Shown here: positions 1-40,355 of the stretch, in pieces
How positions within the stretch are numbered: the stretch's first letter is position 1
How the letters are laid out: each line of letters opens with the position of its first letter
Assembly (NCBI GenBank): GCA_027075555.1
Contig: JALTAZ010000097.1
Span: 1-40,355 of the forward strand
Reading direction: 5' to 3'
DNA: 40,355 bases
Source of the DNA: Micavibrio sp.
GTDB taxonomy: Bacteria > Pseudomonadota > Alphaproteobacteria > Micavibrionales > Micavibrionaceae
Position numbers and translations under genes: made by a program
Notes under the pieces: model-generated
What the model was told of the DNA's origin: nothing
What the model saw: only the letters and a program-made list of their open reading frames with translations
The model's database searches: none

Positions 1-2453
1 AACATGAAACGCGCAAGTTGTGGGATATAGCACAAAAACAAAGTTTATTGTCATTTAAGAACCTTAAATCTCCAAAAACAAAACCCTTATTATCTAAAGA
101 AGACCCAAGTGCAATACGCTATATTGCGGTATTGATTTTTATATCTGGATTTATGTTCTCAGGTTCATTGTGGAAAGAAAAGATTATTTTAGGTCTTTTT
201 CCATTCAACCCATCGTATGTTGTCTCTAATGGTTACAGAACCAATTTATGGATAAAACCTCCAGATTACACACAAATAAAACCAATACATTTAACCGATC
301 TTAGTGATTATAAAAAACCTGTAAATATTCCAGAAGGCAGTAATATTCGAATACGCATATATAGCTTTACAAAAGATTATTTTCCTCCCTATCTTCATAA
401 TGGTAAGAAGGTAACAAAATTAAATTATATTGGTGATGGTCTATACGGAATAGAAACAACAATAGAAGATGGTAAAAATTTACGTATAACTCAATGGGCT
501 ATCCCTCGCATTAGCTGGCCTTACAACTTCATAAAAGACCAGCCTCCAGAAATTAGAAGTGATATAAAGCTTAGTAGTAATAATGATGACCAAACATTAA
601 TTATTGAAGATGAGCTTTCACCCTTGCCTTTTGAAGAAAAGTCACATGAAGGAAATGCAGAAAAAAACAAGGAGAGAGTAAAGGAAAAAGAATCAACTAA
701 AATAACGGACAAACCGCGCTATGAAATTCTTGATAACTATCAAATACGTTTCCCATTGATTGTTAAAGATGATTACGGGGTAAAAGAACTTCGTATGACT
801 ATGGAGCTTGATGAAATTGTTGGCGAAAAGCCACTTGGTGATAAAGTACAAGAAACTCGACTTATTATGTCACAGCCCAAAATTGAATTTAAGATATCGC
901 CAATATATGATCTAACATGGCATACATGGGCTGGTCTGCCGGTTGCATTTACATATGAAGCAATAGACCATAAAGGACAAATTGCAAAAACAAACAAAAT
1001 AAAGCTAGTTTTACCTGAACGTAAGTTTGAACACCCCATGGCTAAATCACTTATCGCAATGCGTAAGCGTCTTGCTTGGGATTATCAGGAAAGTTTTACA
1101 GAAATTGCAGAAAATCTTGAAACTTTGTTAGATGCACCTGATTATTTCCAAAATGATAAGGTGATATATCTTGCTATAAAAGTTGCCAGCGCACGCCTTT
1201 TTTACAATGACAATATGCCTGAAAGACAGCGAATAGATACCGCAAAAGAGGTTATAAACCTACTTTGGTATACAGCTCTGTCTATTGAAGAGGGAGATAT
1301 ATCTTTAGCCAAACGTGAGTTACAAGAAGCCCAACGTGCACTTGAAAATGCCTTGCGTGACCCTAATGTAAGTGATGATGAAATTCGCCAACTAATGGAT
1401 AATTTACGCAATAAAATGGCAAATTACTTTGCTGAAATGCAACGTGAAATGCAAAAACGTATGGAAAATGGCGAAAACTTTCCTAAACTTTCTGCAGATA
1501 GCTTTGATGAAATAATATCCCCAGATACTATTTCAAAAATGATGGAAGAAATAGAGCGTGCTATGCGTGATGGTGATGAACAAAAAGCACAAGAGCTTAT
1601 GTCACAGCTACAGCGAATGATGGAAATGATAGATTCGTCTGAGATTGCACGACTACCAAGAGATATGCAAGCAATGAAAGAGGGAATAAATGAGCTACAA
1701 CAACTAATAGACCGCCAAGAAGCATTGATGGAACAAACTCAAAAGCAAGCAGATAAACAAAAGCAGTTTATATGGCAAGAACAACAAAAAAAGCAAAAGA
1801 CTGTAACACCTCGCTCTTTGCCCACATTAGAACAAATGCTTAAAGATTTTGGTATGGATAATGTTCCTCCGCCTGAGCCAGATACTGCTTTAGAAAAAGA
1901 ACAAAGTTCTAAACAAGATCAACAAGAATCGGATAAAAGCAATGAAAACGCTTCAAACAATATATCAACTGCACAAAATAAAGCTGAGCAAGATGCTCTG
2001 CGCTATATATTAGGTCAGTTAATGCTAGATGCCGCAGAAGAACTTGACGAAATACCTGAAAAAATGGGTATGGCAGAACAGGAGATGCGTAAATCAGCAG
2101 AATCTCTTGGAAAAAACGACCCTAAGGGATCTCTTCCCCATCAAGGAAAAGCTATCCAATACCTTAAAGATGGACAAGAAAAGCTAGCCAAGCAGTTTAG
2201 GCAACGAATGAAGCAAATGATTGGTATTGGAATGAGTGGTGGCGGTTCACAAAAATATGACCCGCTTGGTCGTCGTTATAGTGATGATGACGATAAAAAA
2301 GGAAATTCTGCTAATTCAAAAGTTCGAATTCCAGATGAATTAGACAAAAAGCGTGTTGATGAAATTATTAAAAAACTTCGCGATCGCTCTAGTGATCGCT
2401 CTCGCCCTCGTGATGAGCTTGATTATTTCCGCCGACTTTTACGTCAATTTTAG
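1..2453 (+). CDS. DUF4175 (TIGR02302-type) membrane protein, 5' end cut by window
   Basis: The frame is already open at base 3, so the gene starts upstream of the window. The TTG at 18 is inside the gene: the few residues before it and the basic stretch after it resemble the linker that precedes the last N-terminal membrane helix in this alphaproteobacterial family. Counting from that TTG, a membrane helix lies near residues 35-52, followed by a beta-rich exported region to about 340. A long helical, Gln/Met/Glu-rich segment (about 345-600) is probably coiled coil, and a charged tail follows, ending in a YFRRLLRQF-like conserved motif. The family's function is unknown; it is usually annotated DUF4175 and sits near cell-envelope genes. 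It is convergent with, and overlaps by 65 bp, the zinc-finger gene that follows. Family assignment is confident; the role is unknown. Confidence 0.85.
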   Translation, partial: HETRKLWDIAQKQSLLSFKNLKSPKTKPLLSKEDPSAIRYIAVLIFISGFMFSGSLWKEKIILGLFPFNPSYVVSNGYRTNLWIKPPDYTQIKPIHLTDLSDYKKPVNIPEGSNIRIRIYSFTKDYFPPYLHNGKKVTKLNYIGDGLYGIETTIEDGKNLRITQWAIPRISWPYNFIKDQPPEIRSDIKLSSNNDDQTLIIEDELSPLPFEEKSHEGNAEKNKERVKEKESTKITDKPRYEILDNYQIRFPLIVKDDYGVKELRMTMELDEIVGEKPLGDKVQETRLIMSQPKIEFKISPIYDLTWHTWAGLPVAFTYEAIDHKGQIAKTNKIKLVLPERKFEHPMAKSLIAMRKRLAWDYQESFTEIAENLETLLDAPDYFQNDKVIYLAIKVASARLFYNDNMPERQRIDTAKEVINLLWYTALSIEEGDISLAKRELQEAQRALENALRDPNVSDDEIRQLMDNLRNKMANYFAEMQREMQKRMENGENFPKLSADSFDEIISPDTISKMMEEIERAMRDGDEQKAQELMSQLQRMMEMIDSSEIARLPRDMQAMKEGINELQQLIDRQEALMEQTQKQADKQKQFIWQEQQKKQKTVTPRSLPTLEQMLKDFGMDNVPPPEPDTALEKEQSSKQDQQESDKSNENASNNISTAQNKAEQDALRYILGQLMLDAAEELDEIPEKMGMAEQEMRKSAESLGKNDPKGSLPHQGKAIQYLKDGQEKLAKQFRQRMKQMIGIGMSGGGSQKYDPLGRRYSDDDDKKGNSANSKVRIPDELDKKRVDEIIKKLRDRSSDRSRPRDELDYFRRLLRQF

Positions 2454-3345
2454 AACCACTATCAGTATCTAACCTATATTTATTTTCCTTAGCCATACTT
2501 TTTTTATAATCTACAATATTATTACTTGATAGAGCAGGACTAAGAACAAACCTAACTATAATATATTTTTTTTCTTTTTTTCCCTTCCCCTCATTATAAT
2601 GTTCTTTAACAACATCAAATGAAGTATTACTGTTCTTTTCCAGCTTATATTCTGAGATAAATTTAATGCTTTCTTCTGCACCTAAAATTGCCTTGGGTGG
2701 CGCGGCATACCACTTAATTTTATTATCTTCAGAACCATCTCCACCTTTAAGAGAAATTTCTAACATTTTCAAAACTTGAATATCATCAGTTAGATTTATA
2801 ATATCACCACTAACCTTAATTACACCCTTATCTTCACTTGCCTGAAGATTGGCGAATGTAACTTTATCAGAAGTTGGAACTTCCATCCTAATCCCTAATA
2901 TGGAATAAAATGCCTGCATATATGGACTTGATTGCATAATAGATGAGCTAAAAAACAAAAGATAAGCTAAAATCACTATAAAAACTATAGCGGATATAAA
3001 ATAAGAAGTCTTTTTACATGTATCACTACCATTGTTATGATTTTTATTAAAAACAAGCCTGTCAGTAATATATCCACTATCTTCTTGTGGTTTTACAGCA
3101 TCAGGAATATCAATTTTTTCAATATCATTATTATCAAAAATTTCTGAGTTTTGTTTTTCGTTATTGTTATAAGATTCAAAAATTTCTGAATCATTATCAC
3201 TTGCATCTTTGTCTAACTCACTTAAGTATGAATCCTCAAACCATGTCTCTCCGCATGCAGAACAACGAACATTACGCCCCTTATTGCCAAGGACCTCCAA
3301 ACTAACCTTGAATTGACTACTACAATTGGGACAAGTCAAAATCAT
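2389..3345 (-). CDS. MJ0042-type zinc-ribbon protein with one membrane helix
   Basis: A 318-residue protein. Its N-terminus is a compact zinc ribbon with two CxxC pairs (C5/C8 and C28/C31), the MJ0042 finger. An acidic, Asn/Asp-rich, probably disordered linker (about 40-110) follows, then a single membrane helix at about 115-132, then a C-terminal domain of about 185 residues resembling the DUF3426 region seen in such proteins. The expected topology is a cytoplasmic zinc ribbon and a periplasmic C-terminal domain. It is divergent from ftsE, an arrangement common in Alphaproteobacteria. Its last 21 codons lie antisense to the end of the DUF4175 gene. Substrate and role are unknown; the zinc ribbon could bind nucleic acid or protein. 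Confidence 0.85.
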   Translation of the reverse strand: MILTCPNCSSQFKVSLEVLGNKGRNVRCSACGETWFEDSYLSELDKDASDNDSEIFESYNNNEKQNSEIFDNNDIEKIDIPDAVKPQEDSGYITDRLVFNKNHNNGSDTCKKTSYFISAIVFIVILAYLLFFSSSIMQSSPYMQAFYSILGIRMEVPTSDKVTFANLQASEDKGVIKVSGDIINLTDDIQVLKMLEISLKGGDGSEDNKIKWYAAPPKAILGAEESIKFISEYKLEKNSNTSFDVVKEHYNEGKGKKEKKYIIVRFVLSPALSSNNIVDYKKSMAKENKYRLDTDSGSKIDVKVGGNNQAHHEGESDH

Positions 3346-3480
3346 TGTAATTGAGTTCTTCTCTTTCTAGTGTTGGTCTAGTAATAAATATGCATAAGAT
3401 GAAATACGCAGGAACTTTCAATATGTATCACTTTAAGATCTATCGCAAGGCAGACATTTTATTACTTAGCATTTTATTTT

Positions 3481-3500
3481 TATCAACTATATGATTGATA
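3481..3500. promoter_or_regulatory. Inverted repeat in the MJ0042/ftsE divergent intergenic region
   Basis: TATCAA (3481-3486), eight bases, then TTGATA (3495-3500) form a perfect 6-bp inverted repeat within the 206-bp divergent spacer. It lies 51 bp before the ftsE start and could be an operator or chance in AT-rich DNA. I could not settle on a convincing -35/-10 pair for ftsE. Confidence 0.25.
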
Positions 3501-3551
3501 TGCAAAGGCCTTGTAATCAAATGTTAAAATAAATCATAGGGTAATAAAACT

Positions 3552-4250
3552 TTGATTAAATTTGAAAATGTTTATTTCAGATATGAATATAATGGAGAGG
3601 ATATTCTCCATAATATAAATTTTACACTTGATCCAGGATCATATCATTTTCTAACTGGCCCTAGTGGTTCTGGAAAAACATCATTGACAACCCTTATGTA
3701 TATAGGAAATATCCCAACTAGGGGAAAAATCACAATGTTTGGCACGGATATCAGCAAAGCACAACGCAGTGAAATCTTTTCATTGCGACAGCGCATAGGT
3801 GTGGTCTTTCAAGATTTTAGACTAATACCACATTTATCAACCTTTGATAATGTTGCCCTGCCCTTACGCATACTTAAAAGACCTGAAGATGAGGTAAATA
3901 ATTATGTAAATGAGTTATTGGACTGGGTCGGGCTTGGTAAACATAAAAAACATTTACCTAAAAGCCTCTCTGGTGGACAACAACAACGCGTAGCAATAGC
4001 TAGAGCAATTATCGGACGCCCAAAGCTTTTGCTTGCTGATGAGCCTACAGGTAATCTAGACGATGAAATAGGCTTTCGCCTTATGGGATTGTTTGAGCAG
4101 CTAAACCGCATGGGAACAACAATAGTTATAGCCACTCATAACCAACAAATAATTGAGCAATTCGGACACCCTTGCCTTACCCTTGATAAAGGACATATCC
4201 ATCAGGAAGATAAAAGAAAACAAAGGAAAAAGATTCGCCATGTTTTCTAA
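3552..4250 (+). CDS. ftsE: Cell division ATP-binding protein FtsE
   Basis: A 232-residue ABC ATPase that partners FtsX at the division site. The FtsEX complex uses ATP binding and hydrolysis to activate cell-wall hydrolases across the inner membrane. Visible motifs are Walker [10 protein letters not shown] (36-44), Q-loop at FQD (86-88), the signature LSGGQQQR (139-146), Walker B LLLADEP (159-165, catalytic E164) and the switch histidine H196. Length matches the family. The start is TTG at 3552, giving the usual MIKFENV beginning, with an AGGG ribosome-binding site about 10 bases upstream; no suitable ATG lies nearby. The gene overlaps ftsX by 11 bp, so the two are translationally coupled. 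Confidence 0.96.
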
Positions 4251-5241
4251 AAGGAAATTATTTAAAATAATAAATCATTATACATCACAGCTTAATAATA
4301 GATGCTCTGGCAATAAAATTTATGATTTATTTTCAAACGCTATTAACTCTAAACAATATGACCTTCCTCTTGATGATAATCAGGATAATAAGTTTTTACT
4401 TATACTAATTGCTCTTATGAGTTTTTTAGCAGTTTTATCACTAAGTGGCGCTATTGCTCTTAATTCTACAACTAATAAATGGTCATCAGGATTAGAAAAT
4501 AAAATAACTATAGAAATATCTGTCGAAACCAAAGATGGGCATATACTATCTAAAGATACTATTTTGAAAGAAACTAAAAACCTTTATGATACACTTTCGT
4601 CTCATCCTTTGATTAAGTCTGTAAATATTCTTAGCAATGAAGAAATTCAAGACCTTATATCGCCATGGGTTGGTAATGACCTTGACCTAACCAATATTCC
4701 ATTACCTAGCCTAATTTCCGTAGAAATTAAAAATATCGGCGAAAATGAGTTTAACAACCTTAAAAAAGATATAAAAAAAGCTTCAAAACATGCGAATATA
4801 GAAACCCATGAACAGTGGCTTTCTGATTTAATAGAATTTACAAAGACACTTAAAATTTTATCATTGTTAGTTACCCTTATTATTATAAGCATAACAACCA
4901 TTGCCATCACTTCTGCAGTTAAAACTAGATTGGCAATTCATAATGAAGAAGTAACCCTACTTCACTATATGGGTGCAACAGATAATTATATAATACGGCA
5001 ATTTCAAAGACATACAGTAATACTTGCTTTAAAGGGGGCTATTATAGGAACAGTCCTAGGGATTATTGTTACATTATCCCTTACCTTTATATCAAGAAGT
5101 TCGGAAAGTGATTTAATACCTGTAATATATATTGGGTTTTACGCCATTATTATGCTCTGCCTTGTTCCAGTAATTATCGCAATAATTACTGCTTTAACAT
5201 CATATATTACAGTATTGCGCTCTTTGGCAAAAATGCCGTAA
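4240..5241 (+). CDS. ftsX: Cell division protein FtsX
   Basis: A 333-residue integral membrane partner of FtsE. Topology is typical: a basic cytoplasmic N-terminus, membrane helix 1 at about 52-75, an exported domain (about 76-200) that in relatives contacts peptidoglycan-hydrolase activators, and three further helices at about 204-226, 261-285 and 296-322. The frame stays open upstream, but ATG at 4240 is the better start. It has AAGGAA about 10 bases before it, gives a normal FtsX N-terminus and leaves only an 11-bp overlap with ftsE; the longer reading would overlap ftsE by 98 bp. The C-terminal helical region includes the LLHYMGATD segment typical of FtsX. Expressed with ftsE. Confidence 0.94.
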   Translation: MFSKRKLFKIINHYTSQLNNRCSGNKIYDLFSNAINSKQYDLPLDDNQDNKFLLILIALMSFLAVLSLSGAIALNSTTNKWSSGLENKITIEISVETKDGHILSKDTILKETKNLYDTLSSHPLIKSVNILSNEEIQDLISPWVGNDLDLTNIPLPSLISVEIKNIGENEFNNLKKDIKKASKHANIETHEQWLSDLIEFTKTLKILSLLVTLIIISITTIAITSAVKTRLAIHNEEVTLLHYMGATDNYIIRQFQRHTVILALKGAIIGTVLGIIVTLSLTFISRSSESDLIPVIYIGFYAIIMLCLVPVIIAIITALTSYITVLRSLAKMP

Positions 5242-5262
5242 AAAATCTAGGATTTACTATAA

Positions 5263-5847
5263 ATGATAAAAAAAATTGTGAGAACTATATTGTTAATAAC
5301 TTTAATGCTTTGGATTGGTGGGTATAGTGCCTTTTTATCTAATATGCAGGCAATAACACCGCAAACACCTAATATAAAGACTGATGCTATAATTGTTCTT
5401 ACCGGTGGTAATTACCGCATAACCACAGGGTTGGATTTATTTGCCAAAGGGCTTGCACCTAAACTTCTTATTACAGGCGTGCATAAATCAGTTACAAAAA
5501 AAGATATAAGGGCAATGTGGAAAGGGAAAACAAAACTACCTGATTGTTGTATTACATTAGGGCACGAAGCAACAACAACATATGAGAATGCCATTGAGGC
5601 AAAGAAATGGATTAAAGAAAATAATATTAAATCAGCAAGGCTAGTTACCTCAATCTATCATGTAAAACGTGCAATGCTGGAATTTAATAATAAGCTCAAA
5701 GATACAGAAATCATCATTCACCCCGTTGAAAAACACGACTATGATATGAAAGATTTAATATTTTGGAAAATAACATTTGATGAATATAATAAAACACTAT
5801 ATCGCTCTGCCATTATTTATATTAAACAGCTAATATCTTCAAAATGA
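5263..5847 (+). CDS. YdcF/SanA/ElyC-family (DUF218) membrane-anchored protein
   Basis: A 194-residue protein with an N-terminal membrane anchor (about 5-24) followed by one DUF218 domain. Family hallmarks are the DAIIVLTGG strand-loop (about 42-50), a TTYENA segment in the middle and a conserved strand before SIYHVKRA. ElyC and SanA, the studied members, affect envelope or peptidoglycan-precursor homeostasis in enterobacteria; a direct biochemical activity is not settled. The gene follows ftsX by 21 bp and overlaps the next gene by ATGA (5844-5847), so it belongs to the ftsEX operon. That context supports an envelope role. Orthology to one named member cannot be decided. Confidence 0.88.
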   Translation: MIKKIVRTILLITLMLWIGGYSAFLSNMQAITPQTPNIKTDAIIVLTGGNYRITTGLDLFAKGLAPKLLITGVHKSVTKKDIRAMWKGKTKLPDCCITLGHEATTTYENAIEAKKWIKENNIKSARLVTSIYHVKRAMLEFNNKLKDTEIIIHPVEKHDYDMKDLIFWKITFDEYNKTLYRSAIIYIKQLISSK

Positions 5848-7358
5848 TACAGCCTTATTTCATACGTTCAACAATATTCAATTTATGCTTTTATATAATA
5901 ACGGCTATATTTTGCATAATTCTTTTGCCAACTCTGATATTACCTCGCAAATATTACATGGCTGTTGTTTATGGTTTTGTTTACGTTAACGCTTTTTTAG
6001 AAAAACATATTCTTGGTTTAAGATATGAAATCAAAGGCAAAGAATATTTACCTAGTAGTGGTTCATACATTATTGCCGCAAAGCATCAATCGGCTTATGA
6101 AACATTTAAGCTACATATATTATTTAATGATCCTGCTATCGTCCTTAAAAAAGAGCTGCTAAAAATTCCATTATGGGGGCTATATCTTGCAAAAAGCGAT
6201 GTTATAGCCATAGATCGATCAACTCCAAAAGTTGCAATTAAATCTCTGCAAGATGGCGCGAAAAGGGTTATGAAACAAGGACGTCCTATTATAATATTTC
6301 CTCAAGGAACGCGCGTCGCCCCTGATATAAGTGCAAAAGAAAAACCCTATAAAATAGGTATTATACGAATTCAAGAAGCAACAAATCTTCCTATAATCCC
6401 TATGGCACTTAACACAGGAATATTTTACCCTAAACATAAATGGTGCAAGAAACCTGGGACGGTTATATTTGAATTCCTACCGCCCATTTTACCATCAAAA
6501 GATAAAAATGCTAGCGATATACTTAGAGAAATTGAAACTGAAATAGAAGGAAAGACAGCTAAAATTATGGAAGAAGCTAGATCCGGGTTAAAGAATAAAA
6601 TAAAATCTTCCATGCGAATTTTTATCAATTTATTGCTAGTTGCATTATTATCTTACAGTATATTTTGGTTTTATATATCCACACAGATTGGAAAATCTAT
6701 TTCTAATTTAATGACAGATATAAAAACCAATCCAAATATTTTAGAATATAAAGGTGGAGAGCCCAAAATCTATGGTTTTCCTTTTAAAATACAATTATCA
6801 CTTCCTAAGCAAATAATAAAAACCCCGCGTGAGAAAATTACAATTGAGTCTATAAAAGCTAAAAGCTGGCCCTTTCCTAATATGCCTGTTACTTTTTCAA
6901 CTGGAAAAATACGTATTGATATAAAGCACTGGAACAAAAATCTAGAATTTGATGGAATTGACGGTGAAGCTCAATTTTGGAACAATATTTTGCAAATAAA
7001 AAGGCTTATTTTAACTCATAAAGAAACTAAAGGAGTATTATCTGGTGACATTAAATTACATAATGATTATCCAATTTTTAAACTTAAGGTAGAACTAACC
7101 AACCATCAAAATTTTATAAATGATTTAGTTAACAAAAAAATAATTAAAGCAAGAGCCGCAACATTTGCGTCTGTTGCCCTTCGAGCGATGCAAAAAGATG
7201 GTGTAATTTCAACAACTATCACATCTCAAGATAATAAAGTTTACCTTGGAGCCATAAATATATATGAATTTCCTAATAAAAATGATGCTTACATATTAGA
7301 AAACGGTAAACCCTCATCTTTTGCAACTCGCAGGGTTAAGCCTGTCCCTGCTCAATAA
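5844..7358 (+). CDS. PlsC-type lysophospholipid acyltransferase fused to a DUF2125-like domain
   Basis: A 504-residue protein with two parts. Residues 1-250 are a 1-acyl-glycerol-3-phosphate acyltransferase: an N-terminal helix (about 10-32), the H(X4)D-type motif as HQSAYE (H81, with Glu86 where Asp is usual), an IDR motif near 123-125 and the FPQGTR substrate motif at 152-157. Residues 257-504 begin with a new hydrophobic helix (about 259-277) and resemble DUF2125 proteins, which in related bacteria are usually a separate gene immediately downstream. M257 (6612) could be the old start of that gene; no stop codon and no good ribosome-binding site separate the two. The predicted role is acylation of lysophosphatidic acid at the membrane, with an exported domain of unknown function. 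It ends inside tyrC's 3' end (23-bp convergent overlap). Confidence 0.85.
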   Translation: MIQPYFIRSTIFNLCFYIITAIFCIILLPTLILPRKYYMAVVYGFVYVNAFLEKHILGLRYEIKGKEYLPSSGSYIIAAKHQSAYETFKLHILFNDPAIVLKKELLKIPLWGLYLAKSDVIAIDRSTPKVAIKSLQDGAKRVMKQGRPIIIFPQGTRVAPDISAKEKPYKIGIIRIQEATNLPIIPMALNTGIFYPKHKWCKKPGTVIFEFLPPILPSKDKNASDILREIETEIEGKTAKIMEEARSGLKNKIKSSMRIFINLLLVALLSYSIFWFYISTQIGKSISNLMTDIKTNPNILEYKGGEPKIYGFPFKIQLSLPKQIIKTPREKITIESIKAKSWPFPNMPVTFSTGKIRIDIKHWNKNLEFDGIDGEAQFWNNILQIKRLILTHKETKGVLSGDIKLHNDYPIFKLKVELTNHQNFINDLVNKKIIKARAATFASVALRAMQKDGVISTTITSQDNKVYLGAINIYEFPNKNDAYILENGKPSSFATRRVKPVPAQ

Positions 7359-8205
7359 TTTCTTTTCTTATTGCTCTGGTGTCTTTGAACCTTCTATAAA
7401 GATAGTCTCCATCGCCTTTACGAATCGCACGCTGAAGTGCCGTTAGATCTTCATTAAAACGCTGTAAAATCTCTAATACAGCTTCTTTATTGTTCAAGAA
7501 AACATCTCTCCACATTATTGGATCAGACGCAGCAATGCGTGTAAAATCTCTAAATCCACTTGCAGAAAATTTTATAACTTCTGACTTTATGTCATCTTCT
7601 AACTCATTAGCTGTCCCAACAATTGTGTAAGCAATTAAATGTGGTAAATGAGAAGTTATACCTAGAACAAGATCATGATGTCTAGGATCCATAATCTCAA
7701 CCATTGATCCGCAAGATTCCCATAATTTGGTAACTTCTTCAACTGCCTTAATTCCTGTTTCTGGCAAAGGGGTTAATACACACCACCTGCCATTAAATAA
7801 TTCTGTAAATCCAGATTCAGGTCCTGAAAACTCTGTCCCTGCAATAGGGTGAGCGGGAACAAATTCGGCTTTGGCGCCAATAAAAGGTTTTATTGCATCA
7901 ATAACAGAAACTTTTACAGATCCTGTATCTGTTATAATAGCCCCTTCTTTAACATATGGCACAATATCCTTTGCAACATTTTCCATTGCACCAACAGGAA
8001 CGGCAATAACCACCATATCTGCATCTTCTACGGCTCGTGCTAGATCATCAGTTATTATGTCCGCAATTTCCAACTCAATTACTTTTTTGCAAACTTCTTC
8101 ATTTATATCTGCTGCAATTAAGGTTTTTGCTAGTTTTTTATCTTTGATATTTCTTGCTAATGATGAGCCAATAAGCCCCATACCAACTATCGTAATAGTT
8201 TCCAT
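7336..8205 (-). CDS. tyrC: Prephenate/arogenate (cyclohexadienyl) dehydrogenase
   Basis: A 289-residue TyrA-family enzyme of tyrosine biosynthesis. It oxidatively decarboxylates prephenate (or arogenate) using NAD(P). An N-terminal Rossmann motif, VGMGLIGSS (7-15), is followed by an acidic strand end (AADI, about 31-34) suggesting NAD preference, then the catalytic HPIAGTEFSG block (H119). The C-terminal half is the helical dimerisation domain. Length is normal for the alphaproteobacterial stand-alone enzyme; there is no ACT or chorismate mutase fusion. It lies 36 bp downstream of the chorismate mutase gene on the same strand, so the pair covers successive steps from chorismate. Substrate choice cannot be decided from sequence. 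Confidence 0.92.
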   Translation of the reverse strand: METITIVGMGLIGSSLARNIKDKKLAKTLIAADINEEVCKKVIELEIADIITDDLARAVEDADMVVIAVPVGAMENVAKDIVPYVKEGAIITDTGSVKVSVIDAIKPFIGAKAEFVPAHPIAGTEFSGPESGFTELFNGRWCVLTPLPETGIKAVEEVTKLWESCGSMVEIMDPRHHDLVLGITSHLPHLIAYTIVGTANELEDDIKSEVIKFSASGFRDFTRIAASDPIMWRDVFLNNKEAVLEILQRFNEDLTALQRAIRKGDGDYLYRRFKDTRAIRKEIIEQGQA

Positions 8206-8241
8206 TTTTTAAAATCTCTATTTTATATTTAACTTTAGGTT

Positions 8242-9141
8242 CTATGCGACATCTTCCTGCTCGCTGGGTTTTTTATCAATATCCGGTATCACCGGATACC
8301 CCCCAATGGCATAACAATAATGGCAACCATCACCGAGCTCATCTTTTAAGTTTTTTATAGAATAAGAAATATTATCTACAAACCCTTTTACCTGTACCAA
8401 ATGAACTTTTACATTATCATTATGTGGAATATTTCCTGTATAAAGATTAATAACATCAAACTCAGCTCTTTCTGCACGCTCCTTTATACGTGCTCGGCTT
8501 ATATCCGATGATAATTCAAGTCCAATAAAACTTATATCATCATCTGATGGCATATAACCCATCATTTTGGAAATAATCAGTGCCCGATCAAAAGCCTGAG
8601 ATCCATAAAGGGCTGTCTTTTCATATGGAAGTGCACCAATAACATAAATTTGATCATCATCATTATTTTGACGATTAAATAGGTGCAACCACCAAGGCAT
8701 TTCCTGATCTAATTCTGGCCATGGAAGCACAGCAAAAGATGCTCTATCTTCGATAACTTCGCTAATTACGGATTGATGGCCTTTCATAGATTTCATAGGG
8801 ACAGCGCTACCAAAATAATCTTTTGCCATATCCCAATAAGAAAAATTTCCTTTACCATCATCAGAAACACAAACGCTTAATCCCGTTTGTAAAAGAGAAA
8901 CCGAGCCAACAAGTTCTCTCCATATACGAATAATTGTTTTTGATGGCAAAGGACCTTTATGACGGGCTAGCAACCTCCGCATCATGCGCGCCTCTCTTGC
9001 AGGCTGTACAATTTGCATTCCATTTTCTTTTTTTGCCGTGGCTACAGAAGAAACCAAAGAAGCACGCTCCATCAATAAATCATGGAGCTGATTATCAATG
9101 CTATCTATTTGCTTGCGGATATTATCTAGTTTTTCTACCAT
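8242..9141 (-). CDS. AroQ-type chorismate mutase with uncharacterised C-terminal domain
   Basis: A 299-residue protein. Residues 1-90 are an AroQ chorismate mutase, converting chorismate to prephenate. Active-site residues line up with E. coli CM at a constant offset of two: R9, R26, K37, R49 and E50. The remaining roughly 200 residues do not show the usual prephenate dehydratase signature (no clear TRF motif) and no ACT domain is evident. Alphaproteobacterial chorismate mutases of this size carry a similar tail, sometimes described as degenerate dehydratase-like. It probably forms an operon with tyrC. In relatives hisC usually lies between the two, but here they are only 36 bp apart. Confidence 0.88.
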   Translation of the reverse strand: MVEKLDNIRKQIDSIDNQLHDLLMERASLVSSVATAKKENGMQIVQPAREARMMRRLLARHKGPLPSKTIIRIWRELVGSVSLLQTGLSVCVSDDGKGNFSYWDMAKDYFGSAVPMKSMKGHQSVISEVIEDRASFAVLPWPELDQEMPWWLHLFNRQNNDDDQIYVIGALPYEKTALYGSQAFDRALIISKMMGYMPSDDDISFIGLELSSDISRARIKERAERAEFDVINLYTGNIPHNDNVKVHLVQVKGFVDNISYSIKNLKDELGDGCHYCYAIGGYPVIPDIDKKPSEQEDVA

Positions 9142-9180
9142 GACCTTACCTTACTTACCCACCACTACAATATTTTTTAA

Positions 9181-9227
9181 TATGGGTTTTGACCATAGAT
9201 TTATTACATGTTAGTGATTGATAAATC
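9181..9227 (+). promoter_or_regulatory. Two consecutive hairpins in the metA leader
   Basis: TATGG (9181-9185)/CCATA (9193-9197) with a 7-base loop is immediately followed by GATTTAT (9198-9204)/ATAAATC (9221-9227) with a 16-base loop, ending 20 bases before metA. They could form stacked RNA hairpins or DNA operators. The SAM-II riboswitch consensus, as I recall it, is not recognisable here, so the identity is open. Confidence 0.3.
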
Positions 9228-9247
9228 AAATAGGATATTACGATCAT

Positions 9248-10300
9248 ATGCCTTTAGTTGCCTATAAAGAATTACCAACTTTTAAACGACTTCAAGATGA
9301 GGGTCGTACAGTTCTTCCCCCAGAAAGGGCAAAACATCAAGATATACGTGAACTTCATATAGGTTTGCTTAACATGATGCCTGACGCAGCGCTAGAAGCC
9401 ACAGAGCGTCAATTCTTTCGCCTTATTGGAGAGAGCAACCAAATTGCTCAACTTTATATTCACCCCTTTACCATTCCTGAATTAAAACGCAGCGATAAAA
9501 CAAAAAAATATATAGAAAAATATTATGAGCCCTTTGAAAAACTACGAGAAGAAGGTCTTGATGCTTTGATAGTAACAGGTGCCAATGTGTCTCAACCTGA
9601 TTTAGAGCTAGAACCATTTTGGCAGCCACTACAAAATATTATAAGATGGGCTTGGGATAATGTTACATCAACTATGTGTTCGTGTCTTGCTACGCACGCA
9701 GTTATGCAATCAAAATACGGACAAAAACGAAAACCTTTGCAAAATGGAAAGTTATGGGGGGTTTATCACCATAGAGTAACTAATAGAACGCACCCGCTAG
9801 TTAGAAATATGAATACGGTTTTTGATGTTCCCCATTCTCGCTTCAATGTAATTTCACCAGAACAATTTGAAAAAGCAGGTTTTAAAACTCTTGTCGCTAG
9901 TAAAGAGGCAGGAACACATATTGCAGTATCTCCAGACGGTTTTAGATTAATATGTATGCAAGGACACCCTGAGTATGACACAATCAGCTTACTAAAAGAA
10001 TATCAGCGTGAGCTAAAATTATATAAATCAGGAAAAAGATCTAAACCACCACCAATGCCTGTAAATTATTTCAAGGCAGAAACCATTGAAAAACTTATGC
10101 TGTATAACCCTGAACATATGAGCAAAGATGAGCTGGATATACTAAATAAAGAGCTGGTTGACACCTTGGAAAATACTTGGACAGATAGTGCAAGAAGTAT
10201 TCTTGCTAGCTGGACAGGTCTGGTATATCAAACTACTAACGCAAATCGTAGTAAGCAATTTATGGATGGAATAAACCCTCAAAACCCCCTTGGTATATAG
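9248..10300 (+). CDS. metA: Homoserine O-acyltransferase (MetA family, probably succinyltransferase)
   Basis: A 350-residue enzyme of methionine biosynthesis. It activates the homoserine hydroxyl by acyl transfer from an acyl-CoA. The family fold is glutamine-amidotransferase-like. The nucleophile is C146 within VTSTMCSC, and the catalytic His and Glu are H240 and E242 in MQGHPEY. The open frame extends to a TTG at 9218, but ATG at 9248 gives the usual short N-terminus (MPLVAYKELP) and has AGGA ten bases upstream. The residue around 115 that separates acetyl- from succinyl-specific MetA proteins (Glu versus Gly) is not clearly either, since the loop reads NVSQPDLE, so the donor is uncertain. 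It is transcribed divergently from chorismate mutase with 106 bp between. Confidence 0.9.
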   Translation: MPLVAYKELPTFKRLQDEGRTVLPPERAKHQDIRELHIGLLNMMPDAALEATERQFFRLIGESNQIAQLYIHPFTIPELKRSDKTKKYIEKYYEPFEKLREEGLDALIVTGANVSQPDLELEPFWQPLQNIIRWAWDNVTSTMCSCLATHAVMQSKYGQKRKPLQNGKLWGVYHHRVTNRTHPLVRNMNTVFDVPHSRFNVISPEQFEKAGFKTLVASKEAGTHIAVSPDGFRLICMQGHPEYDTISLLKEYQRELKLYKSGKRSKPPPMPVNYFKAETIEKLMLYNPEHMSKDELDILNKELVDTLENTWTDSARSILASWTGLVYQTTNANRSKQFMDGINPQNPLGI

Positions 10301-10310
10301 TTACTTATTA

Positions 10311-11081
10311 TTAGTTATTAGCGCTAGGATCAAACACCTGAGGAACTGGCTTGGATTTTGCGCCAAGAAGAACCTTTGTCTTAGAAAATACGGCCGAGCC
10401 ACTGCCTTTTTTATCAATGCTTGCATATATTTTCTTGCTAAATTCCATTATATGCACACCAGCGACAAACGGTAGTATTTTGCTACCGAAACGCTCTATA
10501 ATATTGGCAGAGCGCATTATAATTGGCGAATCAGGAATCGGCGGAACAAATAATGCGCTTTCATAATTTTCTGTAGAAAACAAATTATCATTAAGCAACA
10601 GTGACAATTGAGAAACTGTAAATGGGCGACCATACCCAAAGGGAGACCAATCCGCGTGCGCCCAAGCCCCTAAACGATTTGGAACAATTACCAAAACCCT
10701 TCCATTAGGTTTTAAAACCCGCCATATATCACGGATAGAGCTTCTAAGATCGTTGCAACTTTCTAAATAATGAACAAGAATAACACGATCAAGCGAGGCG
10801 TTTTCTATTGGAAACCTATCCTCCTCACATGTCATAACAAGATTTTTTTTATCTTTCGGCCAATAGGCAACACCTTGCTCTTTTGACATCATCGCAAAAA
10901 CGCGTTCAGGAGATTTATCCATAAAATATTGCAAATAAGGCAATGTATAACCACAGCCCATAACCCTATAACCATGGACATCGGCCCATAACCCAGATAT
11001 ATGACCTATCAAAATAGATTGGACGATACCACCTATTTCACTATCATAAAATTCTTTCAGTTGATTTACAGAACAGTACAT
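10311..11081 (-). CDS. Class I SAM-dependent methyltransferase
   Basis: A 256-residue protein with a Methyltransf_11-like core. Motif I is VMGCGYT (about 40-46), an acidic EEDRFP segment follows at about 85, and the post-motif region reads RVLKPNGRVLVIVPN, the usual strand-turn-strand near the active site. No signal peptide or membrane helix is evident. It is convergent with metA, with ten bases between the stops. The substrate is unknown; similar proteins in Alphaproteobacteria are annotated only as methyltransferases. The start at 11081 has no obvious Shine-Dalgarno sequence, so the true N-terminus could differ slightly. Confidence 0.85.
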   Translation of the reverse strand: MYCSVNQLKEFYDSEIGGIVQSILIGHISGLWADVHGYRVMGCGYTLPYLQYFMDKSPERVFAMMSKEQGVAYWPKDKKNLVMTCEEDRFPIENASLDRVILVHYLESCNDLRSSIRDIWRVLKPNGRVLVIVPNRLGAWAHADWSPFGYGRPFTVSQLSLLLNDNLFSTENYESALFVPPIPDSPIIMRSANIIERFGSKILPFVAGVHIMEFSKKIYASIDKKGSGSAVFSKTKVLLGAKSKPVPQVFDPSANN

Positions 11082-11148
11082 AAGCGCATCATACTATAAC
11101 GAATAGGTAATACTTCAATAGAATTATTATAAAACTTTTCGTAATATT

Positions 11149-11183
11149 TATTTTCATGGCATAGAATCCATACCGTGAAAATA
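11149..11183. promoter_or_regulatory. Imperfect inverted repeat between methyltransferase and olsB
   Basis: Outer arms TATTTTCA (11149-11156) and TGAAAATA (11176-11183) are perfect complements. Inner arms ATGG/CCAT (11156-11159 and 11168-11171) extend the structure with a 4-base bulge. It sits in the 255-bp divergent spacer and might be an operator or RNA hairpin. No Pho-box-like repeat with 11-bp period was found beside it. Confidence 0.25.
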
Positions 11184-11336
11184 CATTTTAAACTTTTACG
11201 CATAAATAATTGTTACTTAAAAACATACCCTGTAACTAAAATAATTTCTGTATTCTTAAATCTGTGTACTTATAGATCATATAGCTATATTCTCTGTAGA
11301 TATAAATTTGTAAGTAAACATTCTTGAGCAAGCAAT

Positions 11337-12146
11337 ATGGCAAATAAAAACAAAGAGCAAGAAGCCTATGTTCGTTTAGCACAAACATCGCAAGAAATAG
11401 AGCAAGCACAAAAACTTCGCTATAAAGTTTTCTATAGTGAGTACGGGGCACAACCAAGCCTAGAAATGCAACGGCAACAAAAAGATTTTGATGATTTTGA
11501 TAAAATAACTGATCATTTAATTGTTCTAGTTCGCAATAAAGAAGATAATTCTGAAAAAATTGTTGGTACCTATCGGCTTTTACGTCAAAATATTGCAGAA
11601 AAGCACGGTAGATTTTATTCTAGCAATGAATATAATTTAGAAAAACTAATTAAAAGTGACAACTTCCTGCTAGAACTTGGTCGCTCATGTGTTCTAGCCG
11701 ATTACAGAACAAAGCCAATTTTGAATATGCTTTGGCAAGGAATAGCAAACTATATTACGGAACATGATATAGATTTATTATTTGGTTGTGCAAGCTTCCA
11801 GGGTATTAATGTTGATAAAATTTCCAAACAACTATCATATCTTTACCATTATCACTCCACCCCAGAAGATATATCTCCTATAGCGATAAAAGAACATTAT
11901 GTAGATATGAATATACATTCTAAAGATAGCCTAAATGAAAGGCGTGTATTTGCCTCACTCCCCCCCCTGATTAAAGGATATCTAAGACTAGGAGCCACTA
12001 TTGGCAATGGCGCTGTGATAGATTATCAATTTAATACAATTGATGTATGCATAGTTGTTCAAACCAGCTTAATGACCGAGCGTTACCGTAAATATTATGA
12101 ACGCAAAATACAAAAACACATGCCCGGTAAATTAGATGAGAGTTGA
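11337..12146 (+). CDS. olsB: OlsB-like ornithine N-acyltransferase (GNAT-fold acyl-ACP acyltransferase)
   Basis: A 269-residue protein of the OlsB/hemolysin-like acyltransferase family. OlsB transfers a 3-hydroxyacyl chain from acyl carrier protein to the alpha-amino group of ornithine, the first step of ornithine-lipid synthesis. Family landmarks include LRYKVFYSEYGA (about 27-38), a DHLIVL strand, VGTYRLLR and the LELGRSCV block in the middle. Cytoplasmic and membrane-associated; no signal peptide. It is followed at once by a PlsC-type acyltransferase whose ATG overlaps this gene's TGA (TGATG), the classic olsB-olsA order. Ornithine as substrate is inferred from family and pairing, not shown. 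Confidence 0.85.
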   Translation: MANKNKEQEAYVRLAQTSQEIEQAQKLRYKVFYSEYGAQPSLEMQRQQKDFDDFDKITDHLIVLVRNKEDNSEKIVGTYRLLRQNIAEKHGRFYSSNEYNLEKLIKSDNFLLELGRSCVLADYRTKPILNMLWQGIANYITEHDIDLLFGCASFQGINVDKISKQLSYLYHYHSTPEDISPIAIKEHYVDMNIHSKDSLNERRVFASLPPLIKGYLRLGATIGNGAVIDYQFNTIDVCIVVQTSLMTERYRKYYERKIQKHMPGKLDES

Positions 12147-12958
12147 TGATAAGAATAATGAGACCTATAATCGCTATAATAAAATTTATATTATTTGCCC
12201 TGGTAACTGTTACAATTATTCCTATTCAACTATTGATACTTTCACTGCATAAAGGTAAATACTCATATGTAGTCCCTTGGATATGGCAAAAAGCCGTATG
12301 TATGATTTTTAGGATAAGATTGAAAATTATCGGCAAACCATACTCAAAAACTCAAGCTATATATGTATCAAACCACCTTTCATATCTGGATATTCCCGCT
12401 ATAGGCAGTATTATAAAAGGATCTTTCGTTGCAAAAAAAGATGTGGCTTCTTGGCCAGTTTTTGGATTTTTATCAAAATTACAGCAAACTGCCTTTATAA
12501 GTCGAGATCGTAAAGATGCTAAAAAAGAAAGGAACTCTCTTGACGCAATACTTGCAGATAAAAAAAATTTAATAATATTCCCTGAGGGTACTTCTACGGA
12601 TGGAAAAGAGGTCATGCCATTTAAATCAAGTTTATTTTCCATTGCCTATAAAAAAGAAGCAAAAAACATAATCATACAACCAATCACTTTGCGTATGGAA
12701 CTGGTTGATAATAAACACATATTAAGCCAAGAAGATCGAAATATTTACTCTTGGCATGTAAATATGGATATGCCACTAGAAAAACACTTATGGAATTTTG
12801 CATTAAGTAAAGGTGCTGTTATATCCCTTAATTTCCACAATATAATAAAAGCAAAAGATATTAAAGATAGAAAAACACTTGCCAAACTATGTCATAACAA
12901 CGTATCCAATGGTTTAAATATACCAACAAACAAGAAGGAAAATAATCATGAGCTTTAG
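12146..12958 (+). CDS. olsA: OlsA-like lyso-ornithine lipid O-acyltransferase (PlsC family)
   Basis: A 270-residue PlsC-type acyltransferase with an N-terminal membrane helix (about 10-34). The catalytic H(X4)D motif is intact as NHLSYLD (H77, D82), and the substrate motif is FPEGTS (145-150). With OlsB it should complete ornithine lipid by acylating the 3-hydroxyl of lyso-ornithine lipid; activity on lysophosphatidic acid is also possible, as known for some OlsA proteins. The open frame begins at TTG 12143, but the next codon is ATG at 12146, one base inside the olsB stop, and is the better start. It is a separate paralogue from the PlsC fusion at 5.8-7.4 kb, which lacks the Asp of this motif. 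Confidence 0.85.
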   Translation: MIRIMRPIIAIIKFILFALVTVTIIPIQLLILSLHKGKYSYVVPWIWQKAVCMIFRIRLKIIGKPYSKTQAIYVSNHLSYLDIPAIGSIIKGSFVAKKDVASWPVFGFLSKLQQTAFISRDRKDAKKERNSLDAILADKKNLIIFPEGTSTDGKEVMPFKSSLFSIAYKKEAKNIIIQPITLRMELVDNKHILSQEDRNIYSWHVNMDMPLEKHLWNFALSKGAVISLNFHNIIKAKDIKDRKTLAKLCHNNVSNGLNIPTNKKENNHEL

Positions 12959-13163
12959 CGCCGAAGAAATGTCAAAGCTTAAATCATATATTGAACGTGT
13001 ATTTAAGTGCTCTGGTATTACTGTAAAAAAAAGAGATAAAGCAGATGATTCAATAGAAGTCATGATGGATGGTGAATTTATTGGAGTTTTATATAAAATA
13101 ATTGATGAAGGGGAAACTTCATATGATTTTAATATGGCAATACTAGATATTGATCTTATATAG
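12948..13163 (+). CDS. DUF3126 family small protein
   Basis: A 71-residue cytoplasmic protein matching the alphaproteobacterial DUF3126 family. It shows the predicted helix-strand-strand pattern, a central DGEFIGVLYK segment (about 45-54) and the typical ending FNMAILDIDL. Function is unknown. A good AAGGAA ribosome-binding site lies seven bases before the ATG, and the gene overlaps olsA by 11 bp, so it is probably cotranscribed with the ornithine-lipid genes. It marks the end of this operon; a possible new promoter follows at 13173. Confidence 0.88.
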   Translation: MSFSAEEMSKLKSYIERVFKCSGITVKKRDKADDSIEVMMDGEFIGVLYKIIDEGETSYDFNMAILDIDLI

Positions 13164-13172
13164 TTACCTTAT

Positions 13173-13181
13173 TGCTATAAT
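13173..13181 (+). promoter_or_regulatory. Extended -10 promoter element
   Basis: TGCTATAAT is a perfect extended -10 (TGnTATAAT), 43 bases before the first exported-protein gene at 13224. No good -35 is spaced correctly, which extended -10 promoters can tolerate. It would give the three-gene exported cluster its own promoter, separate from olsBA. Confidence 0.4.
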
Positions 13182-13223
13182 TTTATGTTTATTTAGTCCA
13201 TGAATTATTAATAATATTATATC

Positions 13224-13703
13224 ATGTGTGTTTTAAGGTCAAAAAAACTGTTATATACCTTGCTAATATATACTTATTTAATACTTGGCATGTGTCAATC
13301 ACAAGCACTCGAAGACTTAAAATATAACCATAAACTAAGCACATCACTTCAATTGCAAATTGATGAATTTTTAGAAAAACAATATAAAACCAACTCTTCT
13401 AACTATGAAGTAGCTAGCGTAGACTTAAATAATGATGGTGTGCTTGAATATATACTGAGAAGAAAATCATGTAAGCGCGATAATTATGAATGCACACATA
13501 TAATAATTGCTGAAAAAATAGACAAAATCTTGCTATTATCTAAAATAGGTGCCCGTAAGCTGATGGTAGATACATCAACATCTTATGGTATAAAAAATTT
13601 ATTAGTATTTAAAAATATTAATAATGACTATAATTTTGATATATATATGTGGTCGCCGAAGAAAAAAATGTATATAATATCTGAACAACATATGAAGGAC
13701 TGA
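13224..13703 (+). CDS. Exported protein of unknown function with a calcium-loop-like motif
   Basis: I do not recognise this 159-residue protein. A basic start and a hydrophobic stretch (about 8-22) ending in QSQA suggest a signal peptide cleaved near residue 28. No proper lipobox is present, although a Cys lies at 24. The mature part contains DLNNDGVLE (67-75), matching the DxNxDGxxE spacing of EF-hand-like or dockerin-like calcium loops, and a Cys pair (C83, C90) that could form a disulphide. The C-terminal half is rich in beta strands. It lies eight bases upstream of the next exported gene, so the two are probably cotranscribed. A periplasmic or surface location is inferred. Confidence 0.65.
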   Translation: MCVLRSKKLLYTLLIYTYLILGMCQSQALEDLKYNHKLSTSLQLQIDEFLEKQYKTNSSNYEVASVDLNNDGVLEYILRRKSCKRDNYECTHIIIAEKIDKILLLSKIGARKLMVDTSTSYGIKNLLVFKNINNDYNFDIYMWSPKKKMYIISEQHMKD

Positions 13704-13711
13704 GCATAATT

Positions 13712-15055
13712 GTGCTAGATAATTGTAAGAGTAACATTATATTTTTATTATTATGCATAACTAATGTTGTGTTTTTTTCAGCTACAGCAAATGCTGCGTG
13801 TTCTCCTGGCATACCTTGTACGGACTATGACATATATACAGATACTGAATCAGGTATATTACCATCGTTAAATGGCCCTAAGACCGGAACTCCTGCTCCT
13901 TATGACAATGTAACTGGATCCTCCTCTAGTGCTTGTGATGGTAACTTTATGAACCAAATATACAGTCATGCATTTATGAATGGTAATCGCGAAGTTATTA
14001 TGAGCGAACAGATAATTCATAAACCAGACAGTGTCCTTGAATATACATGTTTTGACCAGTGGGTTAATGTTGCTAGGGAAGAGGCAGGTAAAATATTTAC
14101 TGAAGATGATGGAACATGGGATAATAGAGAAGTTTGCCTATCCACTGGTGACAGCCAGACCTCTGACCCAACATCTTGTCCCAGTGGAGGAACAAACACG
14201 GTATCACCCTACAGTGTTACTATTAATGCGGCTAGAGCTTCAGGAACGGTTTCAGGCAATCTTCAATCTCTAATATTTGGTAATCTTGATACCTATATCA
14301 ATAATAACTTTAGTCATAAATTTATGGGCGAAGCCCTTTCCATAGATGTTGATTCAAGCTTTCCAGACGCAAGCGGAACTAGTTATAGCTGCTCTAACAT
14401 GAGTCTTGTTTGGGACATAGCAAAATGCATTGATTTTGAAGAAGACGATAGATTTAGAACCTTTGAAGATTTGGTTTCACAAGATCCGCGATCTATTCCT
14501 ACAGAGTGCTCTCCGGGGAACAGCTCTTCAGATTCTGTGACGGCAGGCACATCTTCTACAAAGTTAGATAACACTACCCCAGGTTCAAGCACATCAGCTA
14601 GCAGTATAATGGATCCTTGCCCTGCATCGGGGAGTGCGGTATCTGGGGTAAACACAGGTTTTTCCAATGACTTAATAAGAGTTGCTAATAATTGTGATGA
14701 TGGTTCTAATCTTAATGCATATTCGTCATTTGATGTTATGAAGCTATATGATGAAATGATATTGGGAATTCAAACACTTGTTGGAACATACCTGCCTGGA
14801 ACGGGCGGGATTTCTAGTGGGGTTGTAACTAATTGTAACGCCCCTATCCCTACGGGGGTTCCTGTTGTTACTTTTGAATATAATAATAGTTTGCTAGGCC
14901 CAGGACTTATTAATGTTGTTTCTAGAACTGCAAAAATTCATTATGAGCATATTTGCACCAATCCTGGTTGTTATTATAGACCTGTAAAAATCCCTTTTGT
15001 TATTAATGGCCCCGTTCCTGCAACTACACCAACAGGAGTGTGTACACCTTATTAA
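13712..15055 (+). CDS. Exported cysteine-rich protein, paralogue A (unknown function)
   Basis: I do not recognise this 447-residue protein. The start is GTG at 13712 (AAGGA about 12 bases upstream), giving a clear signal peptide with predicted cleavage after TANA (28). The mature chain has many cysteines, suggesting an oxidising compartment. Distinct blocks are shared with the next gene: KPDSVLEYTCFD (104-115), TYINNNF (194-200), YSC..M..VWD.AKCIDF (225-242), PIPTGVPVV (378-386) and a YEHICTNPGCYY tail motif (411-422). A Ser/Thr/Gly-rich stretch at about 268-300 looks like a flexible linker and, with the region to about 370, is extra relative to paralogue B. No membrane helix follows the signal peptide. 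The role is unknown; the cluster sits between ornithine-lipid and lipid A genes. Confidence 0.7.
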   Translation: MLDNCKSNIIFLLLCITNVVFFSATANAACSPGIPCTDYDIYTDTESGILPSLNGPKTGTPAPYDNVTGSSSSACDGNFMNQIYSHAFMNGNREVIMSEQIIHKPDSVLEYTCFDQWVNVAREEAGKIFTEDDGTWDNREVCLSTGDSQTSDPTSCPSGGTNTVSPYSVTINAARASGTVSGNLQSLIFGNLDTYINNNFSHKFMGEALSIDVDSSFPDASGTSYSCSNMSLVWDIAKCIDFEEDDRFRTFEDLVSQDPRSIPTECSPGNSSSDSVTAGTSSTKLDNTTPGSSTSASSIMDPCPASGSAVSGVNTGFSNDLIRVANNCDDGSNLNAYSSFDVMKLYDEMILGIQTLVGTYLPGTGGISSGVVTNCNAPIPTGVPVVTFEYNNSLLGPGLINVVSRTAKIHYEHICTNPGCYYRPVKIPFVINGPVPATTPTGVCTPY

Positions 15056-15131
15056 CAAAAGCTATTTGCTTTAATATTGAATATTTGTGTATTATATTAT
15101 TATGAATTTGAGAGTGACAAAGGATAAAACA

Positions 15132-16052
15132 ATGACTTTTAACATGATAAAATTAAAGTTACAAACAGTAGCTCTGTATACTTTATTCCTCATGTTCTAT
15201 ATTCCTAACGCAAATGCAGGGTCTGTCATAGCCGATACACCTTGCGACTCTCTTTACTATGAATCACTATCGGCTAGAGCATGGTTAGAAGCTCAAAGAG
15301 AAATAACACAAAATCAGAATATTATTTTAAAACCTGACAGCGTTTTTGAATATACATGTTTTGATCGCTTGGTAAGAGAGCTAGCAGTACAAGGCACAAA
15401 CATGCTAAGCGAAACTTCTGCTTTTGGTCGCCCGCTAGGTCCTTCGAGCTTGGACAATGCACTACAAAGACTCGTTGGCGTTTCTCTGATCACATATATA
15501 AACAATAATTTTGGTAGTAAAAGCTCTGCTAGTGGATATAACTTACTCTCTGGTCATCCGGCCGCTGCTGGTATAAATCACGTCCCTGAGTCAATTACCG
15601 GGGGCTCTGCGTATAGCTGCGATATTATGATGCGTGTTTGGGAAAAAGCCAAATGTATAAATTTTATATCTAATGGCAATACGGACGGTTTTTTTACATT
15701 TTCTGAATACGCTTCCTCAATAACAGATAAGCGAGTTTTACCAACCATGTGTACTTCTATACAAACTAACTGGAATGCTAATCTTGCATCTGCACTTACA
15801 TCGGGGCCATGGACTAATGACCCTGTACAAACCTACTTTAATTTGACCACTCCAGTAAATTGTAGTGGTACAAATTGTCCTTGTTCGGGGCAACCAATAC
15901 CAACAGGAGTTCAGGTTGTAAGGTCAGGATATAATACAAACACATATCAAGAGCATGTTTGCCTTCAACCTGGTTGTCGCTATCACCCCGGTGGTGATCC
16001 ACTTTATCCAGGAGGTGGAGTGGTTTCTGCTGCTGGTTGTTATGGTAGATAA
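15132..16052 (+). CDS. Exported cysteine-rich protein, paralogue B (unknown function)
   Basis: A 306-residue relative of the preceding gene product. The open frame extends upstream, but ATG at 15132 has AAAGGA eight bases before it and opens a clean signal peptide ending NANA (29). Blocks shared with paralogue A, in the same order, are LKPDSVFEYTCFD (66-78), TYINNNF (121-127), YSCDIMMRVWEKAKCINF (161-178), PIPTGVQVV (255-263) and EHVCLQPGCRY (274-284). Cysteines in the shared blocks are conserved, implying the same disulphide framework. The segment at about 44-62 (SARAWLEAQREITQNQNI) is a predicted amphipathic helix. A Gly/Pro-rich tail ends the protein. Function unknown. Confidence 0.7.
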   Translation: MTFNMIKLKLQTVALYTLFLMFYIPNANAGSVIADTPCDSLYYESLSARAWLEAQREITQNQNIILKPDSVFEYTCFDRLVRELAVQGTNMLSETSAFGRPLGPSSLDNALQRLVGVSLITYINNNFGSKSSASGYNLLSGHPAAAGINHVPESITGGSAYSCDIMMRVWEKAKCINFISNGNTDGFFTFSEYASSITDKRVLPTMCTSIQTNWNANLASALTSGPWTNDPVQTYFNLTTPVNCSGTNCPCSGQPIPTGVQVVRSGYNTNTYQEHVCLQPGCRYHPGGDPLYPGGGVVSAAGCYGR

Positions 16053-16120
16053 TGTATAAAATAGTCGTTTTTTATTGATTAGGTAAGACATAAATTTATA
16101 TCCGAAGATGAGATTTAGTG

Positions 16121-17413
16121 ATGTATGCACTATACAGGCAGCTTACATATATGGGGGGGTGCCTGTTTGCTCTTTTGCTTATCATAAGAAAAAATAAAGG
16201 TCGGGAGTCAACTACTCGTTATATAGAAAAAAAGGCTGTAATATCACAAAAACGTCCTAAAGGAAAACTGTTATGGATACATGGAGCAAGTGTAGGTGAA
16301 GCGCAATCTGCACTGATCCTTATTAAGAAAATTATAAAAGACTACCCAAACACAAATATTTTGATAACAACCGGAACATTAACCTCAGCTCAATTGATGA
16401 GCAAGGCTTTACCAAAAAATGCCCTGCACCAATTTTATCCATTAGATCACCCCAAATGGGTAAAAAACTTCTTAAATCACTGGAAGCCTAATGCAATTTT
16501 ATGGATGGAATCTGAATTATGGCCAAATATGCTCTATGAGATAAGAAAAAGTAATATTCCAGCCATTTTAGTTAATGCCAGATTATCTGATAAATCATTC
16601 AAAATATGGAAGATATTTCCTAAATTTTCCAAAAATATATTATCAAGCTTTAATAAAATATTATGCCAAACCAGTAAAGACAAAAATAAATTTGACCAAA
16701 TCGGGGCATTCAAAACCATTGTTACAGATAATTTAAAATATAGTTCTGCTCCGCTTGTTTTTAATAAAAATGATCTAGGGAAAATTATAAAATCCATAGG
16801 AAACAGGGAAATATGGCTGTATGCCAGCACTCATGAAGGAGAAGAAGAAATTGCACATATCATACATAAAAAACTAAAAAAAGATTTTCCCAAGATACTT
16901 ACTATTATAGTTCCAAGGCACCCAGAAAGACGTGATGATATAAAGAATAATTGCTCCTTATATAATTTAAAAACTACTTATAGGGGAGTAAATAAAATTT
17001 TACCTAAAAATGATGATGATATATATGTTGTTGATACACTTGGTGAGCTAGGGCTATTTTATAAAATTTCCCCTATCGCCGTAATTGGTCGCTCATTAAG
17101 CAATGATGGGGGTGGTGGTCATAACCCTATTGAAGCTGCTCAATTAAATTGTGCCGTTATACATGGCTGTAATATTCAAAATTTGCAACAAATATATGAT
17201 AATATGGATGAAGAAGGTGCTGCAATAATGGTAGAAAATAGCAAACAACTATATAAAACTATTAAAAATTTGATAAAAGATAAATCTGAGCTTAAAAAAC
17301 TTGAGAGTAAGGCATTAGAGTTTGCCAATAAAAAAACCCATGTTATTGATAATGTTATGAAAGAGCTTGAACCAGTATTATCAGCATTAAGCTGTGAAGA
17401 TAAAAAGACATAA
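16121..17413 (+). CDS. waaA: 3-deoxy-D-manno-octulosonic acid (Kdo) transferase
   Basis: A 430-residue GT30 glycosyltransferase that adds Kdo from CMP-Kdo to the lipid A precursor at the inner membrane. An N-terminal membrane anchor (about 7-23) precedes the family motif LLWIHGASVGEAQS (50-63), with catalytic Glu60. The C-terminal CMP-Kdo-binding region includes VIGRSLSNDGGGGHNPIEAA, in the middle of the second Rossmann-like domain. GTG at 16118 and ATG at 16121 are adjacent; ATG is chosen with GATGAG upstream. Length is normal. lpxK follows after two bases, so the two are coupled. Whether one or two Kdo residues are added cannot be told. Confidence 0.94.
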   Translation: MYALYRQLTYMGGCLFALLLIIRKNKGRESTTRYIEKKAVISQKRPKGKLLWIHGASVGEAQSALILIKKIIKDYPNTNILITTGTLTSAQLMSKALPKNALHQFYPLDHPKWVKNFLNHWKPNAILWMESELWPNMLYEIRKSNIPAILVNARLSDKSFKIWKIFPKFSKNILSSFNKILCQTSKDKNKFDQIGAFKTIVTDNLKYSSAPLVFNKNDLGKIIKSIGNREIWLYASTHEGEEEIAHIIHKKLKKDFPKILTIIVPRHPERRDDIKNNCSLYNLKTTYRGVNKILPKNDDDIYVVDTLGELGLFYKISPIAVIGRSLSNDGGGGHNPIEAAQLNCAVIHGCNIQNLQQIYDNMDEEGAAIMVENSKQLYKTIKNLIKDKSELKKLESKALEFANKKTHVIDNVMKELEPVLSALSCEDKKT

Positions 17414-17415
17414 TC

Positions 17416-18408
17416 ATGATCTTAAGAACCCCTGATTTTTGGTATAAAGAAACAAATATTTCTATAACATTAGGTGAGATATTATTATATCCGCTTAGTG
17501 TGCTTTATCAAATCGGGCATCATATCAACCAAAACTTTACTAAAACAAAGTCTGTTAAAATACCCGTCATATGTATTGGCAATATAACAGCAGGAGGAAG
17601 CGGAAAAACACCTATCTCAATTGCGATAAATAAGCTAGTTCAAGAAAATAATATCTCTAATGCACCTTATTTTTTGACTAGGGGATATGGTGGAAATAAT
17701 CACAATACAAGGGTCATAAAGGTTCATGATGATGCAAAAGAAACAGGAGATGAACCGTTATTACTTGCAAGCCATTCAAATACAATAATTTCCAAGAACC
17801 GGTATAACGGTGCATTAATGGCTCATAAACTAGGTGCAGACCTGATAATTATGGATGATGGATTACAAAACCAAACACTTAAGAAAGATATCTCTTTTCT
17901 AGTTATTGATGGGAATATGGGATTTGGTAATGAAAGAACTCTACCCTCTGGTCCTTTAAGAGAGCCATTAAAACATGCATTAAATAAAGTTGATGCTGTT
18001 ATAATTATTGGTAAAGATATTAGGAAAATTAAAAATAAAATACCAGATAATATGACTGTATTTTATTCTCAAATAAAACCAGCATCAAAAAATATGCCCG
18101 ATAAATCAAAACAATATATAGCCTTTTGTGGTTTAGGTTATCCTGATAAATTCTTCAAAACTCTAAAAGATAATGGATATAAAATTATAAAATCATTTTC
18201 TTTTTCTGATCACCATAATTTTAGTTATAAAGATTTGAAGAAAATCAAAGACTCTGCTCTAAATAGTAATTCTAGTATTATAACCACTGAAAAGGATTAT
18301 ATTAGACTACCTCAGACATTTAAAAATGATGTTGTAACTCTACCTATTGAGATAAAATTTGATAATGAAGATAAACTAGTATCATTTATAAAAAGCACGC
18401 TCAAATAA
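17416..18408 (+). CDS. lpxK: Tetraacyldisaccharide 4'-kinase LpxK
   Basis: A 330-residue membrane-associated kinase that phosphorylates the 4' position of the lipid A disaccharide. The P-loop GNITAGGSGKTP (55-66, K64) is the family's distinctive Walker A. An N-terminal hydrophobic helix (about 20-36) provides the membrane contact. The MDDGLQN motif in the middle carries the acidic residues for metal and catalysis, and GPLREPL and SFSDHHNFS segments are also typical. Length matches the family. The gene lies between waaA (2-bp gap) and an LpxL-type acyltransferase (16-bp gap), forming a compact lipid A operon. Confidence 0.95.
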   Translation: MILRTPDFWYKETNISITLGEILLYPLSVLYQIGHHINQNFTKTKSVKIPVICIGNITAGGSGKTPISIAINKLVQENNISNAPYFLTRGYGGNNHNTRVIKVHDDAKETGDEPLLLASHSNTIISKNRYNGALMAHKLGADLIIMDDGLQNQTLKKDISFLVIDGNMGFGNERTLPSGPLREPLKHALNKVDAVIIIGKDIRKIKNKIPDNMTVFYSQIKPASKNMPDKSKQYIAFCGLGYPDKFFKTLKDNGYKIIKSFSFSDHHNFSYKDLKKIKDSALNSNSSIITTEKDYIRLPQTFKNDVVTLPIEIKFDNEDKLVSFIKSTLK

Positions 18409-18424
18409 TTTAAAGAGAAATAAT

Positions 18425-19291
18425 ATGAAAAGAATTCGTTATTTTTTTGAAGCGCTATTCCTTCACCTGATATTTATATTATTCGCTATGTTTCCTCCTG
18501 AAAAAGCCTCTAACATTGGTGGTTGGATTGGAAGAGCTATAGGTCCTAGACTTGCTACTAGCCGTAAGGCTCGTAAAAATATTATAAAAGCTTTGCCCCA
18601 ATTAGGAACAAAAGAACAAGATGGTATAATTGCTGGTATGTGGGAAAATTTAGGACGAGTAATTGCCGAATATCCACACCTTAAAAAAATCAGCAAAGAA
18701 CACACAATAATTGAAAATAAAGGGCGTTTAGAGGCTTTGCTCAATAAAAAACAGCCTATAGTTTTCTTTGGTGCTCATATCGCAAATTGGGAGGTAAATT
18801 CTACGGCTTTACTTACGCAATATAATAAACCCATTGCTCTAACCTATCGTGCACCAAACAACCCATGGACAGCCAACCTACTTGATAAGGCCAGAACTCT
18901 TAATGGTCGATTGCCGGCATTTCCAAAATCAAGAGAAAGTGGAAAAGATATACTTAAAACCTTAAAAAACGGAGATGCTCTAGGTATATTGATTGATCAA
19001 AAATATAATGAAGGCATTGAGGTGGAGTTTTTTTCTCTACCAGCTATGACAAATCCAATATTTGTCCATCTATGTCAAAAATTCAAATGCCCTCTTGTTC
19101 CAGTAAAAAATGAGCGTATAAGTGGCTGTAAATTTAAAATAACCCCCTACCCACCTTTAATATTATTTGATGAAGATAATAAACCACGCCCAGTTGAAGA
19201 TGTTATCAAAGATGCGCATAGCTTGCTTGAAGCATGGATTAAAGAAAGGCCAGAACAATGGATATGGATACATAGACGATGGAAAAACTAA
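18425..19291 (+). CDS. LpxL/HtrB-family lipid A acyltransferase
   Basis: A 288-residue lysophospholipid acyltransferase-like enzyme expected to add a secondary acyl chain to Kdo-lipid A from acyl-ACP. An N-terminal membrane helix lies at about 8-24. The catalytic HX4E motif is HIANWE (H118, E123). The NPWTANLLDKAR region and the DQKYNEG segment match the family, and the ERPEQWIWIHRRW ending is diagnostic. AAAGAGA precedes the ATG. It is the last gene of the waaA-lpxK block and is followed by convergent mutT. Acyl-chain and position specificity (LpxL, LpxM or the long-chain type) cannot be decided, so no symbol is given. Confidence 0.9.
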   Translation: MKRIRYFFEALFLHLIFILFAMFPPEKASNIGGWIGRAIGPRLATSRKARKNIIKALPQLGTKEQDGIIAGMWENLGRVIAEYPHLKKISKEHTIIENKGRLEALLNKKQPIVFFGAHIANWEVNSTALLTQYNKPIALTYRAPNNPWTANLLDKARTLNGRLPAFPKSRESGKDILKTLKNGDALGILIDQKYNEGIEVEFFSLPAMTNPIFVHLCQKFKCPLVPVKNERISGCKFKITPYPPLILFDEDNKPRPVEDVIKDAHSLLEAWIKERPEQWIWIHRRWKN

Positions 19292-19356
19292 GATCCGCGA
19301 TAATATCCATAGCCAAAACCTTACCCTACCAATACCCAGACTATTTAAAATAAATA

Positions 19357-19806
19357 TTACAAACGATCCCTTAGTTGATAAATAAGCGGTATATCGGCCT
19401 CTGGCATCGGGTAATCATACATATCTTGAGGAAACACCCAAGCAAATTTTTGATTTTCCACTGCTTTTATCTCTCCCTTCCATACCCTGCAAATAAATAA
19501 AGGCATAAGCAAGTGAAAATCTTTATAAGCATGTGATGCAAAACCTATTGGTGAGAAACAACATTCTCTTGTTTCTATTCCAAGTTCTTCTTTTAATTCA
19601 CGCATAATTGTAAATTCAGGGTTTTCACCTTTTTCAACCTTTCCACCTGGAAACTCCCAAAGCCCTGCCATTGACCGTTCTTGAGATCTTTGTGCTAACA
19701 ACACCCTTCCCTTTGAATCAACTAAGGCTGCGGCTGCAACAAAGACCATTGGCAGACCAGACGGAGCTTCTGGCATTGGCAACTTAAGTGCTTGTTCACA
19801 ATTCAT
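19357..19806 (-). CDS. mutT: MutT-type Nudix hydrolase (8-oxo-dGTP diphosphatase)
   Basis: A 149-residue Nudix protein predicted to remove oxidised dGTP and so prevent A:T to C:G mutations. The Nudix box runs from G54 to E76 and fits GX5EX7REUXEEXGU: GGKVEKGE, then RELKEELGI, with all metal-binding glutamates present. The AGLWEFPGGK lead-in and a C-terminal FAWVFPQDM segment are typical of MutT rather than other Nudix enzymes. AGGGG lies about ten bases before the ATG. The upstream region holds a dispersed palindromic repeat (19844-19937). In relatives mutT often lies beside argJ, which is not present here. Confidence 0.9.
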   Translation of the reverse strand: MNCEQALKLPMPEAPSGLPMVFVAAAALVDSKGRVLLAQRSQERSMAGLWEFPGGKVEKGENPEFTIMRELKEELGIETRECCFSPIGFASHAYKDFHLLMPLFICRVWKGEIKAVENQKFAWVFPQDMYDYPMPEADIPLIYQLRDRL

Positions 19807-19843
19807 GCTAATAAAACCCCTTTTAACTATTTATAGTGATTTA

Positions 19844-19937
19844 GCTTTATTTTAGGACAAGGCACAAGTAGCAAAGCGTATTAACCTACGTGAGAAACGC
19901 AACAACAAAGTCATAAAATAAATGCAAGCTACTATAG
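19844..19937 (-). repeat. Dispersed palindromic repeat, copy 1
   Basis: This 94-base stretch is the reverse complement of a second copy at 35580-35674. Over the first 50 aligned bases only about five differ (about 90%); over the full length identity is roughly 80% with small gaps. The core (19844-19925) is bounded by near-perfect inverted ends: TTTATTTTA-g-GAC at one side pairs with GTC-a-TAAAATAAA at the other, and inner GCGT/ACGC arms also pair. It is intergenic, 37 bp before mutT, and could be an RNA-hairpin-forming or MITE-like element. I do not recognise it as a named family. Confidence 0.75.
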
Positions 19938-19963
19938 TATATAATTAATTATAAATTAACTAC

Positions 19964-19996
19964 AAAAAAAGTCGTGACCAATAACGACCACGACTT
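19964..19996 (-). terminator. Rho-independent terminator of the parvulin gene
   Basis: On the - strand, AAGTCGTG (19996-19989) and CACGACTT (19976-19969) form a perfect 8-bp stem with a 12-base loop, followed directly by a run of T (19970-19964). It starts 26 bases after the stop of the parvulin gene, a textbook intrinsic terminator. Confidence 0.9.
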
Positions 19997-20021
19997 AACT
20001 TAAACAACTCAAATCATAAAA

Positions 20022-21152
20022 TCATTCTGCCTTTTTATCTACTTTACTTGAATTATCTTTTGGTGCTTTATCTTCTGAAGATTTAGAGTCTTCTTCTACT
20101 ATAACCTCTCCAGCGGCAGGCTCTGCGTTTCTAGCTTCTTTTTCTCCTAAAGAGGCTGTTGCCTGATCTTGATCATTTGCATTTGCATTTGGAAGCGGAT
20201 TACCGTTAATATCAAAACGCTCAATCTTAGCAGCGGACTCCCACTCTTTCATAATTTCATCAAATGCTGCGCGATGAAGCTCTTGTTCTATAAATCGAGC
20301 CATTTTTTCAAATTTTTCTGGAGCCCTTTGACGCCTTTCCTCAATTTTTAAAACATGAAAACCAAAGTCAGATTTAATGGGCTGCTTGGCATAAGTACCA
20401 GGTTTAGTTTCAAAAGCAGCTTTTGCAAATTCAGGAACAACATCCTCCTTAACAAAAAATCCAAGATCACCACCATTTTGTGCTGAACCATCTTTGGAAT
20501 ACTCCTTAGCAAGAGTGGCAAAATCAGCTCCATTATCTAATTTTTTTATAATATCTCTTGCTAATTTTTCATCATCAACCAGAATATGAGCGGCTCTAAC
20601 CTCATCTACCTTAGGGAAATTTTTTAAATACTCATTATACTTAGCTCTAATTCGATCTTCACCAACTCTTGATTTAATTTCATTTTCTAAAAATTTAGCT
20701 CGTATAATCTGCTGTTTAGCGTTAAGTAACTGCTTTTGAACATCTTTATCTTTATCTAAACCAGAATTAGCAGCCTTAGAATCCACTATTTTATTTGCAA
20801 TAGCTTGCTCTAGCAACATGGGATAAAGCTGCGCCAAGGGAATTTGGCGCATTTGCGATGGCATTGAATTAACAAGCTCCATAACTTCCAAACGTCTTAT
20901 TTCCTGACCATCAACCTTTGCTAAAACAGGATTTTCTTTTCCTGTATTAACCTCTGATAACTCCTGAGAGGCTATATCAGTTGTATCTTGTTGCGACAAA
21001 TTAGCCATAAACTGTTCAAATATATCCTCTTGACCAACTTTATAGCCAATAAACCCAGCTCCAAAAATGGCTGTAACAGTAAGAGCGACCATCACCGCAT
21101 TACCGTTTTGCGCCCTAGCAAAGCCCTTATATGACTTCTTAAAATCTTTCAT
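20022..21152 (-). CDS. Membrane-anchored parvulin-type peptidyl-prolyl isomerase
   Basis: A 376-residue protein with a short cytoplasmic N-terminus, one membrane anchor (about 20-38), a SurA/PrsA-like helical chaperone region (about 60-180), and a PpiC rotamase domain (about 184-275). The rotamase shows AAHILVDDE, the NGGDLGFF motif and SDFGFHVLKI. The last roughly 80 residues are acidic, Ala/Lys/Ser-rich and low-complexity. The role is folding of exported proteins at the periplasmic face of the inner membrane. GAGGA precedes the ATG. It is divergent from secA across 166 bp, so export and post-export folding genes share a regulatory region. It ends at a strong intrinsic terminator. Confidence 0.9.
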   Translation of the reverse strand: MKDFKKSYKGFARAQNGNAVMVALTVTAIFGAGFIGYKVGQEDIFEQFMANLSQQDTTDIASQELSEVNTGKENPVLAKVDGQEIRRLEVMELVNSMPSQMRQIPLAQLYPMLLEQAIANKIVDSKAANSGLDKDKDVQKQLLNAKQQIIRAKFLENEIKSRVGEDRIRAKYNEYLKNFPKVDEVRAAHILVDDEKLARDIIKKLDNGADFATLAKEYSKDGSAQNGGDLGFFVKEDVVPEFAKAAFETKPGTYAKQPIKSDFGFHVLKIEERRQRAPEKFEKMARFIEQELHRAAFDEIMKEWESAAKIERFDINGNPLPNANANDQDQATASLGEKEARNAEPAAGEVIVEEDSKSSEDKAPKDNSSKVDKKAE

Positions 21153-21318
21153 AATAATCCTCGTAAATTTATCTTAATATGCGTATTGATTGTGACAACC
21201 TAACGAATGAAAATACTGTTTTCAACATATATTATATGCTTTACCCACAGTGCTGTTATTGACGAAGACGATTTAGCAGCTTATATCAAAGCATCTAATG
21301 TAAATTCTAGGAGATTTT

Positions 21319-24054
21319 ATGGTTCTCTCATTAGCTACAAAAATATTTGGCTCATCTAATGAGCGTGCTTTAAAAAAATATAATAAACACATTGAGCCTA
21401 TCAATGCGTTAGAAGCTACTTATGAGTCGATGAACGATGATGAGCTAAAAAAACAAACGGCTATTTTCCGTAAACGATTGGAAAGTGGAGAGTCTCTTAA
21501 TAAAATAATACATGAAGCATTTGCCGTTGTACGTGAAGCAGCTAAGCGCACGTTAGGACAACGCCATTATGATGTTCAACTTATTGGTGGACTTGTACTT
21601 AATGATGGAGCAATTGCAGAAATGCGTACTGGTGAGGGCAAGACCCTAGTTGCTACACTACCAGTTTACCTTAATGCAATATCAGGCAAAGGCGTTCATG
21701 TTGTGACCGTCAATGATTATCTTGCCAAACGTGATTCGCAATGGATGAGTCAGATATACTCATTCTTAGGTTTAACAACAGGTTGTATTACCGCTGATAT
21801 AAGTGAAGAAGAACGGCGCGAGGCTTATAATTGCGATATTACATATGGCACAAATAATGAATTTGGTTTTGACTATTTGCGCGATAATATGAAATTCAGC
21901 ATAGATCAAATGGTTCAACGCCCCTTTAACTATGCCATTATTGATGAGGTTGATTCTATACTTATTGATGAGGCGCGAACACCTCTTATTATATCTGGTC
22001 CATCAGAGGGAAATACTGGGCTATATATCGCTGTTGACAAGATTATACCCCATTTAGAAAAATCTGATTATGAGCTTGAAGAAAAACATAAAAGCGTTGT
22101 GCTAACTGAACAAGGACAAGAACATGTAGAAAAACTTTTAAGAGAACATGGATTGCTTGAAAGTGGAAATATGTATGACATGCAAAATATTGGACTTGTC
22201 CACCATGTTAATCAAGCTTTAAGAGCGCATAAATTATTTATGGCTGAAAAAGATTATATTGTTAAAGATGGCAAAGTTATCCTTATTGATGAGTTTACAG
22301 GCCGTATGATGGATGGACGCCGCCTTTCCGAAGGTCTTCACCAAGCTATAGAAGCAAAAGAATCAGTGCAAATTCAAAATGAAAATCAGACACTTGCATC
22401 AGTAACATTCCAAAATTATTTCCGCTTATACCCAAAACTTGCTGGTATGACTGGTACTGGCATGACAGAAGCCGCAGAGTTTGAAGAAATATATAAGCTT
22501 GGTGTCATTCAGATTCCAACTCATAAGCCGCTAATACGCAAAGACTATGATGACAAAATATATAAATCACAACGCGAAAAGGAAGATGCCATAACTCAAT
22601 TAGTTGAGGAGTGCAAAGAACGTCAGCAACCTGTTCTAGTTGGAACAGTTTCTATTGAAAAATCAGAACAACTTTCAGCGCGATTAAAAAAGGCAAATAT
22701 TAAGCATAATGTTTTAAATGCACGCCATCATGAACGTGAAGCCTATATAGTTGCTCAAGCTGGACGACTTGGAGCGGTAACTATTGCCACGAATATGGCA
22801 GGGCGCGGCACAGATATTCAACTTGGGGGTAACGCAGAAATGCGTATAGAAGACGAAGTTGATCCCAAATGGTCAGAAGATAAGCGCGAAAAAGCAATTA
22901 CAAAAATTCGCGAGGAAGTAGAACTTGAAAAGGAAAAAGTAAAGGAAGCTGGAGGTTTATATATTATAGGTACAGAGCGTCATGAGTCGCGACGTATTGA
23001 TAATCAACTACGTGGACGTTCTGGTCGTCAGGGTGATCCTGGTGCTTCTATGTTCTTCTTATCGGTTGAAGATGATTTAATGCGTATATTTGCGGGACAA
23101 CAACTTGAAAGTCTGCTTGCTAATAAACGTATTGGACTTGAAGAAGGCGAAGCATTAGAACACCCTTGGATTTCAAAAATGCTTGAACGTGCACAAAGCA
23201 AAGTTGAAAGCATGAACTTTGAAGCACGTAAAAATCTTCTGAAATTTGATGACGTCATGAATGGGCAACGTAAAGAAATTTACGAAGAACGGCGCGAAAT
23301 TATGACATCTGATAATCTTGAAGAGATGATACGCGATATGCGGTATGATGTTATTGAAGACATGGTTGTACGCTGTATTCCAGAGGGGAGTTACGCAGAT
23401 CAGTGGGATATTGAAACATTGGAAACAGAAATATCTCGCCTTCTTAATATGGATCTTCCTGTTAAGGACTGGGCAAAGGAAGAAGGTATTGCCGATAATG
23501 AAATAATAGAACGCATTATTGATGCCGCTGATAAAAAAATGGCGGAAAAAGCAGCTAATACAGGATCTGAGATTTGGCGACAAATTGAAAAATCGATAGT
23601 TTTACAAATTCTGGATCAGCATTGGAAAGAACATTTACTTAACTTAGATCATTTAAGACAAGGTATTAACCTTAGAGCATTTGGACAAAAAGACCCGCTT
23701 AATGAATATAAAACCGAAGCATTTGCTATGTTCCAAGAAATGCTTGAAAATATGCGTGAAACGATAACGCAGACCCTTAGCATTGTTGAATTTAATATCG
23801 ACCAGGAACGTGCAAGACTTTTAATGAATGCAGAAAGAAAAGCAGCCGAAAGCCAATTCCAAGAATCAAGAAGTGATCCTGCCTTATCCTCTTCTCACAA
23901 AGACAATAATCAATCAGTAGAAGTTCAGCAATTCCCTAAAAAACTTCCCTTTGATAAAAATAATCCTGCCACTTGGGGAAAAGTTCCACGTAACTCGCCA
24001 TGCCCATGTGAATCTGGAAAAAAATACAAGCAATGCCATGGCAAAATCAGATAA
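21319..24054 (+). CDS. secA: Preprotein translocase ATPase SecA
   Basis: A 911-residue full-length SecA, the motor that pushes unfolded preproteins through SecYEG. The Walker A motif MRTGEGKT is at about 102-109, the DEVD box at 209-212 with the following [11 protein letters not shown], and the second ATP-binding half includes [12 protein letters not shown] and the [18 protein letters not shown] block. The C-terminal SEC-C zinc site is intact (C895, C897, C906, H907), the part that binds SecB and lipid. An AGGAG site precedes ATG at 21319. The next gene starts 17 bases before the stop, so downstream enzymes are coupled to secA. Nothing is missing. Confidence 0.98.
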
Positions 24055-25222
24055 TATTACAAAGGTAGATGTTGCTATTTTCGGAGCAGGAATTGCTGGA
24101 TTATGGACATTCAACCACTTAAAAAGACTTGGGTATAATGTAATTTTACTAGAAAAAAAAGCCATTGGCGGTGAACAAAGCATTGCATCACAAGGTATTA
24201 TCCACTCTGGTCTTAAATTCTCTCTTGCTGGTAAAGTTAGCAATATTGCAAAAACCATAAGCAAAATGCCTGAAATCTGGCAAGATGCCCTTAATGGGAA
24301 AAATGTTGTTGATTTGTCGAATGCAAAAACCAATGCCAGTTCACAACATCTTTTTATTCCCAAAGGTGCATTTGGTAACTTAACAAATATTGTTGCTCAA
24401 AAAACTTTAGGCAATCAAGCCCATAGCATTCCAAAGAATAAATGGAATGAAAATATTAAAAGTTGTGGCTTTGATGGATCTATAATTTTCATGGACGAAC
24501 CGGTCTTAGATATTCCTAGCGTTATACGTGCCTTGGCAAGCCCTTATATAAGCTGTATAAGGAAAATAACAGATGAACAAGCATCTACACCTTTTAATTT
24601 TCTAAAGGAAAATAATATAATAGCAAAGCGCATTATTTTTACATGCGCCTCCAATAATCATATTATTGCAAAAAAAAATTACCATGAGTGTGGTCTTGAA
24701 ACACAAAAACGACCCCTATTACAAGCTATGCTTAGACCTGCGCCCTTCCCGCTTTATGCACATCTAGTAGGAAAAACAGATAAACCATTAGTATCGATAA
24801 CAACACACAAAGCAAAAAATGGTGATTTTATATGGTATTTAGGGGGTAAAGTCGCAGAACGCAAAAAAGATGATGATCCAAATCATGTTTATAATAGCGC
24901 TCTAAAAACGTTCAAAAAATATTTACCTAATATTGATTTTTCTGATGTTAAATGGTCAAGCTTGCCTATAGACCGCATTGAGGGTAAATCCAGAACCGAT
25001 GGCTGGATGCCTGATACTCCTACTATCCATCATACAAATGAGGCTCTATATTGCTGGCCGACAAAGCTTACTTTTGCGCCAATGTTAAGCCAAATGATAT
25101 TAGAAGATTTAAAAAATCTTGAAATAGAGCCTTCTAATAAAATATCTAACTTTTCCTTTTTACCAGATGTTGATTATGCACAAGCCCCATGGGATAAAAC
25201 TAAATGGACAAAGTTAATCTAG
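24038..25222 (+). CDS. FAD-dependent oxidoreductase (DAO family)
   Basis: A 394-residue flavoprotein. An N-terminal dinucleotide-binding motif FGAGIAGLW (15-23) is followed by the [12 protein letters not shown] segment, whose acidic residue binds the FAD ribose. The [12 protein letters not shown] stretch is typical of DAO-type oxidases and dehydrogenases. The reading frame extends 29 codons into secA, but ATG at 24038 gives the normal distance to the GxGxxG motif. It overlaps secA by 17 bp and the following aldo/keto reductase by 19 bp. The substrate is unknown; 2-hydroxyacid or amino-acid-like compounds are possible. The coupling to secA is unexplained. Confidence 0.85.
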
Positions 25223-25992
25223 GAAATACAGGAATAAAAATATCCCCCATTGGCTTAGGAACGGTGAAGTTCGGGCGTAACCAAGGGGTTAAATACCCTG
25301 AAAATTTTGATCTTCCTGATGATAAAAGCCTATCTGACCTACTAGATACTGCTAAATCATTAGGCATAAATATGCTTGATACTGCCCCATCTTATGGACT
25401 TAGTGAAAGACGCCTTGGAAATCTCTTATTAGGACAGCGCAGTGACTGGATTATTGTCGGCAAGGCTGGTGAAGAATTCGAAGACGGAAAATCAGAATAT
25501 ATCTTCACCCCTGATCATTTTAAAAAATCTTTGGAACGCTCGCTCAACAGGCTAAAAACCGATTATATAGATGTCTTGCTGATTCATTCTGATGGAAGGG
25601 ATATGAATATATTAAATAACGATGATCTTATTCGCACCATCCATGACTTTAAAGATCAAGGATTAGTAAAAGCCATTGGTGCATCTACAAAAACGGCTGA
25701 GGGTGGAATAAAAACATTAGAGCTTATGGACGTGGTTATGGCTACATATAATACAGAATATGCAGATGAAAAACCTGTATTAGACTATGCCGCAAAGCAT
25801 AATAAGGGCGTTTTACTTAAAAAAGTACTATCTAGTGGTCATAACATAAATATTTATAAAGCTCTACGCTTTGCCTACAGCCATAAAGGAACAAGTAGCG
25901 TAATTATTGGTACTATAAACCTTAAGCATTTAAAACAAAATATAATAACAGCTAGGAATGTTCTATCAACTCTTCATCATCAGGCGGAGTAA
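25204..25992 (+). CDS. Aldo/keto reductase
   Basis: A 262-residue NAD(P)H-dependent reductase with the catalytic tetrad visible: D59, Y64 (DTAPSYG), K87 (IIVGKAG) and H128 (LLIHSDG). The C-terminal cofactor region includes SSVIIGTINLKHL. It is shorter than the usual 300-330 residues, chiefly in loop regions, but no core motif is missing. It starts inside the FAD oxidoreductase gene (19-bp overlap), suggesting the two act on the same or successive metabolites. Its 3' end overlaps the convergent CorC-type gene by 41 bp. Substrate unknown. Confidence 0.88.
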   Translation: MDKVNLGNTGIKISPIGLGTVKFGRNQGVKYPENFDLPDDKSLSDLLDTAKSLGINMLDTAPSYGLSERRLGNLLLGQRSDWIIVGKAGEEFEDGKSEYIFTPDHFKKSLERSLNRLKTDYIDVLLIHSDGRDMNILNNDDLIRTIHDFKDQGLVKAIGASTKTAEGGIKTLELMDVVMATYNTEYADEKPVLDYAAKHNKGVLLKKVLSSGHNINIYKALRFAYSHKGTSSVIIGTINLKHLKQNIITARNVLSTLHHQAE

Positions 25993-27238
25993 CCCGAACT
26001 AGAGTAATCTGGTTGCGCTGCTTTCTTACTATATCCATTTGAAAACCGTGAAACCGGAAGGATTGCCCAACATCTGGAACCATGTGAGATTCGTATAATA
26101 TCAGTCCTGCCAGAGTTGCATATTCATCATGAGGCAAGCCCCACTCAAATTCACGATTTAAATCCCGAATAGTTACTTCACCATCAATGATATAAGAACC
26201 ATTAGACAGCCTGCGAACACCGCTCATAGATTCATCATGCTCATCATCAATATCGCCAACAATTTCTTCTAAAATATCTTCTAGTGTTACAATACCCATA
26301 AAAGTACCATATTCATCAATAACAACTGCAAAATGCTCTTTACGTTTACGAAAAGCCTGTAACTGATCGTATAAAATAGTTGTTTCAGGGACAAACCATG
26401 GCTTCATCAAGATACGTTCAATATTTATGTTATCAATATTTCCCTTTGTATCCATTAACTCATGCAATAACTGCTTAGAATGCAAAACTCCTATTATATT
26501 ATCAGGGTCATCTTTCCATAACGGCAAACGCGTATATGGACTGCTCAACACTTCTTCCACAATTTTATCAACAGGCTGATCTGCGTCAATCATCACAACG
26601 TTTTTACGATGAATCATGATATCTTGGACATCAACCTCAGCCAAATCAAGTATAGAACGAAGCATAGCACGCTGATCATTTGTTTCTTGTTCTGGTCCTT
26701 CATGCATTTCAATTGCCCCGCGCAATAATTCAAGATGAGAACCTGCACCAACCTTTGATATATCAACACCAAAAACCCTTAAAACTTGCCTAACTATCCA
26801 CGTTACAGCCTCTGTTATTGGCGCAAAAATTTTGATTACCAAATTTATTAGTGGAGATAAGCGCATAGACATGGCTTCTGCATGATGAAACGCATAAGTT
26901 TTTGGAAGAACCTCAGCAAATATCAGAACTAGCATGGTCATTATAAGAGTTGCTATAATTACCCCTCCTTCACCAAATAACTTTATCAAAACGCTAGTTG
27001 CCAAAGCCGAAGCCAAAATATTAACCAGATTATTACCAAGCAGCAACGCACCAATCATTCGGTCTTTTTCATCACGAATTTTATTTACAAGACCTGCGCG
27101 CTTATCGCCTTCTTTTTCTCTAGCACGCAAACGAACCCGCGAAGCCGCAGTAAAAGCGGTTTCTGAACCTGAAAAGAATGCCGATAAAATAAGTAAAATA
27201 ATTATCGCTATAATAGATATTATAAACCATGTTTCCAT
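25952..27238 (-). CDS. CNNM/CorC (HlyC-CorC) family transporter-like protein
   Basis: A 428-residue membrane protein. The N-terminal CNNM domain (about 1-175) has several membrane helices and the FFSGSETAFTAASR motif near residues 22-35. A pair of CBS domains (about 200-320) follows, including YTRLPLWKDDPDNIIGVLH and FAVVIDEYGTFMGIVTLEDILEEIVGDI. The last about 90 residues are the CorC_HlyC domain. Family members are linked to magnesium/cobalt efflux or homeostasis; the haemolysin label is historical. It is the third gene after aroK and aroB, starting six bases past the aroB stop, an order also seen in related bacteria. Confidence 0.92.
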   Translation of the reverse strand: METWFIISIIAIIILLILSAFFSGSETAFTAASRVRLRAREKEGDKRAGLVNKIRDEKDRMIGALLLGNNLVNILASALATSVLIKLFGEGGVIIATLIMTMLVLIFAEVLPKTYAFHHAEAMSMRLSPLINLVIKIFAPITEAVTWIVRQVLRVFGVDISKVGAGSHLELLRGAIEMHEGPEQETNDQRAMLRSILDLAEVDVQDIMIHRKNVVMIDADQPVDKIVEEVLSSPYTRLPLWKDDPDNIIGVLHSKQLLHELMDTKGNIDNINIERILMKPWFVPETTILYDQLQAFRKRKEHFAVVIDEYGTFMGIVTLEDILEEIVGDIDDEHDESMSGVRRLSNGSYIIDGEVTIRDLNREFEWGLPHDEYATLAGLILYESHMVPDVGQSFRFHGFQMDIVRKQRNQITLVRVTPPDDEELIEHS

Positions 27239-27244
27239 TATTTT

Positions 27245-28351
27245 TTATTCCCCTAGGATAAATTGTTCTAAAACTTTGACAACCATATCCTTTGGCACAT
27301 CTTTAGATATGAATGACTTGCCTATTCCACTGGGAATAACAAAGACCATTTTATTATCCACCGCCTTTTTATCCCGGCTTATAATTGCCAATAAATCATC
27401 AATACTGGTACTCAGCGATCCTATATCCACTGGTAGCCCTACAGATTTGAAATGCGCCCTTACCCTATCAACATCGCCTTGCGTGCAATGTCCCAAAAGC
27501 AATGAAAGCTCATAAGCCATAATTATGCCAATAGCTACGCCCTCACCATGAAGCAAACTACCATCATATCCCGCAGCGGCTTCTAAAGCATGACCAAAAG
27601 TATGTCCAAGATTTAGCAATGCCCGCTTTCCCCCCTCGCGCTCATCGGCCTCAACAATTGCCGCTTTTGCCCTACAGCTTGCCTCTATAGCATATGAAAC
27701 AGCCGCCTTATTAAGCTCTAGAACAGATTTTGCATTTTCTTCTAACCATTCAAAAAAATCTAAATCATCTATAAGTCCATATTTTACTATCTCGGCATAT
27801 CCTGCTAATAGCTCTCTTTTTGGCAAAGTTTGTAAAGTATCAGTATCAGCAATCACTGCTACGGGCTGATAAAAAGCACCAACAAGATTTTTGCCATAAT
27901 ATGTGTTAATTCCTGTCTTTCCACCAACAGAGCTATCAACTTGTGCAAGCAGCGATGTTGGAACTTGAACATAATAAACTCCACGAAGTGCCGTTGCCGC
28001 CGCAAATCCAGCCAAATCCCCAATCACCCCGCCACCAATGGCCATTATTACAGAATTACGATGAACATTATTTTTAAGCAGCCAGTCATGGGCTTTTTTC
28101 AATGAATCATATGACTTTGTTGCCTCACCAAAAGGAAAAGTTAAAACATCACAAAACTCTGCTCCATTAGCTTGCAACAACTTTTGCACAGACAAAGAAT
28201 AAAGCTCTACATTTGTATCAGTTATCAGGAAAAACTTTTTATCTGCAATATCAAATGGTAGGTACTTATCTATCGAAGAAAGCAAGCTTGAGCCAATTGT
28301 TATATCGTAGCTCCTATCACCTAAATCTATATGGACATTATATTGCTTCAT
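27245..28351 (-). CDS. aroB: 3-dehydroquinate synthase
   Basis: A 368-residue NAD- and metal-dependent enzyme, the second step of the shikimate pathway, converting DAHP to 3-dehydroquinate. Seen are the NAD-binding GGGVIGDLAGF (106-116), the catalytic PTSLLAQVDSSVGGKTGIN block (131-149) and the metal-ligand LNLGHTFGHALE segment. Length is normal. It overlaps the upstream aroK by 14 bp and is followed by the CorC-type gene, forming an operon on the - strand. Together with aroK it supports an intact shikimate route feeding the chorismate mutase and tyrC at 7.3-9.1 kb. Confidence 0.97.
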   Translation of the reverse strand: MKQYNVHIDLGDRSYDITIGSSLLSSIDKYLPFDIADKKFFLITDTNVELYSLSVQKLLQANGAEFCDVLTFPFGEATKSYDSLKKAHDWLLKNNVHRNSVIMAIGGGVIGDLAGFAAATALRGVYYVQVPTSLLAQVDSSVGGKTGINTYYGKNLVGAFYQPVAVIADTDTLQTLPKRELLAGYAEIVKYGLIDDLDFFEWLEENAKSVLELNKAAVSYAIEASCRAKAAIVEADEREGGKRALLNLGHTFGHALEAAAGYDGSLLHGEGVAIGIIMAYELSLLLGHCTQGDVDRVRAHFKSVGLPVDIGSLSTSIDDLLAIISRDKKAVDNKMVFVIPSGIGKSFISKDVPKDMVVKVLEQFILGE

Positions 28352-28880
28352 TATATTTGCTCAATTCTTGTTTTATTTTATCAATAACTTTCTCAATATT
28401 GCCGTCATTATCATTGTTGATATATATATCAGCCGTAGAATATAAAGCCTCTCTTGAGTTTAACAAGTGCTGTAATATTTTCTTGGGGTTATCATTTTTC
28501 AATAAAGGGCGTGAATTATCGCCATCAAGGCGTTTTAATATGGTATCAACACTGGATTTTATCCATATTGATATAGATTTAGACTTAATAATATCCATAT
28601 TTTCTGGTGTAGTAACAATTCCGCCACCTGCTGAAACTATACTTACCCCCCTATCAATAACGCTTTTCAATTTATATATTTCCAGCATTCTAAAAAAGCT
28701 TTCTCCATTGCTTGCAAATATATCTGATATGCTTTTTTCCTGATCTTTTTCTATTAACCGATCTATATCAAAAAAATCCAATCCTAGATCTTTTGCCAAT
28801 ATTCTTCCTATGTGACTCTTACCACAGCCCATCATGCCTATCAAAACTATTGGCTTATCTATTTTAATATCTGTGACCAA
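28338..28880 (-). CDS. aroK: Shikimate kinase
   Basis: A 180-residue P-loop kinase that phosphorylates shikimate. From the chosen start, Walker A is GMMGCGKS (15-22). The FFDIDRLIE segment holds the substrate-binding Asp, SAGGGIV forms the shikimate-binding Gly triplet, and DNSRPLL carries the lid/adenine-side Arg. The frame is open to a GTG at 28943 (201 residues) without a visible ribosome-binding site. TTG at 28880 has AAGGTGG about ten bases upstream and leaves 81 bp to the divergent small gene, so I prefer it. It is the first gene of aroK-aroB-CorC. Confidence 0.93.
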   Translation of the reverse strand: MVTDIKIDKPIVLIGMMGCGKSHIGRILAKDLGLDFFDIDRLIEKDQEKSISDIFASNGESFFRMLEIYKLKSVIDRGVSIVSAGGGIVTTPENMDIIKSKSISIWIKSSVDTILKRLDGDNSRPLLKNDNPKKILQHLLNSREALYSTADIYINNDNDGNIEKVIDKIKQELSKYNEAI

Positions 28881-28961
28881 CTTAATATATCCACCTTTTA
28901 AATTACTATTATCTTTGCTATACAGTTCATATGCCTTCAACACAATATGAACGGAAGTATC

Positions 28962-29105
28962 ATGTCCTTTCTAATAAAGATATTTTTTGCAATATTTGTA
29001 TTTTTCCTTGTTGGGATAACAACCCTTATTGCAATAAAAGATGTTGAAATACCACAAAAAACTATAACACAAACAGTACCAAATGATCGGCTTTTCGATG
29101 AATAA
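28962..29105 (+). CDS. Small single-helix membrane protein (47 residues)
   Basis: A complete short reading frame, ATG 28962 to TAA 29105, with GGAAG four bases before the start; a longer in-frame ATG exists at 28947. One hydrophobic helix spans about residues 3-25, then a polar tail with a KDVEIPQKTITQTVPNDR stretch that looks like the conserved part of small proteins often found beside aroK in alphaproteobacteria (recollection, not searched). Its stop overlaps the likely start of the next gene by eight bases (29098-29105), strong evidence for translational coupling. Function unknown; the helix followed by a polar tail suggests an inner-membrane anchor with a periplasmic C-terminus. Confidence 0.65.
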   Translation: MSFLIKIFFAIFVFFLVGITTLIAIKDVEIPQKTITQTVPNDRLFDE

Positions 29106-30753
29106 GATATTTTATATAATTATTTTTATAATAGCTTGTACCTACCCATTTGAAAAAGCTCATGCAAAGCAGAATATTGATTATACAAAACTAGAATCAA
29201 TTGGCCTATTACAAACAGGGGATAAGCAAAGTCTTGGTGCTGATTTATACAGACATGCAAACAGGTCAGAACTTGTATATTTACTTAAAAACATAAATCG
29301 TACCCCGTGGCATACTTTACAAAATGTAATAAAAAATCTTCTTATAACTGCGGCTGATAGCAAAGTAATAAATAATGATACCAAAATATATGAAGGCAAC
29401 GACCTGCTAACTTTGCGTATTACCGCTCTAATGCGTATGGGATATAATAAAGAAGCATTTGAGCTTTACGATAAAGCGTCAATTCATAATTTAAGTGAGC
29501 CTCTCATACGTGCTGGGATATTCTCTATGCTGCTAAATAAACAAAAAGCGCGTGCATGTTTAGAAGTAAAAACGTCATTTGAAAGCCATAAAGATATAAA
29601 GTTTTGGAAAGAAATGAATGCCTATTGCATGATCTCGCTGTCAAAGACCCCTGCTCCAAAATATGTCCAGATAATCGAAGAATCAGAGTATAATATACTT
29701 AAAGAACTAATAAAAAATGATAATTACAATTTCATATATGATCCAAAATCTTTTTCAAATCTTAGTTTTATTGAACGATCAATCCTTATAGCCGATGATA
29801 AGATAACAGTTCCTGATGCTGATTTTTCCTTCTATAAAAATATACCAGCGCAGCATATATCCCAACTAATATCGCAAAGCAATTTAAGTGATAGTACAAA
29901 AATAGCAATAACATCTCTAGCCATAAAATATGGCTATATACCGCCTAAAACCTTATCAAATATCTATAATAATATTTTAGAAAAATACAAAAATAGCAAG
30001 CCTAAAGATAATGATTGGTATAGATTAGCCAAAATATACAAAGATACAAAATCAGGCTGGATACAAACCAAAAAAAGGAAAGAAAAAATATCCGAAGCGT
30101 TCACTATAGCACAAAAACACGATATATCCGTACTTATTCCACTCTTACCTACAATTGTAAAAATGGAAATTGATAATGACTTATCAATAGAAAATGCTCA
30201 AAAGGTTTTGCCTCTGTTAAACTTATTAAATATAAATAATACATATAGTCTTGATAATTGGATAAAAAACCTAACTAAATTAAATTACGATGAGGGTTCC
30301 TTAAATAATATAAGATTAAATTTGCTAACAGCCCTACAGCTTATGACAAATATCAAAAGTGATAAGGTAAGAAATATCGCTATTACCAGTATGCAAAAAT
30401 ATTTATCTTCATCACAATACAAACTGGCTTTGAAAAATATTATAGAAAATATTGACAGTAGCGCAAATAATAGTGATAAATTGCGTTATATTGGTATAAA
30501 TGGTTTTGACTTGATATGGAATAAGCGCTATACAATGCCACCTTATATTATTTTGAAGGCATTGAATAAATCGAGTAAAAATCAGGATATAAGTGTATCA
30601 TTGTTGTTATCTGCGCATATTTTGAACAATATAGATAACAATGATCTATATGTTGGTACAATTAGTGATGTTATTGATGCTTTAAATGACTTAGGTTTTA
30701 AACAATTATCCCATCTAATTTTGGCACAAGCCATATTGCAGATGGAAAACTAG
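29098..30753 (+). CDS. Large exported all-helical protein of unknown function
   Basis: A 551-residue protein. The open frame starts at ATG 29083, but ATG 29098 gives a better signal peptide (MNKIFYIIIF onward) cleaved near HAHAK-like residues about 24 and couples to the preceding small gene. The mature chain looks entirely helical, with repeated Leu/Ala/Tyr spacing reminiscent of TPR/Sel1-type solenoids, but no repeat is clear enough to name. Proteins at this position before xerD in related bacteria are long exported proteins, sometimes misnamed antifreeze-related. It is rich in Asn, Lys and Ile, in line with the AT-rich genome. It lies 11 bases before xerD and is probably cotranscribed. Periplasmic location is inferred. 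Confidence 0.7.
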   Translation: MNKIFYIIIFIIACTYPFEKAHAKQNIDYTKLESIGLLQTGDKQSLGADLYRHANRSELVYLLKNINRTPWHTLQNVIKNLLITAADSKVINNDTKIYEGNDLLTLRITALMRMGYNKEAFELYDKASIHNLSEPLIRAGIFSMLLNKQKARACLEVKTSFESHKDIKFWKEMNAYCMISLSKTPAPKYVQIIEESEYNILKELIKNDNYNFIYDPKSFSNLSFIERSILIADDKITVPDADFSFYKNIPAQHISQLISQSNLSDSTKIAITSLAIKYGYIPPKTLSNIYNNILEKYKNSKPKDNDWYRLAKIYKDTKSGWIQTKKRKEKISEAFTIAQKHDISVLIPLLPTIVKMEIDNDLSIENAQKVLPLLNLLNINNTYSLDNWIKNLTKLNYDEGSLNNIRLNLLTALQLMTNIKSDKVRNIAITSMQKYLSSSQYKLALKNIIENIDSSANNSDKLRYIGINGFDLIWNKRYTMPPYIILKALNKSSKNQDISVSLLLSAHILNNIDNNDLYVGTISDVIDALNDLGFKQLSHLILAQAILQMEN

Positions 30754-30764
30754 AGGAGATAAAA

Positions 30765-31754
30765 ATGGCAAAACCTGGCCGTCCGGCAATGCCTAAACCG
30801 GAACTACACACACTTGTTGAGGCATTTTTAGACATGCTCACGACCGAGCGTGGAGCAGCAATAAATACACGCCAGGCATATTGGCGAGACTTAGCAGATG
30901 TCAGTTTATTCCTTAAAAATAATAGAAACACTGAAATAGTTAAGGCAAGTACCGATGACTTAAAAGCATATATTAAAGATTTAAGCGATAAATCTTCTGA
31001 TAAAGGGAATGTATCCACCCGCACTATTGCCAGGCGGCTTTCTGCCCTAAGACAGTTTTATCGCTTTCTTGTTTCTGAAGGTAAACGTGAGGATGACCCA
31101 ACATCTACTATTGAAAGTCCTAAACAAGCTAGAACTTTGCCAAAAACCCTTACAGAAGATGAAGTTGACAGGTTAATTGCAACGGCAAGCGAAAAAGAAA
31201 CAGCAGAAGGCGCAAGGTTGGTCTGCCTTATAGAAATGCTTTATGCCACGGGCTTACGTGTTTCTGAGCTTGTAGGGCTACCACTTTCAGCTATTGGTAA
31301 AAATGCAGAGCATTTAATTGTTGAAGGTAAGGCCGGACGCGAACGTATAGTTCCACTATCAACAGCAGCGCAAAAGGCCTTAAATAAATATCTTGAAGTG
31401 CGTAAACAACATACAGGCGGAGAAGAAGCCGCATCAAGTCAAGATAAATGGCTGTTTCCATCAAAAACGGCCACAAGTGGGCATCTAACAAGACAGCGCT
31501 TTGCCCAGCTTTTAAAAGACCTAGCAAAAGAAGCTAAAATTGATAATGGTAGAGTTAGCCCGCATGTTTTAAGACATGCATTTGCTACACATTTGCTAAA
31601 TAATGGGGCAGATTTGCGCTCTGTACAAAAAATGCTCGGTCATGCTGATATTGCAACTACGCAAATATATACGCATATACTAGGAAAAGATATTAAAGAA
31701 TCAGTTGAGGAAAAACACCCTCTATCAAATAGAGCTGAAGGAAAAGGAAAATAG
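30765..31754 (+). CDS. xerD: Tyrosine recombinase XerD
   Basis: A 329-residue tyrosine recombinase that, with XerC, resolves chromosome dimers at dif. The SAM-like N-terminal domain (about 14-110) is followed by the catalytic domain with all expected residues: R165 (TGLRVSEL), K189 (EGKAGRE), H267 and R270 (HVLRHAFATH), H293 (GHADIATT) and nucleophile Y302 (IYTH). AGGAGA precedes the ATG. The housekeeping context (upstream of accA, a known alphaproteobacterial order) argues against it being a phage or island integrase, and no attachment repeats were noticed. XerC versus XerD is assigned by context. Confidence 0.92.
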   Translation: MAKPGRPAMPKPELHTLVEAFLDMLTTERGAAINTRQAYWRDLADVSLFLKNNRNTEIVKASTDDLKAYIKDLSDKSSDKGNVSTRTIARRLSALRQFYRFLVSEGKREDDPTSTIESPKQARTLPKTLTEDEVDRLIATASEKETAEGARLVCLIEMLYATGLRVSELVGLPLSAIGKNAEHLIVEGKAGRERIVPLSTAAQKALNKYLEVRKQHTGGEEAASSQDKWLFPSKTATSGHLTRQRFAQLLKDLAKEAKIDNGRVSPHVLRHAFATHLLNNGADLRSVQKMLGHADIATTQIYTHILGKDIKESVEEKHPLSNRAEGKGK

Positions 31755-31828
31755 AAATAAAGGCAGATCAAAGTTTTAATGTTTTGGTTTGTCTTGAACG
31801 TTTAAGTAAAACATTAGGGTTTTAGAAT

Positions 31829-32776
31829 ATGAGTCAGCTTGATTTTGAAAAGCCGATCTTAGAGTTGGAAGGAAAGATATCAGAACTTCGTCATGTAAAT
31901 AGCGATTCTGAAGTTAATATTGCTGATGAAATTTCCCGTATGCAAAATAAAGCAGATAAATTACTAAAACAAACCTATAGTAAACTTACCCCTGCACAAA
32001 AGGTGCAAGTTGCACGTCACCAGGAACGACCAAGAACACTAGATTATATAAAAGCCATAATTGATGATTTTATTCCACTAGCTGGAGATCGCAATTTCGC
32101 AGAAGATCATGCTCTAGTAGGTGGAATAGGACGTTTTCGTGCTCGCTCATGTATAATTATAGGGCATGAAAAAGGCTATGATACAGAAAGCCGTATAAAA
32201 CGTAACTTTGGCATGGTTCGCCCCGAAGGATACCGCAAAGCTCAACGCCTTATAAAAATGGCCTGCCAATTCCAGATACCAGTTATAACCCTAGTAGATA
32301 CAGCCGGAGCATATCCTGGTATTGGTGCAGAAGAGCGCGGACAGTCTGAAGCCATTGCCAAATCCATAGAAACATGCCTAAGGGCAGATATTCCGATTAT
32401 CTCAGTGGTCATAGGTGAAGGTGGATCTGGTGGAGCTATTGCTATAGCTGTTGCTGATAAAATATTTATGCTAGAGCATTCCATATATTCAGTTATATCC
32501 CCAGAAGGATGCGCTTCGATATTATGGAGAGATGGATCCTATGCCAAAGACGCAGCCGCAGCATTAAAAATCACGGCTCAAGACCTTAAAGAGCTTAAGC
32601 TAATTGATGGAATTATAGCAGAGCCTATAGGCGGGGCACACCGCAATAAAGAACAAACAATCCAATCAGTAGCCGATGAAATTGAAAAGGCTCTTGAAGA
32701 AATGACCCCATGGGATAAACTTGAAATAATTGAATCCAGAAGAAAGAAATTCCTTGAATTTGGTAGAAATCTGTAA
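31829..32776 (+). CDS. accA: Acetyl-CoA carboxylase carboxyltransferase subunit alpha
   Basis: A 315-residue subunit that, with AccD, transfers the carboxyl group from biotin to acetyl-CoA to make malonyl-CoA, the committed step of fatty-acid synthesis. Recognisable parts are the N-terminal helical LEGKISELR region, RPRTLDYI (68-75), FGMVRPEGYRKAQRLIKMA (128-146), VDTAGAYPGIGAEERGQSEAIA, and the oxyanion-hole glycine motif GEGGSGGAIA (197-206) followed by ISPEGCASILW (223-233). Length matches the E. coli protein. AGGGT lies about nine bases before the ATG. It is 74 bp downstream of xerD and supplies acyl chains for the many acyltransferases in this window. Confidence 0.97.
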   Translation: MSQLDFEKPILELEGKISELRHVNSDSEVNIADEISRMQNKADKLLKQTYSKLTPAQKVQVARHQERPRTLDYIKAIIDDFIPLAGDRNFAEDHALVGGIGRFRARSCIIIGHEKGYDTESRIKRNFGMVRPEGYRKAQRLIKMACQFQIPVITLVDTAGAYPGIGAEERGQSEAIAKSIETCLRADIPIISVVIGEGGSGGAIAIAVADKIFMLEHSIYSVISPEGCASILWRDGSYAKDAAAALKITAQDLKELKLIDGIIAEPIGGAHRNKEQTIQSVADEIEKALEEMTPWDKLEIIESRRKKFLEFGRNL

Positions 32777-32857
32777 GACACCATTTTTTAGCAATTCCGC
32801 AGTTATCTTAGCAGGCATCACAGCACTTTATTTATTAAGACAGATTGCAACAGTCCC

Positions 32858-32887
32858 ATACGGTATTGTGTTATACGGTATTGTGTT
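32858..32887. repeat. Two tandem copies of a 15-bp unit
   Basis: ATACGGTATTGTGTT occurs twice in perfect tandem (32858-32872 and 32873-32887) in the 281-bp spacer between accA and the GT2 gene. Two copies could be replication slippage or a paired protein-binding site. Confidence 0.7.
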
Positions 32888-32922
32888 ATCGTACCAAGTT
32901 CAATAAGGGCTGTTGGCTTGGC

Positions 32923-32945
32923 TATACATTTTTTAAAAAAGTATA
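32923..32945. promoter_or_regulatory. Near-perfect 23-bp palindrome upstream of the GT2 gene
   Basis: TATAC, one extra A, TTTTTT, AAAAAA, GTATA: eleven base pairs on each side of the centre, with one unpaired A at 32928. Having no loop it suits a dimeric DNA-binding protein better than an RNA hairpin. It lies 112 bp before the GT2 start. Chance is possible in AT-rich DNA. Confidence 0.3.
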
Positions 32946-33057
32946 AGGATAAAAAAATATTAAAAGACCTTGGTATTTTATAAAATCTATGAAATTCTGA
33001 CCACAGAAAAACTTAAAAACAAACATAAAATAGAGCTTAATTTAGGATCAGATACTA

Positions 33058-33783
33058 ATGATAACAATAGTCGTGCCCATATATAATGAAGAAGATAATA
33101 TAAAATCTCTTTTGGAGGAAATAGCCAAAGCTGCAAAAAACGTACCTATAAGCGAGATTATATATGTTGATGATAATAGTACTGATAAAAGTTTTGAGGT
33201 TTTAAAAAAACTTCGAAAAGGTTTCCCATCGCTGCGTATTATCAAGCACAAAACAAATTCTGGGCAATCCGCAGCCCTTTGGACAGGAATTAAAGCTGCT
33301 GGCAATGATATTATTGTAACCATGGACGGAGATGGTCAGAATAACCCATTAGATGTAAAACTTTTATATGATAAATACATGGAAAATTGTGAACAATACC
33401 CTAAAATTATGATTGCAGGAGAGCGTAAACAGCGCAACGATAGTATTGTACGTATATTATCTTCACGTATTGCAAATAATATAAGGGCGGCGATACTTAA
33501 AGATAAAACAAGCGATACAGGCTGCTCTTTAAAACTTTTCAGACGTAGGGACTATATGAATTTGCCATATTTTGATCATATGCACCGATTTCTACCTGCC
33601 CTTATGATAAGAGAAGGAGTAAAACTTGAACATGTTAAGGTTTCGCATCGCCCTAGAACTCACGGAGTTTCAAAATATGGTACTTGGAATCGTGCATTTG
33701 TAGGTATTAGTGATGTCAGAGGTGTATTATGGCTGCAAAAACGCTCAAGGCGCGCCGAAGAAGTTTATGAAGAATTAGACTAA
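33058..33783 (+). CDS. Glycosyltransferase family 2 (dolichol-phosphate-mannose-synthase-like)
   Basis: A 241-residue GT-A enzyme that likely transfers a sugar from a nucleotide donor to a polyprenyl phosphate. It begins directly with the nucleotide-binding strand ITIVVPIYNEE (2-12), then YVDDNSTD (37-43) and the metal-binding DXD region TMDGDGQN (88-95). No C-terminal membrane helices are present, as in DPM1-like rather than ArnC-like proteins. AGGA lies ten bases upstream. It is followed by a LAB_N protein and a GT39 transferase, so it probably makes the lipid-linked sugar donor that the GT39 enzyme uses. Confidence 0.88.
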   Translation: MITIVVPIYNEEDNIKSLLEEIAKAAKNVPISEIIYVDDNSTDKSFEVLKKLRKGFPSLRIIKHKTNSGQSAALWTGIKAAGNDIIVTMDGDGQNNPLDVKLLYDKYMENCEQYPKIMIAGERKQRNDSIVRILSSRIANNIRAAILKDKTSDTGCSLKLFRRRDYMNLPYFDHMHRFLPALMIREGVKLEHVKVSHRPRTHGVSKYGTWNRAFVGISDVRGVLWLQKRSRRAEEVYEELD

Positions 33784-33805
33784 ATGATAAAATAAGGATT
33801 AATAA

Positions 33806-34102
33806 ATGAGATTTTTATTTTCAAATATTTCCCCCGAAACTTTTTGGATATTAGTTGGCTTAACAGGACAAGCTTTATTTTTTATGAGGTTTTTTATTCA
33901 ATGGCTTGCAACTGAAATGGCTAGAAAAAGCGTTGTTCCTACGTCTTTTTGGTATTTTTCACTAGCTGGGGGAGCTATATTATTGACTTACTCTATATAT
34001 AGGCAAGATCCTGTATTCATACTTGGACAAAGTTTAGGGTTGTTAATATATATACGAAATCTCTACTTTGTTATAAAAAAACCAAATTTGGAATCACAAT
34101 AA
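33806..34102 (+). CDS. LAB_N (lipid-A-biosynthesis N-terminal) domain membrane protein
   Basis: A 98-residue protein with three predicted membrane helices and the family landmarks: an early GLTGQALFFMRFFIQW segment (about 18-33), the SVVPTSFWYFSLAGG stretch (about 41-55) and a C-terminal LGQSLGLLIYIRN (about 73-85). The domain is called LAB_N (Pfam) because it was seen at the start of some lipid A proteins; its activity is unknown, but it commonly accompanies GT2 and GT39 glycosyltransferases. AGGA lies eight bases before the ATG, 22 bp after the GT2 gene. It may help flip or present the polyprenyl-linked sugar; this is inference. Confidence 0.9.
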   Translation: MRFLFSNISPETFWILVGLTGQALFFMRFFIQWLATEMARKSVVPTSFWYFSLAGGAILLTYSIYRQDPVFILGQSLGLLIYIRNLYFVIKKPNLESQ

Positions 34103-34105
34103 AGA

Positions 34106-35500
34106 ATGAAACAATACCATTTATCTACGGCAAACAAATTATTGATTGCCATTTTGCTATTTGCGCTTTTCATAACCGCAATAATATTTAGACCATTACT
34201 GCCAATTGATGAAACAAGATATATGTCAGTTGCATGGGAAATGTATCTAAGAGGTGATTGGCTGGCACCGCTAACGGTAAACTTTGAGCCATACCATCAT
34301 AAACCACCTTTACTTTTTTGGCTTGTGAATAGTTCATGGTTAATATTTGGAATTAGCAGGTGGTCAGGGACATTACCAATATTTATTGCTTCTATATTAT
34401 GTATATATCTTACTAAAAAACTGGCCGATATATTATTCCCAGAGAAAAAAGAACAAACAAGAACTATTCCATTTTTAATGATAGGAAGCTTTCCGTTTTT
34501 AATATACGCAACACTGATTATGTTCGATATAACATTAACAGTTTTTGTATTATTATCACTTATATCACTAATTTACTTCGCAAAAACTGGAAGCAAAAAA
34601 TTTATTTTTATAATGGCTTTATCTATAGGGCTTGGTGTTTTAACCAAAGGCCCGGTTATGTTGCTATATATAATATTCCCAATCATATTAGGCACTTTAT
34701 GGAATGAAAATAAACTTTCAAAAAAACAATGGTATGGTGGTTGTATTATGGCTATAACCCTATCCGTTATTCCTGTTGCATTATGGATTATTCCAGTATT
34801 ACAAGCTTCTAGCAATGAATTTGCATTTTGGCTGTTATGGAATCAAACTGCCGGCAGAGTTACTGGAAATTTCGGCTCATCTCATGCGCGCCCAATTTAT
34901 TTCTACCTCATATTGTCGCCTGTCTTATTTTTGCCATGGATGGCTTTTCCATCTTTTTGGGAAGGAATTAAGAAAATTAATGTACAAGCTAAAAAAGATA
35001 ATGGATTAAGATTTATACTAATATGCAGCATTCCTGTGTTTATAACCTTTTCAATAATAAGTGGTAAGCAACCACATTACCTTGTTCCTATTCTTCCTCA
35101 GATAATAATTTTAATTGCTATTAGCGCGAATATTGCACTTAGGAAAGCTGTAATAACTTCATCAATATTCGTAACCCTGATTGTAATTGGACAAATAATA
35201 GCTGCTAACAGCTTCTTTAAAAAATATGACCTTAGAGCTGTCTCAAATTATATAAAAACACACGAAGATATCCTTGATTGGGCGTTTGTAAAAAAATATC
35301 ATGGTGAGTTCACATTTCTAGGTCGCCTTGAAAAACCAATCGAAGTAGAAAATTTTCATACCATTGATGAATGGTTTGAAAAACACCCTAATGGTAAGGC
35401 CATTGTGCGCTACTCAAATAGTGACCCTATGGATAAGTACGAAAAAATAATCGATTTTCCCTATAGAGGTAAACGAATGGCAGTATTTAAACCTAAGTAA
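34106..35500 (+). CDS. GT39/ArnT-like membrane glycosyltransferase
   Basis: A 464-residue polytopic membrane protein of the PMT/ArnT superfamily. The first periplasmic loop carries the conserved acidic pair in LPIDETRYM (D35, E36) and the YHHKPPLLFWL segment (63-73), typical of ArnT-like transferases. About ten membrane helices are evident, followed by a periplasmic C-terminal domain (from about 365). ArnT moves aminoarabinose from undecaprenyl phosphate to lipid A; here the sugar and acceptor are unknown, because the full arn pathway is not visible. It starts three bases after the LAB_N stop. The three genes look like one envelope-glycan modification unit. Confidence 0.87.
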   Translation: MKQYHLSTANKLLIAILLFALFITAIIFRPLLPIDETRYMSVAWEMYLRGDWLAPLTVNFEPYHHKPPLLFWLVNSSWLIFGISRWSGTLPIFIASILCIYLTKKLADILFPEKKEQTRTIPFLMIGSFPFLIYATLIMFDITLTVFVLLSLISLIYFAKTGSKKFIFIMALSIGLGVLTKGPVMLLYIIFPIILGTLWNENKLSKKQWYGGCIMAITLSVIPVALWIIPVLQASSNEFAFWLLWNQTAGRVTGNFGSSHARPIYFYLILSPVLFLPWMAFPSFWEGIKKINVQAKKDNGLRFILICSIPVFITFSIISGKQPHYLVPILPQIIILIAISANIALRKAVITSSIFVTLIVIGQIIAANSFFKKYDLRAVSNYIKTHEDILDWAFVKKYHGEFTFLGRLEKPIEVENFHTIDEWFEKHPNGKAIVRYSNSDPMDKYEKIIDFPYRGKRMAVFKPK

Positions 35501-35845
35501 AAATACAAAGAACATAATCAATCCCATCAGTGATAGTGATATAGCGTTTTTATCTAGGAATTGCCAACAATTACTTCTTCTATAGCAACTTGCATTTATT
35601 TTATGACTTTGTTGCTGCGTTCCTTACGTAAAGCTACTTATGCTTTATCACTTGCGCCCTGCCCTAAATAAAGCATACCTACCTATGTATTATGAACTTA
35701 TGCTATAACGAAGTTAGATCCACGCTTGTACTTAAATACCCATAAAAACAAGCCACAATCAACCTCGTGATAACAAAATAACCAAAGCATATTTATTTGC
35801 AAATGGTATGAAACTTAAATATAAAACACAATCACTATAAAAAGA
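35501..35845. other. Intergenic region of 345 bp holding repeat copy 2
   Basis: No convincing gene lies between the GT39 stop and the rpsI stop (the flanking genes are convergent). The recognisable content is the dispersed palindromic repeat at 35580-35674. No strong stem plus T-run terminator was found for either neighbour. The remaining AT-rich sequence shows nothing I can interpret. Confidence 0.6.
35580..35674 (+). repeat. Dispersed palindromic repeat, copy 2
   Basis: This 95-base stretch matches the reverse complement of 19844-19937, about 90% over the first 50 bases and roughly 80% overall. The core runs 35592-35674. Ends TTTATTTTA and TAAATAAA pair with one missing base, and the inner GCGT pairs with ATGC through a G-U, whereas copy 1 has GCGT/ACGC. 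That difference keeps pairing in RNA, weak support for a selected hairpin. It is intergenic, between two convergent genes. Confidence 0.75.
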
Positions 35846-36391
35846 CTATCTCTTAGCCCACTGCTTAGTACGGCGAGCCTTGTGCTTGCCAACTTTTTTA
35901 CGTTCAACAATACGATCGTCGCGTGTCATCATACCAGCTTTTTTCAAAGCAGGGCGAAGTGTTGGCTCAAAGTTTTCCAAAGCACGAGAAATACCGTGGC
36001 GAACCGCCCCAGCCTGACCAGATAAACCACCACCTTTAACCGTTGCTATCACGTCAAATTTACCAACGCGCTCAACAACTAAGAAAGGCTGGTTTAAAAT
36101 CAATCTATGTGTATGTCTAGCAAAATAATCGGCTTGGTCTTTACCATTTACAGTAACTTTTCCTGTTCCAGCCTTGACCCAAACTCTGGCCACAGCATCT
36201 TTACGACGACCTGTTGCATAGGCTCTACCGAGATTATCAATTTTAGGCTCTCTTTTTGCCGTAATATCGGCTAAAACTGCGTTTTCAGAAGTAGCTGCTG
36301 CACCAACCTTGGCCTCAACAGCTTTACTCTCTGCAACTGCTGCACCAATGTCTTTCAAGTCTCTTACTGTTTCATCTTTCTTATTCGCCAT
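35846..36391 (-). CDS. rpsI: Ribosomal protein S9 with long N-terminal extension
   Basis: A 181-residue uS9. The conserved domain begins near residue 55 ([17 protein letters not shown]) and ends in the invariant basic tail [11 protein letters not shown] that reaches toward the P-site tRNA. The first roughly 53 residues are an Ala/Lys/Glu-rich extension; such extensions are known in alphaproteobacterial S9, this one being on the long side. It is 14 bp downstream of rplM, the standard L13-S9 operon order. Confidence 0.96.
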
Positions 36392-36405
36392 AATAATGCC
36401 CTATC

Positions 36406-36882
36406 CTATCTTTTATTCTTTGCATTCATAGCAGCAATATCCAAAATTTCTGGATTTTGTGCCTCATGCGGATGCTCTGCGCCTGCATAAACACGCATAT
36501 TCTTAAAAATCTTACGTCCTAAAGATCCCTTGGGAAGCATACGCTCAACGGCTTTTTTTACTACGCGCTCAGGATGATTGCCATCTAAGATCTGACCTTT
36601 TGTGCGTTGTTTAATACCACCAGGAAAACCTGTATGCCAATAGAAAATATCGTTATCACGCTTACGCCCAGTAAGGTGAACCTTATCAGCATTTATTACT
36701 ATGACATTATCACCACAATCAACATGTGGTGTAAATTCGGGTTTGTGTTTCCCACGAAGACGCAGGGCAATAACACTAGCCAAACGCCCTAAAACAACGC
36801 CTTGTGCATCTATAACTACCCATTTCTTTTCAACCTCAGCAGGCTTTGCAGAATATGTTTTCATCTCTTTAACGACTTTCAT
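36406..36882 (-). CDS. rplM: Ribosomal protein L13
   Basis: A 158-residue uL13. Typical segments are [42 protein letters not shown], the YWHTGFPGG region and [18 protein letters not shown]. Two starts are possible: ATG 36882, with AGGA ten bases upstream, and ATG 36864 (MKTYSAKP), which matches the usual N-terminus; I keep the first because its ribosome-binding site is better. It forms an operon with rpsI and is divergent from lnt across 252 bp. Confidence 0.96.
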
Positions 36883-36973
36883 TTGCTCTTATTCCTAAAA
36901 GATGCGCATTTATGGCGAAAAAAACATAATGTGTCAACAAAATTATACAATAAAATCATAACTATAGTACAGA

Positions 36974-36987
36974 GGTATTATGATACC
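36974..36987. promoter_or_regulatory. Small inverted repeat between rplM and lnt
   Basis: GGTAT (36974-36978), a 4-base gap, ATACC (36983-36987). It sits 91 bp upstream of rplM, immediately before the tandem repeat at 36991. It could be an operator or part of a promoter region; no T-run follows, so it is not a terminator. Confidence 0.3.
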
Positions 36988-36990
36988 CTT

Positions 36991-37024
36991 TAGTATCTAC
37001 ATATTTTTAGTATCTACATATTTA
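36991..37024. repeat. Two tandem copies of a 17-bp unit
   Basis: TAGTATCTACATATTTT (36991-37007) is followed at once by a copy differing only in the last base (37008-37024). It lies in the rplM-lnt divergent spacer. Slippage or paired binding sites are both possible. Confidence 0.7.
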
Positions 37025-37134
37025 GAAAATTTTAGATTATCTTTTGAGTAAATGTTGTTTAATTATATAGAAAAAGAAACCGTCTGTAATTTTGTAATAT
37101 TGCATTAAGCCCTTTGCAGCGCTAAAACGTTTTC

Positions 37135-38592
37135 ATGAAAGAATACCTAATAATTTTTATAATTGGAGCATTTTCATCTTTATCTATGGCTCCGGCTAGC
37201 TTTTGGCCGTCTATATTGGTGGGTCTAAGTTGTTTATATATATACGTAAACAGGAGTGAATCCACTAAAAAAGCAGCTATAACAGGGTTTGTTTTCTCAT
37301 TAGGATATTTTGGGTTTAGTCTTTCATGGGTTGGAAATGCGCTACTTGTTGAAAATAATCCATATTGGTGGGCATGGCCAATTGCAATTAGCGGTCTTCC
37401 ATTTATATTATCATTATTCACTTCTTTTGCATGTGCATTACATAAATATATTTGTAAATCTGACAATAACTTCATATCTTATTTGTGCTTTTGTTTCCTC
37501 TTAAGTTTGTTAGAATACGCTAGAGGACATTTATTTACAGGGTTTCCATGGAATTTATACGGATACACTTGGGTTAGTATACTTCCCATAGCCCAACTAG
37601 CATCACTTTGGAACATCTATTTATTAAATACTATAACAATTTTATGGGCTGTATTTCCTGCCTTTATAATTACTTTTAAGGCAAATAATAATAAACTTAA
37701 GATAGCTCTAAGTTCTATAATAATATTAAGCGTAACCTTATCTTATCTATATGGTCAAAATCGTATCGTTAATTACAATAAAAGTGAAAGTAAAAGTGAA
37801 AGCAATATATCCTTAATAGTGGTTCAACCAAATATAAAGCAAAGTGAAAAATGGAAGGCTGAAAACATATCTAAAAACTTTATGAAACTCGTTAAGACAT
37901 CCAAATATAATAGAAGTAATAAAAACAAAGAAAATAAAATTTATCTGATTATATGGCCGGAAACTGCAATACCACAAGGTATAATTGATGCACCTTGGGC
38001 AAAGGCACAAATACAAAATTTATTAAATTCATACCCCAATCCCAATATGGCATATTTAGTTACAGGGGCACTAAGATATAATCATAAGTTAGAAACATAC
38101 CATAATAGTATTGTAATTTTTAATAATAACGCACAAATCATACAAACATATAACAAGTCACATCTTGTGCCCTTTGGTGAATATATGCCTTTATCAAATA
38201 TTATTGATATAGCCCCAATAGTTGGTTTTACAGGCTTTCAAGCAGGAAAAGAGGCAAATTTACTTAAAATTTCTAATGATATAAATATTGGTACCATGAT
38301 TTGCTATGAAGTGATTTTTCCCAAATATGCATATTTTAAAGATATTGAGCGCCCGAAGCTGATAATAAATGTCACAAATGATGCATGGTATGGAATAAGC
38401 GCGGGCCCCTATCAGCATCTAATACAAGCACAATTCAGAGCTATAGAATCAGGACTTACTGTTGTACGCAGCGCCAATACGGGTATAAGTGCAGTTATAG
38501 ATGCCAGAGGAAAAATAAATAATTATATCCCTCTAGGCTCAAGTAATACGATAATTACTGAGCTAAAATTACCCATTGATATAAACAAATAA
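37135..38592 (+). CDS. lnt: Apolipoprotein N-acyltransferase
   Basis: A 485-residue inner-membrane enzyme that N-acylates lipoproteins, the last maturation step in Gram-negatives. The N-terminal half has about six to eight membrane helices; the periplasmic nitrilase-like domain (about 225-480) carries the catalytic triad E276 (IWPETAIP), K341 (NKSHLVPFGE) and C390 (MICYEVIFP). Auxiliary glutamates E349 and E392 also match, and the GFPWNLYGY segment (136-144) is typical. No clear ribosome-binding site precedes the ATG. In many relatives phoH-ybeY-corC lies directly upstream; here rplM-rpsI does, on the other strand. Confidence 0.95.
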   Translation: MKEYLIIFIIGAFSSLSMAPASFWPSILVGLSCLYIYVNRSESTKKAAITGFVFSLGYFGFSLSWVGNALLVENNPYWWAWPIAISGLPFILSLFTSFACALHKYICKSDNNFISYLCFCFLLSLLEYARGHLFTGFPWNLYGYTWVSILPIAQLASLWNIYLLNTITILWAVFPAFIITFKANNNKLKIALSSIIILSVTLSYLYGQNRIVNYNKSESKSESNISLIVVQPNIKQSEKWKAENISKNFMKLVKTSKYNRSNKNKENKIYLIIWPETAIPQGIIDAPWAKAQIQNLLNSYPNPNMAYLVTGALRYNHKLETYHNSIVIFNNNAQIIQTYNKSHLVPFGEYMPLSNIIDIAPIVGFTGFQAGKEANLLKISNDINIGTMICYEVIFPKYAYFKDIERPKLIINVTNDAWYGISAGPYQHLIQAQFRAIESGLTVVRSANTGISAVIDARGKINNYIPLGSSNTIITELKLPIDINK

Positions 38593-38695
38593 TGTAATTA
38601 CCATGATTATTTATAAAAATGATAGGTTATAGTATAATTTTACTTTAGTATGATATTTAGTTGTGTTTATGCTAAAAATACCACATATACTTTAG

Positions 38696-38717
38696 GTGCT
38701 ATTGCATACTATAGCAC
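38696..38717. promoter_or_regulatory. Inverted repeat upstream of the XRE regulator
   Basis: GTGCTAT (38696-38702) and ATAGCAC (38711-38717) form a perfect 7-bp inverted repeat with an 8-base centre. A second short palindrome, AATAGCTATT (38730-38739), follows. Either could be an operator for the XRE protein starting at 38787, or a weak hairpin after lnt. Confidence 0.35.
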
Positions 38718-38786
38718 TCTGTTGTAGGTAATAGCTATTGAGGTTTTTTTCAATATATTGATATGACAACTACTCGAGGGCAAATT

Positions 38787-39230
38787 ATGCCATATGTAAA
38801 AAGAAAAACAAAAGGTAGCGCAGATTTAATTGATAAGCATGTTGGTCTGCAAATACGTAATCGAAGAACGGTAATAGGTCTAAGCCAAGAAAAACTTGCA
38901 GATTCTGTTGGTGTAACATTTCAGCAAATTCAAAAGTATGAGCGTGGGACTAATAGAGTAAGTGCAAGTCGCCTATTTAATTTCAGTAAGGCGTTAGGAG
39001 TTTCTATAAATTATTTTTATGAGGGGCTCGATAACAACTTGGAAAAGCCTATATACGGTATGGCAGATAATGACCAAGATGCATTTGAAGGTCTTGCTGA
39101 TAATGCAAAATCTGTTCCAGAAGATTTTTTAAAAAATAAAGAAACTGTTGAATTGATTAGAGCTTATTACTCTATACCAAGCGTAAAGAAGCGCAAAGAG
39201 ATAATTCGCTTTATAAGGTCTATGGCTTAG
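38787..39230 (+). CDS. XRE-family helix-turn-helix transcriptional regulator
   Basis: A 147-residue DNA-binding protein. The HTH_3 domain spans about 17-75: QIRNRRTVIGLSQEKLADSVGVTFQQIQKYERGTNRVSASRL is its contiguous core, with the recognition helix at VTFQQIQKYERG (43-54). The C-terminal part ends in a short helical SIPSVKKRKEIIRFIRSM tail. The open frame begins at 38763, but ATG 38787 has GAGGG seven bases upstream and better matches the family's length. Similar regulators sit between lnt and metK in many alphaproteobacteria. The target is unknown; palindromes upstream of this gene and of metK are candidates. Confidence 0.92.
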   Translation: MPYVKRKTKGSADLIDKHVGLQIRNRRTVIGLSQEKLADSVGVTFQQIQKYERGTNRVSASRLFNFSKALGVSINYFYEGLDNNLEKPIYGMADNDQDAFEGLADNAKSVPEDFLKNKETVELIRAYYSIPSVKKRKEIIRFIRSMA

Positions 39231-39293
39231 AAATAAAACTCACTACACCGTTTTGTGCATTATATAGACACTTCCTTATGTTATGCATCTTAT

Positions 39294-39328
39294 GATACTG
39301 ATAAGCTGATAATTAGAAAAACAGTATC
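39294..39328 (+). promoter_or_regulatory. Perfect 7-bp inverted repeat in the XRE-metK spacer
   Basis: GATACTG (39294-39300) and CAGTATC (39322-39328) with a 21-base centre. It lies upstream of the best metK promoter candidate, so it may be an operator. If transcription starts further upstream it would be a hairpin in the metK leader. Confidence 0.35.
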
Positions 39329-39338
39329 TTTAAAATTT

Positions 39339-39366
39339 TTGTGTTATGATCCCAATTATATATAAT
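39339..39366 (+). promoter_or_regulatory. Candidate metK promoter
   Basis: TTGTGT (39339-39344), a 16-base spacer, and a consensus TATAAT (39361-39366). A transcript would begin near 39373, just ahead of the terminator-like hairpin at 39382 and about 110 bases before metK. Confidence 0.5.
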
Positions 39367-39381
39367 CTTAATAATTTTTCT

Positions 39382-39409
39382 AAAAAGGCTTGTAATAAGT
39401 CTTTTTTTT
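39382..39409 (+). terminator. Intrinsic terminator or attenuator just before metK
   Basis: AAAAAGGCTT (39382-39391), loop GTAAT, AAGTCTTTTT (39397-39406) give a 10-bp stem with one G-U pair and continue into a run of eight T. It is 152 bp after the XRE gene and 74 bp before metK. It may end the XRE transcript, or, because the best promoter lies upstream of it, act as an attenuator for metK. Confidence 0.7.
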
Positions 39410-39413
39410 GCTT

Positions 39414-39428
39414 TAGTGTGCAACACTA
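39414..39428 (+). promoter_or_regulatory. Short perfect inverted repeat between attenuator and metK
   Basis: TAGTGT (39414-39419), GCA, ACACTA (39423-39428). It starts five bases after the terminator T-run. It could be a leader hairpin or an operator; its 3-base loop suits either. Confidence 0.35.
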
Positions 39429-39483
39429 GAACACAAACTTAAATAAAAAGAGTGAGCAATAAATGCCATATTCAGGACAAGCC

Positions 39484-40355
39484 ATGAAACAAAAAGCACT
39501 AACCGATTATATTTTTACTAGCGAATCTGTATCAGAAGGACACCCGGATAAAGTCTGTGATCGTATTTCAGATGCTGTTCTTGATTTATATCTAAAAGAA
39601 GATCCATATTCGCGCGTTGCTTGTGAAACTATGGTTACTACTGATAGCGTAGTAATTGCTGGTGAAACCCGCGGTCCTGAAAGCGTTACTAAAGAAGCCA
39701 TTGAGCAAGCCGCAAGAGATGCAATAGAAAAAATTGGTTATGATCAAGAGGGCTTTAGCTATAAAACTGTCAATGTCGATGTAAAGCTGCACGCACAATC
39801 AGTTGACATTGCGCAAGGAGTTGATGAAGGTACGGGCATTGATAAAGATGAAGGCGCAGGCGATCAGGGTATTATGTTTGGATATGCTTGTAAAGAAACA
39901 GATGCTTTAATGCCTGCTCCATTGTACTATTCACATCGGATATTACGCCGTATGGCTGAAGATCGTCAATCTGGTAAATTAGTTGGTATTGAACCTGATT
40001 CTAAATCTCAGGTGACTTTAGAATATAAGAATGACCGCCCTGTTGGAGTAAAATCCGTTGTTGTATCAACTCAGCATGTAGAAGGGCTTAGTCAAAGTGA
40101 CGTTAAGGATTTGGTTCGCCCATATATTGAAGAAGTTCTTCCTGAGGGCTGGATGCCTACAGAAGAAGAAATATACGTAAACCCAACTGGTCGTTTTGTT
40201 ATTGGTGGTCCTGTAGGTGATGCAGGGTTGACAGGTCGCAAAATAATTGTTGATACTTATGGCGGAGCCGCTCCACATGGTGGAGGAGCTTTTTCTGGAA
40301 AAGACCCTACAAAAGTTGATCGCTCTGCTGCGTATATAGCTCGCTATCTTGCTAA
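39484..40355 (+). CDS. metK: S-adenosylmethionine synthetase, 3' end cut by window
   Basis: 290 codons are visible before the window ends; the gene is incomplete at the right edge. The product makes SAM from methionine and ATP. Seen are the N-terminal signature [20 protein letters not shown] with the ATP-binding His, the [12 protein letters not shown] nonapeptide region in the middle, and [23 protein letters not shown] followed by the [17 protein letters not shown]-loop-like segment. Two in-frame starts exist: ATG 39463 and ATG 39484; the second has AGGA six bases upstream and gives the usual N-terminus, so it is preferred. It follows an unusual leader with terminator-like and other hairpins. 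Confidence 0.95.

Follow-up and report, generated by a model that had tools for sequence, protein, structure and literature searches.

The window analysed here, a stretch of 40,355 nucleotides from a Micavibrio sp. contig, holds three consecutive genes, A, B and C, set between ornithine-lipid and lipid A genes, and raises the question of what such a trio does at this place. An earlier note, made from the sequence alone, had described the three products as exported and the last two as cysteine-rich duplicates; the arrangement, kinship, distribution and partners of these genes are considered in turn below.

Gene Layout and Kinship of B and C

The ORF listing of the window confirms three ORFs in succession on the plus strand, where all the features of the window given below also lie: A (13224..13703, 159 aa), B (13712..15055, 447 aa) and C (15132..16052, 306 aa). 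A hydrophobic, signal-peptide-like N-terminus is seen by eye in all three products, and it is on this basis that their predicted export is retained. The start of C was likewise chosen by eye, ATG 15132, close behind AAAGGA, being more probably used than the listed GTG 15087 (321 aa). Upstream of the trio are found genes for an olsB-like GNAT acyltransferase (Acetyltransf_5, 11337..12146; Pfam PF13444, E=4e-29), an olsA/PlsC-type acyltransferase (12143..12958; PF01553, E=9e-23) and a DUF3126 protein (12948..13163; PF11324, E=5e-25). Downstream follow waaA (16118..17413; PF04413, Glycos_transf_N, E=2e-57), for the Kdo transferase, and, both named by eye, lpxK (17416..18408) and a gene for an lpxL-type acyltransferase (18425..19291). 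The candidate promoter that the earlier note had given to A was not recovered: a simple scan of the plus strand from 12900 up to this gene detected no promoter-like site.

Five sequence blocks had been said to recur in the same order in B and C, and all five are found in both proteins; they include KPDSVLEYTCFD (14021..14056), YSCSNMSLVWDIAKCIDF (14384..14437) and EHICTNPGCYY (14945..14977) in B, and KPDSVFEYTCFD (15330..15365), YSCDIMMRVWEKAKCINF (15612..15665) and EHVCLQPGCRY (15951..15983) in C. BLASTP aligns B with C at E=2e-21, the best piece reaching 31% over 209 columns, and the Smith-Waterman score of their mature parts is 232, versus a mean of 40.5 (sd 6.4, maximum 67) in 500 shuffles. 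Since this score lies far above all shuffles, chance similarity is excluded: judged by their sequences, B and C are homologous, true paralogues, and they belong to a cysteine-rich family without prior description, here called F.

The earlier note could not name the fold that the conserved cysteines imply, and library searches likewise yielded no described family. PHROGs and NCBIfam hold no family for B or C at E up to 1, Pfam returns nothing for either except a chance LigD_N match for B at 0.11, and an FG-GAP repeat match of Pfam among the window proteins, with 14 bits, stays below its cut-off of 26.9. PDB sequence searches gave nothing with query A3 and chance-level rows only with queries A7 and A5. 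The AlphaFold model of C, built with 21 sequences, has a pLDDT of 54 and is unusable, and no fold search was made from it. No published description of F was found in the literature on secretion, predation and the cell wall in Micavibrio or Micavibrionales.

In a midpoint-rooted FastTree tree of 134 F domains, the B protein of the window falls inside a group of 25 B proteins (support 0.989), the remaining B proteins form a second group (support 0.986), and the C proteins are intermixed with F copies scattered elsewhere in the genomes and do not make up one clade. For L009-L011, a pair of close relatives, dN/dS is 0.22 for A, 0.055 for B and 0.10 for C, and ranges from 0.087 to 0.216 for the neighbours OlsA, WaaA, LpxK and LpxL; these ratios are rough, several dS values being above 1 (2.8 for B and 1.5 for C). 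The pair L006-L008 yields 0.18 for A and 0.088 for C, no estimate being obtainable for B and WaaA. All the estimates obtained fall below 0.3, which is what purifying selection would give. The view of B and C as old tandem duplicates under constraint is upheld.

Distribution of F and A

A profile of C matches 88 of the 114 genomes of the window's order, and 78 of the 90 better ones; this order contains predators, and F is fixed in it at the lipid A locus and at a second locus marked by htpG. Micavibrio itself, which the record names of L012 and L014 associate with this order, is described as an obligate epibiotic predator (PMC3189940). A wider F profile finds F in 4 of 385 genomes of the class, every one in the window's own family, and in 1 of 398 genomes of the phylum, which is the window's own; A is found in 3 of 289 genomes of the class, again within that family. 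Members of the order are sparse in the class and phylum samples, and these counts may have overlooked more distant relatives. A search of named genomes with C recovered nine relatives, all of them MAGs titled Alphaproteobacteria bacterium or Micavibrio sp. Overall, F looks like a private exported family of one alphaproteobacterial order that includes bacterial predators.

A Conserved Place in the Lipid A Block

The order olsB-olsA-DUF3126-A-B-C-waaA is kept in all nine named relatives, some of which have an additional F gene, and the olsB-like gene occupies the same place in 9/9 loci (L006-L014, which were unlabelled as to family and were grouped with families f1/f7 on similarity). The lpxK-lpxL genes are also visible in eight of the nine, L013 stopping inside waaA. 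The lipid A locus was further considered in 53 stretches, which had been chosen for holding F and are uninformative on how often F is missing: 37 are of f1/f7 type with B, seven hold C only, three are truncated at a contig end (L119, L134 and L172) and six belong to family f3. A locus was counted as B-containing if it had at least two F genes or a gene for F fused to an M23 domain (M23-F). The named and other sets overlap in genomes (L007 with G034, L009 with G102), and no two F proteins of the locus table are identical over their last 150 residues.

Of the 44 complete f1/f7-type loci, 41 have an F gene adjoining waaA or within two ORFs of it; the exceptions are L049, L062 and L145. C is still by waaA in six of the seven C-only loci, that of genome G047 (L050) among these, and the linkage reaches family f3, where F is near waaA in four of six loci (L084, L085, L090 and L091). 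It is this proximity that speaks for C, and B along with it, being periplasmic helpers in lipopolysaccharide or outer-membrane building, for the Kdo-lipid A or the ornithine lipid from the neighbouring genes. Such a role is a credible alternative but an unlikely one: Pfam, PHROGs and NCBIfam reveal no LPS-type domain in the trio, neither the M23 fusions nor the Zincin_1-htpG locus described below fit with it, and in L049 the A-B-C block is displaced from waaA and inverted, yet kept together.

The presence of A follows that of B. With the three cut loci and the six f3 loci set aside, 34 of the 37 loci with B also have A, as against none of the seven C-only loci (Fisher 3e-6, loci being treated as unrelated). 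One A gene is flanked by two M23-F genes in L167, and two A genes are each followed by an F gene in L168, one of these F genes carrying M23. No A and no M23 were detected in any of the six F-holding loci of family f3.

M23 Endopeptidase Domains at the B Position

The earlier note had proposed to seek recurring partner genes among the homologues. Those that emerged are the lipid A genes, A itself and an M23 endopeptidase, which is fused to F in some relatives. Pfam places an M23 domain N-terminal to F, with scores over the cut-off, in L087 (99.4 bits, 1.4e-28), L059 (40.8 bits) and L049 (37.1 bits), and the score in L014 is 14.8 bits, under the cut-off of 28.7. A local M23 profile detects the domain, again ahead of F, in 11 proteins from 10 of the 37 B-containing loci. 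The B protein of the window has no M23 domain with either Pfam or this profile, and its locus is one of 27 B-containing loci without a match. Inside the M23 domain, the zinc-site motif HxxxD is found in 11/11 proteins and HxH in 8/11, both motifs thus being present in eight; HxH is absent from L168, L167_8010 and L088. L167_8010 is also the one member of the 25-protein group around the window's B that matches the M23 profile.

L087 aligns with solved M23 proteins, namely ShyA (E=6e-19), DipM (E=1e-13) and also TagE. The likeness to M23/LytM endopeptidases and LytM factors (ShyA, TagE, DipM, EnvC) lies in this alignable domain of L087 and its relatives, whereas the B protein of the window is devoid of it and F itself has no meaningful library match. 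Because M23-F adjoins A at one and the same position in both f1 and f7, the fusion is probably ancestral in these families and would have been lost more than once. The occurrence of such fusions in relatives in turn suggests an envelope-care role for the F family.

Protein A and Its Possible Likeness to Hydrolase Inhibitors

A carries a Ca-type acidic loop, DLNNDGVLE (residues 67-75, 13422..13448), whose pattern D-[LI]-[NDS]-x-D-x3-E recurs in 35 of 36 A homologues; L68, D71 and E75 are invariant in the 36 sequences, and C83 and C90 nearly so. The AlphaFold model of A (mean pLDDT 86) consists of a helix followed by eight strands, with residues 5-22 helical, and appears partly propeller-like. 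Foldseek returned nothing under E 0.001 for this model, DDB1 propellers being on top, and VIA-align listed mostly propeller chains (DDB1, LGI1, integrin), below a first row that is NTF2-like, at Z values of 5.5-6.0, a level that the tool's own note calls common.

XAC2610 is presented as a Ca-binding, propeller-type inhibitor of a peptidoglycan hydrolase, like Tsi1 and PliI (PMC10933484). The corresponding XAC2610_fam is the sole NCBIfam family to which more than two of the 36 A members match at E up to 0.1 (6/36, best 3.1e-5). The A protein of the window is not among these six and scores 12.7 bits versus a cut-off of 35; two unrelated NCBIfam models, ACT-domain (E 0.009) and azoreductase (E 0.016), score better with it, far under cut-off. 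XAC2610, PliI and Tsi1 chains are absent from the best 50 rows of the Foldseek and VIA-align lists, an absence that carries no weight against a likeness. A would resemble these inhibitors in its export (seen by eye), its Ca-type loop and its partly propeller-like model, and, as regards gene setting, in adjoining the gene of a present or former hydrolase; it differs from them in being shorter, in matching below threshold and in persisting after loss of the hydrolase domain.

These traits bear on the idea of an antibacterial exported M23 hydrolase with an XAC2610-like immunity protein, a pair that B and A would either derive from or still represent. The company that A keeps with B, the repeated units of L167 and L168 and the exported lysozyme/CHAP-type neighbours of two F genes all go in this direction. 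We nonetheless regard the idea as improbable, given the location among core genes, the shared gene order, the low dN/dS values, the XAC2610 score under cut-off and the fact that A is kept after M23 loss. The surface, adhesion and competition roles suggested in the earlier note likewise received no direct support. As A remains in loci that have lost M23, F or the entire B protein is a likelier partner for it than the M23 domain.

Proposed Function of the Trio

The reading that we favour, though tentatively, is that A, B and C form a periplasmic module controlling peptidoglycan cleavage, of which the window's lineage would have kept the non-catalytic parts. The module would be a vertically inherited component of the cell envelope of the order, in which F, held by disulphides, could act in peptidoglycan cleavage as a partner or as a targeting domain. 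A, as a small Ca-binding protein of propeller type, may bind B and restrain or position it; this binding would involve F, because A persists where M23 is lost. C might then be a stand-alone F adaptor. In the lineage of the window, B would have lost its enzyme and would regulate other hydrolases without catalysis of its own, which may keep the opening of the wall in step with outer-membrane growth.

Counted in favour of the cleavage module were the M23 domains N-terminal to F at the B position, the co-occurrence of A and B, the XAC2610 matches and wall-gene neighbours of some F copies. Counted against it were the persistence of A and B without the enzyme in most B-containing loci (27/37), the position of the window's A outside the XAC2610 matches, the weak fold matches of A, the f3 F proteins without A or M23, the unusable F model and a Zincin_1-F-htpG locus without wall genes. 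The link between C and waaA would also fit a lipopolysaccharide role.

A bolder proposal, and a quite doubtful one, is that F represents a novel class of periplasmic partner for peptidoglycan hydrolases that arose in an order containing epibiotic predators. F and A would then form a hydrolase-plus-propeller-inhibitor pair that became a housekeeping module and was wired into the lipid A block, so that cleavage of the wall, or in predators the opening of prey walls, would be controlled jointly with growth of the outer membrane. For a family of no assigned role, the M23 fusions and the A-B pairing provide a testable idea, in which peptidoglycan cleavage would be controlled in a lineage-specific manner and coupled to the synthesis of the outer membrane.

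Relation to the Type IVB Secretion System

The earlier note had also mentioned, as an impression, that similar motifs occur near Dot/Icm loci. The genome of the window does hold type IVB genes: DotH is encoded on contig 18 and DotD to DotM on contig 100, and F genes lie on contigs 97 and 140. The matches comprise DotD, T4SS_TraI, a T2SSE-type ATPase, DotM and DotI; we take the T4SS_TraI match to be DotC and the T2SSE-type ATPase to be DotB. DotH was found in 12 of the 13 genomes tested. In genome G051, an array of genes for K proteins encloses an F gene (L047 8025-8939), at a distance of about 9 kb from dotD-dotC-dotB (L111); the K proteins are a multi-copy type IVB-linked family whose genes flank dotI-dotH elsewhere.

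The presence of DotH in nearly all genomes tested and the G051 arrangement are what could make F proteins accessory or substrate proteins of the type IVB system of the order. This appears very improbable: nine stretches around type IVB genes (L110-L118) contain no F gene, G051 is the only case of F among type IVB-linked genes in the matches listed, as compared by eye, and the F and K profiles show no relation. A similar helix-loop-Cys-helix pattern seen by eye in F and K had raised the possibility of homology between them, which was rejected at an hhalign probability of 0.2 percent. As a general link, membership of Dot/Icm was rejected as well; what stands of the earlier impression is that the same genome carries the system and that one F gene adjoins it in G051, whereas Pfam, PHROGs and NCBIfam connect none of the three proteins of the trio with a Dot/Icm family.

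Other Loci Carrying F Genes

In the second recurrent locus, F stands between a Zincin_1 gene and htpG; a 5-aminolevulinate synthase gene (named by eye) is often close by, and wall genes are absent. With filler left out, htpG is present in 16 of 39 stretches (HSP90 and Zincin_1 by Pfam). The third F gene of the window's genome, D, is on contig 140 (L015 6021-7298), beside Zincin_1 and synthase genes, the contig ending before any htpG position.

Two F genes have a CHAP-type neighbour: in L057, a gene behind F encodes a lysozyme/CHAP protein whose N-terminus looks signal-like by eye, and in L148, a copy of the second locus, a CHAP relative adjoins F. Relatives covering the CHAP part at E under 1e-10 number nine in the 114 genomes, and two of the nine lie, by eye, at most 1.5 kb from an F gene, for which the rough chance is 0.003 with an assumed 1% per gene; this adjacency is a post hoc observation and was given little weight.

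Ten of the 39 stretches have neither lipid A genes nor htpG, and wall genes are found beside three of these ten scattered F copies (L057, L061 and L137), a rough count, as the other copies were compared with 28 named proteins or annotated in part, and one not clearly above chance. F lies behind mreB-mreC-mreD-PBP2-rodA in L057 and near two DacA-like genes in L137, and the order in L061 is F-ion channel-MltB-RlpA-DacA.

Genes beside members of family F

Two F genes, encoding cysteine-rich exported proteins, adjoin genes for candidate wall-degrading enzymes. One of these, in stretch L057 (8889-10133), encodes an exported-looking protein combining phage-lysozyme and CHAP domains, and the other, in L148 (5980-7167), encodes an exported-looking CHAP-type relative.

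A second conserved F locus, comprising genes for 5-aminolevulinate synthase and a Zincin_1 metallopeptidase, the F gene and htpG, is seen in stretches related to L015 (5455-5886), itself from another contig of the window's genome, which ends short of htpG. At the lipid A locus, a small opposite-strand ORF separates the F gene C from waaA in several relatives (L010, 10897-11244; L012, 10945-11337; L014, 11016-11501; L058, 8973-9290). Among the listed ORFs of at least 60 aa, none of this kind lies in the window's C-waaA gap, and one overlaps the end of C only.

The K family and type IVB genes

Proteins of the multi-copy K family (about 310-990 aa) are exported-looking, carry a motif resembling AHKDYHPSE..C and have matches in 99 of the 114 genomes of the order. 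None of the three members scanned against Pfam, all from L047 (4882-8008 and 8945-11902), gave a match. K genes adjoin dotI-dotH or flgK-flgL; they lie in L112 (11748-12683), L113 (13322-14521), L116 (11986-13269) and L118 (11410-18833), the last with five in tandem.

For M. aeruginosavorus ARL-13, PMC3189940 reports that it found no evidence of type III or IV secretion. Type IVB (Dot/Icm) genes are frequent across the order, with DotH present in 12 of the 13 genomes examined for it, and examples lie in L098 and L113 of genome G047 and L110 and L112 of G000.
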